From Bacillota bacterium (GTDB taxonomy: Bacteria > Bacillota > Limnochordia > Darwinibacteriales > DTU012), in the NCBI GenBank assembly GCA_012520795.1, contig JAAYNP010000003.1, forward strand, positions 1 through 64,000: 64,000 nt of DNA, in the 5' to 3' direction. Below the pieces are notes generated by a model. It was not told the origin of the DNA. It searched no databases and saw nothing but the letters and a program-made list of their open reading frames with translations. A program made the translations under genes and the position numbers. Positions 1-64,000 of this stretch are shown here, one piece after another. How positions within the stretch are numbered: the first letter of the stretch is position 1; each line of letters starts with the position of its first letter.

Positions 1-297
1 CTCCTTCGGTTCCGAAATGATAAAACGCGTTTCGCCGGGCTTGATCAAACCCAGTTCTTCCCTGGCAACCTGTTCAATATATTCATAGGAGCTGTGGCGT
101 TCGATTTCCCGGCGAATTTCAGCATTACGCAGTTCAAAAGCGTGGATCTCATTAGTCAGCTGCGCTATTTCCCTCTTTAGGCGGTGGTGCGTGACAAGAC
201 CTTTGCCGAATATGTACCCCATCCAGATCAAAAAACAGATCAGCAGAATGCTGCCAGTCTTAAGCATGATCCTCTTCTTTTGGCGGCGCTTAATCAT
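1..297 (-). CDS. divIC: Septum formation initiator DivIC/FtsB-like, cut by the window edge at its 3' end
   Basis: Minus-strand reading MIKRRQKK..., TM segment, coiled coil, ...QVAREELGLIKPGETRFIISEPKE; sits after yabP-yabQ as in Bacillus. Confidence 0.85.
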   Translation of the reverse strand, partial: MIKRRQKKRIMLKTGSILLICFLIWMGYIFGKGLVTHHRLKREIAQLTNEIHAFELRNAEIRREIERHSSYEYIEQVAREELGLIKPGETRFIISEPKE

Positions 298-368
298 TGG
301 GGCATCTCTCCTCTAATGAGGAGAATTCTTGGACAGGAGGTTTTTTCCTGCTCCTTCCGGGAAAATTG

Positions 369-914
369 TTACCTGCGCCAGAACGGTAGAAGCCTGAAAG
401 ACTGCCAGCGCAGGATCTTCCTGCCAAACCGCGGGAAGCTAGCTTTGGACAAGCCCAAGCCGCGCCATCTCCAGCCTGAACTGAACTGAAAAGATCTGCG
501 GCGGCGCCGGATGGCGGAGACGGTTAAAAGTAAGTCCTGGACCATCTTCATCGGCCAGGCAAGGATAGCAAAGGCCAATTGGCAGAAAAAGCTGATCACC
601 AGGCTTATTATGCGGGCAAGGCCAATGGAAACCCGGATCACAGCTCTGCTGATCAGTAAATAATAAAAGGCTAAGCCTAAACTGATGCCAATGAGGACAT
701 ACAGGCGCAGTTCACCCCAATTGGCCATTAATAGATAAACTGCCGCCAGCGGTGCTGCAATCACCCAAAAAACCAGGTCCATGCCAAAAGTGGCCGCCGG
801 TCCCGGCCTGAGCCACGATCGGAGCAGACGGTACCAGTCAAATACAAACCCCATGGTAGCTCCGGCAAATATTGTCAGGGCAAATGCATACAGCTGCGTG
901 CTCAGTGAATCCAT
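369..914 (-). CDS. yabQ: Spore cortex biosynthesis protein YabQ
   Basis: Hydrophobic MDSLSTQLYAFALTIFAGATMGFVFDWYR..., yabP-yabQ-divIC order; start trimmed to the internal ATG. Confidence 0.85.
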   Translation of the reverse strand: MDSLSTQLYAFALTIFAGATMGFVFDWYRLLRSWLRPGPAATFGMDLVFWVIAAPLAAVYLLMANWGELRLYVLIGISLGLAFYYLLISRAVIRVSIGLARIISLVISFFCQLAFAILAWPMKMVQDLLLTVSAIRRRRRSFQFSSGWRWRGLGLSKASFPRFGRKILRWQSFRLLPFWRR

Positions 915-985
915 GGTTTTCACCCCCGGAGGATGTGTTCTCAACCTACCCTAACAGTGTATGCATTTGACAAGCCCGATGTGAA

Positions 986-1276
986 TCAGCGGAACAGTTT
1001 TGCTAGAAAGCCTTTGCCTTTCTGCCCAAATGAATCCTTCATATATTCGATAGCCTTAATGTATCCTCTAACCACCAGATTGCCAGTCTCCAAGTTCAGC
1101 TCACTAATATGCAGGTCTTCGCCGCGGATCACCAAACCGCCCTCTTCAGTGTCCAAGGCTATCTCCCGGTCATCAAAACTCTCAACATTGACCACTCCGT
1201 CCACGTTCAAGCGTTCCCGCTGCACTAACAGCACTTGATGCCGGTTTGCCCCGGCAGGGTATTTTCTATCGTCCAT
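986..1276 (-). CDS. yabP: Sporulation protein YabP
   Basis: RERLNVDGVVNVESFDDREIALDTEEGGLVIRGEDLHISELNLETGNLVVRGYI; YabP-like and in conserved position. Confidence 0.87.
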   Translation of the reverse strand: MDDRKYPAGANRHQVLLVQRERLNVDGVVNVESFDDREIALDTEEGGLVIRGEDLHISELNLETGNLVVRGYIKAIEYMKDSFGQKGKGFLAKLFR

Positions 1277-1345
1277 GCAATTGTACCTCCCATTGCGTTT
1301 GGTACAATCTATGCATGAAACAGGCAAAATAGAATTGATTTCTGC

Positions 1346-2305
1346 TCAGTCATACAACTTCTTGATTTCCACCCCTTCAAAGAAAGCGGAAGCGATCTCC
1401 TGCGGTGATTTTCCTTCCTTGGCCATCTTAAATGCATCCCACTGGCTCAAGCCGACCCCATGGCCGTACCCGGTGCCCTTGATTGTCAGCACCCCTTCGG
1501 CCACGTCCCAGCCGGTAACCAAGGTTGACCGCATTCTGGTGGAATCAACTGCAATCCGGAAGTCAGCGCCGTGGATCGTACCGGTGCCCTCACTGCCCGT
1601 CACCTGAATTTCTGTAATCCGTTCGGTCGGGCCCCGTTTGGTAATTTTCAGATCCTGAATCTCGCCAACGTTAATCCCCGCATCTGCCAGAAGCTCGCGC
1701 AGTTCAGCCAGGGTATACTTCACTTCCCAGCTGCGTACGTCTTCAGGAGTGTATTCATTTTCACCCAAATCTACGCTTTTGATATACGGTGGCTCTTGAT
1801 CCTGATAATTCAAACCCTCTTTGGCTGAAGTGGTCACTCCGCCGGAGTAGGCATGAAACCAGCCCTTCACATACCGGTCCTCATAGGTCAGCACTTGGCC
1901 TCGCGTGTTTTCCACCGCCTGCTTGATTTCTGGTGTGATTGCACTTGGGTTATATGCCTGCGCTTCCTCAATATCGGTGGAGATATCTGCGCCATACTTC
2001 CCCTGCAAGCCGCCTTCGGCAATCAATGCCAGCGTAAAGCTGCGGGCAAAAATGGCCTGAGCGCCATAAGCTTCCACTGGCCAGTCGGGGAACATCTCTC
2101 CCGCCACCACTCCCTGCAAGTATTGCTCCAGGCCCATGCTTCGCTTTTTACCGGTGTCATTGAAATAGACGGTGATCTGAGGTTCGTGTTTCATTTCCTT
2201 GGCAATATCATCCCGGCCGCCGCTCCAGCTTACCATGGCGATCACAACCGCGATCAGAATCAAGACAAGCCCAGCTACCGCCCGGTGTCCTTGGGAAAAT
2301 TTCAC
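1346..2305 (-). CDS. spoIID: Stage II sporulation protein D / SpoIID-LytB domain protein
   Basis: N-terminal TM, GVVAGEMFPDWPVEAYGAQAIFARSFTL and GYGHGVGLSQWDAFKMAKEGKSPQEI motifs. Confidence 0.88.
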   Translation of the reverse strand: MKFSQGHRAVAGLVLILIAVVIAMVSWSGGRDDIAKEMKHEPQITVYFNDTGKKRSMGLEQYLQGVVAGEMFPDWPVEAYGAQAIFARSFTLALIAEGGLQGKYGADISTDIEEAQAYNPSAITPEIKQAVENTRGQVLTYEDRYVKGWFHAYSGGVTTSAKEGLNYQDQEPPYIKSVDLGENEYTPEDVRSWEVKYTLAELRELLADAGINVGEIQDLKITKRGPTERITEIQVTGSEGTGTIHGADFRIAVDSTRMRSTLVTGWDVAEGVLTIKGTGYGHGVGLSQWDAFKMAKEGKSPQEIASAFFEGVEIKKLYD

Positions 2306-2494
2306 AATTGTTCACTCCTTTCGGTCTAGCCATTTTTCGGTAGAAAGCCCTGTATTAGCTTGTTAATTATGAACAGCTATTATTCCAAACCCATTCAAAA
2401 CAAACTTTTATAGGAAAATTTACCAATTTAGCAGGAATAGTGCGCTATCTCACAGAATATACAAGTAATCATTTTACCTCAAGGGGGTTATTCT

Positions 2495-2767
2495 GTGAAT
2501 AAGAGTGATCTGATTAATGCAGTCGCCAAAGAAGCAAACTTAACAAAGAAAGCTGCAAGCAGTGCTGTGGAAGCTACTTTTTCAGTAATTCAACAGGCTT
2601 TGGCCAAAGGGGAAAAAGTGACTCTCGTTGGATTCGGAACATTTGAAGTACGGAAGCGCAAAGGAAGACAAGGTGTAAATCCGGCAACAAAAGCTAAGAT
2701 CACCATTCCTGCGAAGACTGTGCCGGCATTCAAACCCGGCAAGGCACTGAAAGAAGCCGTCAAGTAA
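2495..2767 (+). CDS. hup: HU-family DNA-binding protein
   Basis: [21 protein letters not shown]...[45 protein letters not shown]. Confidence 0.97.
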
Positions 2768-2773
2768 GTACAT

Positions 2774-2791
2774 AGCCTGCGCAAGCAGGCT
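2774..2791 (+). terminator. Intrinsic terminator after HU
   Basis: agcctgc-gcaa-gcaggct followed by ttattt. Confidence 0.75.
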
Positions 2792-2817
2792 TTATTTAAT
2801 ATTGGGGGTAGTATGAT

Positions 2818-3597
2818 ATGTCAGAGTATACGCTGCAGTCTCTGCTTGATATCATGGCCAAACTCCGGAGCGAACAGGGCTGTCCCTGGGATCGCCAGCA
2901 GACCCATGAAAGCCTGACGCGGTACTTGATCGAAGAAACATACGAAGTGATTGAAGCCATTGATCAAAAAGACTTCAAGGCTCTTGCGGAAGAGTTGGGT
3001 GATCTGCTGCTGCAGATCGTTTTTCATGCCCAGATCGCCGCCGAGGCCGGCAATTTCTCCATGGACGATGTGATTGCGGCGGTCTGTGAAAAGATGATCC
3101 GCCGCCATCCCCATGTATTCGCCGATACTGAGGTTGAGTCTGTCCAAGATGTACTGGTTAACTGGGAAGCCATCAAACAGCAGGAACGGGAGGGCCAAGC
3201 AGGCCGATCTCTGCTTGATGGGGTCCCAAAACAACTGCCGGCACTGCTCAGGGCTGAACGGATCCAGGCTAAAGCGGCAAAGGTTGGCTTTGAATGGAAC
3301 CAAGTAGATGGTGCTGTTGCCAAATTGGAAGAAGAACTGAAGGAACTCAAACGGTCGATTCATGCTCAAGACAGCACAGAGATTGAGGAGGAGATGGGGG
3401 ATCTGTATTTCAGCCTGGTCAATGTTTGCCGTTACTTGGATATCAATCCTGAACATGCATTAAACACTACAACCGACAAATTCGTACAGCGGTTTAAATA
3501 CATCGAACAGCAAGCCCGGCTCCAAGGAAAAGCCCTCCACAGCATGAGCCTGGAGGAAATGGATCGGCTCTGGGATGAAGCAAAAAAAGACTCCTAA
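2818..3597 (+). CDS. mazG: Nucleoside triphosphate pyrophosphohydrolase MazG
   Basis: LRSEQGCPWDRQQTHESLTRYLIEETYEVIEAID...EELGDLLLQIVFHAQIA; duplicated MazG domain. Confidence 0.96.
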   Translation: MSEYTLQSLLDIMAKLRSEQGCPWDRQQTHESLTRYLIEETYEVIEAIDQKDFKALAEELGDLLLQIVFHAQIAAEAGNFSMDDVIAAVCEKMIRRHPHVFADTEVESVQDVLVNWEAIKQQEREGQAGRSLLDGVPKQLPALLRAERIQAKAAKVGFEWNQVDGAVAKLEEELKELKRSIHAQDSTEIEEEMGDLYFSLVNVCRYLDINPEHALNTTTDKFVQRFKYIEQQARLQGKALHSMSLEEMDRLWDEAKKDS

Positions 3598-3655
3598 CTC
3601 GTAACCAAAGGGGAAGCCCAAGGTTATGGCAGGAGTCAATTTGCCCTGTTTTTGA

Positions 3656-4192
3656 TCATTGTTCCATCTGTTTTGCCAAGAACCCGGCGGCTGTCTCAGC
3701 TAGCTTTATTTCCAAATTTCCCATTTGCGTGTCCATATCTTTTGTGGCCAGGATCACTACGCCGATAGGATCCCCTTCAGCAACGATCGGGGCGATGACT
3801 TGAGTCTCAAAGTCCCAGTTGTCTTCCGGGTTTGCTACATCATTTCTGGAGACCGTCATGGTCCTGCGGGTTTCCATGGCTTTTTCAATTATTTCAGTAA
3901 CCGCTTTGTCAAGCCATTGTTTCTTTGAGGCGCCGGCAACCGCCACAATTGCGTCACGGTCTGCAATAAGTGCTATATGCCCAGTTGTTTCGAACAGCGA
4001 ATCGGTGTATTCCTGGGCAAAATCACCTAATTCACCAATGGGGGAGTATTTCTTTAAAATAACTTCACCTTCGCGATCAACAAATATTTCGAGAGGATCG
4101 CCTTCGCGAATCCGTAGAGTCCTTCGTATTTCTTTGGGAATTACCACTCGTCCTAGATCATCTATGCGTCTGACTATTCCTGTAGCTTTCAA
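3656..4192 (-). CDS. spoVT: Stage V sporulation protein T (AbrB-like N-terminus plus GAF-like C-terminus)
   Basis: (M)KATGIVRRIDDLGRVVIPKEIRRTLRIREGDPLEIFVDREGEVILKKYSPIGELG; TTG start preferred, with SD ggagggg upstream. Confidence 0.95.
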   Translation of the reverse strand: MKATGIVRRIDDLGRVVIPKEIRRTLRIREGDPLEIFVDREGEVILKKYSPIGELGDFAQEYTDSLFETTGHIALIADRDAIVAVAGASKKQWLDKAVTEIIEKAMETRRTMTVSRNDVANPEDNWDFETQVIAPIVAEGDPIGVVILATKDMDTQMGNLEIKLAETAAGFLAKQMEQ

Positions 4193-4230
4193 GAGCCACA
4201 CCCCTCCTTCATGTTGGGTACGTTCATTGT

Positions 4231-4260
4231 TAGTATATAACCTTGGTGCTATTTTTATTC
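4231..4260 (-). promoter_or_regulatory. Candidate sigma-G type promoter for spoVT
   Basis: Minus strand GAATA-N18-TATACTA against the SigG consensus GNATR-N18-CATNNTA (one mismatch). Confidence 0.5.
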
Positions 4261-4281
4261 ATTTTTCCCAGCTAAACGGAT

Positions 4282-7200
4282 TCACACTAGGTTCTGCAGC
4301 ACTTTCTCCAACAGCACTAAAGCTTCGTTATCTGATAGTCCCCTCACTTTGATTTTGATCTGCGGGCTGCGTCCGGGAACGTATCCCACCTGGCCCCGGA
4401 ACTTCCGGACTAAAGCTGCATATTTCTCCCGATCCCGGATGATCCCAGGTAGGGATCTGATCACATACATGTGCTTTTCCAAAAAGATGCTGGCTGCACC
4501 CGCCTGGCGGGCCAAAGCTTTGATACGGGTTACCAAAATCAGGTTGCGGACTGGATCGGGCAGTTCACCGAAGCGATCCTCGATCTCCTGAGCCAGTTCA
4601 TCCGCATCTTCCAAAGTCTGGACGGCGGCCAGTTTCTTGTACAGCTCCACCTTTTGTTTCGAGTCCTGGACATAGCGATCACCGATATAGGCATCGACGT
4701 GCAAGTCCAACACCGGATCAGGAATTTGCTGTTTCACCTTTCCTTTCAGTTTTTCAATCGCTTCTTCCAAAAGCTTGCAGTAGAGTTCAAAACCTACTGA
4801 AGTTATGAAGCCGTGCTGTTCCGGGCCGAGGATATTACCGGCCCCCCGGATTTCCAGATCCCGCATGGCAATCTTGATTCCGGAACCGAGCTCGGAGAAT
4901 TCCTTGATCGCCTGCAGGCGCTTTTCCGCATCTTCTGTTAGTATTTTATCCCTTCGGTAGGTAAAATACGCATATGCCACACGATTTGTGCGGCCGACCC
5001 GGCCCCGCAGTTGGTACAATTGAGCCAGCCCCAGCCGGTCGGCATCATAGACAACCAGGGTGTTGACGTTGCTGATATCCATTCCCGTTTCAATAATCGT
5101 GGTGCAAAGCAGGATATCGTACTCGCCGTGATAGAAATCGAGCATCACCCGCTCCAGGCGGTTCTCATCCATCTGGCCGTGGGCGATGGCAATTTTGGCA
5201 TCGGGTACCAAATCCTGCAGGCGCAGGTACATGTTGTCAATGCCCTGGACACGGTTGTAAACGAAGTAGACCTGCCCTTGGCGCCCCAATTCCCGGTGGA
5301 TTGCCTGGGCTATGGTTTGATCATCCCACTCCAGTACATAGGTGCGGATCGGGAACCGATCCTCAGGCGGCGTTTCTATCAAACTCATGTCCCGCACTCC
5401 CACCAAAGCCATGTGCAGCGTTCGGGGTATTGGGGTGGCGGACAGGGTCAGCATATCTACATTTCTCGCCAGTTCTTTCAGCTTTTCTTTCTGGACAACA
5501 CCAAAACGCTGCTCTTCATCGACAACAACCAACCCGAGATCCCGGTAATCCACATCTTTTGACAACAGCCTGTGGGTGCCGATCACAAGATCCACTGAAC
5601 TGGACTTCAGCCCTTTGATGATTTTCCTTTGTTCCGCCGGCGACTGAAACCGGGACAGGACACCGATGTTCACCGGGTAGTTTTCAAACCGCTCCTGGAA
5701 GGTCCGGGCATGCTGCTGGGCTAAAATCGTGGTGGGCACCAGCACCGCCACCTGTTTTCCAGCGCTGATGGCTTTAAAGGCAGCCCGGATGGCCACTTCA
5801 GTCTTGCCGTAGCCCACATCTCCGCACAGCAGCCGATCCATCGGCCGTGTGCCTTCCATATCCCGCTTCACTTCTTCAATCGCCCGGACTTGATCGGGAG
5901 TTTCCTCATAAGGGAATTCGTCTTCGAATTGAGCCTGCCACGGTGAATCCTCTGGGAAGGGGAAGCCTTCAATGGTTTCCCGCTCTGCATAAAGCTTGAT
6001 CAACCCTTCGGCCAGATCCTGGACTGATTCCCTAACCCGGTTTTTGACTCTGGCCCACTCACCGCCCCCGAGCCTCGACAGCTTGGGTGGTTCGTCATTA
6101 AGGCCGACATACCTTTGGAGCAGCCCGATTTGATCAGTGGGCACATATAGGCGGTCCTTGCCGGAAAACCTGATCAACAGATAGTCTTTATGTGTTTTTT
6201 GAACCTCAAGAGTTTCGATGCCCATGTACTGGCCAATACCGTGGTTGACATGGACCACGTAATCTCCGGGTCTAAGATCCGATTCTGTGAGCCGCACTTG
6301 GGCCTCGGTACGGTTGACCCGCCTCTTGGCCCGCCTTTTCCCGTAGATTTCCAGCTCTGTCAGGACCAACAGCTTGAATCCAGAGTATTCCATCCCTGTT
6401 TCCAGGCTGCCTTTGGTGACAATGCAGTTCCCGGCCTTTAACATGCCGCCAACCTGGTCAGTATATTGGGCGGGAATATCATGCTCTTTTAGGAATTCCA
6501 CAAGCTTGCTGCCGCGTTCTTCCGTCGATACCAGGATTAATATCCGGTAATAGTTTTTGCGGTACCGCTGAATGTGTGTGATCAGCCCGTCCAAATCTGT
6601 ATGGAAATGAGGTGCTGACTTGATCTCCATCTGATAAGCGGGAACCGCATCCAGTTCCGGAATCCTTTTATCCAGAACCGAGAGGTATACAGTAGGGCTG
6701 TGTTTCTGGATTTTTTGCCACAAATCATTCCAGTCCAAAAACATCTCCGCCATCCTGGGCAGCACCCTGCCCTTGGCCAGCAAACCGGCAATTGTCTCCC
6801 CGACATCCTGTAAGTACAATTTCTGGTACTCTTTGACCCGGGCCGGTTCAGTAACGACAATCAAACTGTCCGGAGGCAGGTAATCAATCAGGGTATGGAG
6901 CGCAGCATTGTAAGGCAAATACTGATCAACGCCGGGGAAGTAACTGCCGCTGTCCAGCAGTTCCAAATGATGGGCTATCTTGGCTGGCAGTGTATCTGCT
7001 TCCTGGTTAAGGCCCGCTTTGATTAACCGCTCACTCTGCTCCCGAGCGTCCTTCCAGATCTGATTTTTGATTGCTTCAGAATCACCACCGAAAAACAAAC
7101 GCTCCCGGGCGGGAAATATGGTTACCGCCGGGATTTTGCCGATCGAACGCTGATTTTCAATATTGAAGATGCGGATCGAGTCGGTTTGATCATCAAAGAG

Positions 7201-7782
7201 CTCGATCCGCACTGGATGCTCCGCCGTATAATCGTAAATATCAATGATGCCGCCGCGGATGCTGAACTGGCCGTAGGTTTCCACCATCTCAACCCGCTCA
7301 TAACCCATGACCGACAGCTGCCTGGCCAACTCTTCGAGGTCAACAGTGCTGTCCAGGCCTATCGTGAGTTGGTGCCCGAAAAACAATTCGGGATCGATCA
7401 ACGCTTCTGTCAGAGATTGAATGGAGGCACAAATAATGCTGCCGGGATGTCGCGCAGACTTGATCACTTCCAGCCTGCTCTTTCTCAGTTCCCAGTCGAT
7501 TACCGCTTCCTCATGGGGCAGCAGCTCATGCGGAGTAAATACCTGTATATTCCGATTTGGCATTAAATTGTGTAAATCTTGCCCAATCGTCTCCACCTGA
7601 TATTGATTGTAACCAATAAAGAGCGTCACTGCCCGATCATTAGCCAGAGCCGCAGTCAACAGGCTTCGCTGTGACCCCGACAGCCCCAGGACCAGCTGCT
7701 TTTCACCCTTGGCCACTTTATCACGGACGCGGCTGAAGTCCTGAGACTGGCTGATCAGATCTACCAAACCTTGTAGCGACAA
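4282..7782 (-). CDS. mfd: Transcription-repair coupling factor Mfd
   Basis: 1166 aa; RID and helicase motifs LLCGDVGYGKTEVAIRAAFKA, DEEQRFGV, TLSATPIPRTLHMAL, QLRGRVGRTNRVAYAYF. Confidence 0.98.
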   Translation of the reverse strand: MSLQGLVDLISQSQDFSRVRDKVAKGEKQLVLGLSGSQRSLLTAALANDRAVTLFIGYNQYQVETIGQDLHNLMPNRNIQVFTPHELLPHEEAVIDWELRKSRLEVIKSARHPGSIICASIQSLTEALIDPELFFGHQLTIGLDSTVDLEELARQLSVMGYERVEMVETYGQFSIRGGIIDIYDYTAEHPVRIELFDDQTDSIRIFNIENQRSIGKIPAVTIFPARERLFFGGDSEAIKNQIWKDAREQSERLIKAGLNQEADTLPAKIAHHLELLDSGSYFPGVDQYLPYNAALHTLIDYLPPDSLIVVTEPARVKEYQKLYLQDVGETIAGLLAKGRVLPRMAEMFLDWNDLWQKIQKHSPTVYLSVLDKRIPELDAVPAYQMEIKSAPHFHTDLDGLITHIQRYRKNYYRILILVSTEERGSKLVEFLKEHDIPAQYTDQVGGMLKAGNCIVTKGSLETGMEYSGFKLLVLTELEIYGKRRAKRRVNRTEAQVRLTESDLRPGDYVVHVNHGIGQYMGIETLEVQKTHKDYLLIRFSGKDRLYVPTDQIGLLQRYVGLNDEPPKLSRLGGGEWARVKNRVRESVQDLAEGLIKLYAERETIEGFPFPEDSPWQAQFEDEFPYEETPDQVRAIEEVKRDMEGTRPMDRLLCGDVGYGKTEVAIRAAFKAISAGKQVAVLVPTTILAQQHARTFQERFENYPVNIGVLSRFQSPAEQRKIIKGLKSSSVDLVIGTHRLLSKDVDYRDLGLVVVDEEQRFGVVQKEKLKELARNVDMLTLSATPIPRTLHMALVGVRDMSLIETPPEDRFPIRTYVLEWDDQTIAQAIHRELGRQGQVYFVYNRVQGIDNMYLRLQDLVPDAKIAIAHGQMDENRLERVMLDFYHGEYDILLCTTIIETGMDISNVNTLVVYDADRLGLAQLYQLRGRVGRTNRVAYAYFTYRRDKILTEDAEKRLQAIKEFSELGSGIKIAMRDLEIRGAGNILGPEQHGFITSVGFELYCKLLEEAIEKLKGKVKQQIPDPVLDLHVDAYIGDRYVQDSKQKVELYKKLAAVQTLEDADELAQEIEDRFGELPDPVRNLILVTRIKALARQAGAASIFLEKHMYVIRSLPGIIRDREKYAALVRKFRGQVGYVPGRSPQIKIKVRGLSDNEALVLLEKVLQNLV

Positions 7783-7798
7783 CTTCTATCTCCCCATT

Positions 7799-8398
7799 TC
7801 ACAATGACTGATCGCGATTATGGCCTCCATTGTCAGTACTATTATTATATTGACTCATGGCTTGCTCAATGCCTGAGCTGAGCCAAACTTCCACAGCCTT
7901 CACACATGTCTGCGCCACAGTCCGGTAAGCTTCCCGTTCCTCTACAGAAACCCTGGACAGTACATAGTCTTCCACCGGTATTGGTTCCACCGGCCGGCCG
8001 ATACCGATCTTGAGGCGGGCAAAACTCTCAGAATGCAGTTGGCTGATGATGCTTGCCACACCCCGGTGGCCGCCGCTGCCTCCTTTTCTTTTCATACGAA
8101 TCCGGTATGCAGGCAGATCAATGTCATCATGAATCACCAACAAGCCTTCCAGCCCGATCTGCCAGTAATCAACCAACTCCCGGACTGCAAGGCCGCTCAA
8201 GTTCATATAGGTTTGCGGCTTGGCCAAGACGATTTTTTCCCGGCCGTAATGCCCTTCCCCAATAATTGAGTGAAATTTCTTACTATTTAAACCGATATTC
8301 CATCTGCGGGCAAGGGCATCCACAACCCAAAAACCTGCGTTGTGCCTTGTCTCTTCATACTGTACCCCTGGATTGCCTAATCCAACAATTAGCTTCAC
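7799..8398 (-). CDS. pth: Peptidyl-tRNA hydrolase
   Basis: MKLIVGLGNPGVQYEETRHNAGFWVVDALA, KPQTYMNLSG, KGGSGGHRGVASI. Confidence 0.97.
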   Translation of the reverse strand: MKLIVGLGNPGVQYEETRHNAGFWVVDALARRWNIGLNSKKFHSIIGEGHYGREKIVLAKPQTYMNLSGLAVRELVDYWQIGLEGLLVIHDDIDLPAYRIRMKRKGGSGGHRGVASIISQLHSESFARLKIGIGRPVEPIPVEDYVLSRVSVEEREAYRTVAQTCVKAVEVWLSSGIEQAMSQYNNSTDNGGHNRDQSL

Positions 8399-8417
8399 TG
8401 GTTAGTCCTCCACAGCT

Positions 8418-8453
8418 GCGAAAGAACGCATAGTCAAACATGCATTCTTTCGC
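8418..8453 (-). other. Stable intergenic RNA hairpin candidate between ctc and pth
   Basis: Minus strand GCGAAAGAATGCAT-GTTTGACT-ATGCGTTCTTTCGC: 14-bp stem with one G-U pair, 8-nt loop, no clear U-tract. Confidence 0.6.
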
Positions 8454-8498
8454 GTCTGCTGCCATGTCTACGCACTTGCCTTTGGGTTTGCCCCAGAA

Positions 8499-9161
8499 TC
8501 AAGCTTCACCCTCGGAAGAATCTTCAGCAGCATCTCCTGCGTCACCTGGCACTTCTTCCGGCGCAGCTTCAGGCGCTCCCTCTTCTTCCGCTTCTGCTTC
8601 GTCCACCTCAGCAGCACGGGCCGGAGCAGCAATCGTAACCACAACCTCATCCGGATTCTGGTTTACAGTGATTCCATCCGGAATCTGCAGATCTTTAATC
8701 AGCAAAGTGTCGCCGATGGCCATTGCGGAAATATCCACAGTAATATGCTCCGGAATCTGGCTGGGCAAACAGGAAATTGCCAATTCCCGCACAACCAGGT
8801 TGACGATTCCACCATCGGATTCCCGTTCTCCTTCACCTGTGAGCAATACACCCACGGTGGTGTCGACGGGCCTGTCCATGGCCACTTCATAAAAGTCGAT
8901 ATGCTGAAGTGTGCCCTTAACCGGATCGCGCTGAACTTCCTTAATCAGGACAGTCCGCTTTTCACTCCCCACATTTATCTCATGCAAAGGGTCTTTGGAT
9001 TGGATGGCTTTTTCAGCCTCTCCCGCCGCAATAACTATATGCAAATTGGGTTTTCCCTGTCCGTAGATCTGGGCGGGGACCAGTTTTTCGCGGCGCATTT
9101 TTTTAGCTGTATTCGAGCCAAAAGCACTGCGCGGTTCAGCATTAAGATCGTAGCATGACAT
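8499..9161 (-). CDS. ctc: 50S ribosomal protein L25/general stress protein Ctc, with an acidic C-terminal tail
   Basis: NTAKKMRREKLVPAQIYGQGKPN...LIKEVQRDPVKGTLQHIDFYEV; located prs-ctc-pth. Confidence 0.93.
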   Translation of the reverse strand: MSCYDLNAEPRSAFGSNTAKKMRREKLVPAQIYGQGKPNLHIVIAAGEAEKAIQSKDPLHEINVGSEKRTVLIKEVQRDPVKGTLQHIDFYEVAMDRPVDTTVGVLLTGEGERESDGGIVNLVVRELAISCLPSQIPEHITVDISAMAIGDTLLIKDLQIPDGITVNQNPDEVVVTIAAPARAAEVDEAEAEEEGAPEAAPEEVPGDAGDAAEDSSEGEA

Positions 9162-9224
9162 CCTATCTCCTCCTTCTTGCCAATCCTTGCCGCATGCAAT
9201 ATATTATAACACCGCTTATGAAAC

Positions 9225-10178
9225 TTAGTCAAACAGCTTGCTTACAGGAAGTTCTTCAAAAATCCTTCTGATGGCTTCTGCAAACAAAGCTGCGACTGAC
9301 AATACCGTCAGTTTGGGGAACCGCTTGTCCGGTATAATGTTGATTGTATCAGTCGCTATCACTTCCTGGATTACACTCTCCTGCAAAAGCTGGGGTGCCT
9401 GCCCGGAAAAGACCGCATGAGTGCAGCAGGCGTAGACCGTTTTGGCGCCGTTGTCGATCAAAGCCTGTGCGCCTTGGATGATCGTCCCTCCGGTATCGAT
9501 TATATCGTCAAACAACACGCATGTTTTTCCCTGTACATCACCAATAATATTCATCACTTGGGATACGTTTGCGGCCGGACGGCGCTTGTCTACGATGGCC
9601 ATGGGGCAGTTGAGGCGTTTGGCCAGGGTGCGCGCCCGCACAACCCCTCCCACATCCGGGGCAACAACAATGTAATTGTCAAGCTCCTTGGATTTTAAGT
9701 ACCTCTCAATAATGGGCATCGCCCTCAGGTTATCCACCGGGATGTCAAAGAAACCTTGAATTTGGTCGGCGTGTAAATCCATGGTAACCACTCTGTCGGC
9801 ACCAGCCGCAGCCAGCAGATTGGCTACCAGTTTGGCGCCAATGGAATCACGGGGTTGGGTCTTCCGATCCTGGCGGGCATAACCATAATAAGGAATAACT
9901 GCGGCAACCATTTTGGCTGAAGCCCGTTTGATGGCATCAATCAACAGCAGCAGTTCCATCAGGTGGGTATCCGTAGGCTTATGGGTGGGTTGAATGATGA
10001 ACACTTCGTGGCCCCGCACTGTTTCCAGAATTTTGATGCTGATCTCGCCGTCCTGGAACCGACCGACTTCCGCTTTACCCAGCTCTACGCTTAAACAGGC
10101 GGCGATATTCTTGGCCAACTCAGGATTGGCATTACCGGTGACTAACTTCAGCTTTTTGTCATAGTGACTGACTCTCAC
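9225..10178 (-). CDS. prs: Ribose-phosphate pyrophosphokinase
   Basis: GRFQDGEISIKILETVRGHEVFIIQPTHKPTDTHLMELLLLIDA, YYGYARQDRKTQPRDSIGAKLVANLL, DDIIDTGGTI. Confidence 0.98.
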   Translation of the reverse strand: MRVSHYDKKLKLVTGNANPELAKNIAACLSVELGKAEVGRFQDGEISIKILETVRGHEVFIIQPTHKPTDTHLMELLLLIDAIKRASAKMVAAVIPYYGYARQDRKTQPRDSIGAKLVANLLAAAGADRVVTMDLHADQIQGFFDIPVDNLRAMPIIERYLKSKELDNYIVVAPDVGGVVRARTLAKRLNCPMAIVDKRRPAANVSQVMNIIGDVQGKTCVLFDDIIDTGGTIIQGAQALIDNGAKTVYACCTHAVFSGQAPQLLQESVIQEVIATDTINIIPDKRFPKLTVLSVAALFAEAIRRIFEELPVSKLFD

Positions 10179-10181
10179 TTC

Positions 10182-11540
10182 CTAGCCCTCCATTTTGTTC
10201 CATCCCTCTTTGTTTACCTGCCGTGCCCTGGCAATGGCCAGGCTGTATTCGGGTACATCCTCGGTCACGGTTGAACCTGCTGCCACATAAGCTCCCTTGT
10301 TGAGCCTGACGGGAGCAACCAGGTTGGAATTGCTGCCAATGAAGCAGCGATCCTCAATGATGGTCTGATGTTTCTGCTTTCCGTCATAGTTGCAGGTAAT
10401 CGTGCCGCAGCCAATATTCACACGGGAGCCGACGATCGCGTCCCCGATATAACTCAGGTGCGGTATCTTGCTCTCGTCTGCCACCTGGCTGTTCTTTACT
10501 TCCACAAAATCACCTATCCGGCAGTGGGATCCGATCACAGTGCCCGGCCGGATGTAAGCAAACGGTCCCACAGTTGTATGGCCGCCGATCCTGCCCTGAA
10601 GGACCACTGCCTGTTCAATGATAACATGATCCGCAAGCTCCGCAGCTTCCAGGCGGACATTAGGCCCCACCAGGCAATTTGCCCCGATTTTGGTGCCTTT
10701 TTGGATGTATGTATTCGGGTAAATGATTGTATCGTTTCCGATTTCACAATCCGGTTCGACATAAGTCTGTTCAGGGTTGATGATGGTCACACCGTTGAGC
10801 ATGTGCCGATGGCAAATGCGGCGCCTCAGCAGCTGCTCGGCCTGGGACAACTGGATCCGGTCATTGACACCCAATGCCTCCTCAGGATCCGGCAAAGCAT
10901 AAGCGGCGACCGTATGCCCGTCCCGGACAAGCCCTGATATGACATCGGTAAGATAATACTCACCCTGTGCATTGTCGGGTGTTATTTCAGCCAAGTATTG
11001 GAATAATAGCCTGCTGTCAAAACAAAATGTGCCTGTATTTATCTCTTTAATCTGTTTTTGGGGTGGTAAAGCGTCTCTTTCCTCCACAATCTGCTGCACA
11101 TGGCCGGCTTCATTTCTGATCACCCGGCCGTATCCCCCGGGATCACCAACCACAGCGGTGACCACCGCGGCAGCCGCCTTTTGCTCCTGGTGGAAAGTTA
11201 AAACATCCTTGAATGTTTCCGCCCTAAAAAGCGGCGTGTCTGCACATGCGACCAATACCGGGCCGTCTACACCAGCCATCATCTCCCGGCACTGATCAAC
11301 TGCGTGGCCGGTCCCAAGCTGTTCTGCCTGGACTACATAATTGATGCCGGGTACAGCTTGGCGTACCTGTTCGCCGCCGTGCCCGATCACAAGATAGATC
11401 CGGTCAATTCCAGCAGCCCGGACACTGTCGGCTGCTAACTTGACCATCGGCACCCCGCAGACTTTGTGCAGCGGCTTGGGAAGCTCCGATTTCATCCTTT
11501 GCCCTTGCCCTGCGGCCAAAATAATCGCGCTGGCTGTCAA
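10182..11540 (-). CDS. glmU: Bifunctional UDP-N-acetylglucosamine pyrophosphorylase/glucosamine-1-phosphate acetyltransferase
   Basis: (M)TASAIILAAGQGQRMKSELPKPLHKVCGVPM; left-handed beta-helix C-terminus; probable TTG start with SD gggggag. Confidence 0.97.
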   Translation of the reverse strand: MTASAIILAAGQGQRMKSELPKPLHKVCGVPMVKLAADSVRAAGIDRIYLVIGHGGEQVRQAVPGINYVVQAEQLGTGHAVDQCREMMAGVDGPVLVACADTPLFRAETFKDVLTFHQEQKAAAAVVTAVVGDPGGYGRVIRNEAGHVQQIVEERDALPPQKQIKEINTGTFCFDSRLLFQYLAEITPDNAQGEYYLTDVISGLVRDGHTVAAYALPDPEEALGVNDRIQLSQAEQLLRRRICHRHMLNGVTIINPEQTYVEPDCEIGNDTIIYPNTYIQKGTKIGANCLVGPNVRLEAAELADHVIIEQAVVLQGRIGGHTTVGPFAYIRPGTVIGSHCRIGDFVEVKNSQVADESKIPHLSYIGDAIVGSRVNIGCGTITCNYDGKQKHQTIIEDRCFIGSNSNLVAPVRLNKGAYVAAGSTVTEDVPEYSLAIARARQVNKEGWNKMEG

Positions 11541-11646
11541 TCGCTCTCCCCCTTTGCAGTTGGATTTCTTTGACAATTTCATCCTTCGTGATTAAAAAAC
11601 CATTTCCCTGCAAGAAACAACCTAACACTAACATTTTGCCCCAAAA

Positions 11647-11669
11647 TAAAAAAAGCCCTCGATTCGAGG
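11647..11669 (-). terminator. Intrinsic terminator downstream of tRNA-Gln
   Basis: Minus strand CCTCG-AAT-CGAGG-GCTTTTTTTATTTT. Confidence 0.8.
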
Positions 11670-11680
11670 TGGAATAAAAA

Positions 11681-11755
11681 TGGCAGGGGTGACTGGATTC
11701 GAACCAGTGATCCTGGAGTCAGAGTCCAGTGCCTTAACCGCTTGGCCACACCCCA
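11681..11755 (-). tRNA. tRNA-Gln (anticodon CTG), CCA encoded
   Basis: Minus strand TGGGGTGTGGCCAAGCGGTTAAGGCACTGGACTCTGACTCCAGGATCACTGGTTCGAATCCAGTCACCCCTGCCA; cloverleaf folds by eye, 1-72 is T-T. Confidence 0.93.
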
Positions 11756-11805
11756 ATGTCCATTAACAGTATAGCAAAATGCGTAGGAGAGGTCAACTGT
11801 AAAAA

Positions 11806-13599
11806 TTAGAGCTCCGGGAAAAACATCGCCTCCATGAAGTGCTCTTGGAAATCTGCCCGGGCTGACAGTTCAATATACGTTATCCGCTGCTTCAAACCGG
11901 CGATTCTCGCTTTGGCACCCCGATCCAGAAGGTATTGTTTTGCCCCCGCCCCGGCACCATTGCCCAATTTCACCACTTTTTTCAGCAGGGTTTTGGGGAT
12001 CAGGCCCAGGACCGCGGCGCTCTCAGGGTTGATGTAATTGCCAAACCCTCCCGCCAGGTAGAGCCGGTCAATATCCGTTTCCCTGATGGCTGCTTCCTTC
12101 ATCAGGATGCGGATCCCAGCGGCAATCGCACCGGCTGCCAGCTGGTATTCTCGCACATCTTTTTGAGTTAAAAAGATTTCCTTGCCGGGGATGACGCGGT
12201 ATGCCCGCTGCCCCAAATATTCTGCCAACCGCCCCTCTGCCCGGCCTTCCTGAAATGCGCCTGTAGAGCTTATGATGCCCTGGGAATACAGGGCGGCTAT
12301 AATATCCACCAACCCGGAGCCGCAAATGCCTTTGGGTTCCTGGTTGGCTATGATTTGACAGCTGATTTCACCGTTTGCCTCCACTTGATAACCTGCAATT
12401 GCCCCAGGAGCCCCGATCATGCCAAAGGTGATGTTGGCTCCTTCAAACGCCGGCCCTGCCGCTGCCGAACAGGCGAAGGCCCGCTCTCTGTTCCCGAGAA
12501 CAATCTCTCCGTTGGTGCCGATGTCCACCAGCAGGCGCCATTTCTCCGATTCAAAGTCGGCAGCCAGCAGATCGGCAATGATATCTGCCCCGACATAACC
12601 GGATACGGACGGCAGCAGCTCGACCAGCCCTTCAGGATAGATCTCCAGGCCCAGTTCCCGACCGGATAACTCCAACCCATCTGTAAAAACCGGCACATAA
12701 GGGGCGTTGGCAATGCCGGCGGCGCTGACGCCAAGCAGCATGTGGAGCATTACTGTGTTGCCGGCAACGGCGGCGTGGTAGATCCTGGCCGGATCGATGC
12801 CGTGCCGTGAGGCCAGGTGGCGAATACCTTCGTTGAGAGCTTTTAGTAATGTTTGCTTCAGTTCGCGGCAGCCTTCAGCATGGTTGATTGTGTAGTCGAT
12901 CCGGGAAATCACATCAGCGCCGTAGCGGCTTTGGGGATTGGCAAAAGCATAAGCCCCAACTTGTACTCCGTTCGCCAGGTTGATCAGGTAAAGCACTACT
13001 GTGGTGGTGCCGATATCAACAGCAATGCTGTAAGGAACGGCTTTCTCCTTGCCGGCTTCGCCATCGTCAACAGCAATGACTTTATCGCCTTTATAGGTGA
13101 CCAGCAAGTCCAGTTTCCGGCTTAATTCGCCCAAGCGGCGCAAGGCTTCGGGTGCAGCCTCCCTGCAGCCCAACTGCTGCTGCAACCTGCTCCAGCAATC
13201 ATGCTGCCGATCGATCCGGGGCTGTTCCAGACGGATCTCTTCCTGTCTGATGTGGGGATCTGGCTGGAAATCACCGGCAAGCCCATCCGCAAGGATCACC
13301 AGCTGTTGAGCTGGAGAAAGGTCGACTTCCAAATCGCCGGTGACTTGGATCTGGCATGCCAGGCGGATGCCGTCGTCGATTTGAGCCTGGGTAAGATGCT
13401 TCCTTTCCGAGGCCGTCACTGTCCCGGCCCGGCCCCGCACCCTGGCCAGGCACTTGCCGCACCGGCCCTTTCCCCCGCAAGGGCTGTATACACTGTGGCC
13501 ATGCTGATGCAAAAGCTCCAGCAAATTGGCTCCAGACGGGCACAGGATGGTTTCAGCCCGGTTCTGAAAGCGGATTTTGACTACCCATTTGGCTGCCAT
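11806..13599 (-). CDS. ASKHA-family protein with N-terminal 2Fe-2S domain (RACo/RamA-like corrinoid activator, DUF4445)
   Basis: N-terminal CGGKGRCGKCLARVRG...LACQ; ASKHA core YSIAVDIGTTTVVLYLINL, LLVDIGTNGEIVLGN, LYLAGGFGNYINPESAAVLGL. Confidence 0.88.
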   Translation of the reverse strand: MAAKWVVKIRFQNRAETILCPSGANLLELLHQHGHSVYSPCGGKGRCGKCLARVRGRAGTVTASERKHLTQAQIDDGIRLACQIQVTGDLEVDLSPAQQLVILADGLAGDFQPDPHIRQEEIRLEQPRIDRQHDCWSRLQQQLGCREAAPEALRRLGELSRKLDLLVTYKGDKVIAVDDGEAGKEKAVPYSIAVDIGTTTVVLYLINLANGVQVGAYAFANPQSRYGADVISRIDYTINHAEGCRELKQTLLKALNEGIRHLASRHGIDPARIYHAAVAGNTVMLHMLLGVSAAGIANAPYVPVFTDGLELSGRELGLEIYPEGLVELLPSVSGYVGADIIADLLAADFESEKWRLLVDIGTNGEIVLGNRERAFACSAAAGPAFEGANITFGMIGAPGAIAGYQVEANGEISCQIIANQEPKGICGSGLVDIIAALYSQGIISSTGAFQEGRAEGRLAEYLGQRAYRVIPGKEIFLTQKDVREYQLAAGAIAAGIRILMKEAAIRETDIDRLYLAGGFGNYINPESAAVLGLIPKTLLKKVVKLGNGAGAGAKQYLLDRGAKARIAGLKQRITYIELSARADFQEHFMEAMFFPEL

Positions 13600-13737
13600 C
13601 TCCACTGCCTCCACCTGCCTTGACTCATTCCGTGGTTCGTTTTCCTAATTGGCCCCCAATGAAAATGCCGGGCCTTTTCCTACCCAGCATTTAATTCTGC
13701 CAAATTAATGTGAACTCCTCTAATCAAGCAATGCTCA

Positions 13738-14775
13738 TTAATACTTGCCGTATTCCTTTGCCATTCTGACGATTGTCCTGGCATGCTCAAGACCCAGGTT
13801 GGCCGGGTACTCACAACCGGTTGCCAGGATAAACCCACCGCCCGCTTTGTAGTCGTCGATCTCCCGGCGGCATTCTTCCTCCAGTTCTTCCTGAGTGCAG
13901 GTAAGCAGCCAGGTGGGGGGAATCCGCCCGATCAAGGTCACCTGGGATCCATATTTTTCCTTCAATTCCCGGGGTGACTGGCAATCATCGGGAAGGTGGA
14001 GGAATGAAATGGCCACTGGCTTCATGGTCTCAATCTGGGCATCAAAATAAATGCCGTTGCCGCAGTTGTGGATCATCACTTGGCAGCCGTGTTTTCTTAT
14101 CCGTTCTGCGATGCGCCTGACATACGGGCCTTCAAACTCAAGCCACATAGACTTGCTCATAATCGACTGGGATGCATAAAGAGTATCCAGCATAATCGCG
14201 GGAACGCCTGTGGCAGCCAGGGCATCAACATACTCCAGCAGAGTTTCGGTTACCGCTGCCACTCCATTTTTGACAGCATCCGGATCATCAAGAATATCCA
14301 TGAACAGATCGGCCTGCCCCCGCATCATGCTTAAGACCCCCAACGGGCCAAAGACAAAGGCCACCACCGGTACATCAGCGCCTTTGCTGTTCATCAGGCG
14401 GCCGCAGAGCTCGACCATGCCCTTCATCCTGATGGAATCTATAAACCTGATTGGCTGCAGAGCATTGATATCAGCGGTGTTTTTCAGCATGTAACGGTTA
14501 AAGTCCGGATGGGCTGCTTCGTTTTCCGGATAGATCACCGATTGGCCGAAATCCGCGGCTTCCACCGATAGATCGATCAAAGTGCAGATAACATCCAGAT
14601 CAAACTCTTCAGTAACCTTTTCGTAAGCTTCAGCACAGACATCCATATCGGTGCTCCACCGCGGATAAGATGCACCAACCAATTTCCTGGCGACACCGCA
14701 CATCAGCGGATAAACCGGAACTCGATCCGCTTCCTTGTGCTGCAGTGTTAAAGTCACCCGTTCTATAGGCTTCAT
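13738..14775 (-). CDS. Uroporphyrinogen decarboxylase (URO-D) superfamily protein, possibly a corrinoid methyltransferase
   Basis: MKPIERVTLTLQHKEADRVPVYPLMCGVARKL...IHNCGNGIYFDAQIETMKPVAISFL...GGGFILATGCEYPANL. Confidence 0.83.
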   Translation of the reverse strand: MKPIERVTLTLQHKEADRVPVYPLMCGVARKLVGASYPRWSTDMDVCAEAYEKVTEEFDLDVICTLIDLSVEAADFGQSVIYPENEAAHPDFNRYMLKNTADINALQPIRFIDSIRMKGMVELCGRLMNSKGADVPVVAFVFGPLGVLSMMRGQADLFMDILDDPDAVKNGVAAVTETLLEYVDALAATGVPAIMLDTLYASQSIMSKSMWLEFEGPYVRRIAERIRKHGCQVMIHNCGNGIYFDAQIETMKPVAISFLHLPDDCQSPRELKEKYGSQVTLIGRIPPTWLLTCTQEELEEECRREIDDYKAGGGFILATGCEYPANLGLEHARTIVRMAKEYGKY

Positions 14776-14924
14776 GGTATCCCTCCCGATTCTTGCGTAA
14801 CACATCCGCTCCCGTCTGTCTGGCAGCGTTCTGAGTAAGCGGCGGATCTCATATTAATCATAACAAACATGATGGGAAACATATTGTAATAATCCCGGTG
14901 ATTTTTATACTATTTTTCCCAGTT

Positions 14925-14963
14925 AAAAAAACTCCCCGGCACTGTGACAGTGCTGTCAGGGAG
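14925..14963 (-). terminator. Probable terminator downstream of purR
   Basis: Imperfect inverted repeat ctccccggcactgt-gac-agtgctgtcagggag with an adjacent A-tract on +, i.e. U-tract on minus. Confidence 0.65.
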
Positions 14964-14994
14964 CTTCTCAGGCTATAAATGTGGACTGCTTGAC

Positions 14995-15807
14995 TTATGG
15001 CTTAATCCAGGCAGCCGGCACTGCCTGGACACTCTGATTGGCTGGATCGATCTCCTCAAGGCAGATAAAAGATACATAGTCTTTGACGAGCTTCGCCGCG
15101 GGCCGTTTTGTCTCGATAAGGATGCCCATCCCCACCACGTCCGACTCGAATTCCGCCATCAGCTCTGTCAATCCCCGCAGAGTCCCACCGGCCCGCATGA
15201 AGTCGTCAACAAGCAGCACCCGGGATCCTTCAGGCAAAGCTCTCCGGGCAAGGGACATGGTTTGAATCCGCTGGGACGATCCGGACAGATAATTGACAGT
15301 GACAACGGAGCCGTCAACGGCCTGTGAAATCCTGCGCACGACCACCATGGGCACGTTCAGGTAATGGGCGGTGGCCATTGCCAGCGGGATACCGCTTGTC
15401 TCCACCGTGACAATATACTGCGGGGCAGCCGCGGCAAAGTAAGCGGCAAAGATTTCACCAATTTCATCAATCACCACAGGATCAGATGTGAGGTCGTTCA
15501 AATAAATGAATCCGCCCGGAAGGATTCGCCCGGGATCCGACAGCTTCCGGCACAGCCGGTTGATGCGGGTGAACAATTCCGTACCGGATATTTTCGGCAC
15601 GTACCGCACTCCGCCGGCAGCCCCCGGCAGCGTTTCTATCTTCCCCATTCCCATGTCGGCGAAAGCTGCTTTGATCACTGCCAAGTCTTCACTGAGGCTT
15701 GATTTTGCCGCTCCAAACATCCGGGCAAAATCAGTTAGAGAGAACAAATGATAAGGGCGTTGGGTAAGGGTTTTGGCAATAACTGCAATGCGGTGACTCC
15801 GGCGCAT
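14995..15807 (-). CDS. purR: Pur operon repressor PurR
   Basis: MRRSHRIAVIAKTLTQRPYHLFSLTDFARMFGAAKSSLSEDLAVI; PRTase motif RVLLVDDFMRAGGTLRGL. Confidence 0.95.
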   Translation of the reverse strand: MRRSHRIAVIAKTLTQRPYHLFSLTDFARMFGAAKSSLSEDLAVIKAAFADMGMGKIETLPGAAGGVRYVPKISGTELFTRINRLCRKLSDPGRILPGGFIYLNDLTSDPVVIDEIGEIFAAYFAAAAPQYIVTVETSGIPLAMATAHYLNVPMVVVRRISQAVDGSVVTVNYLSGSSQRIQTMSLARRALPEGSRVLLVDDFMRAGGTLRGLTELMAEFESDVVGMGILIETKRPAAKLVKDYVSFICLEEIDPANQSVQAVPAAWIKP

Positions 15808-15823
15808 GTTCCACCTCCTGACA

Positions 15824-16576
15824 TTACGGCTGGCTCAACACCCTTTGGGCCAGTTCCCAATCACTTGGTTTGTCGACATCGGTGCCGATTTGAGGATATG
15901 AGGTTATCACTGCCGTCGCATTGATTCCAAAAAGGTGTTTGACCCTGCGCTCAACTTCCGCAATCCTAAGGCAGCGGAAAATGAACTTGACCAGGATCCG
16001 AAAACCCAGTAATTTGACAATATCAAACGGTTTTTTCCTTAAAACAACCACCCGCTGGATCACCTGTTTGGAGCCTTGAACGAACTTAGGTGCCACTAGC
16101 ACCATGTTACCGCCGGTATAAGTGCCATCCTTAAGCTTCACATAAGTCCGGGCCACCCCGGGGTAGACTGCTTCATTGGCATCCTTGCTGACAATAGGAT
16201 AAAACAAATCCTGGCTTTGGCCCTGGCAGCGGGCGAGAAAATCATCCACAGCGGCGGATGCCAGCATGGGAATATCCGATGTGACAACCAGCACATGGTT
16301 TTCCGTCCCCAGATAGTTCAAGCCGATTTCTATGTTCTCCACCAAGGATTCGCCGCATTCCAGCAAGACTGCGTCGTCGTCTATCTGCCCTTTGAACTCG
16401 GGATAACCGACCACAACAATCCTGCGGATCTGTGCCGATCCTTTGAGGGCGTCAATCACATAATTCACCATTGGCCTACCATTTATCGGGATCAACGCTT
16501 CATATGGGCTGGAACTGACTTCCCGCAGTTTACCGTCGTTTTTTGCACCTGCAAGGACTATCGCATCGACTTGCAT
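15824..16576 (-). CDS. NTP transferase domain protein (MobA-like), conserved neighbour of ispE/purR
   Basis: MQVDAIVLAGAKNDGKL...EALIPINGRPMVNYVIDAL...VVTSDIPMLASAAVDDF. Confidence 0.8.
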   Translation of the reverse strand: MQVDAIVLAGAKNDGKLREVSSSPYEALIPINGRPMVNYVIDALKGSAQIRRIVVVGYPEFKGQIDDDAVLLECGESLVENIEIGLNYLGTENHVLVVTSDIPMLASAAVDDFLARCQGQSQDLFYPIVSKDANEAVYPGVARTYVKLKDGTYTGGNMVLVAPKFVQGSKQVIQRVVVLRKKPFDIVKLLGFRILVKFIFRCLRIAEVERRVKHLFGINATAVITSYPQIGTDVDKPSDWELAQRVLSQP

Positions 16577-16589
16577 CGTTGTGCCACCT

Positions 16590-17453
16590 CTATTCCTTTA
16601 CGACTGAAATCCCGGCAACCCATGGCTTGGTGATCGCCATCCAGCACTGATCCTGCCAGCCTGCGACAAACTGGGCGGCCAACCGGCGCGAGGTAAAAAC
16701 ACCCACTACGGTAGGGCCGCTTCCCGACATCATGCTTGCTTTTGCGCCGGCTCGTACCATCCGCTCCCGCCAAAGGCCGATTTCGGGGACAAATGACGTG
16801 CTGATCGGTTCCAGGGCATTCCCAAAGTAGCGCGTTATGTCTTCTCCCTGGCGCAGGGCTTGAACCAGCCTGCTGGTGTACCGATCGCCAAAGTCACTTG
16901 GTTTCAGAGCCTGAAACACCTCTTTGGTACTGATCGAGGGATTGGGCTTGGCCAGGACAAATTCAAAACAGTCGACCAGCGGGAGTTCGGTGAGTTGTTC
17001 TCCGATTCCTTCAGCCAACAAGGTTCCGCCTTGCAGACAAAAAGCCACATCGGCACCTAGTTTCACTGCCAGTTTTTGCAGCCCGGATATACAGAACGGA
17101 GTCCCGTACAGTTGGTTCAGCGCCCACAAAACGGCAGCTGCGTTGGCGCTGCCCCCAGCCAATCCAGCTGCTATTGGCAGGTTCTTCTCCAAGATAATCC
17201 TGGCACCCTGTGTAAGCGATGCTGCTTCGAAAAACCGCTGCGCCGCCTTATAGGCCAGGTTTTCTTGAGCTGGGATCGAACTGATGTTAACCTGTAGATC
17301 GATTCCTGCTGCTGTTTTTGAAACTGTTAGTTTGTCTGCCAGGGCAATGGACTGCATGACGCTGCGGATCTGGTGGTAACCATTGCTGTAACGGTCCAGG
17401 ATATCCAGGCTCAGGTTGATCTTGCCGTGGGCTTTGACTACAATCGACTGCAT
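16590..17453 (-). CDS. ispE: 4-diphosphocytidyl-2-C-methyl-D-erythritol kinase
   Basis: AHGKINLSLDILDRYSNGYHQIRSVMQSIALAD; KNLPIAAGLAGGSANAAAVLWALN; MSGSGPTVVGVF. Confidence 0.97.
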   Translation of the reverse strand: MQSIVVKAHGKINLSLDILDRYSNGYHQIRSVMQSIALADKLTVSKTAAGIDLQVNISSIPAQENLAYKAAQRFFEAASLTQGARIILEKNLPIAAGLAGGSANAAAVLWALNQLYGTPFCISGLQKLAVKLGADVAFCLQGGTLLAEGIGEQLTELPLVDCFEFVLAKPNPSISTKEVFQALKPSDFGDRYTSRLVQALRQGEDITRYFGNALEPISTSFVPEIGLWRERMVRAGAKASMMSGSGPTVVGVFTSRRLAAQFVAGWQDQCWMAITKPWVAGISVVKE

Positions 17454-17525
17454 GCATTCACCTCATTACGTTTCAATTATTCCGCATGAGGGGAATTTTT
17501 CCTGCAATTATTTGGCGGATGTTCG

Positions 17526-17957
17526 CTAGTGGTGTAAGATCAGCCAGGCACTGAAGGCCATCAGGCCAATGCCAATCCCTTTCCACCAATTGAATGGAAT
17601 CGGTTCCAGACCGAACAGCCCCAAATGGTCTATGAAGGCGGCCGTGGATACCTGCCCAACAATGATGGCGGTGGTGGCCGCCGCCACACCTGTCTGCTCG
17701 ATGCTTACCATCACTCCATAGACTATGCCCACGCCAAGAATCCCTCCGATGAAATTGTACCAGGGTACACTCGGCAGCATCTGCCACTGGGATTTGCCTA
17801 CACCGAACAGCAAGAGCGCCAGGGCAAATGCTGTCCCCACCAGATGGACGATAAAGGTTCCGGGCACAAGGCCGATTTTCTTGCTTAGTGCAGTGTTCAG
17901 CGAACCTTGAACTGCCATGGCGATACCTGAGACAGCTGCTGCAACCAATGCCAGCAT
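17526..17957 (-). CDS. DMT-family transporter (YdcZ/DUF606-like)
   Basis: Four-TM MLALVAAAVSGIAMAVQGSLNTALSKKIGLVPGTFIVHLVGT...GVAAATTAIIVGQVSTAAFIDHLG. Confidence 0.8.
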   Translation of the reverse strand: MLALVAAAVSGIAMAVQGSLNTALSKKIGLVPGTFIVHLVGTAFALALLLFGVGKSQWQMLPSVPWYNFIGGILGVGIVYGVMVSIEQTGVAAATTAIIVGQVSTAAFIDHLGLFGLEPIPFNWWKGIGIGLMAFSAWLILHH

Positions 17958-18063
17958 TTCTATTACCTCCTTGCCTTGCGCAATCAATCCGTCTTATTAT
18001 TACCCTTTTTTGCCAAATTAAAATGGGCCGGTGGCGACCCATTTCCAAATCATGCTGTCTGGG

Positions 18064-19659
18064 CTATGCCGTCAGGGTCTTGCGGGGAATGCAAAGTTTA
18101 TCTCCTGGAAGGATCCGGACGGGTTCCCGCTCCCTCAGCCATGAATTGGCTTCCAGAATGGCCTCCAGAGAGGTGTGGTACTGCCGCGACAGTTTCCATA
18201 AAGTATCGGTCTCATGAACGAAGACATAAGTAATCGTGGGCGGATCTTCCTCCATCGGCGGAACTTCTACAGCTTCGACCACAATATCCCGCTGTACCGG
18301 CTCAATCACCTTGAGCAGCGACCGGTAAGCGACATCGGCTTCGATAGTCTCCCGGTTGATCAAATCCAAGCTAATTTGGGAAATATCGATTTCCAACTCA
18401 GCTACCATCCCCGGCTGGACTCCCCCGATGGCAATCATCTGCTGAAACGGTACCGCATTGCTGAAGGAAACCCGGTACAAAGGCTTGTGTTCTTCTTCGG
18501 TATGGGCAAGGTATGTGACATCGATGCTGATCCCGCCTTCAACATAGACTTTGTCATCATCGATGCGGTAGTCCACATTTACCACCCGGCCTTCAGCAGC
18601 AATGATTTCCCTAATGGGCGGATAATTGCTGGCAAGCTCAATGACACCCTGCGCTGCCGATTGCTGGCTTTTTTCATTTACCACATGATCCAGCATCACT
18701 GTTTCAGTCCGGCTTTCCACAACACAGCCCCCGGAGCCGGATAAACCGTGCACAATCCTGACTTGCCTGGATTCGTACAGATCCAGTTTGAACCTCAAGT
18801 CACCGCTCAAAAAGAAGCTATTGTCCGCCAGGTTCAGATCCACTTTCAGATCGGCCATCACTTCTGGTTTAACGGCAATTTCCGCACTTTTGGCTTCGTT
18901 GGGGATACTGACGGTAAACGGAAATGCCTTTGGATAAGCGTAAGATTGAACGCTGCCTGCCTCATTCAAACAGATTACGCCCAGATTGATGTTGCCGGTG
19001 AGAGTGATCTGGCTTGGTTCTACATGAGTTGATTCGATATGGGGCGCGAAATTTGCATCCAAAACAAACTTGACTTGATCCTCCGTCTCTACTGCCAGTT
19101 CCCGGGCTACGGAGAGTGCTGTGACCGCTGTCTTCAACAGCGGCTGGATTGTGAAAATGCCTTCTTCAACAGCCAGTTTCTTTGGCGGTTTGACACTGGC
19201 ATTTGTGACAGCTTGAATGCGGTACCGCTGTTTTACCCGTGCCGAAAACTGCACTAGAAGATCTACATCAACGGCCCTTTGATCGTGCTTCACCTGGCAT
19301 TCCAGCCCTAAGAGATCAACTTTGGCATGAACCAGCATCCCTGCTTCTGCACCAATGAGTTCGACATAATCGCTGAAAGTGATTGCCTGGCGGTAGGAGA
19401 CAACCTGGTAATTCGGTGGTTCGTCGTCGAAGCCCTCAGCAACGTAGACCACTTTCAGATCAACATATCCCTCCAAATTGACTTTGTCTGCAGCTGCCAC
19501 TGCATCGCTGATCACGGCTGTTGGCTTGATCCAGGCGATCCGGCCGATGCTGGGAGCTGATCCGGACAAATCAAGTGTGGTCTGAAGCACTGACTGGGCT
19601 GAATTCTCACCTACCAGGCTCTCTACACGCAAAATCTCTTCTTTTATATTGAGACTCAT
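18064..19659 (-). CDS. SPOCS (DUF3794) repeats plus C-terminal LysM spore-envelope type protein
   Basis: Repeated DUF3794-like segments (e.g. AWIKPTAVISDAVAAADKVNLEGYVDLKVVYVA...) and LysM VHETDTLWKLSRQYHTSLEAILEANSWL...ILPGDKLCIP. Confidence 0.85.
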   Translation of the reverse strand: MSLNIKEEILRVESLVGENSAQSVLQTTLDLSGSAPSIGRIAWIKPTAVISDAVAAADKVNLEGYVDLKVVYVAEGFDDEPPNYQVVSYRQAITFSDYVELIGAEAGMLVHAKVDLLGLECQVKHDQRAVDVDLLVQFSARVKQRYRIQAVTNASVKPPKKLAVEEGIFTIQPLLKTAVTALSVARELAVETEDQVKFVLDANFAPHIESTHVEPSQITLTGNINLGVICLNEAGSVQSYAYPKAFPFTVSIPNEAKSAEIAVKPEVMADLKVDLNLADNSFFLSGDLRFKLDLYESRQVRIVHGLSGSGGCVVESRTETVMLDHVVNEKSQQSAAQGVIELASNYPPIREIIAAEGRVVNVDYRIDDDKVYVEGGISIDVTYLAHTEEEHKPLYRVSFSNAVPFQQMIAIGGVQPGMVAELEIDISQISLDLINRETIEADVAYRSLLKVIEPVQRDIVVEAVEVPPMEEDPPTITYVFVHETDTLWKLSRQYHTSLEAILEANSWLREREPVRILPGDKLCIPRKTLTA

Positions 19660-19770
19660 GCTGTTCCCCCCTTGTGTTTGCCTCTTGGATTTACGCCACA
19701 ATTCAGTTATATATATGAACCATCGTCCAAAAAGATGTTCACAAAGTGAACAAAGCTTTGCCAAAGGATT

Positions 19771-21036
19771 TCACAAATTCTTGCTGATGCTGAAGTGGTT
19801 CCGGATTGCAGCCCAAAAGCGGGGATCCTCCTCGCCAAGGCTGTCGACAACAATTCCTGCAAGGTTGTAGCGGTTGGCCAAGCCCAGGATTTGACTCAAC
19901 TGTTCCAGGGATGAAAGCCGCAGCTGCCGCTCTTCCTGTTTCTGAATAAACCGGTAAAAGCTTTTGCCCTGACTGTCTGCTTCCAGCCGCGCTCCATGGC
20001 GGAAAGCCTTGCCCATGGCTTCACTGTAACTCAGCCGCTGCCAATCGTCAGGTTCCGCCTGGTTCCACATTGACGCAAAAACAGGCACCGCCAATAAGAT
20101 TTTATAAGCCGGTACATAGTTGAGCATCTGATGCAGCAGCTGCTCGCAGCGGTTTTTGTCCAGTACCGGAGTATTAAACTCCGGGGGCGGCAGTCTGATC
20201 ACCACTTGATCCGCAATCCTGCCGGCGGCAGTGAAGTCAATGCCTCCTAAAAGATTCCAGCGGGGCATTTCTCTGGTCAGTGTGATGATCAGCCGGCAGC
20301 CTCCAATCTGTTTCTTGATGGAACGGAGAAGCCTGCAATAGCGGTACCCGTCAACGCGGGAGATATGCTCCCATCCAAGCCAAATCCCGTCTACTTTGGT
20401 TACAAGCTCCCTGCAGAGCTGCAAAAAGTCCCTGCGCATTCTGCGCCTGGTCAGGACTGTATGGATGCTGATCAGCTCATCTGCCTCATCGAACACAACC
20501 CGGGCGATTTTGGGGCATTTGATCGGCTGGGCAAAACGGGGCACTCCCTGCTCAGGGTTCATGGCAAAAAACACCCCGGTCAACAGCTCTTGATGGGCTG
20601 TGAAGGATTCCTGGGCTTGGAGGCCTTCCGCCAGCACCCCCCATACTTCCCGATCGTAGAAAATCAACTGCTGACCTGGGTAGATGTCCTTCTTGTAATG
20701 ATCAAAAAAGGCTCCCGTCCCTACCTGGTAGTGCTCGGCAATACTATTCAGCGTTTCTCCCGGCTGGACAACGTGGATCCGGCGGGGGATGGGCAGTTTT
20801 GCCTGGTTGAGCAGGGCATACACCTCTTCGCCGGCAATACCGTCAATTCTGAGCCGGTAATCGCGCTGAAAAAACTGGAGTGCTTCCTGGGTAAGGTATC
20901 CAAAGATCTGGTCAACCGGCCCCGGTTCATAACCAAAGTCTTTCAGCCTTTGCTGCAGTTCGCCCACATCACTGCCTCGTGATCCAAGCCTGAGAACCCT
21001 GGCCCCCAGCTTGGGCTTTTTCCTTCCACCCAGCAT
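19771..21036 (-). CDS. Peptidoglycan-binding domain + LysM + GH18-like domain protein (spore cell-wall protein, YaaH/SleL-like fold)
   Basis: LGSRGSDVGELQQRLKDFGYEPGPVDQIFGYLTQEALQFFQRDYRL; VVQPGETLNSIAEHYQV; GH18-like region with DGIWLGWE. Confidence 0.8.
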   Translation of the reverse strand: MLGGRKKPKLGARVLRLGSRGSDVGELQQRLKDFGYEPGPVDQIFGYLTQEALQFFQRDYRLRIDGIAGEEVYALLNQAKLPIPRRIHVVQPGETLNSIAEHYQVGTGAFFDHYKKDIYPGQQLIFYDREVWGVLAEGLQAQESFTAHQELLTGVFFAMNPEQGVPRFAQPIKCPKIARVVFDEADELISIHTVLTRRRMRRDFLQLCRELVTKVDGIWLGWEHISRVDGYRYCRLLRSIKKQIGGCRLIITLTREMPRWNLLGGIDFTAAGRIADQVVIRLPPPEFNTPVLDKNRCEQLLHQMLNYVPAYKILLAVPVFASMWNQAEPDDWQRLSYSEAMGKAFRHGARLEADSQGKSFYRFIQKQEERQLRLSSLEQLSQILGLANRYNLAGIVVDSLGEEDPRFWAAIRNHFSISKNL

Positions 21037-21132
21037 GCTTTCACGCCCTCTCCTTAATAATTATGAACGGGCATAAAAAAAAAGCACCGTTTTCAATCGG
21101 CGATGCTTAACGATGCTTTTCAATCCGGGCTG

Positions 21133-21456
21133 CTACATACCTTCTGCCGTGCCGCACGAGACGGCTCCAATCCGGTGATCATCCACGGTCAATTCAACTG
21201 TCTGGGTCAAAACATCTGCATACGTGTAGGAAAGCCTTTTAACCGCGCTGGATTTATCCAGCCTGATTACAAAGATATTCGGGTAAGTGTTCTCGAGGAT
21301 GCCTTCTGCTTCCACAACTTTCTTCCGTCCTTTATTCGCCTTTAACCTAATTTTTTTCCCAACACAAGCATCCAGGTTGAGCTTGATCTGCTCCAAAGGA
21401 TTGGTATTTGTTGGCACTACGCTCACCTTCACCTTCCTCTTACAGTGTCTAAGCAA
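21133..21456 (-). CDS. veg: Veg protein; true start probably a downstream GTG
   Basis: PLEQIKLNLDACVGKKIRLKANKGRKKVVEAEGILENTYPNIFVIRLD; between yabG and spore genes as in Bacillus. Confidence 0.9.
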   Translation of the reverse strand: MLRHCKRKVKVSVVPTNTNPLEQIKLNLDACVGKKIRLKANKGRKKVVEAEGILENTYPNIFVIRLDKSSAVKRLSYTYADVLTQTVELTVDDHRIGAVSCGTAEGM

Positions 21457-21565
21457 ATTATACTACAGCATCCACAGCTTGTCAAAACAAATAATTTTAT
21501 CAAAGAACAGCTATCCGTGTCAAGGTGGAAATTTACATTACCGTGATTTTTTTTCAAGATCTGTG

Positions 21566-22438
21566 TCAAGTATATGATTCCGTCGGCAGCCACGACTCAA
21601 GCCTGGGGAACCCCTGGCGCAGTTTGCCTCGGGTTTCAATGCCGCCGATGCCGTCTTTGCCGCTGATGGTGGTATAGAACAGCTCCGGCAAATCCACCAC
21701 CTGTGTGAACGGTGTGTAGGCCAGTTTCTCGGCAACAAAAACCGGATCATAACAATGGATCATCACCCGTTCGGGGGCGCTGGCGAAATTGGCACCCGCC
21801 TCAATCAAAGATTCAAAATGGCTTTGACAGGCACCGGCAATGATTGCCAGCCCATCCCGGTTGGTATCATAAAGGCGGGCCTGCTTTACTGTCTCCACAA
21901 AATACTGGCTCGAACGGTAGTTGATCAGGAAGTCGCGGCTGCCCTGTTTGCGCAACAGCCCATCATGGCCTGTGATAACCAAAATATCCGGCCGGTGTTT
22001 TTCCAATACCTCCCTGATCTTCCTGGGCTGTTCCGCTTCCGGAATATGCAGCCCGATCACAGGGACACTGAGATTCCGGTATAAAGTCAGGCATTGCTTG
22101 AGGTAATGCTCTTCTCCGTCGATGTGAAGCACTTTGCCCGGTATGGGGACATAATCGGCACGGACTGCTTCCAGCCGGTAATTCCGCTGCGGCTTTGGCT
22201 TGGCCCGTTCAAATACAACCCTTGCAATTATGGCCTTCAGCCCCGAGGGGCTGCTTGGCTTAACCCGGTAATCGAGGACAATCAGGTCATCCAACGGGCT
22301 GTCTGCGAACAAACGGACATTGACACCGATCAACTGGGCCACAGGCGGATCGGTGCCGAGAATACGCCGCACATAAAACACTATGTCTTGGCCGTAAGAA
22401 CGCCGGGTGGCCATATCACCCACGCCAACCTTTTTCAT
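21566..22438 (-). CDS. yabG: Sporulation peptidase YabG
   Basis: VGDMATRRSYGQDIVFYVRRI...VLHIDGEEHYLKQCLTLY...PDILVITGHDGLL...ACQSHFESLIEAGANFASAPERVMIHCYDPVF. Confidence 0.95.
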   Translation of the reverse strand: MKKVGVGDMATRRSYGQDIVFYVRRILGTDPPVAQLIGVNVRLFADSPLDDLIVLDYRVKPSSPSGLKAIIARVVFERAKPKPQRNYRLEAVRADYVPIPGKVLHIDGEEHYLKQCLTLYRNLSVPVIGLHIPEAEQPRKIREVLEKHRPDILVITGHDGLLRKQGSRDFLINYRSSQYFVETVKQARLYDTNRDGLAIIAGACQSHFESLIEAGANFASAPERVMIHCYDPVFVAEKLAYTPFTQVVDLPELFYTTISGKDGIGGIETRGKLRQGFPRLESWLPTESYT

Positions 22439-22461
22439 GTGGACACCTCCGCCTGATATAC

Positions 22462-22487
22462 AGTTTATGAAGCTTGAAAAAAGTAGT
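22462..22487 (-). promoter_or_regulatory. Candidate sigma-K promoter for yabG
   Basis: Minus strand AC-N16-CATAAACTG against the SigK consensus AC-N16/17-CATANNNTA. Confidence 0.5.
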
Positions 22488-22514
22488 GCTTACCCTGCAC
22501 AAAATAGGAAAGCA

Positions 22515-23387
22515 CTACTCTTTGGAGGCCCGCAGTTTCTGCGTCAGCTCGCCAAACTGTTCAAGCGAAAGTGATTCTCCTCGGACTTTGAGGGGCAGGT
22601 TCAGTTCTTCCAAGATCTGGCCAAATTGCTGATCCGTGACACCCCAGTCCTGGCAGAGGCCTTGAAGTGTGTTTTTCAACGTCTTCCGCCGCTGCGAAAA
22701 GGCAGCGCGGATCACTGCAAACAGGGCTTCCCGATCTACCTGCACACACGGCGGGCGGGGGCTCAATTTGATGATCGCCGATTCCACATCGGGAGGGGGC
22801 ACAAACACCGTCTTGGGGACTTTCGCGATTGTTTCCACGTCAGCATGGTACCGGACAGCCAGAGTGAGCAGGCCGTAGTCCTTGGTGCCGGGTGCAGCCT
22901 GAATCCGCTGAGCTACTTCTTTTTGGACCATCACAACAATCGGATCAAAAGCCAGATCCCCCTCAAGGGCTTTGATAATCAAAGGTGAGGTGAGATAATA
23001 AGGCAGGTTTGCCACCAGGCTCACCCGCTCCCCCTTCCAGCCCTGATCTCTGAGGAGCTTTTCCCAGTCAAGCTTAAGAGCGTCGCCAAAAACCAGATGG
23101 ACATTGGGCAGATTCAGGTTTTCCCGGAACACAGCCACCAAATCAGGATCGATCTCAATGGTGACCACCTGCCGGCATGCGTGAGCCAGGGCATATGTCA
23201 GTGTCCCCAGCCCGGTTCCAATTTCCAGCGCAAACTGACCCGGCTGCAGCCCGGCACTGGCCACGATTTTCCGGAGGATGTTCCGATCCACGAGAAAGTT
23301 CTGGCCAAAACGCTTTTTGAAGCGGATTTGGTATTGCTGCATCAGGGCTTTTACCGCCCGCGGGCTGACCAATTCGTTGTAATCCAC
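22515..23387 (-). CDS. rsmA: 16S rRNA (adenine1518/1519-N6)-dimethyltransferase RsmA/KsgA
   Basis: RFKKRFGQNFLVDRNILRKIV; LEIGTGLGTLTYALAHA; VANLPYYLTSPLI. Confidence 0.97.
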   Translation of the reverse strand: MDYNELVSPRAVKALMQQYQIRFKKRFGQNFLVDRNILRKIVASAGLQPGQFALEIGTGLGTLTYALAHACRQVVTIEIDPDLVAVFRENLNLPNVHLVFGDALKLDWEKLLRDQGWKGERVSLVANLPYYLTSPLIIKALEGDLAFDPIVVMVQKEVAQRIQAAPGTKDYGLLTLAVRYHADVETIAKVPKTVFVPPPDVESAIIKLSPRPPCVQVDREALFAVIRAAFSQRRKTLKNTLQGLCQDWGVTDQQFGQILEELNLPLKVRGESLSLEQFGELTQKLRASKE

Positions 23388-23417
23388 AGCTAAACTTCCT
23401 TCCAGACGGGCTTGGGG

Positions 23418-23645
23418 CTAAATAGAATCTTGCTCCCAAAACAGCAAATCCAGTTTGCCGTTGGTCAGTTCGTTCAGTTTCTGATTAATGTATTGTTGTT
23501 CATATTCATCCAGGTTATCCAGCAAGACAAGAATCTGCTCGAATTGGCCCTCGCTAATCAGGCCTTTGGCCAAGAGCTGTTCACATACGGCGATAAACTT
23601 CAGCCTTACCCGCTCCAGCTCCTCAAACAACCCCATCGATCTCAC
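23418..23645 (-). CDS. Hypothetical 75-aa helical protein, overlapping the dnaB 3' end
   Basis: MRSMGLFEELERVRLKFIAVCEQLLAKGLISEGQFEQILVLLDNLDEYEQQYINQKLNELTNG...; coupled to dnaB by a 4-nt overlap. Confidence 0.65.
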   Translation of the reverse strand: MRSMGLFEELERVRLKFIAVCEQLLAKGLISEGQFEQILVLLDNLDEYEQQYINQKLNELTNGKLDLLFWEQDSI

Positions 23646-25027
23646 TGCCCCTCTGTATACTCATCGATAAACCGCGTGTATTCCTTGATAAACCTCAGCT
23701 TCACCGTCCCGGTGGGCCCTTTCCTTTGCTTGGCAAAAATGACTTCCACTTCTCCTTCAGTGCCCTCGGATTCAGCCTGTTCCGGGTAGTAGTAGTCATG
23801 GCGGTACAGGAACATGACCACATCGGCAAATTCCTCGATATTCCCTGAATCCCTCAGGTCTGACATTAAGGGGTGTTTGTCGGTCCGGCTTTCAACCCCC
23901 CGATTCAGCTGCGAGATAAGAATGATCGGCACATCCAGTTCACCGGCTAAATCCCGCAGTTCCCGCACCATTTCACCGACAACCAGTGCCCAGTTCCGGC
24001 CTGCGCTGTGGCTCGGCGGTTTAATCAGCTGCAGATAATCAATGACTATCAAGCCCAGATCCGGCTGGCTGGCTTTCACCTTCCGGGCCAAGGCTCTGAT
24101 TTCCGTAACAGTCAACCCTCTTCTGTCCACAATGGTAATGGGCAGCCTGTATAGATCATCGAACACACTTTGGGCTCTGGCCATCTGTTCATCGCTGAGG
24201 CGCGTTTGGTACTCCAAGGCAGTGATCTCGAAATCGCCCTTTTCTTTGTAAGGGAAAAACTCGGACAAGACAATCCGATCGCCAATCTGTTCATCATCCA
24301 TCTCCAGGCTGAATATCAAAACAGGAACGCTGCGCTTGGCCACGTTGACAACCATATTCAATGCGAATGCGGTTTTCCCCATGCTGGGCCGGGCCGCCAG
24401 AATGATCAAATCCTTTTTCTTAAACCCGGTAGTCATGGCATCAACACAAGGGAACTGTACAGTCAAACCATGAGCCCCTTCCAGGCCTTGACGCCTTTCC
24501 ATTAATCTAATATAGCATTTGCTGAGCACTTCCAGCAGAGATTTGACATCCGAAGCACTATCAAGATGTGTTTCGGTCGCGGCAAAAATCAGCTCCTGCG
24601 CCAGGGCTTGAATCTCAGCCAGATCCTGCCCTTCTTCGTTGATCACCAGGTTTTCGACTTCCCAGGCTGCTTCCAGAATCCGTCTTAAGCCGGCTTTTAA
24701 CCGCATCACATCCACGCTGGGCTCCAGCTCGCTGATGGCTACGATCGACTCAGTCAGCCCCATCAATACTTCCGCAGGATTGGCGATTGCCTTGGTTTTC
24801 CGCAGCTGATTGTAGATCTGGGTATAAGAAATGCGGCCCGATTCTGTATAAAGGCTCCACACCGTCTCATAAATCTTGCGGTGCTCAGGATAGTAGAAAT
24901 GCTCAGGGCGCAGCCTTTCCACAACATTATCAATTTCTTGCGGATACTTGATTAAAATGCCCAATACCCGCTTTTCAGCCTCAATGTCCACCGGCAGTGT
25001 TGACAATGATTTAGGAATCGAACTCAT
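23642..25027 (-). CDS. dnaB: Replicative DNA helicase DnaB
   Basis: AEKRVLGILIKYPQEIDNVVERLRPEHFYYPEHRKIYE; ILAARPSMGKTAFALNM; VIDYLQLI; ILISQLNRGVESRTDKHPLMSDLRDSGNIEEFADVV. Confidence 0.95.
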   Translation of the reverse strand: MSSIPKSLSTLPVDIEAEKRVLGILIKYPQEIDNVVERLRPEHFYYPEHRKIYETVWSLYTESGRISYTQIYNQLRKTKAIANPAEVLMGLTESIVAISELEPSVDVMRLKAGLRRILEAAWEVENLVINEEGQDLAEIQALAQELIFAATETHLDSASDVKSLLEVLSKCYIRLMERRQGLEGAHGLTVQFPCVDAMTTGFKKKDLIILAARPSMGKTAFALNMVVNVAKRSVPVLIFSLEMDDEQIGDRIVLSEFFPYKEKGDFEITALEYQTRLSDEQMARAQSVFDDLYRLPITIVDRRGLTVTEIRALARKVKASQPDLGLIVIDYLQLIKPPSHSAGRNWALVVGEMVRELRDLAGELDVPIILISQLNRGVESRTDKHPLMSDLRDSGNIEEFADVVMFLYRHDYYYPEQAESEGTEGEVEVIFAKQRKGPTGTVKLRFIKEYTRFIDEYTEGQ

Positions 25028-25679
25028 CGGGGAATAACTCCTTCCACTTTCGCTCTGACTCAGGATGGATGCTTGACTGGGTTTGGGCTTGGTTCAATAC
25101 TTTGGCCAAATAGGGCTTGTCCAGCAGCTGTTGGTAGGTTGTGACTCCTTCCATGAGCCAATGCCTTAATATTCCTTCCAGGTACCCAATGTGGGGGTTG
25201 CCGATCGAACTGCGCATTTCTTCGATAGCCACGGCAATCACCTCATGGGACAACCCTTGTTTTTCCACCCAGAACATCAACCGCTGCATTTCCTCCGGAG
25301 TGGGGACTCCCACTCTGTTTGTCCAAAAGTTGATCAGCCATTCAAATCCTTTTTGCAGTGGGTCCAATAATTCCACATCCGGATCCACAGGCGTCAGATC
25401 GGGAATGCAGAGTCTAACCTCGCTCCCGTCGTCAACAATCCATCCATGATCCGCCAAACAAGCCAAGGCTTTGCTGACTTCCGCCTCGCTGATATTCATT
25501 GCTTCACTGATTAAGGCAGCGTTTACAGGCTGATGCTGCTGTTCAAACATGGCCATGTTAATCCAGACCATCACCGCGGTGATGCCCAGGGCCTTTTGAG
25601 CGATCAACAGCTCGACCGGAACTTGCAGCGGCAGTTTTTCCAGGCCTTTGATTATAAGATTATCTGAACGTGACGACAT
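25011..25679 (-). CDS. DnaD-domain protein
   Basis: N-terminal winged-helix-like region then DnaD-like tail (GFEWLINFWTNRVGVPTPEEMQRLMFWVEKQGLSHEVIAVAIEEM...YLEGILRHW). Confidence 0.82.
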   Translation of the reverse strand: MSSRSDNLIIKGLEKLPLQVPVELLIAQKALGITAVMVWINMAMFEQQHQPVNAALISEAMNISEAEVSKALACLADHGWIVDDGSEVRLCIPDLTPVDPDVELLDPLQKGFEWLINFWTNRVGVPTPEEMQRLMFWVEKQGLSHEVIAVAIEEMRSSIGNPHIGYLEGILRHWLMEGVTTYQQLLDKPYLAKVLNQAQTQSSIHPESERKWKELFPDEFDS

Positions 25680-27568
25680 TACCCATCATCCTTCGCCTGA
25701 ATTGCGTCTATAAGCTTTTCCCATTGTTGATAACAAGCTTCAAGCTTTGCCATCAATGCATGGTATTCTTGATTAGTCTGTTTTATCTTCTCCGGATCCT
25801 GATAGAGCTCCGGCCGGGACAAAAGCTCTTCCAACTCGGCTTTTTTCTCCTCACAGCTGATAATCTCCATTTCCAGCTGCTGCTGTTGCCGCTTAAAGCC
25901 GGTTCCCGTTTGGCGAGGTTTGCTTTTTGCCCCAGCCGCCGGTTGCTTTGCTTTTTGTTCCTGTCTTTGCACCTGATCCTGCCGGGCCTTTAAGTATTCC
26001 CGATACTGGGAGTAATTACCTGCAAACTCAGTAATCCGGCCTCCGTCCAGGATCCAGATCTTAGTGGCCAACAAATCAACCAAATAACGATCATGAGTGA
26101 CGAAAAGCATGGTTCCGGTATATCCACCGAGGGCTTGGGCCACTGCTGTGCGTGCATAGATATCCAGGTGGTTGGTGGGTTCATCCAAGAGCAAGAAGTT
26201 TGGTGCGGCAAGGAACAGTTTGGCGAGCAAAAGCCTGTTGCGCTCGCCTCCGCTCAGCACGTTTACAGGTTGAAAAACCTGTTCTCCTCTAAACAAGAAT
26301 CGTGCCAAAACACTGCGCAGCTGTCCGTAATCCAGGTCGTATGTCAAGTACAGCTCATGAAGGACACTCTGGTTATGTTCAAATTCCAGTTCCTGGCCAA
26401 AATACCCCACATCGACATTGACACCCCATTTGATCTCACCGGTACAGTCAAGGCGCCCGGCCAGGATCTTTAACAAGGTTGATTTGCCGGAACCATTGGC
26501 TCCAAGCAAGGCGATCCTGTCGCCGTGCCTGATGGCCCCGCTGACATGATCCAGTACTACCCGATCGTAGGCCTTCGTGACATCGTCGAATTCCACCACT
26601 TTGATACCGCTTGCCCGCCTCGGTTTGAACTGGAATTCCATGGTTTCCGGCTCGGGGCCCACGGTAATTGGCTTCAGTTTCTCAAGCTTTCTGGCCCGGC
26701 TTTTGGCCTGCGCAGCCCTGGTCCCGGCACCAAATCTCCTAACAAACTCCTCAATCCGGGCGATTTCCTCCTGCTGCTTCCGGGCCTGTATGCGGGCTTG
26801 GGACAGCCGCTGTTCCCGCTGGGTTTGATAAGCGGAAAAGCTGCCTTTGAACTCATACAGGCGGTGATCAGCCAATTCCCAAATCTTGGTGGCAAACCTA
26901 TCCAGAAAATAGCGGTCATGCGAGACCACGATGATTGCCTTTGGGTATTTTTGCAGGAAATCCTCCAGCCATTCCAACGCCTCCAAATCCAGATGATTCG
27001 AAGGTTCGTCCAAGAGCAGCAGATCCGGTTCTTCCAACAACAGCCGGGCAAGCTGCGCCCTGACTCTCTGGCCTCCACTCAACGCCGTCAGCGGCTTGGC
27101 CAAATCTACAAGGGCCAGGCCCAACCCTAAAACCACACTGTTGATCCGGGCGTGGTATGTATAGCCGCCTTCCATTTCCCAACGCTGCTGCAGATCGGCA
27201 TACTGCCGCATGGCAGCATCGAGCTGAACAGAGGCTTGATCTGCGCTGCTTTTTGCCAGCTCCCGCTCTAACTGCCGCATCTGCCTCTCCACTTCCATCA
27301 GCCCAGCAAAGGGCTGGGACAAATACTGTTCCAAAGTCAGAACCCCATCCGGCAAGAGCTGCTGCAGGTAACCAATGCGGTAATTCGGCGGTTTGAGAAT
27401 ATCACCGTGATCGAGGAGTACTTCACCAGTCAGGATCCTGAGCAGAGTGGTCTTTCCCACCCCGTTGGCTCCCACCAGGCCTATATGGTCACCTGGGCTG
27501 ATTGTTGCTGAAACACCGGCAAACACCAGCTGATCAGCATAATACTTCGTCAGGTTGTGGATTTGCAT
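25679..27568 (-). CDS. ABC-F family ATP-binding protein
   Basis: Two ABC domains: GANGVGKTTLLRIL/LSGGQRVRAQLARLL and GANGSGKSTLLKIL/LSGGERNRLLLAKL; C-terminal coiled coil. Confidence 0.95.
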   Translation of the reverse strand: MQIHNLTKYYADQLVFAGVSATISPGDHIGLVGANGVGKTTLLRILTGEVLLDHGDILKPPNYRIGYLQQLLPDGVLTLEQYLSQPFAGLMEVERQMRQLERELAKSSADQASVQLDAAMRQYADLQQRWEMEGGYTYHARINSVVLGLGLALVDLAKPLTALSGGQRVRAQLARLLLEEPDLLLLDEPSNHLDLEALEWLEDFLQKYPKAIIVVSHDRYFLDRFATKIWELADHRLYEFKGSFSAYQTQREQRLSQARIQARKQQEEIARIEEFVRRFGAGTRAAQAKSRARKLEKLKPITVGPEPETMEFQFKPRRASGIKVVEFDDVTKAYDRVVLDHVSGAIRHGDRIALLGANGSGKSTLLKILAGRLDCTGEIKWGVNVDVGYFGQELEFEHNQSVLHELYLTYDLDYGQLRSVLARFLFRGEQVFQPVNVLSGGERNRLLLAKLFLAAPNFLLLDEPTNHLDIYARTAVAQALGGYTGTMLFVTHDRYLVDLLATKIWILDGGRITEFAGNYSQYREYLKARQDQVQRQEQKAKQPAAGAKSKPRQTGTGFKRQQQQLEMEIISCEEKKAELEELLSRPELYQDPEKIKQTNQEYHALMAKLEACYQQWEKLIDAIQAKDDG

Positions 27569-27646
27569 GGTGAATCCTCCTGCATACTAATACCACATTA
27601 GCCTGCGCAATTCCTGTTGCATAAAATATGCAGAGGAGGTGGTAGA

Positions 27647-28654
27647 ATGTATACATGCAGGCTTCTGGAGCAGCGTGATCACAGCTACGACAGTTACATC
27701 CTCAACCATCCTTACGGCCACCTTTTTCAATCCTACCCCTGGGGAGAGCTGAAAAAAAGCTTTGGGTGGCAGCCGTTCAGATTGATCGTGTATGAAGGGG
27801 TGCGCACCGCTGCCGCTGTGACCTTGCTCAGCCATCGATTGTTCAACGACTGCTCCCTGGTCTATGCTCCCCGGGGTCCCGTAATGCACTTCGACAATGA
27901 GCATTTGCTTGGCTTTCTGCTGGAGAAAACTGCTGCGGTTGCCCAATTGGTCAATGCTGTTTTCCTTAAAATCGACCCTGCCCTGCCCAGGCTGGCTGGC
28001 AGGGCTCATAACCAATTGCTCAAGCGGGGTTTCAAACAGGTGGATCAGATTCACCCCCACAGAAGCCTCCAGCTGACTGAAGTTTACCGGATTCATCTGC
28101 CATATCAAAACAGATCCCACAGTGCTCTGATCAAAAACATGGGCAGAATGAACAGACTGAGTGTAGAATGGAGCCAGTCCAGGGAAAAGCTGAAGATCTT
28201 CTATGCGCTGCTGTTGGAGTATAGTGAGCTGACGGATATCAAGGTCCGCAGCTTCAGTTATTACCAACGGATGTGGGATTTGCTGCAGGAATTCGGCATC
28301 TATCTGTTCTTGGTAAAACAAAAGAACTATGTGATCGGTGCCAGTCTATTGATAACTTTTGGCAGCACCTGCTACAGCCTTTACAGTGTCTACCGCCAGC
28401 GCCACCTGGGTTTATACCCGGAATCCTTTCTGCATCTGGCAATCATGGAATGGGCGGCCAAAGCCGGTTGCGTGGTCTATGAAATCATTGATACTCTGCT
28501 AACAACCAAACAGACGAGTTCGAGCCCTCGTCTGTTTAGTTTTCCAGTGGAACCCTATACTTATCTGGGCGAGTTTGATTTGGTTTACCGGCCGTGGCAC
28601 TACCGGCTCTGGAACATCCTCTACCCGATCTATAACTGGTCGGTCAAGGTTTGA
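27647..28654 (+). CDS. FemXAB-like peptidoglycan interpeptide-bridge/GNAT aminoacyltransferase
   Basis: HPYGHLFQSYPWGELKKSFGWQPFRLIVYEG...NRLSVEWSQSREKLKIFYALLLEYSELTDIKVRSFSYYQRMWD; SD gaggaggt before ATG. Confidence 0.82.
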   Translation: MYTCRLLEQRDHSYDSYILNHPYGHLFQSYPWGELKKSFGWQPFRLIVYEGVRTAAAVTLLSHRLFNDCSLVYAPRGPVMHFDNEHLLGFLLEKTAAVAQLVNAVFLKIDPALPRLAGRAHNQLLKRGFKQVDQIHPHRSLQLTEVYRIHLPYQNRSHSALIKNMGRMNRLSVEWSQSREKLKIFYALLLEYSELTDIKVRSFSYYQRMWDLLQEFGIYLFLVKQKNYVIGASLLITFGSTCYSLYSVYRQRHLGLYPESFLHLAIMEWAAKAGCVVYEIIDTLLTTKQTSSSPRLFSFPVEPYTYLGEFDLVYRPWHYRLWNILYPIYNWSVKV

Positions 28655-29732
28655 GGGAAATGCGCCTGTTTTTCCGGTCTTCGTGGCGTTCCAAGGCAAG
28701 CTCAATCAGGCGATCCAAAAGCTCCCCGTAGCCAATCCCTGAAACCTCCCACAGTTTTGGATACATGGAGATCTTTGTGAAACCGGGAATGGTATTGATC
28801 TCATTGACGATCACTTCTTGATCCTCGGTGATAAAAAAGTCCACCCGGGCCATTCCAGCACAATCCACCGCCTTGAAAGCCCTGATGGAATACTCTTCCA
28901 ACAGCTGCCTCTGCTCGGGAGAAACCTCTGCCGGGATAATCAGCTGGGATTCTTCGCTGATATACTTGGCTTCATAGTCGTAAAACTCGTTGGCCGGAAT
29001 AATCTCCCCCGGGACCGAAACAATCGGATCATCATTGCCCAATACACTGCACTCAATTTCCCGGGGCTTGTTCAGTGCCTCTTCCACAACCACCCGGCGG
29101 TCGAATTCACAGGCCAAATTGACAGCTTCAACCAGCTGCTCGCGGCTGGGGGCTTTGGAGATCCCCACACTGGATCCGAGATTGGCCGGTTTGACAAAAC
29201 ACGGGTAGCCAATTTCCCCTTCGATCCGGGAAATAATAGGGCTGGGATCCCGTTCCCAGTGTTTGCGGGCAATTGTCTCCCATTTCACCACAGGGAGCCC
29301 CGCCTGGGCAAAAACCGACCGCATCATCGCCTTATCCATGGATACGGCAGACCCTAAAACACCGGCGCCCACATAGGCAATATTGGCCAGTTCCAACAGC
29401 CCCTGAACCGTCCCGTCTTCACCATGGGGGCCGTGCAGGACAGGAAAAATCACATCTAAAAACGGCGTCTTGGCATCAGGATCGGGAACCAACGGCAGCT
29501 GCTCCGACTCCATGATGGGATTATCAACGGACAGCTTTGGCGCCACTGTGGAATCGAGCATTTTAGCCGCATCTTTGGGCAGCAGCCATTTGCCTTTCTT
29601 ATCAATGGCGAGAGGTATGACCTCATATTTTTGGGGATCGAGGGCGGAAATCACGGATTTTGCGGACATCAACGAGACCTCATGTTCTCCGGATCGGCCG
29701 CCGAATATAACCCCTACACGCAGTTTTGACAT
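28644..29732 (-). CDS. ddl: D-alanine--D-alanine ligase
   Basis: VGVIFGGRSGEHEVSLMSAKSVISALD; VLHGPHGEDGTVQGLLELANIAYVGAGVLGSAVSMDK; NEINTIPGFTKISMYPKLWE. Confidence 0.97.
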   Translation of the reverse strand: MSKLRVGVIFGGRSGEHEVSLMSAKSVISALDPQKYEVIPLAIDKKGKWLLPKDAAKMLDSTVAPKLSVDNPIMESEQLPLVPDPDAKTPFLDVIFPVLHGPHGEDGTVQGLLELANIAYVGAGVLGSAVSMDKAMMRSVFAQAGLPVVKWETIARKHWERDPSPIISRIEGEIGYPCFVKPANLGSSVGISKAPSREQLVEAVNLACEFDRRVVVEEALNKPREIECSVLGNDDPIVSVPGEIIPANEFYDYEAKYISEESQLIIPAEVSPEQRQLLEEYSIRAFKAVDCAGMARVDFFITEDQEVIVNEINTIPGFTKISMYPKLWEVSGIGYGELLDRLIELALERHEDRKNRRISLKP

Positions 29733-29945
29733 TGATTATCCTCCCTATGGCATTACTGTTTTCATGCCTGCTGTTCATGTACCTTTAGCATTATTCTGAT
29801 TCAACCGGCTCTGCTCCTGTCAGTTTTTGGCATTTTCTTGAAGGAACCATTTAATAATATGTAGAAGAAAGCTAAAAATATCACGGGCTGATCTCAGGCT
29901 GGGGCAGCCAAGAGCCGTGTTGTGTGAGGAGGCCGGTCCATAGAT

Positions 29946-30038
29946 ATGAAAAGCACAAAAATGAAAAAGACTGTCACGAAAAAAGATGACGGACGCTACA
30001 TTATCTTTTATACATTTACCAAGAAAAAGGAGAAATAA
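29946..30038 (+). CDS. 30-aa small ORF (MKSTKMKKTVTKKDDGRYIIFYTFTKKKEK) just upstream of galT
   Basis: SD-like gaggagg upstream; stop lies 3 nt before the galT ATG; absent from the supplied ORF track because of length. Confidence 0.7.
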   Translation: MKSTKMKKTVTKKDDGRYIIFYTFTKKKEK

Positions 30039-30041
30039 ACG

Positions 30042-31010
30042 ATGTCGGAATTGCGCTGGAACCCTCAGCTGATGCAATGGGTGATTGTTGCCACCCACCG
30101 CCAGCACCGGACTTTTAAACCTCCAAAGGAGTTCTGCCCCCTTTGCCCGACCAAACCCGGTGCGTTCCCAACGGAGATCCCTGCGGAAGACTATGAGATT
30201 GTCGTATTTGAAAACAAATTCCCGTCCTTGAAGACACCACCGCCGCAGCCGGACGTGGAGTCTTCGGATTTATACCCGGTTTTACCGGCAGAGGGATTTT
30301 GCGAAGTAATCTGCTATTCTCCCGATCACTACCTTACCTTGGGGGAAGCAACAGTGGAGCACATTCATAACTTGATCCAGGTCTGGACTGATCGCTACCG
30401 GGAACTGGGATCCAAACCGGATATTGAGTATGTCTATATTTTTGAAAACCGGGGCGAAGCTGTAGGTGTCACCCTGCACCACCCCCACGGCCAGATTTAT
30501 GCGCTCCCGTTTATCCCTCCGATACCAAAGCAAGAGCTCGCAGCCGCTAAGCAGCATTATGCCGAGAACGGCACGTGCCTCTACTGCGATATTCTCAAAC
30601 GGGAACATTTGGACCAGGTGAGGATTGTCTGCGACAACGCATCCTTCACGGCCTTGGTGCCTTTCTACGCCCGTTTTCCATATGAAGTGCACGTGATAGC
30701 CAAACGCCATATTGGCTCCCTTGCGGATTTGGCTGAAGAGGAAAGGGCTGATCTGGCAGCAATCCTCAAAGCGCTGATAACCCGTTATGATCAGCTGTTC
30801 GGCTTTTCCCTGCCCTACATTATGGCCCTGCATCAAAGGCCAACCAAGGGCGATTACCCTGAGTATCATTTCCATTTCGAGTTTTATCCGTTCAACCGCA
30901 CCGGAACCAAGCTGAAATACCTTGCCGGGGTCGAATCCGGTGCAGGTACCTTCATTACCGATATGAGCCCTGAAGAACAGGCAGAACGATTGCGAGGTGC
31001 GAAAAAATGA
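30042..31010 (+). CDS. galT: Galactose-1-phosphate uridylyltransferase
   Basis: FCPLCPTKPG; GVTLHHPHGQIYALPFIPP; ALHQRPTKGDYPEYHFHFEFYP. Confidence 0.96.
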   Translation: MSELRWNPQLMQWVIVATHRQHRTFKPPKEFCPLCPTKPGAFPTEIPAEDYEIVVFENKFPSLKTPPPQPDVESSDLYPVLPAEGFCEVICYSPDHYLTLGEATVEHIHNLIQVWTDRYRELGSKPDIEYVYIFENRGEAVGVTLHHPHGQIYALPFIPPIPKQELAAAKQHYAENGTCLYCDILKREHLDQVRIVCDNASFTALVPFYARFPYEVHVIAKRHIGSLADLAEEERADLAAILKALITRYDQLFGFSLPYIMALHQRPTKGDYPEYHFHFEFYPFNRTGTKLKYLAGVESGAGTFITDMSPEEQAERLRGAKK

Positions 31011-32167
31011 ACGTCCAAAAAATAGTGTCAGCCTTTCACCGCCAGTTTCCCGGAGCCGGTGAGCCGATCGTGGCAAGGGCGCCGGGGCGGGTGAATTTGA
31101 TCGGTGAACATACCGATTACAACGATGGATTTGTGCTGCCCATGGCCATCGATGCCCAAATTATGCTTGCGGGGTCACTTAGAACCGATCAGGAAGTGCA
31201 CCTCTATTCTTTGGATTTTCAGAGCGGTGTACAGTTTTCGCTTCAGGATCTCAAGCGCAGCACGACAGCCTCGTGGAGCAACTATATCCGGGGCGTGTGC
31301 GCCATGTTCCTGGAGTTTACCGCGCTTAAGGGCATGAATATTGTCCTGACGGGCAATGTCCCTCAAGGAGCAGGGTTATCTTCTTCCGCCGCCCTGGAAG
31401 TAGGCACAGCTTTGCTGATCCGCAATCTCCACGGCTTGGACACGGATGCAGTTGCCTTGGTTAAACTGGCTCAGCGTGCGGAAAACGAATTCGTGGGTGT
31501 CAACTGCGGCATCATGGATCAGTTCATTTCCATGCTGGGTAAAAAAGGGCATGTCTTGTTCCTGGATTGCCGCTCACTAGAGTATGAATTGGTGCCGGTG
31601 CCTTTTGCAGCAAACAACGCCGCTATTGTGGTAATTGACAGCGCAGTAAAAAGAGGCCTGGTCAGTTCCGAGTACAACCTCAGGCGCAGCCAGTGCGAAG
31701 CCGCTGTAGAACAGCTGAAACAGGATTTGCCCCATGTCCGGGCTCTGCGCGACGTAAACACTGCCAACCTGGACTTGGTTGAAAAACTGCCCTCTGATTT
31801 ACGCAAACGGGCACGGCATGTGATTACGGAAAACCAACGGGTGCTCGATGCGGCAAAACACCTTGCTGCAGGAAATCTCCAAGAGTTTGGGCAGCTGATG
31901 AACCAATCCCATGCCAGCCTTAGGGACGACTATGAGGTCAGCTGCGGGGAACTGGATCTTCTGGTTGAATTGGCTCAAAGTGTCCCGGGAACCTACGGCT
32001 CACGGATGACCGGTGCTGGTTTCGGCGGGTGTACCGTGACTTTGATATCAAACGAGTATATCGATCAGCTGAAAGATGTGGTATCGGAACACTATCCCCG
32101 CCAGACAGGCCTTCAGCCGAGAATCTTTGTTTTCAACGCCAGCGAAGGGGCAGAGCAGCTGGCATAG
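31007..32167 (+). CDS. galK: Galactokinase
   Basis: APGRVNLIGEHTDYNDGFVLPMAID; GLSSSAALEVGTALL; RMTGAGFGGCTVTLI; ATGA overlap with galT. Confidence 0.97.
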   Translation: MNVQKIVSAFHRQFPGAGEPIVARAPGRVNLIGEHTDYNDGFVLPMAIDAQIMLAGSLRTDQEVHLYSLDFQSGVQFSLQDLKRSTTASWSNYIRGVCAMFLEFTALKGMNIVLTGNVPQGAGLSSSAALEVGTALLIRNLHGLDTDAVALVKLAQRAENEFVGVNCGIMDQFISMLGKKGHVLFLDCRSLEYELVPVPFAANNAAIVVIDSAVKRGLVSSEYNLRRSQCEAAVEQLKQDLPHVRALRDVNTANLDLVEKLPSDLRKRARHVITENQRVLDAAKHLAAGNLQEFGQLMNQSHASLRDDYEVSCGELDLLVELAQSVPGTYGSRMTGAGFGGCTVTLISNEYIDQLKDVVSEHYPRQTGLQPRIFVFNASEGAEQLA

Positions 32168-32205
32168 CGGGCTAAACCGGCATTGAGAGTTTGCGGCACA
32201 TGAAA

Positions 32206-32250
32206 AAGCCTCACTGTCTGCAGGCACATCCGCCTATGACAGTGAGGCTT
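32206..32250. terminator. Bidirectional terminator between convergent galK and aroE
   Basis: 13-bp perfect stem aagcctcactgtc...gacagtgaggctt with a 19-nt loop. Confidence 0.7.
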
Positions 32251-33094
32251 CTATTGCTTGGTACATCGGCTCCACCGGTGGAGCGATCCCCCACCAGAAC
32301 TCCCACGCTTTCACCGCCTGCCAGACCAGCATGCCCACACCATTTTGGGTGCGGCAGCCTTTTTCCTGTGCAAGGCGTAAAAACAAGGTCTGCTTGGGAT
32401 TATAGATGATGTCAATCACTAAATGCTGCGGCAGCAAAAGCTCCGCCGGTATTGGTACATCGGCACGGCTCTCCCGGCCGGGATTCTGGGCAGACGGTTT
32501 GGCCATGCCTACGGAGGTTGTATTGATTACTACATCCACCTGCCCCATAATTGGCTGCAGAGCCTCCGGGTGCATGGGAACGGCTGTCAGCTGAAGTCTT
32601 GCGCTGCCCGCAAGCTCGCGGAAGGCTTCCGCCCGCTGATAGGTCCGGTTTGTGATGTATACCCGGCATTGGCGCGCCAACAGCTCGGCAGTAATCGCCC
32701 GGGCGGCGCCGCCGGCTCCAATGACCAGGACAGCCTTTCGGGAAAAATCAAAATCCAGCTCGGATTTTGCCGCTGCTGTGAAGCCAATCCCATCGGTGGT
32801 GTGCCCCACAATCCGATCATCAATAAAAGCAATTGTATTTACCGACTGGATTCTGCGCGCTTCGGGTGTCAGTTCTGTAAGATACGGTAAAACGTGCTCC
32901 TTAAAGGGTATTGTAACATTGAGGCCTGTAAAGCCCAAAGCCCGGGCTCCGTAAACGGCCTGGGCCAGTTCTGCATGTTCCACCAAAAAGGGCAGGTAGA
33001 CGCCTTGCCTGCCGGTTGCCGCCAAGGCCGCATTATGCATTACCGGGGACAGAGAGTGGGCAATGGGGTTACCGATCACTCCCAACAGCTCCAT
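32234..33094 (-). CDS. aroE: Shikimate dehydrogenase
   Basis: LLGVIGNPIAHSLSPVMHNAAL; GLNVTIPFKEHVLPYL; VIGAGGAARAI; NTTSVGM. Confidence 0.96.
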   Translation of the reverse strand: MELLGVIGNPIAHSLSPVMHNAALAATGRQGVYLPFLVEHAELAQAVYGARALGFTGLNVTIPFKEHVLPYLTELTPEARRIQSVNTIAFIDDRIVGHTTDGIGFTAAAKSELDFDFSRKAVLVIGAGGAARAITAELLARQCRVYITNRTYQRAEAFRELAGSARLQLTAVPMHPEALQPIMGQVDVVINTTSVGMAKPSAQNPGRESRADVPIPAELLLPQHLVIDIIYNPKQTLFLRLAQEKGCRTQNGVGMLVWQAVKAWEFWWGIAPPVEPMYQAIEASLS

Positions 33095-33099
33095 TTATC

Positions 33100-35025
33100 C
33101 TACCTCGCTTCCCGCCGGGGATCCAAAAACATTTGAACCATCAGTTCATTGACATGGGACACACCAATAATATCCAGGCCATAATCACGGTTTGCAATAT
33201 TGTCCAGATTTGCTTTGGGAATATAAACCCGGCGGATGCCTGCTCTTTTGGCACCGTAAATCTTCTCCGGAATTCCGCCAACCGGCTTGATTTTGCCGCG
33301 GATAGAAATCTCACCGGTTATGGCTATGTCTTGAGGAACAGGCACTTGTTTGACGGCAGAATAGATTGCCAATAAAACCGCCACCCCGGCTGAAGGCCCG
33401 TCAATATTCCCACCGCCGACCACATTGACGTGGATATCGTAGTCGCTTAGTTCTTCGCCGGTCAAAATCCTGAACACGGACGCGGCATTGAAAACACTGT
33501 CTTTAGCCATACTTCCGGCGGTGTCATTGAACCGGACCACCCCTTTGCCTTTTTGGGCAGCGGGAAAAGCAGATGCTTCAATTTCAATGACTGAACCCAA
33601 AAATCCCAATACACCAAGCCCAAAAACTTGGCCGATTTCCGGCTTCTTTGATGCCTTGGTGTAGTTCGTCGGTGTCAACCTGGCTGCCTGAATCACCGAC
33701 AGCAGATCGGCTTTGGTGATCTTGAGATCGGTTTGATCTGCATTTTTTTCGCAGTGCCGAAAGAGGGCTGCGCTGTAGGCGTCAGCAAGCAGCCGCACGG
33801 CTTGCCTGCCTTCAATCGTGTATTCCGCAATCAGGCTGCACAGCTTGGGATCGAGATTGATCCCCAGCCGCTCCGCTGTTGAGCCTACAATCAACTCGAT
33901 GTCTTTATCCGATAGCGGATCAAAAAAGATCTCAGCACAGCGAGACCTCAGTGCCGGGTTGATCTCACAGGGATCTTTGGTAGTGGCCCCGATCAGGATA
34001 AAATCGGCAGGGGCTCCCTCCGCAAACAGTTTCTTAATCCATTTCGGTACCCGTGGGTCATCGGGATCAAAATATGCTGATTCGAATGTGACCCGCTTAT
34101 CCTCTAGTACTTTCAACAGCTTGTTTTGAAGCAATGGATCCAGTTCACCGATTTCATCTATGAACAGCACCCCGCCGTGAGCTTTGGTCACCAAGCCCAG
34201 TTTTGGCTCAGGGATGGCCCCATCTGCCAAATCGCGCCTGGCGCCCTGGTAGATCGGGTCGTGTACCGAACCTAACAGAGGGTTCGTTATTTCCCGCGGG
34301 TCCCAGCGCAGAGTAGAGCCATCCACTTCGACAAACGGCCCGTCCTCGGCAAACGGTGTGTAGGGCCGGGTTTTCGCATAATCCAAAGCCAGGCGGGCTG
34401 CGGTTGTTTTGCCTACTCCCGGTGGGCCGTAGATGATAATATGCTGTGGAAATGGTGAACTGAGCTTTGTCACCAGTGCGTTAAGGGCGCTGCGCTGCCC
34501 CACGATCTGCGACAGCTTCGCCGGGCGCATCAGATCCAGTGCCGAAGCTGCAAGCTGTTTTTGTTCCAGCATTTCCAGCTGGGCATATTTCTTTAATGTT
34601 TGGGCGTTGTCTGCTCCCAATTCCTGTTTGAGCACTTCTGCCTGTATTTCCTGCAGGTACTCCTGATGGCGCTGCTGCATCAATTCGGCAACCTTGGCTT
34701 CCAATTCCCTTTCGACTGTGTGTTTGGCAATCATGTGAGCTATATTATCTTCCAGCTCTTTGATCACCTCATCAAGATCCGCTTCTGCATAGTCTTGATC
34801 GATGGTAGGATCTTCATAAACAAGTCTTTCCAAGGCTGTCAGGCGTTCCGTAACCTGGCCGGAATCCATCAATTGCAGAGCGTCCAGCTTGCCTGCTTTC
34901 AGAACCAGCTGTTCCGAACCGTGCAGTTCGCTTAACAGCTCAAACAGGACCGATATTTTGTGATTGATGCTGCGTCGATCGGCACCGAGCCGATCGAGGC
35001 TTTTGTTTTTCGATTTCCCAAACAT
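33100..35025 (-). CDS. lonC: Lon-family ATP-dependent protease, LonC type
   Basis: AAA+ YGPPGVGKTTAARLAL, GVLFIDEIGELDPLLQNKLLKVLEDKRV; protease part VNVVGGGNIDGPSAGVAVLLAIYSA; adjacent to rplI. Confidence 0.88.
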   Translation of the reverse strand: MFGKSKNKSLDRLGADRRSINHKISVLFELLSELHGSEQLVLKAGKLDALQLMDSGQVTERLTALERLVYEDPTIDQDYAEADLDEVIKELEDNIAHMIAKHTVERELEAKVAELMQQRHQEYLQEIQAEVLKQELGADNAQTLKKYAQLEMLEQKQLAASALDLMRPAKLSQIVGQRSALNALVTKLSSPFPQHIIIYGPPGVGKTTAARLALDYAKTRPYTPFAEDGPFVEVDGSTLRWDPREITNPLLGSVHDPIYQGARRDLADGAIPEPKLGLVTKAHGGVLFIDEIGELDPLLQNKLLKVLEDKRVTFESAYFDPDDPRVPKWIKKLFAEGAPADFILIGATTKDPCEINPALRSRCAEIFFDPLSDKDIELIVGSTAERLGINLDPKLCSLIAEYTIEGRQAVRLLADAYSAALFRHCEKNADQTDLKITKADLLSVIQAARLTPTNYTKASKKPEIGQVFGLGVLGFLGSVIEIEASAFPAAQKGKGVVRFNDTAGSMAKDSVFNAASVFRILTGEELSDYDIHVNVVGGGNIDGPSAGVAVLLAIYSAVKQVPVPQDIAITGEISIRGKIKPVGGIPEKIYGAKRAGIRRVYIPKANLDNIANRDYGLDIIGVSHVNELMVQMFLDPRREAR

Positions 35026-35035
35026 GCTTATCTCC

Positions 35036-35482
35036 TTAACCTTCTGTTACTTGAACAATAATCTCGACTTGCACCTTGGGATGAAGCTTGATTTTGATCG
35101 GATGCTTGCCTACGCTCTTGATTGGCTCTTCCAGGTCGATTTTCCTCTTGTCAATTTCAACCTTATATTGACGTTTCAGCCTGTCGGCAATTTCCTGGCT
35201 GGTGATGGAACCAAACAGCTTGCCTGATTCCCCTACTTTGGTGGCAATCTGCAGTTTTTGGCCTTGAATCCTTGCGGCAACCTCTTGCGCCTCTTTCAGC
35301 TCCCGCTCCCGTTTTTGTTTCTGCGCTTCCTTCTCCAAGTCTGCCTGCTTGATGTTGCCCGCAGTGGCTAGAACTGCCAAACCTCGGGGCAGCAAAAAAT
35401 TGCGGCCATAACCGTCTGCTACCGTGACAACTTCTCCCTTTTTGCCCAAACCCTTTACATCTTTTTGAAGAATTACCTCCAT
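35036..35482 (-). CDS. rplI: 50S ribosomal protein L9
   Basis: [40 protein letters not shown]. Confidence 0.98.
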
Positions 35483-35484
35483 GC

Positions 35485-36435
35485 TTAAAGCCCCCCCTTG
35501 TCTGCCTTATTCAATTTGCGGATATCAAACCAGGTGTCCAAAACGCCCAGCATGGTGAGGATATAATAAATCAGGGCATTCCCGGTCAGCAGGGCGATTG
35601 CGGTAACCAGCAGCCTCACTGGTTTGCTTACGCCTGCCTTTACCATGTAAAACCACGCAATCGCCGTGCCTTGAACAAAGAATGCTCCGGAAAAGAACAC
35701 ATCCAGGTTCAAGAAGATGATCTTGATGCTTTGATGCGGAAAATAAGCAAGGATGATTGCCGCTGCTTTGCTGAGGATGAAACCCCACACGAAGTACCAA
35801 GGCAGTTTCCAGTGAATAAACCGGGGTATCGGTGGAAACGACATGCCCAGGCGTTTATATGAAATGCCCAATCCAAACAGGCAAATGATTGTTTGAAAGA
35901 TACCATTGGCCAAGATGAAGACAGGCAGCAGCATCTGGAAGAACTGGGGCATGCTGGTTACAAGATCTGTGTACTGGTCAATCAGCTCTGGAGGCAGATC
36001 CCGGGCCTGCCAAAACTCAAGCATTTGCTGGCCAACCTTTTCCCATAATACTGCAATTTCATCCAAAAAGCTATAGCCTGCTATCAGTGAAAACGTAAAC
36101 AGCCGCAAAACTGACGCCAAAACTGCGGCCCCTATTCCGATGATGAAAATGTACGTGAAACGGAACCCTTCCCTGGCAGCCAACCCTACAGCTATACCCA
36201 AAAAACCGATAATCATTAAGTCAAGGCCGATGATTGGCGAAGCCAAGAGTAGAGAGGTAACTGCCGCTGAGACAAACGAAACTGCTATACCTGCTCTCAA
36301 TCCATGGCGATGGACAATCATAGCCAGCGGTATTGGAATCAAAGGGCCTACAAAGCCAAATGAGAAGTTGAAACAACTCAATATGACAATGATGACAGCC
36401 GACATCGCCCCTTCAGTCACTGTACGCGTTTTCAA
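35485..36435 (-). CDS. YybS/DUF2232 family membrane protein
   Basis: Polytopic protein between rpsR and rpl[43 protein letters not shown]. Confidence 0.83.
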
Positions 36436-36546
36436 CGAGCTTTCACCGCCCTGCCAAATCTAACTCATACTGTACTTCTGCATCTAAAGATATAGTCCTT
36501 CCGCATCTATTCACGGTAAAAAAGGAGCAGCTGAGCTGCTCCGCTT

Positions 36547-36777
36547 TTACTCCACTGTATATGGCATCAGTGCCATTTGGCGAGCACGTTTAATTGCGCT
36601 TGTCAACTGCCGCTGATGAATTGCGCAGTTTCCTGAGATGCGCCGAGGAATAATCTTCCCCCGTTCCGTCACATATCTCCGCAACCGGCCGACATCCTTG
36701 TAATCGACCTGCGCAATCTTATCAACGCAAAAGGCACATACCTTCTTCCTGCCTCTGCGGCCTTTTTCTTTGACCAT
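36547..36777 (-). CDS. rpsR: 30S ribosomal protein S18
   Basis: [67 protein letters not shown]. Confidence 0.98.
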
Positions 36778-36801
36778 TTAACCAGCCTCCAAATCTGTTT
36801 G

Positions 36802-37182
36802 TTAGAATGGAACATCGTCAAATCCTGATTCGGGCAGGTCAGCTGATTCTTCCGGTTTACGGCTGGGCCAATCGAGGAACTGCACCTGATCAGCCACTAC
36901 TTCCGCAGCCTTGCGGCGGATACCGTCCCGATCGTCGTAGGAACGGATCTGCAGCCTTCCTTCGACTGCAACCAAACGGCCTTTGTTGAGATGGTTCGCA
37001 CATGTCTCCGCCAGTTTCCGCCAGGTGACTATGTCAATGAAATCCGTTTCCCGTTCGCCGTTTTGTGAACTAAAGGAACGATCGACTGCGATAGTAAAAG
37101 ATGTAACCGCAACCCCGCTTTGAGTGTAGCGCAGCTGAGGATCCGCTACCAGCCGCCCAATAAGGATTATCCGATTCAACAT
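36802..37182 (-). CDS. ssb: Single-stranded DNA-binding protein
   Basis: MLNRIILIGRLVADPQLRYTQSGVAVTSFTIAVDR; acidic tip GFDDVPF. Confidence 0.98.
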   Translation of the reverse strand: MLNRIILIGRLVADPQLRYTQSGVAVTSFTIAVDRSFSSQNGERETDFIDIVTWRKLAETCANHLNKGRLVAVEGRLQIRSYDDRDGIRRKAAEVVADQVQFLDWPSRKPEESADLPESGFDDVPF

Positions 37183-37200
37183 TGGTGTTCACTCCTTTGC

Positions 37201-37491
37201 TCATTCTTTTTCTCTACGAACGAGCAGAAAACGAAGAACTTCCTCGGTAATCTTCAGCACACGATCGACTTCAGTAGTCGCTTCGTTATCTGCTTTGAAG
37301 CGGATTACCACATAGAAGCCTTCGGTGTGATCCTGTACCTCATAGGCGAGTTTGCGCTTACCCCACTGGTCAATGTTTTCGATTTCACCGTTTCGTACTT
37401 TGATGATCTCTGTTGTTTTTTCGATCAAAGCCTCAACTGCTTCTTCTTCAAGTTCTGGGTTAAGCAGCAGCATCAGTTCATAGGCACGCAC
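37201..37491 (-). CDS. rpsF: 30S ribosomal protein S6 (GTG start)
   Basis: (M)RAYELMLLLNPELEEEAVEALIEKTTEIIKVRNGEIENIDQWGKRKLAYEVQDHTEGFYVVIRF. Confidence 0.96.
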   Translation of the reverse strand: MRAYELMLLLNPELEEEAVEALIEKTTEIIKVRNGEIENIDQWGKRKLAYEVQDHTEGFYVVIRFKADNEATTEVDRVLKITEEVLRFLLVRREKE

Positions 37492-37555
37492 CGTCGGCTC
37501 ACCTCCTCCCTTTGGACTAACGGCCCCGAATTTCACCCGGGGCAGGGCATGCCTT

Positions 37556-37585
37556 ATTATACCACTACGAATTTAGATAAGTCAA
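37556..37585 (-). promoter_or_regulatory. Sigma-A promoter for the rpsF-ssb-rpsR operon
   Basis: Minus strand TTGACT-N18-TATAAT upstream of the rpsF leader, overlapping the ychF 3' end. Confidence 0.75.
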
Positions 37586-38661
37586 ACATTGAAACGGAAC
37601 AAGATGACATCGCCATCCTGGACTTCATATTCCTTTCCTTCCAGCCGCACGGCACCCTGTTCCTTCGCTTTGGCAAACGAACCGCTGGCAATCAGCTTGT
37701 CCGCAGCCACAACTTCTGCCTTGATAAATCCCCGTTCCAGATCAGAATGGACTTTGCCTGCGGCTTTAGGTGCCAATGTTCCACGAGGAACCAACCAGGA
37801 CCGAGTCTCAACTCCTTTGATTGTATAGAAGGTAACCAAATCCAGCAGACGGTATCCGGCCTTGATAATCCGGGACAATCCCGGCTCGTCCAACCCAAAC
37901 TCCTGGAGGTACTCCTGGGCTTCATCGGGATCAAGTTGGGCAAGCTCCCCCTCCACAGCAGCACAAAGTATGATAACTTCACTGTTTCTCGCGGCAGCCT
38001 TGGCCTGAACCGCTTCCAATGATGCTATGGCCCCCTGATCGCTCAGCTGATCCTCGTCCACATTCAGCACATAAACCACCGGTTTGGTAGATAAAAGGCG
38101 CAGATCAGGAGGGAGTTTTTCCGGATCGAGAGCGCCAATTCTGCCTTCGTTAAGGCATCGATGGGCTTCTTCCAATGCCGATAGCTGTTCCCGGTATTTT
38201 TTGTCGCCGGTTTTCAGCATCCGGCTTACCTTTTCCATCCGGTTTTCCAGTGTCTGCAAATCGGCCAGCATCAGTTCTGTTTCGACAATTTCCAGATCCC
38301 GCACAGGATCAATATCCCCTTCGACAGAACTGACATTGGGGTCACTAAAAGCCCTGATCAGATGGATAATGGCATCGACTTCGCGAATCTGGGCCAAAAA
38401 CTGATTACCCAAACCTTCACCTTTGCTTGCGCCCCTTACCAGGCCGGCGATATCCACAAACTTGATCACTGACCCGGTTACTTTTTCCGGCTTTACCACT
38501 TCTGCCACTGTCAAAAGACGCGGATCCGGGATCATGGCAACGCCAACATTTGGTTCAATCGTGCAAAACGGGTAGTTTAAAGCGGGGACATCAGCCTGAG
38601 TCAAGGCGTTGAACAAGGTTGACTTGCCCACATTTGCCAAACCCACAATTCCGATTTCCAT
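37582..38661 (-). CDS. ychF: Redox-regulated ATPase YchF
   Basis: MEIGIVGLANVGKSTLFNALTQADVPALNYPFCTIEPNVGVAMIPDPRL; VYVLNVDED. Confidence 0.97.
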   Translation of the reverse strand: MEIGIVGLANVGKSTLFNALTQADVPALNYPFCTIEPNVGVAMIPDPRLLTVAEVVKPEKVTGSVIKFVDIAGLVRGASKGEGLGNQFLAQIREVDAIIHLIRAFSDPNVSSVEGDIDPVRDLEIVETELMLADLQTLENRMEKVSRMLKTGDKKYREQLSALEEAHRCLNEGRIGALDPEKLPPDLRLLSTKPVVYVLNVDEDQLSDQGAIASLEAVQAKAAARNSEVIILCAAVEGELAQLDPDEAQEYLQEFGLDEPGLSRIIKAGYRLLDLVTFYTIKGVETRSWLVPRGTLAPKAAGKVHSDLERGFIKAEVVAADKLIASGSFAKAKEQGAVRLEGKEYEVQDGDVILFRFNV

Positions 38662-38700
38662 GGATATAACCAACCTCTCCTGATAATCTCTATACAGCTG

Positions 38701-39783
38701 TCAGCATGGGACTGTCAAAAGATCGCCGAAGATTTCCTGTTTAACCTGTTCCAGCCTGCTGTAATCCATAGCTGGTATATATTTCTGTTCCAGATTATCA
38801 TGAATCGCTTTTGCTCTCCGCAGCTGCTTTAAAGCTAGATTGATCAGCTCGTCGAAGAAAACGAAGTTCTTATGCAAAGTATAATGTTCCTTGCTTCGTT
38901 TCGCTTGATCCAGGCTGTCATTGAGATTGACTACATTGGCGCCGTTGTGCTCGTAAATATGGGGCGGGTAGGAAGAGACCAAAGCCACGCTCAATTGCGG
39001 CAGCGCCAGATGATCTATGCGTTCCGGGTTGAGAGGGCAAAGATACGCTTCCAGATCATAGCCCTTGGCCAGGGCATAGTTTGCAATTCTTTCCAAAACA
39101 ATGTCCCTGCCGCTCCCTGGATCACCCTTGATAATGTATTGAAATTGGAAACCTTCCATGATGCTGCGCAGTTCATTCACCTGCCCCTGCGGAGTATACG
39201 CGGAGGCAAACAGCTTCCGCTGCCTTCCCATGCGTCCGGGGATGCTTTGCCCGAATATTTCGCCGATCAGTTTCTCTGTTACCTCATTGATCTTGTTTGG
39301 ATCCGCACAGGTGCTGTTGAGTGCATAGGTGTCGTCATGAAGTTCCTTGGCTGCCCGCAAATAGCGGTAAACCCTTTGGTAGCAGTCCCTGTTTTCATCC
39401 GTCAATTCCACAATCTCATCCCTGTGGGCACTGATTTTTTGGAGATCCCAAAACTGGCCGAGGTTGACTACCCTTTCCACACAGCCGGGGTACCTGGGGT
39501 CGATGATGTGGGGAGCTGTGCCGTCCACCACTGCCGATTTTAGCGCAGGAATGGCAATCCCGTCCAAGGAATCAATGTCTGAGGCACAGTGAAACTGTTC
39601 CACATCATAACCCAAAGCCAAGGCCTCAGCAGCAATCCCCGCCATCAACGTTGATTTACCCGTACCGGGGCCACCTTTGAGAATATAGATGCGGCGGGCC
39701 TGTTCCCCGACTATGTAATCAAAAAGCGAACAGAACCCTCTGGGAGTGCAGCCCCCTGCAAAGAATTTGCGAATCCGCGCCAT
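38701..39783 (-). CDS. Duplicated P-loop ATPase (PRK06851-like)
   Basis: First P-loop ILKGGPGTGKSTLMAGIA; second repeat IIKGDPGSGRDIVLERIA; internal duplication visible. Confidence 0.8.
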   Translation of the reverse strand: MARIRKFFAGGCTPRGFCSLFDYIVGEQARRIYILKGGPGTGKSTLMAGIAAEALALGYDVEQFHCASDIDSLDGIAIPALKSAVVDGTAPHIIDPRYPGCVERVVNLGQFWDLQKISAHRDEIVELTDENRDCYQRVYRYLRAAKELHDDTYALNSTCADPNKINEVTEKLIGEIFGQSIPGRMGRQRKLFASAYTPQGQVNELRSIMEGFQFQYIIKGDPGSGRDIVLERIANYALAKGYDLEAYLCPLNPERIDHLALPQLSVALVSSYPPHIYEHNGANVVNLNDSLDQAKRSKEHYTLHKNFVFFDELINLALKQLRRAKAIHDNLEQKYIPAMDYSRLEQVKQEIFGDLLTVPC

Positions 39784-39848
39784 AACTGATATCCCCTTTC
39801 TTTACCGATCACATAGTAGTATATGCGATCCGGGAACAAGGGTGCAGT

Positions 39849-40055
39849 TCAATTCTCTGGATCACTGCCGGCGCCCGCTGCAGGGCCTATAACCTCTTTC
39901 ACCTGCTTCTCCAGTTTTACCCTGGGAATGAGTATCACCCGCTGGCAGGTCATACATTTCAGCCGCATGTCGACGCCTGCCTTCAGCACTTCCCACTGAT
40001 CACTGCCGCAGGGGTGTTTCTTTCGCAAGCGCAAGATGTCTCCCTTGCTGTACAT
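39849..40055 (-). CDS. DUF951 family protein (YyzM-like)
   Basis: YSKGDILRLRKKHPCGSDQWEVLKAGVDMRLKCMTCQRVILIPRVKLEKQVK. Confidence 0.93.
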   Translation of the reverse strand: MYSKGDILRLRKKHPCGSDQWEVLKAGVDMRLKCMTCQRVILIPRVKLEKQVKEVIGPAAGAGSDPEN

Positions 40056-40192
40056 TCCTATCCCTCCAGGTCCATTATATCTGATCGGCCTGGTGGATTC
40101 AAAAATATCTTACCTACTGGCAGGTTTTCGAGAGCTGATCACGAATAATTTACTAACGAATTCAAATAGGTGAGAGAGAGGAAGATGATTCT

Positions 40193-41089
40193 TTGAAACT
40201 ACACAAGCTGCCCATTGCATTGATTTTGACACTATTATTAATGACCAGCATTCCGGTTTTCGCGGCTGATATAACCGACGATGAGATTGTGGCCATAATC
40301 AATGACCGCAAGATTACTCGTTCTGAGTATATTGAGACCATGGAACAGGAAGTCGGCGTCTTTGTCATGCGCCAGATGATTTTTAGAGAATTGGTCAGGC
40401 AGAAGCAAAATGAGTTGGGAATAACTGTCAATCCACAGGAATTTGAACTCTACCTGGCACAAACTATAGCTGAGATGGTGCATCAGCTGGGTGGAGAAAC
40501 CTATTTTCTCTACTACCTTGATGAGCGGAAAATGACGGAGGAAACATTTATTGAAATGCTGGAACTGGAATACATCCTCTATCTGTGCGCCGTTACAGAA
40601 ACAACGGTCACTCCTGAGGAAGTGACCCAGTTTTTCGAAGACAACCGCATCCACTTCAATCATCCGGAAATGGTAAGGGCCAGTCATATTCTTGTTGGGA
40701 CGGAAGCCGAAGCTGATGATTTGGTTAACAAGCTCAAAGAAGGGGCTGATTTTGCCGAATTGGCGAGAACCTATTCGATAGACACTCAAACCGGTCCGTT
40801 TGGCGGCGATTTAGGCTATTTCGCCAAGGGCGAAATGGTCTCTGAGTTTGAAAACTTGAGTTGGAGCCTGGGTGTCGATCAGTTTAACAAAGTATCAACT
40901 GCATATGGTTGGCATGTTGTACTGGTAACCGACAAGCGCGCACCCCAGGAAGCTAATCTGGAGGAACAATGGGATGAAGTGGAAAGCACTTTGATCCATG
41001 CCCTTGCTACTGAATACTTGGGCGCATACCTCTATCAGCTGGAACAAGAAGCAAACATTGAAGTGTTTTTGGACCACATCCTCCCATAG
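40193..41089 (+). CDS. Exported parvulin-type peptidyl-prolyl isomerase (PrsA/SurA-like), TTG start
   Basis: Signal peptide LPIALILTLLLMTSIPVFAA; PpiC core VRASHILVGTEAEADDLVNKLKEGADFAELARTYSIDTQTGPFGGDLGYFAKGEMV. Confidence 0.9.
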   Translation: MKLHKLPIALILTLLLMTSIPVFAADITDDEIVAIINDRKITRSEYIETMEQEVGVFVMRQMIFRELVRQKQNELGITVNPQEFELYLAQTIAEMVHQLGGETYFLYYLDERKMTEETFIEMLELEYILYLCAVTETTVTPEEVTQFFEDNRIHFNHPEMVRASHILVGTEAEADDLVNKLKEGADFAELARTYSIDTQTGPFGGDLGYFAKGEMVSEFENLSWSLGVDQFNKVSTAYGWHVVLVTDKRAPQEANLEEQWDEVESTLIHALATEYLGAYLYQLEQEANIEVFLDHILP

Positions 41090-41144
41090 TTGTCTCCCTT
41101 AAGGGCTGGCAGCCCGGTGTGATTACGACAAAGAGCAAATTACA

Positions 41145-41168
41145 AAACCCCAGCTTTGGCTGGGGTTT
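41145..41168. terminator. Terminator between the convergent PPIase gene and gcvPB
   Basis: aaaccccagc-tttg-gctggggttt. Confidence 0.75.
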
Positions 41169-41175
41169 CGCATTT

Positions 41176-42621
41176 TCAAACAAGTGCTTTTCGCGTCAGG
41201 ATCGGATTTCGGGCTGCTTTGGTCTCATCCAGCCGCACGACCGGCGTCCTGGTTGGCGCTGATCTCAGTTTTTCCGGATCGTCCTTTGCTTCCTGGGCAA
41301 TTTCCCGCATCGCTTCAACAAACGCATCGAGAGTTGCCTTGGATTCGGTTTCTGTCGGCTCCACCATGATCGCCTCGTCCACAATCAAAGGGAAATAGAT
41401 GGTGGGGGCATGCACTCCGTAGTCCAACAGCCGTTTGGCAATGTCCAGGGTGGTAGCACCCAACTCTTTTTGCCGTTTGCCAGACAAGACAAACTCATGC
41501 ATGCAGATGCGATCATACGGCAGGTAGTAATCCTGCTTCAACTGATTCATGACATAATTGGCGTTAAGCACCGCGTTTTCACTGACCCGCTTCAATCCCG
41601 CTGCCCCCAAATGCCGGATATAGGCATAGGCTTTGACCATGACAGCGAAGTTCCCGTAGAATGCCTTGACCGGGCCGATGCTGTGTTTGGGGCGGACCAA
41701 ATGATATTTGCCATCAGTATATTCCACAATCGGATCCGGCAGGAAATCAACCAGTGCTTCACTGACAACAATTGGCCCTGAGCCTGGACCGCCTCCCCCA
41801 TGGGGCGTGGAAAAAGTCTTGTGGAGATTGAAGTGGACTATGTCAAAGCCGGTATCGCCCGGCCGGACAATTCCCATAATGGCGTTGGCGTTGGCACCAT
41901 CGTAGTATAACAAGCCGCCTGCGTCATGAATAATCTTGGCAATGGTTTCCACATTCTCGTCAAACAGGCCCAGAGTATTGGGATTGGTCAGCATTAAACC
42001 GGCAGTCTGCGGCCCAACCATCTCCCGCAGCGCTTCCACATCAACCCCGCCTCTGGAATTGGAAGATATTTCCCGGGCAATAAATCCGGCCATCTGGGCG
42101 CTGGCAGGATTTGTGCCATGGGCTGAGTCAGGAATGATTATTTCGCGCCGCTGCCTGCCTTCACCGCTGAATTCATGGTAGGCCTTGATGATCAAAAGCC
42201 CGGTTAACTCTCCATGAGCTCCTGCCGCAGGCTGCAGGGAGGTTTTGGCCAATCCGGAAATTTCAGCCAGGTAACCGTCTAATTCATACATTAACTGCAG
42301 AGCTCCCTGCACTGTGCTTTCAGGCTGCCGCGGATGAATTCTGCTGAACCCAGGCATGGCTGCGATGTCTTCGTTCACCCGTGGATTGTATTTCATTGTA
42401 CAGGATCCAAGGGGATAGAATCCCACATCAACACCGTGATTCTTCCGGGACAATTGGGTAAAGTAGCGGACTACCTCGGGCTCGGTGAGTTCCGGAAGCC
42501 CCAAATCGCTCTCCCTGAGATATGCCTCGGGAATCAGCTCTTCTATTGGGGTTTCTTCCACATCAAGCTCGGGCAGAACGTATCCTCTCCGCCCCGGTAC
42601 CGACAGATCCAACAACAGCAT
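41176..42621 (-). CDS. gcvPB: Glycine dehydrogenase (decarboxylating) subunit 2
   Basis: [26 protein letters not shown] lysine region [25 protein letters not shown]. Confidence 0.97.
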
Positions 42622-43973
42622 TACAGCCACCCCCTTAACAAATCCACAAATTGATCCATTTCCGCTTTGGACCTGGCTTCTGTAACAGCTATCAAAACGC
42701 TGTCGGCCAAGCCGGGATCAACCAACTCCAATGGAAAACCACCCAGGTAACCATGCTCCAACAACCGCTGATTGATTTCCTGCCAACCCCAATCAGCTTG
42801 GAGGGCAAATTCTTTGAAGACAGGTGCATTAAACCGAAGCCTGAACCCGGCTTCCTGCAGCTTGCGCCGGAGATATGCTGTTTTCTGCAGACATTGGTAA
42901 GCAACCTGCCTGATCCCTTTTGGCCCCAGCAGTGCCAGGTAAATGGCGGCTGCCAAAGCATTCAACGCTTGATTGGAGCAGATGTTTGAGGTGGCCTTTT
43001 CCCGCCTGATATGCTGCTCCCGGGCTTGCAGGGTCAAAACATAGCCAACGCGGCCATTCTTGTCAGTGGTCTGGCCCACAATCCTGCCGGGCATCTTACG
43101 AACCAGCTTCATGCCGTTTACAGCAAAGAATCCCACACTGGGCCCCCCAAAGCTGATGGGGTTCCCCAAACACCCGGCATCACCCACCACAATGTCGGCG
43201 CCGTATTCTCCCGGAGCTTTGACAATGCCTAGGCTGACAGGGTCGACTGCCATCACCAACAGGCCTTGAGCGGATTTGATCCAGCGGGCGGCATGATCAA
43301 TATCATCAAGGGATCCAAAGAAGTTGGGCTGGCTTACAATCATGCAGGCAGTTTCGGAGCCGAGCCCGGGTTTCAACGCGTCTTTGTCAATCAATCCGGT
43401 GCCTGGATCATAGGGGATTCTGATCAGCTCAACATCCTGACTTTCCAAGTATACCTGCAGGATTTCCAGCCATTTGGGATCCAGGTTTGCCGCTGCAGCC
43501 ACCTTGCGGCGATTGGTGGCGCTGCAGGACATTAAAGCCGCCTCTGCCAGAGCAGTTGCGCCGTCGTACATGGAAGCATTGGCCGCTTCCATTTTTGTCA
43601 GATTGGCAATCAGCGTTTGAAATTCGAAAATCGACTGGAGCACACCCTGACTCACTTCCGCCTGGTAGGGCGTATAGGCAGTCAAGAACTCTCCCCGGCT
43701 GATCAAATGTGAGATAACCGCAGGTATGATATGATCATAAGCCCCCGCTCCCAAAAACGAGACACACTGATCCAGGTTCGTATTTTTTTCCGCAAGCCGG
43801 CTCATATAACGCAGCAGTTGGCGCTCGGCAAGGGGCTCGGGCAAATCCAGGGGCCGCTTCAGCATCAGGTGTTCAGGTATGTCGGCAAACAGATCCGCCA
43901 GCGTGTCCATGCCCAAGGATTTGAGCATCTGCTGCTGGTCTTCCGGTGTGTTGGGAATATAAGGCACGATCAT
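42621..43973 (-). CDS. gcvPA: Glycine dehydrogenase (decarboxylating) subunit 1
   Basis: [77 protein letters not shown]. Confidence 0.97.
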
Positions 43974-44353
43974 ACCTCCTCTACATATAGGGCATACTCC
44001 TCTGCTGTCATTAGATCTGACAGATCCAGATCGTCGCACTTAACTTCGATAATCCACCCTTCATCATATGGGGATTCGTTAATCAATTCCGGACTGTCTT
44101 CCAGAGTCTCATTCACAGCCATAATTGTTCCGGATACGGGTGAAAATACGTCTGACGCTGCCTTTACCGATTCCACCACCGTGAATGGATCGCCTTTCCC
44201 CACCTCAGCGTTGATTGCAGGCAATTCGATGTACACGATGTCTCCCAGCTGATCTTGTGCATATGCGGTGATCCCTACCCTGACTACCGAATCATTGATT
44301 TCTTGTACCCATTCATGTTCTTTACTGTACAGCAATCCTTTCCTGACTTCCAT
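43970..44353 (-). CDS. gcvH: Glycine cleavage system H protein
   Basis: KEHEWVQEINDSVVRVGITAYAQDQLGDIVYIELP; lipoyl site VVESVKAASDVFSPVSG. Confidence 0.97.
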   Translation of the reverse strand: MEVRKGLLYSKEHEWVQEINDSVVRVGITAYAQDQLGDIVYIELPAINAEVGKGDPFTVVESVKAASDVFSPVSGTIMAVNETLEDSPELINESPYDEGWIIEVKCDDLDLSDLMTAEEYALYVEEV

Positions 44354-44378
44354 GCTCTTAAAACCTCCCGCTTTGTGA

Positions 44379-45461
44379 TTACTTTTTGGTGACAAACCTG
44401 CCTTTAATAATCTCAGCAGGCACTCTCTGCCTGCGAATTTCAATCTCTATGATGCTGCCCGCTTTGGCGTGGGCGCTGTCAACGTAGCCGAGGCCGATTC
44501 CTTTTTGCAGCGAAGGGGACATTGTCCCGCTTGTAACACGCCCAATGATCCGCCCTCCTTGGATTATGTTATATCCATGCCGGGGAATTCCTTTGGCCCG
44601 CAGGACAAATCCCACCAATTTCAGGCTTATTCCCGCCGTTTCTTGCTCCATTAAAGCTGTCCGGCCTATAAAATCTCCCTTGTCAAAAACCACAAATCGG
44701 TCTAATCCCGCCGCCAAAGGTGATTCTTCTTCTGTAAGCTCATTGCCGTAAAGCGGCATCCGCATCTCTAGGCGCAGCGTGTCCCGGGCACCAAGGCCTA
44801 CAGGCTGAATTCCGTAGGGCAAGCCAACAGCAATGAGCTCATCCCACAAACGCGGAGCAAGCTGTGGGGACAGATAGACCTCAAAGCCATCTTCACCAGT
44901 ATAACCAGTCCTGGAAACCCGGATTTGTTCTCCATGGTAAGGCAAATCCCTGAAATGGTAGTAGTCAAGCTGTGCCAATTCTGCTTCCAAGGCTTTTTCC
45001 GTTACCGGCAGGGCGTTGGGCCCTTGGATGGCAATTAAGGCTGTGGATTGGGACAAATCCTGTACTGTGACACCCCCGGGTGCTTTGGATAAAAGCCATT
45101 GATAGTCTTTTGCGGTGTTTGCAGCGTTAACCACAAGATAAAACCCTTCTGGCACTCGATAAATCAAGATATCATCAATAACGCCGCCGGCCTCATTTGT
45201 CAGGAAACTGTACTGAATCGCGCCCGATATCAATTTGGAAACATCGTTGGTGGTTACATAATTGAGAAACTCTTCTGCCTTTGGCCCAGAAACAAGAATT
45301 TCGCCCATGTGGGTAAGATCAAAGATCCCCACCCTGCTGCGGACAGTTTGATGTTCCGCTGCAATCCCGGTATACTGCAGCGGCATCAAAAAGCCGGCGA
45401 ACTCAACCATCTTGGCACTCAAACTTAGATGCTTGTCATAGAGCGGTGTCTTTGCAGCCAT
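44379..45461 (-). CDS. gcvT: Aminomethyltransferase (glycine cleavage T protein)
   Basis: TPLYDKHLSLSAKMVEFAGFLMPLQYTGIAAEHQTVRSRVGIFDLTHMGEI; RTGYTGEDGFEVYL. Confidence 0.97.
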   Translation of the reverse strand: MAAKTPLYDKHLSLSAKMVEFAGFLMPLQYTGIAAEHQTVRSRVGIFDLTHMGEILVSGPKAEEFLNYVTTNDVSKLISGAIQYSFLTNEAGGVIDDILIYRVPEGFYLVVNAANTAKDYQWLLSKAPGGVTVQDLSQSTALIAIQGPNALPVTEKALEAELAQLDYYHFRDLPYHGEQIRVSRTGYTGEDGFEVYLSPQLAPRLWDELIAVGLPYGIQPVGLGARDTLRLEMRMPLYGNELTEEESPLAAGLDRFVVFDKGDFIGRTALMEQETAGISLKLVGFVLRAKGIPRHGYNIIQGGRIIGRVTSGTMSPSLQKGIGLGYVDSAHAKAGSIIEIEIRRQRVPAEIIKGRFVTKK

Positions 45462-45587
45462 TGAAAACCCTCCTTAGCCTTTGATTCCCTCGCTTACTAT
45501 ATCAATTTGTCACCAAAAATCGTTTTCCTTCATAACATACAACACACAGCCGGTTACCGGTACAAATACCGTAAACGGGGGAATGAC

Positions 45588-45680
45588 ATGTTTAACCTGC
45601 TTAAAGCGCTCATCGACCCGATCTTGAAGGCTAGGAAAAAGACCGTCATTTTGATCTGGAAACCGATCAAACGCAGCTAA
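45588..45680 (+). CDS. 30-aa basic small ORF (MFNLLKALIDPILKARKKTVILIWKPIKRS)
   Basis: SD-like cggggga upstream of the ATG; followed at once by a terminator hairpin; absent from the ORF track. Confidence 0.5.
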   Translation: MFNLLKALIDPILKARKKTVILIWKPIKRS

Positions 45681-45683
45681 AGG

Positions 45684-45712
45684 AAAACCCTGGCCCCAGT
45701 GCTGGGGTTTTA
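45684..45712. terminator. Terminator hairpin between the small ORF and the TPR gene
   Basis: aaaaccctggccccagtgctggggtttt. Confidence 0.65.
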
Positions 45713-45716
45713 CCCC

Positions 45717-46235
45717 TTACTGTTGTTTAAAGATAATCAAAAGCAGTAGAACGATGATGGCCAGCCAGATAATTTTTCTCACAGCCTCGAGTTTTGGCGG
45801 CTCTTGGCCTTGCCAAGGGCGGCGGCGGTTTAGTTTGGCCGCCTTTTTTAAGTACTTAATTCCTTCGTTTATATTTCCCATCTGCTTATATAGAACACCC
45901 AGATTGTGATAGGCTGTTGCACACTCGGGATCGGTGTCAATTGCCCAGCGGTATGCCGCTGCAGCGCTTTCAAGGTCGCCTTCCTCAAGATAGATATTGC
46001 CGAGGTTGCTGTAAGCTGCTGCCAATTTCGGATCATGGCCGATGGCGGCTTGGAAACACTCTGCCGCTTGTTGAAAGTCGCGCTTGTGAACGTAGAGTAC
46101 ACCAAGCTTGTTCCATGCAGGGGCATGGCCTGGTTCAGCCTCAATCGCCGCCAGGAAACAGCGTTCCGCCTGTTCGTACGCACCTTTTTTAAAGTAAACA
46201 AGCCCTTGTTCATACAGTGAAGATTCTGTTTTCAT
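45717..46235 (-). CDS. TPR-repeat protein with C-terminal transmembrane anchor
   Basis: Four TPR-like repeats (e.g. AWNKLGVLYVHKRDFQQAAECFQAAIGHDPKLAAAYSNLGNIYLEEGDLESAAAAYRWAI) then KIIWLAIIVLLLLIIFKQQ. Confidence 0.88.
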   Translation of the reverse strand: MKTESSLYEQGLVYFKKGAYEQAERCFLAAIEAEPGHAPAWNKLGVLYVHKRDFQQAAECFQAAIGHDPKLAAAYSNLGNIYLEEGDLESAAAAYRWAIDTDPECATAYHNLGVLYKQMGNINEGIKYLKKAAKLNRRRPWQGQEPPKLEAVRKIIWLAIIVLLLLIIFKQQ

Positions 46236-46277
46236 GGTTATCCTCCTCGGAGTCGATGCAAAGCCACAGCTCGCCGC

Positions 46278-47258
46278 TTACCGCTGTAATACCAGATAAA
46301 GCAGGTACAAGCCGGCAACGCCAAAAAGCGGATATGTGATGCCAATTAAGGGAACAAAGCCCAATCTGGCAATTAACAGTACAACAGCAAGAACCAGGCC
46401 GGTTGTGGGGAGCCACCCGGAGAAAACCAAGCCGTTTAACCGCTGAACAACTGCCAGTGCATGGGCCAAAGCAGTAGTGTACATCGCCATCCAAATAGCC
46501 AAGCCATACAGGGTACCCATAACCGGCCCGATTTGTATTGCCAAAGCCAACATGGGAATCGGTGCGTTTAAGGCCGCCGGCGGACTGGCAAACAAAGCGG
46601 TCGCTATAAGAAAAATCAAGATCCCAAGAGTCATTCCGCCTATCCAACCACCGTGTTTTGCCGCCTCTTTAGAAACGCCGAGCTCGCCAATGCCTGCAAA
46701 AACAGCCAGCGAATAGCCGTAGTTGTACCCGGCATACAAAACTCCATACGGTACGGCCATTGGCATTGCCGGAGCATGCGTAAATCTACCGTTAATAATT
46801 GAAACAACTGAAACAGAAACGATTAAGATGATCATAAAAGGCACCAAATACCCATTCAGGTTCAGCACACCCTTAGGCCCAATCATCAGTGGGGCCAGGA
46901 CCAAAATCGCCGTTAAATACATCCCTCCACGAATTTGTGCTGCTTCAAGCAAGACAGCTTCAGCCCCGGCAAACATAATCGCCGTGCCGAGGATTAGAAA
47001 AGCCGTATAAAACAGATCAAGATAGGGAGCCAGATAGCGGTTAAGCTGCCGAATCAGCTGATTATAATCTCCCAAGCCCCAGCTTGCACACTTGTACAGC
47101 GTCCGGCCGCCGCAGCAGCTGAGCACAAATGTGGTCAAACCTATGCCAAGATAGGCAGAACTTCCGAAACGGGCAAAAAACTGCACAAGCTCCTGCCCCG
47201 ATGCAAAACCGGCTCCGATTACTGAGGCTATATATAAGGATGCAATTTTCCAAGCCAC
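46278..47258 (-). CDS. YkvI-family polytopic membrane protein (GTG start)
   Basis: (M)AWKIASLYIASVIGAGFASGQELVQFFARFGSSAYLGIGLTTFVLSCCGGRTLY; APC-like transporter fold. Confidence 0.8.
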   Translation of the reverse strand: MAWKIASLYIASVIGAGFASGQELVQFFARFGSSAYLGIGLTTFVLSCCGGRTLYKCASWGLGDYNQLIRQLNRYLAPYLDLFYTAFLILGTAIMFAGAEAVLLEAAQIRGGMYLTAILVLAPLMIGPKGVLNLNGYLVPFMIILIVSVSVVSIINGRFTHAPAMPMAVPYGVLYAGYNYGYSLAVFAGIGELGVSKEAAKHGGWIGGMTLGILIFLIATALFASPPAALNAPIPMLALAIQIGPVMGTLYGLAIWMAMYTTALAHALAVVQRLNGLVFSGWLPTTGLVLAVVLLIARLGFVPLIGITYPLFGVAGLYLLYLVLQR

Positions 47259-47398
47259 AGGATCCCCTCCCCTGAAAAATATGGCCAGCAATACATATTA
47301 TGATGGATTGCGGCGTATATTAGTGAAAAGATCACTAATCGCGAGGGGAGGGAGCTCCTATTACTGATCGCAATCATGATTATATTGTCAGACTTCAC

Positions 47399-47917
47399 AT
47401 GGATGATCCACTTGCCGCAGAGACTTTGGCTCTCTCAATTGCCCGGATCACTCAGGAACGCCATTTGGTGGTCGTTTGTGTCGGCACTGACCGTTCCACC
47501 GGAGACTCTTTAGGCCCATTGATTGGTACCGGGCTGCTGAAACACCTGCCTCCCAATATCACCGTCTATGGCTGTCTCGATGAACCTGTACACGCCTTGA
47601 ACCTCGAAAACTTTGTAACAAAGATTAAAAGCAAACATCAGGACTCTCTTGTTTTGGCCATTGACGCCTGCTTAGGCAAATCGGAAAATGTCGGTTATAT
47701 CTCTCTCAAGACCGGCCCTTTAAAACCGGGGACTGGAGTCAATAAAGCCCTTCCGGAAATAGGCGATTTTCACATTATCGGTGTCGTCAATGTTGGCGGT
47801 ATGATGGAGTATTTTGTTCTCCAAAACACCAGGCTCAGCTTGGTAATACGGATGAGCGAAATCATCATCAAAGGCCTGTTAATGAGCGTCCGAGATGTAA
47901 GCGTACACAGAGCTTAA
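47399..47917 (+). CDS. yyaC: Spore protease-like protein YyaC; N-terminus may extend upstream
   Basis: VVVCVGTDRSTGDSLGPLIGTGLLKHLPPNITVYGCLDEPVHALNLENF. Confidence 0.93.
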   Translation: MDDPLAAETLALSIARITQERHLVVVCVGTDRSTGDSLGPLIGTGLLKHLPPNITVYGCLDEPVHALNLENFVTKIKSKHQDSLVLAIDACLGKSENVGYISLKTGPLKPGTGVNKALPEIGDFHIIGVVNVGGMMEYFVLQNTRLSLVIRMSEIIIKGLLMSVRDVSVHRA

Positions 47918-47942
47918 TGTTCCACGTGGAACATTAAGCTCT
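47909..47942. other. parS: 34-bp perfect palindrome with a consensus parS (TGTTCCACGTGGAACA at 47918-47933)
   Basis: agagcttaatgttccacgtggaacattaagctct, then ctttt; parS consensus matched; near parAB. Confidence 0.9.
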
Positions 47943-47965
47943 TTTGTCTTGACCCACCTCTATTT

Positions 47966-49102
47966 CTAGGCTCTTTTGCCTATTTGCCTGATCCGTTCCA
48001 ACAAACCGCCCTGTCCTCTGCTTTTTCCGTCTGCAGGCTGGCAGTACTGCTCGGCAACTGCCCTAAAACTCTGGCTCGCAGCAGCAGAAGGCTCTCCTTC
48101 CACTATCGGCTTCTGCCGCATATTTGCTTCCCGCACCCGCATGTCATCAAAAATGAATCCTGCGTACCCTAGCTCAAAACTCAAGAACTTTCTGGCTGCG
48201 AACTGCAGTTTTTCAGCGGTGCTTTCCGCTTCCGGACGATAATAAACCCGGTTGACCACCAGATTCAAGTTCAGCGGCCGCGTTCTTTGCGTCACCAATG
48301 TCTTGAGCAAGGCATAAGTATCCGTGATTGAGTGGGGTTCGGGAGTGGTGACCAAATAACCCTCTTGCGCAGCCAGGACAAAGTTTACTGAACCAGGTGT
48401 GATTCCAGCGCTTGTATCCACGATGACCACGTCAAAATAGCGGAACAGTTCCTGCAGTTCTCTGGCGAGCAGATTATACTCATAGATCGTAAGCTGTGTC
48501 AGCGGCTGCACGCCTGAACAGCCGGGGACAACATGTACCCTGGGCTGTACCTCCGTGAGAATATCCATTACTCCACATTTGCCCGTAATTACGTGTCCGA
48601 GATGATAGCGGGGCGCCAAATCCAGAAGCACATCGACATTGGCCGTGCCAAGAGCGGCATCAAAAATACAGGTTTTGTAGTCCAATTCTGCCAGTGCATA
48701 CGCCAGATTGATCGCCAGCGTAGTCTTACCGACCCCGCCTTTACCGGAACATACGCTGATCAACTGCCTGTCTCTCGGCGGATCGATGCAGACCAGGCGG
48801 TTAACCTCAAAATCCATGTGTTTCAGCACCAAAGACCGGTTTTCTCCTCCGGCCCGTTCAATGATGATATATTTGTTATCCTGCTCTGGCAGTGCTTCGT
48901 GCCCCACTGTGACTGTTGTGCCAACTGGCAGCAGTACGAGTTTTCCCTCGCTCATGGGAAACTTGATCCTGATCAATCCCTGCCGGGAATTGATCCCGAT
49001 TACTTCACTGGTGAAGACCCCTTGGAACAGTCCCGATTCAACAGTGAACTTAATCTGGCTTCCGATCTTCCAGGTAGAGGAGTTTTCGTTCCCGCCGAAC
49101 AT
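47966..49102 (-). CDS. PilZN/YcgR N-terminal-like domain fused to a MinD/FlhG-type ATPase
   Basis: N-terminus WKIGSQIKFTVESGLFQGVFTSEVIGINSRQGLIRIKFPMSEGKLVLLPVGTTVTVGH; deviant Walker A SVCSGKGGVGKTTLAINLAYAL; VIVDTSAGI; C-terminal GGLLERIRQIGKRA. Confidence 0.8.
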   Translation of the reverse strand: MFGGNENSSTWKIGSQIKFTVESGLFQGVFTSEVIGINSRQGLIRIKFPMSEGKLVLLPVGTTVTVGHEALPEQDNKYIIIERAGGENRSLVLKHMDFEVNRLVCIDPPRDRQLISVCSGKGGVGKTTLAINLAYALAELDYKTCIFDAALGTANVDVLLDLAPRYHLGHVITGKCGVMDILTEVQPRVHVVPGCSGVQPLTQLTIYEYNLLARELQELFRYFDVVIVDTSAGITPGSVNFVLAAQEGYLVTTPEPHSITDTYALLKTLVTQRTRPLNLNLVVNRVYYRPEAESTAEKLQFAARKFLSFELGYAGFIFDDMRVREANMRQKPIVEGEPSAAASQSFRAVAEQYCQPADGKSRGQGGLLERIRQIGKRA

Positions 49103-49121
49103 GAGAATACCTCCAGACGTT

Positions 49122-49955
49122 TTAACCTCGCATTAACTCTATAATCCGCTCCAGTTCTTCATCGGAATAGTATTCGATTTCAATTTTGCCCCTGCCCCGT
49201 TTGTAAATCAAACGGACTTTGGTTCCCAACACTCTTTGCAGCTCGTCCCGAACCATCTGCACTTGTGGGTCCAGCGTTCCTTTCCTGCCCGCCGCCGGCT
49301 TGGGGTTTTGCTGCACCAGCCGTTCCAGCTGGCGGACACTGAGCTCTTCTTTCACTGCTTTTTGCGCCAGCGCATATCGCAGTTTGACCGAATCAACGCC
49401 TAAAAGGACTTTTGCATGCCCGCGGCTCAATCTCCCCTCCGCCACCATTTCTTTTATTGGAGGTTCCAAAGTTAACAGGCGCAGAGCATTGGTAATGGAT
49501 GACCGCTTCTTGCCAACGGATTGGGCTACTTCTTCCTGAGTCATGTCAAACTCTTCAATCAGTATTTTATAGCCCTCAGCCTCCTCAATTGCATTGAGGT
49601 CTTCCCGCTGAAGGTTCTCGATCAAGGCTAGTTCCGTCATCTCCCGATCGGACAATTCCTTCACCACTGCGGGAATAGTCTTTAACCCCGCCAGCTGAGA
49701 TGCTCTCCACCGTCTTTCACCTACTACAATCTGATAGTCTTCTCCGGCTCGGCGAACAATGATCGGTTCCAAAACGCCGTGGTTTTTGATGGACTCTGCC
49801 AATTGCTCCAGCTTCTCTTGATCAAAATGCTTGCGGGGCTGAAATGGATTGATGGTGATTTTGTCCACTTCAATTTGGCTTACCAGATTACGGCTGCTCA
49901 GATCCCCTTGGGGGATCAAGGACCGCAGCCCCTTGCCTAAAGCCTGTCTACTCAA
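49122..49955 (-). CDS. parB: Chromosome partitioning protein ParB/Spo0J
   Basis: [69 protein letters not shown]. Confidence 0.95.
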
Positions 49956-50716
49956 GAATTAAGCACCTCCTGGGCTAAACTTTCATAGGCCAATGCGCCT
50001 TTTGAGCTGCTGTCATACAAGGCTATTGGTTTACCAAAACTTGGTGCTTCGCTTAGCTTCACATTACGGGGAATAATGGATTCATAAACCTTTACCTGCT
50101 GTTGAAAGTAGTTTTTCACATCCTGAATTACCTGATGGGACAAGTTTGTGCGGACATCATACATCGTCATAACCACGCCCTCCCAGGTCAAGTCCGGGTT
50201 CAAGTGTTCCTGAACCATGGCAATTGTACTCACCAACTGACTTAATCCTTCGAGAGCATAATATTCACATTGGATAGGTACGATCACCGAATGCGAAGCT
50301 GTCAAGCCATTAATTGTCAACAACCCTAATGATGGAGGCGCATCGATAATAATATAATCGTATTTATCGACAACAAAATCCAAAGCCCTTTTGAGCCGGA
50401 ATTCCCTTGACAGGATTGAAACCAGTTCGATCTCTGCTCCTGCCAGCTCAATGGTGGCCGGTGCTATAAAAAAACCTTCTATTTCGGTATTTAAGATAAT
50501 CCGATCAATCCTCTCACCCTCAATGAGCACAGAATACATGCAGCGCCCGATTTTGCCTTTATCCACACCCACACCGCTTGATGCATTGCCCTGCGGATCA
50601 ATATCAACAAGGAGGACCCGTTTCCCGGCCAAAGCAATGTATGCTCCAAGATTGACTGCTGTTGTACTCTTGCCGACTCCACCCTTTTGATTGACGATGG
50701 AAATAATCTTACCCAT
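49952..50716 (-). CDS. parA: Chromosome partitioning ATPase ParA/Soj
   Basis: [50 protein letters not shown]. Confidence 0.96.
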
Positions 50717-51597
50717 CACTGGTCCCTCCACTCCGGCTTTGTAATCGTGACCGTTACCCGGTAAGCCTTGTCATCTTCATCTTCTTCATAAGTCACCTGT
50801 AAACCACTGTCAGTTAGTGTATGCGTTAATTCCTTCACACCGTTTGTGAACAAACGGATGTCCTTGATCACGATTCTCCTGTTTTGTTTTGGGGCAGGTT
50901 TTGTCTGTGTTTCCTGTTTCTTCCGAATCAGCTCTTCTGTCTGTCGCACACTCAGGCTCTTTGCTGTGATCAGCTGTAAAACCTCCAATTGTTCTGGAGC
51001 CGATTCCAGCTGCAGCAGTACTCTGGCATGCCGCTCGCTGATTATTTCCCGGGAAATATATTCTCTAACTTCTGGATCGAGCCGCAGCAACCGCAGCCTG
51101 TTGGCTATGTACGATTGACTTTTGCCAATCCGTTTCGCCAGTTCCTCTTGGGTCAACTCAAATTCAGCGATTAACCGCACATATCCCTCTGCTTCCTCAA
51201 GAAAATGGAGGTCCCGCCGCTGCAGGTTTTCAATCAATGCTATTTCCGCGGCGGTGCGATCATCCATAATCTTAACTATGGCCGGAATCGTGTTCCATCC
51301 CAACAATTTGCAGGCCCGCAGCCGCCGCTCCCCTGTAACCAACTGATAACTGTGATTCACCAATCTAACAATGATCGGGTGAAGCAAGCCGTGTGCGGCA
51401 ATGGAGTTGGCCAATTCTCCCAGCGCTTCCTGATCAAATGTGACTCTGGGCTGAAATGGATTTCGTTCAATCCGGCTGATCGGTATTACTTGTACATCGT
51501 CCTCCAGGAAATCTGGTATCTTATCCGCCTGAGTGGCCAGTGCTTCCGTCTTGTTCGGTGATCTGTGTTTCGATCGCAGCAGATCCGTTAGTTTCAC
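50716..51597 (-). CDS. noc: Nucleoid occlusion protein Noc (ParB paralog)
   Basis: ParB-like core plus Noc-type [16 protein letters not shown] and [11 protein letters not shown]-terminus [27 protein letters not shown]; located between parA and rsmG. Confidence 0.93.
51044..51057. promoter_or_regulatory. Perfect Noc-binding-site palindrome within noc
   Basis: ATTTCCCGGGAAAT; palindrome extends to TATTTCCCGGGAAATA. Confidence 0.8.
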
Positions 51598-51732
51598 TTT
51601 ATCACCAACCTATTGTTCCATGTTATATCTTAAGTAATTATTCGGTAAGAGCTTTCCTGTTCCTTCCGGGAAATAGATTTAGTGACCGGAAGCCTGATCA
51701 CAAAACCGCCATAAAACGAGTTTTGTCTCACT

Positions 51733-52455
51733 TCACAGCGGTCTTTTGGCGGGAACCCCTGCTTTTCTTGGATATTGATCTGGTGTTTCCGCTTCTTTTC
51801 TAAATCTAACGATCCAGCGTTCTCCCATGTCAAACGGCAGCTGCAGGAGTTCTCTCTGGATCACCGAAAGATTGAGGAGTTTTACGGCGTTGGCAGCCGT
51901 CTTCAGTTCTTCAGGAAAACTGCTGCCCTTAAAGGCAATGAAATACCCTCCCACGGACAAGAAAGGGGTGCAGTACTCCAAAAGAACCGGCAAAGGCGCA
52001 ACTGCCCGAGCTGTGGCCCACTGGAACGCTTCACGGTATTGGGGATCTCTGGCCAGCTCCTCCGCTCGGCCGTGGATGCTGCTTACATGGTTCAGTTGGA
52101 GCGTTTCACAGACTTCTCGCAAAAATCTAACTCTCTTTTCCATTGAATCAACCAGCACTACCGGATCTGAGGTGAAGCAGCTGGCAATGACTACCCCGGG
52201 AAAACCCGCCCCACTGCCCACATCAATTCCTTTGCCCTTAAATGTAAAACCTGTTTTCTGCACTGCAAGGCAATCGACAAAGTGCTTGACGGCAAACTCT
52301 GCCTCTGAAGTGATCCGGGTTAGATTCATCTGCCTGTTGCCGGCTTCAACCAACTTGGCGAATTTCAACAACTGCTCAACCTGATGGGAGTTGATTTCAA
52401 TGCACATCAGAGCACAGCCTCTAATCAGGTGTGTGCGCAAGTTCTCCCTATCCAT
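51733..52455 (-). CDS. rsmG: 16S rRNA (guanine527-N7)-methyltransferase RsmG
   Basis: GKGIDVGSGAGFPGVVIASCFTSDPVVLVDSMEKRVRFLREVCETLQLNHVSSIHGRAEE. Confidence 0.96.
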   Translation of the reverse strand: MDRENLRTHLIRGCALMCIEINSHQVEQLLKFAKLVEAGNRQMNLTRITSEAEFAVKHFVDCLAVQKTGFTFKGKGIDVGSGAGFPGVVIASCFTSDPVVLVDSMEKRVRFLREVCETLQLNHVSSIHGRAEELARDPQYREAFQWATARAVAPLPVLLEYCTPFLSVGGYFIAFKGSSFPEELKTAANAVKLLNLSVIQRELLQLPFDMGERWIVRFRKEAETPDQYPRKAGVPAKRPL

Positions 52456-54314
52456 CAGCTCTTTCCCTCCATGTATACTAAAAGTACAGATATATCAGCT
52501 GGTGTAACCCCGGATATCCGCGACGCCTGCCCCAAAGTCATAGGTTTGAATTGAGCAAGCTTCTCCCGGGCCTGCCGCGACAGCCCCGGTACCGCCGCAT
52601 AGTCGATACCCTGCAGCTGGCGGTGCTCAAGTTTGCGGAACCGGTCGATGGCCATACTCTGTTTTTCAAGGTATCCCCGGTATTTGATGGCTATTTCCAC
52701 CTCTTCCACGACTTGCGGGTCAAGTTCGGGCAGTTCTGCAAGGCGGCCCAAATCCTGATAGCCGATCTCTGGGCGCCTTAAGAGTTCTGCCAGGGTGAAT
52801 CCGTGCGTAATCGACGCTGTACCCATTTCTGCGAGAATTTGGTTGGTCTCTTTGGTAGACCCAATGCTGTAGTGTTCCAGCCGGTCGATTTCCTTGTAAA
52901 TCTGTTCCCATTTTTGTTCAAATTCCCGGTACCGCCCTTCAGAAATCAACCCCAGCTTGTAGCCAAGTGGAGTCAGCCTTTGGTCCGCATTGTCGACTCG
53001 CAAATTCAGGCGGTATTCAGCATGGGATGTCATCAGCCGGTAAGGCTCCCTTGTCCCTTTGATTACCAAATCATCGATAAGCACACCGATATAGGCTTGC
53101 GAACGATCGATAGTGATTAAATCTTCCTCCCGCAGATACAGGGCCGCATTGATCCCCGCAATCAAACCTTGGGCTGCCGCTTCTTCATAACCCGATGTTC
53201 CATTGATCTGCCCTGCAGTAAAAAGCCCCTCATAGTTCTTTACCTGCAGATAACTGTTGAGCAGGGTTGGATCCAGGCAATCATATTCAATAGCATACCC
53301 AATGCGCATAATTTCTGCATGCTCCAGCCCCGGCACTGTCCGGATCAGCTCCCGCTGGACATCAGCCGGCAGAGAGCTGGATAAGCCGCTTAAATATCCT
53401 TCAAATGTGTCCCACCCTTCCGGTTCCACAAACACCTGGTGCCGATCCCGGTCAGGGAATTCCACCACTTTGCTTTCAATCGAAGGGCAGTACCTGGGCC
53501 CGACACCGGTAATCGCTCCTGTGTACAGGGCCGCCCGGTGCAGGTTGTCCCTGACAATCTGGTGCGTCTTTGCGTTGGTGTAAGTCAACCAGCATGGTGC
53601 CTGTTCAATGCGCAGGCCTTTGGTTGCAAACGAGAAACCCTGCAGAAATTCGTTGCCGGGCTGTTTGATCATCTTGCTATAGTCGAGCGAACGGAGATTG
53701 ATCCTGGCTGGTGTCCCCGTCTTAAACCTCACCAGGGGCAGCCATTGCTCCAGGGCATTGCCCAATGCCGCGGCAGGGTGCTGCCCTTGGGGTCCGGACG
53801 GGAATGACTCTTCTCCAATAAAAATCCGGGAGCGCAAGTAAGTCCCTGTGGCCAAAATCACGGCTTTGGCCTTTATCTTAGTATTCCCAATCACAACACC
53901 GCCGATCCGGTTTCCCTTGATCAACAAGTCGGTGACGGTGCCTTCCTTAAGGTACAAATTGGGGGTAGTCTCCAAAACACTTTTCATTTTGCGCTGGTAT
54001 AATTTGCGGTCGATTTGCGCTCTTAGAGCCTGGACTGCTGGCCCTTTGCGCGTATTCAACCGGCGCATCTGCATCAAAGTCGCATCAGCAATCTTCGCCA
54101 TCGCACCGCCCAAGGCATCGATCTCCCTGATTAGGTGCGCCTTGGCCGGGCCCCCTAAAGACGGGTTGCAGGGCATTAAGCCCACGTTGTCCAGGTTCAT
54201 GGTCAGCAGCAGCACGCGCCGGCCCATATTGGCGGCGGCCAAAGCAGCTTCGCACCCGGCATGCCCTGCTCCGACCACAACCAGGTCATATCCAGAACTG
54301 CTATGCTGATACAT
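52455..54314 (-). CDS. mnmG: tRNA uridine-5-carboxymethylaminomethyl(34) synthesis enzyme MnmG, paralog 2
   Basis: [61 protein letters not shown]; full-length C-terminus [17 protein letters not shown]. Confidence 0.95.
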
Positions 54315-56175
54315 GCTCCCTGTCTCCCTTCAAAACAACCAGTAGGACATTGATATCTGCAGGAGATACTCCGGAGATCCGGGATGCCTGGCCCAAAGAT
54401 GTGGGCTTGATCGAAGTCAGGCGCTCTTTAGCCTCCGTACGCAAACCATGGATTTGATCATAGTCTATGGTTTCGGGAATAGCAATATCTTCCAGCTTGT
54501 TAAACTGCTCAATTTGCATGAGCTGACGCTCGATGTAAGCTTTGAATTTGCATTCGATCTCAATCTGCTCAACCACTTCCGGATCCAGTTTGGGCAGTGG
54601 AGCAAAGAAACCCAGGTTTTTAAACTGGATCTGCGGCCTTTGCAGAATCTCATGAAGGGTCACTGATTTTTTCAGATCACCAGATCCCAACCGGATCAAG
54701 TAATCGCGCACCTCCGCTGTTGGTGAGACCTGCACTTCCTCCAACCATTGTAATGTCTCCTGAATAGCCAGTTTCTTGGCTGCCACTCTTTTGCAGCGCT
54801 GATCATCGATAAGGCCGACTTTATAACCGATTTCCCTGAGCCGCAGGTCTGCATTGTCCTGGCGCAAAATTAACCGATATTCTGCCCGCGATGTCATCAT
54901 CCGGTAGGGTTCCTCAGTTCCTTTGGTGACCAAATCATCAATCAAAACTCCAATATAAGCCTGGGATCGTGACAGAATCAAACTTGGCCTCCCTTTTACC
55001 TTGTGTGCCGCGTTGATCCCGGCGATCAACCCCTGTGCTGCCGCTTCTTCATATCCAGAGGTCCCGTTGATCTGTCCCGCCGTAAACAGCCCTTTGACCA
55101 GTTTCGATTCCAGGCTGGGATACACTTGCTCGGGCAGAATATAATCATATTCAACCGCGTAGCCTGTACGCATGATTTCAACCTGCTCCAACCCGGGAAT
55201 CGTCCGGAGGATCTGCAGTTGGACCTCCTCAGGCATGCTGGTGGTTAGGCCCAGGCAGTACAGCTCCTTAGTATATTCACCTTCCGGTTCCAGGAATATT
55301 TGATGGTCTATTTTGTCGGGAAACCGCAGCACTTTCCGATCTATTGAAGGGCAATAGCGCGGGCCTTTTGTTTGAATGGCTCCGGTTTGAATCGGCGAAA
55401 GATGAATATTGTCCCGGATTACCTGGATCGTCTCTGAAGTAGTCCGTGTATACCAACAGGGGCTCTGTTCCCGGACAATCAGCGGTGTATCAAAAGAAAA
55501 CCGGAGCGGCTTTTCCGATCCCGGCTGGCAAGTCAGCTTGCCATAATCCACACTGTCCGCGTGCACTCTTGGCGGCGTGGCTGTTTGGAACCGCCTCAGC
55601 TTCAAGCCGGCATCAATCAGGCTCTGAGAAAGCTCATCGGCACTAGGTTCTCCCTGGCGCCCACCGGAATAACGCACTTGGCCGATCACAATCTGACCCC
55701 GGAGAAATGTACCAGTTGCCAAAATCACGGCTTCCCCTGTGATTTTTGTGCCGGTGTTCAACTGGACTCCATAGATTACACCGTCATCCACCAGGATTTT
55801 GGTGACCAAGCCCTGCCGAACACTCAAATTGGGCTCTGACTCTAAAGTCTTGGTCATCACCGCCCGGTATTTCACCTTGTCAGCCTGGGCCCTCAAGGCA
55901 TGAACAGCCGGGCCGCGGCTTAGATTGAGCATCCGGATGTTCAAATAGGACTGATCGATCACCCTGGCCATTTCACCGCCTAGAGCATCGAGCTCCCTGA
56001 CCAAATGGCTCTTAGCCTGAGGGCCGCCAATTGCCGGGTTACATGACATTTGTGCAATTGTATCCAGATTCATGGTGATCAAAAGCGTTTTACAGTCAAG
56101 CCGGGCAGCAGCCAGAGCCGCTTCACAGCCGGCATGTCCGCCGCCGACTACAATTACCGCATACTCCTTGCTCAT
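54301..56175 (-). CDS. mnmG: MnmG, paralog 1
   Basis: [63 protein letters not shown]; full-length C-terminus [17 protein letters not shown]. Confidence 0.95.
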
Positions 56176-56182
56176 ACTGCTC

Positions 56183-57574
56183 CTACTTTCCTATGCAAAA
56201 TTGGGCGAAGATCCGCTCGATAATATTTTCCCGCACCGTTTCTCCGGTGATCTCCCCGAGATGTTCCAATGCTCCGAAAAGCCCGATGGAAATTAAATCT
56301 AACGGCAGCCCTTGGTCAAAAGTCTCCAAAGCTTGTTCCAAATCGGCTTTCGCTTCCACCAAGGCCTGCTTGTGCCGGCTTCTGGTAATGATCGCGTCTT
56401 CCCGCTCAATCTGGGCCAATCCTTCCATCACCAACCCAACAATGCATTCCAACAGTGGATCAAGGCTCTCCTCTGTTAAAGAAATCTCCACGGCTGGTGT
56501 TCTTGCATCGATATATCCGGCTTCAATAAGGTGTGCCTTTCCATTCCACTGCGGCGGCAGATCTGTTTTGTTGATTACCAACACCCGCTTCCGGCTGGAC
56601 AACCGCCGCAAAAGCTGTCTGTCTTCCTCTTCCAGCTCGCGGCTGATATCCAGCACATGTAGAATCAGATCTGCCTGCCCGATGAACTCCAAAGCCCTTT
56701 CCACGCCCAATTGTTCAATCCGGTCTGTTGAACGGTGGATTCCTGCGGTATCCACCAGCCGGAACGGAATGCCATTGATGTTCAGCACTTCTTCTATGGT
56801 ATCCCGTGTTGTACCTGGGATATCCGTAACCAAAGCCCGGTTTTCGTCCAGCAGGCGGTTTAGCAGGCTTGATTTTCCCACATTGGGTTTTCCCGTAATC
56901 ACGGTCTTGATTCCTTCCCGCAGGAATTTGCCGTTATCTGCAGTATCAATCAACCTTGTAATTTCAGCAATAACATCTCCCAGTACTGTTTGCATCCGAT
57001 CGGATGTTATTTCTGGAATATCATCTTCAGGAAAGTCGATTGCAGCGTTGACTTGGACCACCAGATCGTAAAGTTTTTCTCTCAATGACTGAATCCGCCT
57101 GCTCAGGCTCCCTTCCAGCTGCTGAACTGCCAAATCCAGACTGCGATCCGTCTTGGATCTGATGATATCAATTACAGCCTCCGCCTGTGACAAATCAATC
57201 CGGCCGTTCAGGAAAGCCCGTTTGGTGAATTCACCCGGTTCGGCCAAGCGCGCCCCCAAAGCAAGAGTTAAATCAAGGATTTTGCGCATGACAACCACAC
57301 CGCCGTGGCACTGCAGCTCCACCACATCTTCACCAGTATAGGAATGGGGGCTGCGCATGATCACGGCTAAAGCTTCGTCAATCACATCCCCTTTAGTGTC
57401 CACAATTTTGCCGTAGCGCACCGTAAAACCGGGTTGGCCCGCCAGCTTTCTGCAGTTTTTTGCCCTGAAGACTTTGTCCGCTATGCTGATTGCTTCACTG
57501 CCGCTGAGACGGATAATACCGATCCCGGCTTCCCCCAGGGTAGTGGCAACAGCTGCTATGGTATCGTTGAACAT
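56183..57574 (-). CDS. mnmE: tRNA modification GTPase MnmE
   Basis: [56 protein letters not shown]-terminal IFAQFCIGK. Confidence 0.98.
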
Positions 57575-57611
57575 ACTTCTCACCTGTACCCTATCACTTC
57601 TATAAATAAAT

Positions 57612-57634
57612 AAAGCGTACCAGCGGCACGCTTT
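57612..57634 (-). terminator. Hairpin terminator between jag and mnmE
   Basis: Minus strand GCGTGCC-GCT-GGTACGC-TTTATTTATTTA. Confidence 0.65.
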
Positions 57635-57635
57635 T

Positions 57636-58268
57636 TTACTTCTTCGGAACGATAATCACTCGCCGATATGGTTCTCGCCCCTCGCTGTGGGTTTCCACAT
57701 CGGGGTTGGCCTGCAGCTCCGTGTGGATTATCCTCCGCTCCAGCGCTGTCATGGGATCAAGGGCTACTCTCCTGCCGCTGTCTATAGCCTTGGCAGCCAG
57801 TCTCTGTGCCAGGGACTTGAGGGTGTATTCTCTCCGGCTGCGGTACCCTTCCACATCCATGATGATTCTAACCCAATTGCTGCCTTCCCGGTTGGCGACC
57901 GTGCTGACCAAGTACTGAAGCGCATCCAAAGTCTGCCCCCGCCTGCCGATCAATAATCCCAGGTTATCTCCGTATACTGCCAGGCGGACGTTGTCTTCAT
58001 CAATAATTTCCCCATGAATGTCAGCGCTAACTTGCATCAACCGCAGCAGTTCGTGGAGATACTCCTGTGCTACCTGGCTTTTGTACTTGGTACTGACCTT
58101 CAACTCAATCCTTACTTTGGCCTGTTTTGCCCCAAGGATCCCAAACAATCCTTTGTTTCCCTCGTCCAGGACAGTAATATCCACATCATCCCGAGTCGCA
58201 CCCAATTTCTCTAAACCCTCTTCAACAGCTTCCTCAACGGAACGTGCGATTATCTCTACAGATCTCAT
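57636..58268 (-). CDS. jag: Jag/KhpB RNA-binding protein (Jag-N, KH, R3H)
   Basis: IARSVEEAVEEGLEKLGATRDDVDITVLDEGNKGLFGILGAKQAKV; GLLIGRRGQTLDALQYLVS; MTALERRIIHTELQ. Confidence 0.95.
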   Translation of the reverse strand: MRSVEIIARSVEEAVEEGLEKLGATRDDVDITVLDEGNKGLFGILGAKQAKVRIELKVSTKYKSQVAQEYLHELLRLMQVSADIHGEIIDEDNVRLAVYGDNLGLLIGRRGQTLDALQYLVSTVANREGSNWVRIIMDVEGYRSRREYTLKSLAQRLAAKAIDSGRRVALDPMTALERRIIHTELQANPDVETHSEGREPYRRVIIVPKK

Positions 58269-58930
58269 TTAACTTGTCCTCCTTGCGGCGCAGTTGGAAA
58301 CCTCTTGCCGATCCATGCTTGCTGTGCAATAGAAAAGAGGTTTTGCACAATCCAATAGAGTACCAATCCCGCTGGCATCGTGAAACTGAGAAAACCGATT
58401 AACACTGGCATGAACATCATCATCCCTTGCTGAGATGGATCAACAGAAGTCTGCCTGATGGAAATAAACTGAGTTAACATTGACAATAACGGCAATGTTA
58501 CCACCGATATCAATGATAGGACTGTCACTTCTCCCAACTGTTGGTTTACAGGTTGAGTCAAATTCCAGAGGAAAAACTGTGCCGCTTCACTTTGGGGCAG
58601 TTCCCGCAACACTTGAAAAAATGCCCATAGAATCGGCAGCTGAATCAATAATGGCAAGCATCCGCCAAGAGGATTATACTTGTACTCTTGGTAGAGTTTT
58701 AAGGTTCTGGATTGCAGCTCCTGGGGATTATCCTTGTATTTTTTCTGCAGCTCCGTAAGTTTCGGCTGGATCTCTTTCGTTACCTGCATGGACTTTGCCT
58801 GTCTGACTGTCAGCGGCAGCAGGACCAATTTGATTAATATTGTAACCAAAATGATTGCTATTCCATAACTGTTGGAAAACCCTACTATAAAATCAAATAC
58901 CCATCGTAGCCCACTTGCGATCCAACTCAA
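58265..58930 (-). CDS. yidC: Membrane protein insertase YidC/SpoIIIJ
   Basis: GIAIILVTILIKLVLLPLTVRQAKSMQVTKEIQPKLTELQKKYKDNPQELQ; PAGLVLYWIVQNLFSIAQQ. Confidence 0.96.
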   Translation of the reverse strand: MSWIASGLRWVFDFIVGFSNSYGIAIILVTILIKLVLLPLTVRQAKSMQVTKEIQPKLTELQKKYKDNPQELQSRTLKLYQEYKYNPLGGCLPLLIQLPILWAFFQVLRELPQSEAAQFFLWNLTQPVNQQLGEVTVLSLISVVTLPLLSMLTQFISIRQTSVDPSQQGMMMFMPVLIGFLSFTMPAGLVLYWIVQNLFSIAQQAWIGKRFPTAPQGGQVK

Positions 58931-58953
58931 TCCAATGTCCCCCTTAACGTTGG

Positions 58954-59181
58954 TTACGGAACAGGATCATACCCACCCGGATGCCAAGGGTGGCAGCGCA
59001 TGATGCGGCGCATCCCCAACCATAACCCCTTAAATCCATAGCGTACTATTGCTTGTTTTGTATATTCTGAACAAGAAGGTGTAAAACGGCAGCGATTCGG
59101 CAGTAGGGGAGAAACCAGCTTTTGATAAATACTTATGATCAACAAAGGAACCTTCAGTATCATTTTTATGATGGTATCCAT
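58954..59181 (-). CDS. yidD: Membrane protein insertion efficiency factor YidD
   Basis: [58 protein letters not shown]. Confidence 0.97.
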
Positions 59182-59199
59182 ATTCTCCTCGCCCTTTGT

Positions 59200-59520
59200 C
59201 TATCCCTTTAACAGCCGGTCGAAATCGGCTTCCAAGCCCTGATAACTGGCATCTTTGCTCCTGCTCTTGGCGCTGATTACAAGATAATGCTTTTCTGGGA
59301 TCTGCTCCCAGTTCAGTCTAATTATTTCCCGCAATTTTCGCTTGATGCGGTTGCGGATAACTGCATTACCCACTTTTCTGCTTACGGAGATCCCAACCTT
59401 GGTTGGGCTGTCTGACACAGGAAGAAGGTGCATTACGAGATAACGTCCAAATCGTACTGATCCATGCTGGTATACTTTGAGAAAATCTCTCCGGAACCGC
59501 ATACGATTATCGTTCTCCAT
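59200..59520 (-). CDS. rnpA: Ribonuclease P protein component
   Basis: RFRRDFLKVYQHGSVRFGRYLVMHLL...KVGISVSRKVGNAVIRNRIKRKLREIIRLN. Confidence 0.96.
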   Translation of the reverse strand: MENDNRMRFRRDFLKVYQHGSVRFGRYLVMHLLPVSDSPTKVGISVSRKVGNAVIRNRIKRKLREIIRLNWEQIPEKHYLVISAKSRSKDASYQGLEADFDRLLKG

Positions 59521-59567
59521 AAGTTCCCTAGATCCTCCATTCCTGTCTCCTTTACGGTAAAAGAGAG

Positions 59568-59583
59568 ACCCGTTTCCGGGTCA
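59568..59583 (-). terminator. Hairpin/attenuator between rpmH and rnpA
   Basis: Minus strand GACCCG-GAAA-CGGGTC followed by TCTCTTTT. Confidence 0.6.
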
Positions 59584-59589
59584 CAGCTT

Positions 59590-59724
59590 TTATGCACTTA
59601 AGATTTTTCTGCCCTTTCTTCTCCGGGCCGCTATCACTCTGCGGCCGGCCTTGGTCCTCATCCGCACTAAAAAGCCATGTGTCTTCTTCCGCTTTCTTTT
59701 ATTAGGTTGAAAAGTCCGCTTCAT
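59590..59724 (-). CDS. rpmH: 50S ribosomal protein L34
   Basis: [44 protein letters not shown]; not in the supplied ORF track. Confidence 0.97.
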
Positions 59725-59843
59725 GATTACAACCTCCTTCCATTACCATCACAGAGAGATACCTGCCTTATTTTAACGTATTTCAAACTGTGATGTCAAC
59801 CGCAAAAACATGACGAACACTTTTCCACACTATCCATAGTAGT

Positions 59844-60246
59844 TTATCCACATGGATGTTGGTAATTCTTTAATGTTTTGTTAGAATCTATAGAACCGCA
59901 GGTATCACCGGTAATTTTTATTCACATTCTGTAGATAAACCTGTGGATAACGCTTTTCACAACAGCCTGTGAATGTAGTTTAACTGCCAAAATATGATGA
60001 AAACCCACAAATCCTGACTGCATCCTGCTTTGAACCGATCCACTTTTTGATAACTGCCTGTGGATTGTTCTGTGGATGATGTGGGTATCGAACATGGATA
60101 AGTTCAAAACACCTGTTGATGATTAATATGTGGATTTCCTGTTGGTATTGTGAGCAGTTATCCAGATTCACATATCTACAAGCAGTTTTGGTTCCGTGGA
60201 TTATGTGTACAACTCCACATTTTGATTCACAGCCGGCTTATCCCCA
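59844..60246. other. oriC: oriC part 1: DnaA-box cluster between rpmH and dnaA
   Basis: TTATCCACA 59844-59852; TGTGGATAA 59942-59950; near matches at 60059, 60071, 60129, 60158 and 60238. Confidence 0.85.
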
Positions 60247-60341
60247 ATTAATGTTGTGGGTTAATTCTCCATCTGCAAGCAGGATCATGTTGATAGGATC
60301 AAGAATGAATATGAGGAACCATAGGTCAGGAGGAAGAAGCA

Positions 60342-61691
60342 ATGGACCAGTTGATGGGTATCTGGAACGAAGTTTTGGCTTTTATGGCAACTGAAGTTGC
60401 CAAGACTTCATTTGACACATGGTTAAAGGACACGAAGCCAAACCGCTTAGAGGGAACCGTACTCTACATTGAGGTTCCAAACGAATTTACTCGCGACTGG
60501 GTTGAAGCTCGTTATACTGTTGCTTTGCGCAAAACCCTGCGTCATCTTCTCAATGAAGACCTGGAACTCCGCTTTGAGGTGAACAGCCCTTTGCTAGGCA
60601 GACCTTCGGAGGATTTGCTGCAAAAACCAGAACCATCCCCCAGTATTAAAGATCCAAAGCAGAACCATGCTGTCCTGAATCCCAAGTATACCTTCGACAC
60701 GTTTGTTGTCGGCAATTCCAACCGCTTTGCCCACGCAGCGTCTCTTGCCGTGGCGGAAGCCCCTGCCAAAGCCTACAACCCCTTGTTCCTGTATGGGGGT
60801 GTGGGGCTGGGAAAAACGCACCTAATGCACGCGATCGGCCACTATGCCCTTGAGCACAATCCTGATATAACCGTAATTTACATTACCTCGGAGTCTTTTA
60901 CCAATGATCTGATCAAAGCGATCGGGAACAAATCGATGGTCGAGTTCCGGGCCAAATACCGCAATGCGGACATTTTGCTGATTGACGACATTCAGTTTGT
61001 AGCCGGGAAGGAATCGACCCAGGAAGAGTTTTTCCACACGTTCAATGCTTTATACGAAGCGAACAAACAATTGATCATTTCTTCAGACCGGCCTCCCAAA
61101 GAGATCCCGACCCTGGAAGAACGCTTGAGAAGCAGGTTTGAATGGGGCCTGACCACAGACATTCAGCCTCCGGATCTGGAGACGCGGATCGCCATCTTGA
61201 GGAAGAAAGCTGAGCTGGAAGGCATTGAAGCGCCCTCCAATGTCCTGTCTTACATCGCCAATCATATCAAATCCAACATCCGCGAGCTGGAAGGTGCTTT
61301 TGTCCGTGTTGTCGCTTATGCCAACCTCCACAGGGCTCCGATTACTCAAGACATTGCAGTTGAGGCCCTCAAAGACATTATTGGCGCTCAAAGGCAAAAA
61401 CCAGTTACCATTGAGCTAATCCAGCAAGTGGTGGCCAATCATTATGGGATCAAGGCTGCTGAAATGAAAGCAAAAAAACGGACCCGCTCGATAGCTTATC
61501 CACGGCAGATCGCCATGTATCTCGCCAGAGAATTGACGGAGAATTCGCTGCCAAAAATCGGTGAAGAGTTCGGCGGCCGGGATCACACCACCGTTATGCA
61601 TGCCTGTGACAAGATCAGCACAGATATGAAGAGAGATCCGTCGCTGCAGCTGACCGTCAAGGAATTGATTGATCTGATCCAGCGTTCGTAA
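60342..61691 (+). CDS. dnaA: Chromosomal replication initiator DnaA
   Basis: [67 protein letters not shown]. Confidence 0.99.
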
Positions 61692-61805
61692 ATACAGCAT
61701 TCCTGTAAAGTTTTGGGGATAACCTCTTCACAGCCATGTTGATTACCTGTGCATAGAAAAATTTCGTTTTTTGCCTATCTGGAAAATGTAGATAACATTT
61801 TTGTG

Positions 61806-61896
61806 TTAACCACAACTTGTTATCGCGGCCAAAACCCCCATTGACAACCATCACAGGGCTTATCCACACAAACAACATGGCCTACTATTATTACTA
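61806..61896. other. oriC part 2: DnaA boxes and DnaA-trio unwinding element between dnaA and dnaN
   Basis: TTAACCACA 61806-61814; TTATCCACA 61860-61868; CTA-CTA-TTA-TTA-CTA 61882-61896, then AT-rich sequence. Confidence 0.82.
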
Positions 61897-61962
61897 CGAT
61901 CTATATACTTATTCAATAACACCATCTAATAATTCCTATAAATTTCCACAGGAGGAATGGAT

Positions 61963-63060
61963 ATGCATTTTCAATGTTCCCTGTCTGATTTATTGCCTAC
62001 AGTTAATTTAGTGGAAAAAGCAGTGGCGGTACAAGACAACATCCCTGTCTTGAAGGGCATTCATCTTGCCGCTTTTGGCAATCAAGTGACATTGACTGCC
62101 ACAAACCTCGAGCTTGGCATCAAAACAGAGTTTCCGGCTCAAATAATCAGTGAAGGCCAAACCGTAGTCGATGGTAAGCTGATGGCCGCTTTGGTGCGGA
62201 CATTGCCTCAAGAGCCCATTATCTTCGAACTGATTGATCAGCAGCTGATCATTACTGCCGGCTCTGTGGAATTTTCCTTAACCATACTGCCTCCGGAAGA
62301 CTTCCCGCAGCTGCCGGAAATCGAAGACTTGGTGTTTACCTTGCCGGCCAATCAGCTGCTGACCCTGATCAGAAACACGATTTTTGCCTGTGGTAAAGAT
62401 GACCGCCGCCCGTTTGTCAACGGTGTGCTGTTTGAGATATCTGATCAGATGCTCCAGTTTGCGGCCACTGATATTAATCGGCTGGCTTATGATGCGGTTC
62501 CAATTGAACAACAGCTGCCAGATACACAGCTTTTGATCCCCGCAAAAACGCTTCAGGAATTACAGCGGGGCCTGCCGAATGACGATACGAGAATCAAAAT
62601 CGCGTTCGACACTAAACATGTGATCTTTGAACATGGGAACACTAAAATCACAACTCGCCTAATTGACGACCGGTTCCCGAAGTATAAGAGCCTCTTTCCT
62701 CAAGAAGAACCGATTCGGATCATCATCAACCGCCACTTTTTTGCGGCAGCTGTGGAAAGGGCTGCATTGATTGACAGTGATGATGGGAGCCAAATCGTTA
62801 TTTTTGATGCCGCCGACGGAGTGTTGGAGATAAGAACTCCTTCGACCAGCAAAGGCAAGAGCAAGGAAGTCCTTAATGTGGAACATGAAGGTGAGAACGG
62901 CGAAGCGGCCTTTTCCGCCAAATATGTCCTTGACATGCTCAAAGCGGTGGATGCAGAACAGATCCTGTTCCATTTCAATTCTGACTTGCGCCAGGCATTG
63001 ATGAAAGGAGATCACAATCAGAACCAAAAATATATATTAATGCCGATCCGTCTTAGTTAG
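61963..63060 (+). CDS. dnaN: DNA polymerase III sliding clamp (beta)
   Basis: MHFQCSLSDLLPTVNLVEKAVAVQDNIPVLKGIHLAA...NQKYILMPIRLS; SD aggagg. Confidence 0.98.
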   Translation: MHFQCSLSDLLPTVNLVEKAVAVQDNIPVLKGIHLAAFGNQVTLTATNLELGIKTEFPAQIISEGQTVVDGKLMAALVRTLPQEPIIFELIDQQLIITAGSVEFSLTILPPEDFPQLPEIEDLVFTLPANQLLTLIRNTIFACGKDDRRPFVNGVLFEISDQMLQFAATDINRLAYDAVPIEQQLPDTQLLIPAKTLQELQRGLPNDDTRIKIAFDTKHVIFEHGNTKITTRLIDDRFPKYKSLFPQEEPIRIIINRHFFAAAVERAALIDSDDGSQIVIFDAADGVLEIRTPSTSKGKSKEVLNVEHEGENGEAAFSAKYVLDMLKAVDAEQILFHFNSDLRQALMKGDHNQNQKYILMPIRLS

Positions 63061-63074
63061 CTAGGAGGATTATC

Positions 63075-63281
63075 ATGGAAACAATCGAAATAAAAACAGG
63101 TTCGATTCAACTGGATCAGCTGCTTAAATGGGCAGGTGCTGTTGAGACAGGGGGAGAGGGCAAGATGCTGATTCAAAGCGGGCAAGTACTGCTCAATGGC
63201 GCGGTTGAAACCAGACGCAGCAAAAAAGTCTATCCCAATGATATTGTAACGGTAGGCAGCCGGACATTTAAGGTTGTTTAA
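63075..63281 (+). CDS. yaaA: S4-domain protein YaaA
   Basis: IQLDQLLKWAGAVETGGEGKMLIQSGQVLLNGAVETRRSKKVYPNDIVTVG; dnaN-yaaA-recF order. Confidence 0.95.
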   Translation: METIEIKTGSIQLDQLLKWAGAVETGGEGKMLIQSGQVLLNGAVETRRSKKVYPNDIVTVGSRTFKVV

Positions 63282-63282
63282 G

Positions 63283-64000
63283 ATGTTAATCCGGGAATTG
63301 CGATTGCTAAATTTCCGTAATTATAAAACGCTGAGTGTGCAGTTTGATCCCCAGATTAATATCTTTGCCGGTTATAACGCTCAAGGGAAAACCAACATTT
63401 TAGAGGCAATCTACCTTTTGGCTATGGGGAGATCATTCAGGGCAGTCAAAGACAGCGAAATGATTACCCATGACCAGAGCTACAGTCTGGTTTCGGGTCA
63501 AGTTACCACCGAAGCAACTCATACACTGGAGTTGGTCCTTAAGCGCAGTGGGCCCAAACAATTCCGGTTTAATAAAAAGGATCTGCCTCACAAGGAGTTT
63601 GTCGGCGTTTTCAATGTCGTTTTGTTCACTCCCGATGATTTATACTTGGTCAAAGGATCTCCCGGCGGGCGCAGGAGGTTTCTTGATTGGGAGATTTCCC
63701 AAGTGAGTACCGGTTACCGTAGTTTACTGCTTGATTACTATAAAGTGCTGCAGCACCGGAATTCTCTGTTGAAATCAATTGCCTTTGAAAACCAAGACCC
63801 GAAAATACTTGAGGTTTGGGATCAGCAGTTGGTTGAACTGGGCAGCAGGTTGATGACTGCCAGGGCAGATATGATTCACAAGCTAGGGCTGCTCTCAAGA
63901 TTAATGCACCGCCAGATCAGTGACGGCAGGGAAGATCTTGAACTTCGGTATGTTCCGTTTTTTGCAGCTGATGAGCGGATCAGCGACGGTCACAAGTATG
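63283..64000 (+). CDS. recF: DNA replication/repair protein RecF, cut by the window edge
   Basis: MLIRELRLLNFRNYKTLSVQFDPQINIFAGYNAQGKTNILEAIYLLAMGRSFRAVKDSEMI...GSPGGRRRFLDWEISQ; frame open to the window end. Confidence 0.96.
   Translation, partial: MLIRELRLLNFRNYKTLSVQFDPQINIFAGYNAQGKTNILEAIYLLAMGRSFRAVKDSEMITHDQSYSLVSGQVTTEATHTLELVLKRSGPKQFRFNKKDLPHKEFVGVFNVVLFTPDDLYLVKGSPGGRRRFLDWEISQVSTGYRSLLLDYYKVLQHRNSLLKSIAFENQDPKILEVWDQQLVELGSRLMTARADMIHKLGLLSRLMHRQISDGREDLELRYVPFFAADERISDGHKY

What the first reader, a model, noticed from the sequence alone, without database searches (positions are those of the whole stretch)
47966..49102. PilZN/YcgR-N-like domain fused to a MinD/FlhG-type ATPase, fourth gene of the noc-parA-parB cluster
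Seen: about 95 N-terminal residues read like a PilZN/YcgR-N beta-barrel (KIGSQIKFTVESGLFQGVFTSEVIGINSRQGLIRIKFPMSEGKLVLLPVGTTVTVGH), joined to a deviant-Walker-A ATPase (SGKGGVGKTT) and a C-terminal amphipathic-looking segment (GGLLERIRQIGKRA) that resembles a MinD-type membrane-targeting tail. It lies 19 nt after parB and is followed by parS. Established: YcgR-N normally pairs with a c-di-GMP-binding PilZ domain, and FlhG/MinD normally sits with flagellar or division genes. No flagellar genes are visible here. Inference: a membrane-associated ATPase linking origin segregation or nucleoid occlusion to envelope or polar signals.
Basis: partly seen in the sequence, partly recalled or inferred. 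Interest (0 to 1): 0.76.

Follow-up and report, generated by a model that had tools for sequence, protein, structure and literature searches.

The report
PilZN–FlhG-like ATPase in par operon
Next to the genes that segregate this bacterium's chromosome sits a membrane-tailed cousin of the flagellar ATPase FlhG, with a YcgR-type barrel fused to its front and, in this genus, the residue needed to hydrolyse ATP lost, so it may act as a locked switch at the centromere rather than a cycling one; its function is untested.

Summary
ORF 47966-49102(-), 378 aa, has an N-terminal PilZN domain (Pfam PF12945 above cut-off in 19 of 20 fusion proteins scanned), a deviant-Walker-A ATPase nearest FleN/FlhG rather than MinD, and a conserved amphipathic C-terminus. 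It starts 19 nt after parB. The only parS found in the 2.37-Mb genome lies 32 nt past its stop codon.

The gene follows parB in 23 of 23 relatives that carry it (10 families of the class). Most loci also have parS close to the gene. Relatives without it keep noc-parA-parB-(parS)-yyaC, and some carry larBC or an M23 peptidase in the slot.

It is not the flagellar FlhG: the genome has a separate FlhG, YcgR and MinD, and all 21 par-linked fusions lack FlhG's DQAxxLR FlhF-activating helix. Similar fusions occur elsewhere in the phylum, some in flagellar operons.

New here: this genus and a sister genus have Ala/Ser at the catalytic Asp, which is Asp in 137 of 138 other homologues. This is the change engineered to make hydrolysis-dead FleN and FlhG. 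The rest of the ATP site is intact and selection is purifying.

Best reading: a membrane-docked, ATP-locked accessory of ParABS/Noc. Anatomy is solid; function is inferred (about 0.45). A displaced motility regulator is the main rival.

The parts
47966..49102 (-). PilZN-FlhG-like ATPase fusion gene, 378 aa, fourth gene after noc-parA-parB
48905..49069 (-). PilZN (PF12945) match, residues 12-66; domain probably extends to about residue 95 as in relatives
48041..48766 (-). MinD/FlhG-type ATPase domain, residues 113-354
48722..48748 (-). deviant Walker A SGKGGVGKT (residues 119-127), intact
48653..48655 (-). codon GCT for Ala150 in place of the catalytic Asp (FleN D48)
47969..48010 (-). C-terminal amphipathic segment GGLLERIRQIGKRA, putative membrane-targeting sequence
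49110..49114 (-). Shine-Dalgarno-like GGAGG, 7 nt before the fusion's ATG
   Evidence: read directly
47918..47933 (.). parS TGTTCCACGTGGAACA, only copy found in the genome
49122..49955 (-). parB
49952..50731 (-). parA (soj)
50716..51597 (-). noc
   Evidence: TIGR04285 314.2 bits, cut-off 315
47399..47917 (+). yyaC (spore protease YyaC), convergent; its stop codon abuts parS

Best explanation
The gene encodes an FlhG-derived, membrane-targeted MinD-family protein that has been recruited to the chromosome-partition locus. Shown by sequence: a PilZN barrel stands where FlhG carries its FlhF-activating DQAxxLR helix; the ATP-binding site is complete; the C-terminus keeps an FlhG/MinD-like amphipathic tail; and the gene lies between parB and parS. 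Inferred: it binds ATP, dimerises and sits on the membrane. It uses the PilZN barrel as a docking surface, not as a c-di-GMP sensor, for a partner of the ParABS/Noc system, most likely ParA. It would thereby hold or position the origin at the membrane or pole, as MinD is proposed to do for Soj in B. subtilis. In most families the ATPase cycle looks intact. In this genus and its sister genus the catalytic Asp is gone, so the protein should be a constitutive ATP dimer, a static anchor rather than a cycling positioner.
For: Directly behind parB in 23/23 genomes carrying it, 10 families; parB-gene gap 8-67 nt in 20/21 measured loci, one 312; parS within about 260 bp of the gene in 20/21 at <=1 mismatch. 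Only parS of the genome lies 32 nt past its stop. Par-linked fusions group together on the ATPase tree apart from one FlhG, and one clade is not rejected (p-AU 0.29). DQAxxLR absent in 21/21 par-linked fusions, present in the own FlhG. Separate FlhG, YcgR and MinD in the same genome. Catalytic Asp: A/S in 6 sequences, D in 137 of 138 others, with the other nucleotide-site residues kept; same change as FleN D48A in 8p53/8pb9, called ATP-binding but hydrolysis-incompetent, and as hydrolysis-dead FlhG D60A/D65A, the latter reported to form a constitutive homodimer. dN/dS 0.05-0.3 where measurable. Precedent: MinD, ComN and Soj act in one oriC-positioning pathway in B. subtilis, with MinD the likeliest immediate Soj target (PMC4949633).
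Against: No interaction, localisation or phenotype data. The slot after parB holds larB-larC in f10 and an M23 peptidase in one f9 genome, so position alone does not prove function. Non-par relatives of the fusion exist in other classes. 49 of 50 genomes with a fusion are flagellated, which fits a motility role, though the phylum background is already 102/120. Tail amphipathicity exceeds shuffles in only some members taken singly. PilZN was not confirmed structurally: low pLDDT there.
Confidence: 0.45

Rival explanations
1. It is a second FlhG-like motility regulator that merely happens to lie at the origin. PilZN and FlhG are both flagellar modules, and their fusion would act on flagellar number, placement or motor function.
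For: 49/50 genomes with a fusion carry FlhA; PilZN otherwise occurs in YcgR beside FlhG; related fusions occupy the FlhG position in flagellar operons in other classes; unrelated genes (larBC, M23 peptidase) can occupy the slot after parB.
Against: DQAxxLR is missing in 21/21 par-linked fusions but kept in the three flagellar fusions that stand in for FlhG. FlhG coexists, and YcgR too in this genome. G050 keeps the fusion with no FlhA and no FliF found, although it is only 91% complete. Co-location with parB and parS spans 10 families. Flagellar background is already 85%.
Confidence: 0.27
2. It works in division-site control with Noc and the Min system, for example as a membrane partner that helps Noc-DNA complexes block septation over the origin.
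For: Four-gene string with noc; membrane-type tail; MinD present elsewhere in the genome.
Against: Three f15 genomes keep the fusion with no noc in the string (L046, L050, L051). Genomes lacking the fusion keep noc.
Confidence: 0.12
3. It is a c-di-GMP-responsive switch at the origin, by analogy with YcgR.
For: PilZN domain; 5 GGDEF proteins in the genome.
Against: No PilZ domain (PF07238) match, although YcgR proteins scanned the same way show both PilZN and PilZ. In YcgR-type proteins c-di-GMP is bound by PilZ, not by PilZN alone (general knowledge).
Confidence: 0.06
4. In this genus it is a decaying gene, shown by the loss of the catalytic Asp.
For: Asp to Ala/Ser in 6 sequences; it is the fastest-changing gene of the string.
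Against: Intact in all five genus members at 60-76% identity, dN/dS 0.05-0.3 where measurable. Only the hydrolysis residue is changed while the other ATP-site residues are kept.
Confidence: 0.03

Closest known systems
FlhG / FleN (YlxH) flagellar MinD-like ATPase
   Same: ATPase domain: best PDB sequence hits 8pb9, 8p53, 5j1j and 4rz3 and best fold hits 5j1j and 4rz2; amphipathic C-terminal tail.
   Different: PilZN in place of the DQAxxLR helix; par locus instead of flagellar operon; separate FlhG in the genome; catalytic Asp lost in this genus.
YcgR / MotI (DgrA) flagellar brake
   Same: N-terminal PilZN (PF12945).
   Different: No PilZ domain; ATPase instead.
MinD
   Same: Fold, membrane tail; MinD acts with Soj in oriC placement in B. 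subtilis (PMC4949633).
   Different: 106 bits against the TIGR01968 cut-off of 213; the genome's true MinD scores 408 on another contig.
ParA / Soj
   Same: Superfamily; adjacent gene in the same string.
   Different: Weak sequence match (23% identity to the own ParA); has a membrane-type tail and a PilZN domain.
PilZN-FlhG fusions in flagellar operons (L166, L184, L185, L181)
   Same: Domain order PilZN then ATPase then tail.
   Different: Three of four carry DQAxxLR ahead of PilZN and stand in for FlhG; they group with FlhG on the tree.

Membership tests
PilZN (PF12945) | Pfam gathering score | tested here: met
   30.5 bits (34.1 for the fragment) against 23; 19 of 20 fusion proteins scanned are above it, L191 gave no match
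PilZN (PF12945) | six-stranded barrel fold | tested here: inconclusive
   beta strands predicted at 16-22, 27-38, 43-48, 63-66 and 78-83, but pLDDT 33-64 in this region
YcgR flagellar brake | c-di-GMP-binding PilZ domain | tested here: not met
   no PF07238 match; the genome's YcgR has one
FlhG/FleN | MinD-like ATPase nearest FleN/FlhG | tested here: met
   8pb9 E 2.6e-47; Foldseek 5j1j TM 0.92 by target
FlhG/FleN | N-terminal DQAxxLR FlhF-activating helix | tested here: not met
   0/21 par-linked fusions; present in the own FlhG; motif function from PMC12826062
FlhG/FleN | flagellar operon position next to flhF | tested here: not met
   par locus in 23/23; FlhG sits at G000:C124
FlhG/FleN | catalytic Asp of the DxD motif | tested here: not met
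   A/S in this genus and g5; D in the other par-linked members
MinD | TIGR01968 cut-off | tested here: not met
   106 against 213 bits
FlhG/MinD-type membrane targeting | C-terminal amphipathic helix | tested here: met
   pattern GF(L/F)xR(L/I/V)(R/K) kept in most members and helix 367-377 predicted; lipid binding not testable here
ParABS component | conserved in the par operon with parS | tested here: met
ParABS component | effect on segregation or binding to ParA/ParB | not testable with these tools
   needs genetics or biochemistry

The most novel reading that the evidence does not exclude
A fourth, membrane-anchoring component of a chromosomal ParABS/Noc system: an FlhG paralogue with a PilZN docking barrel that tethers ParA (or ParB-parS) to the membrane, and which in one lineage has become a naturally hydrolysis-dead, permanently ATP-bound dimer, turning a MinD-type switch into a static centromere anchor.
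Probability: 0.25. Interest if true: 0.82.

Novelty: new variant of a known kind. Interest (0 to 1): 0.62.

Why it matters
How bacterial origins are held at poles or membranes outside a few models is open. In B. subtilis the link runs through MinD, ComN and Soj encoded at separate loci. Here a candidate membrane receptor appears to be encoded inside the par string and conserved across much of a class. The natural loss of the hydrolysis Asp in one clade is an evolutionary test of what the ATP cycle is for: members with and without Asp can be swapped and compared. It also shows PilZN repeatedly joined to FlhG-type ATPases, which makes PilZN-FlhG contact testable.

Tried and rejected
Single-protein scan of genome contigs found nothing; the alignment scan returned only FlhG/FleN without PilZN, so organism names of fusion carriers were not obtained. 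Single-sequence AlphaFold was poor, mean pLDDT 36; the second job was limited to the window and the search for related loci sequences, so the PilZN part had no alignment. Shared neighbourhood of the non-par fusions (lspA, rluD, pyrR, dihydroorotase; pyruvate kinase) gave no functional clue. Rejected: plain FlhG (no DQAxxLR, separate FlhG), MinD (below cut-off, separate MinD), c-di-GMP receptor (no PilZ), pseudogene (dN/dS). Literature searches for PilZN-MinD fusions found nothing relevant in the held library.

Full report
Observation. The ORF 47966-49102 on the minus strand encodes 378 residues. It starts 19 nt after the parB stop with a GGAGG seven bases before its ATG, so co-transcription with parAB is likely though not shown. 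The upstream genes are ParB, ParA and Noc (the Noc model scores 314.2 against a cut-off of 315). Downstream, 32 nt past the stop codon, is TGTTCCACGTGGAACA, a parS-type palindrome. A search of the whole 2.37-Mb genome finds no other parS with zero or one mismatch. The spore gene yyaC converges from the other side.

Domains. Pfam PilZNR (PF12945) matches residues 12-66 above its curated cut-off, and the N-terminal fragment alone scores better still. Of 20 fusion proteins scanned, from this class and from other classes, 19 are above the cut-off and one (L191) gave no match. The ATPase is closest to FleN and FlhG by sequence and by fold, clearly nearer than MinD; the MinD family score is far below cut-off. 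A conserved amphipathic C-terminus (GFLxRLRxx-like) occurs in most par-linked members and is absent from the genome's own FlhG. Taken singly the amphipathicity test is significant for only some members, so the argument rests on conservation. AlphaFold with FlhG rows gives a confident ATPase (pLDDT above 90 over most of it) and a C-terminal helix at 367-377. The N-terminus is all beta but low confidence, so the PilZN call rests on profiles, not on structure.

Context. In a sample of 61 genomes (own plus 60 relatives), 23 carry the fusion, from ten families, and in all 23 it is the gene directly after parB. The gap to parB is 8-67 nt in 20 of 21 measured loci and 312 in one; parS lies within about 260 bp of the gene in 20 of 21 at no more than one mismatch. 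In 20 genomes without the fusion, parB or its paralogue noc was found; most loci read rsmG-noc-parA-parB-(parS)-yyaC, including a same-family genome, while tested f10 genomes have larB and/or larC in the slot and one f9 genome an M23 peptidase; a few contigs end too early to tell. So the linkage is old and tight, but the slot is not reserved for par functions.

Not FlhG, YcgR or MinD. The genome has a flagellar operon on another contig with FlhG (starting MNDQAQRLR), an adjacent YcgR with PilZN plus PilZ, FlhA and FliF, and a true MinD. The DQAxxLR helix, which activates FlhF in FlhG (PMC12826062), is absent from 21/21 par-linked fusions and 23/23 other non-flagellar fusions. It is present in three of four fusions that sit in flagellar operons, exactly the three that replace FlhG; the fourth stands beside a normal FlhG. 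On the ATPase tree the par-linked fusions group together apart from one FlhG (L197) and the very long-branched L198. A single clade is not rejected (p-AU 0.29 with L198 left out), and flagellar fusions fall among FlhG.

The lost catalytic Asp. Window residue 150 is Ala in DAALGTANVDV. HMMER aligns it with FleN chains 8p53 and 8pb9, which read DAALG where wild-type 5j1j reads DADLG, and with FlhG 4rz3, which reads DMAIG where 4rz2 reads DMDIG. The FleQ-FleN paper states that FleN D48A binds but does not hydrolyse ATP and was used to trap the dimer (PMC10723142). FlhG D60A (Geobacillus) and D65A (B. subtilis) are hydrolysis-dead, the latter described as a constitutive homodimer (PMC12327844). 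Across the family the position is Asp in 137 of 138 other sequences and Ala or Ser in six: five of this genus and one of a sister genus of the same family. Those six form one clade with full support, and a third genus of the family keeps Asp. K121, K126, T127, D148, N155 and D229 are all kept. dN/dS is 0.05-0.3 in the pairs where synonymous sites are not saturated. The direct prediction is ATP binding and dimerisation without turnover.

Mechanism. I read the protein as an FlhG-derived membrane protein co-opted by the partition locus, with PilZN as a docking barrel. In B. subtilis, MinD acts with ComN and Soj in one pathway that places oriC at the pole, and the authors name MinD as the likeliest immediate Soj target (PMC4949633). 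A dedicated MinD-family membrane receptor encoded in the par string would do the same job here, as a static version in this genus. Docking to ParA, the effect on the origin and membrane binding are inference.

Main rival. PilZN and FlhG are flagellar modules, and 49 of 50 fusion-carrying genomes have FlhA, against 102 of 120 in a phylum sample. One carrier, G050, lacks FlhA and FliF but is a 91%-complete draft. A motility function exercised from the origin locus cannot be excluded.

Known or new. I found no description of this fusion or of a par-linked FlhG paralogue in the papers searched; most subscription papers are not in that library. The parts are known; the combination, its conserved centromere location and the natural hydrolysis-dead clade make it a new variant of a known kind.

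Noticed in passing
52455-54314 and 54301-56175 (-): Two tandem full-length mnmG (gidA) genes, both well above the TIGR00136 cut-off. The pair is conserved in the family members and one same-order genome examined (L038-L044), but only one mnmG is seen in other families.
   Followed up: partly
51043-51058: Exact Noc-binding-site-like palindrome TATTTCCCGGGAAATA inside the noc gene itself; none expected by chance in the window.
   Followed up: partly
L166, L184, L185 (other classes): Flagellar operons in which FlhG is replaced by a DQAxxLR-PilZN-ATPase fusion, next to a YcgR-like gene: a three-module FlhG variant.
   Followed up: partly
L181:9460-11481: A PilZN-ATPase fusion next to a normal FlhG in one flagellar operon, followed by YcgR and CheB.
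   Followed up: partly
L209, L211, L212 (family f10): larB and/or larC (nickel pincer cofactor) genes after parB, where the fusion sits in other families, with parS still nearby.
   Followed up: partly
L046, L050, L051 (family f15): noc is missing from the rsmG-parA-parB-fusion string although the fusion remains.
   Followed up: no
L197:9157-10116: Flagellar FlhG of family f9 groups inside the par-linked fusion clade on the ATPase tree; long branch, or exchange between paralogues.
   Followed up: no
L198:9644-10678: Very divergent par-linked copy in G039 with an in-frame TGA in the wider match: possible decay or assembly error.
   Followed up: no
L004: Own-genome ORF of 452 aa in which a response-regulator-like stretch precedes a MinD/ParA-type ATPase, CpaE-like.
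   Followed up: no
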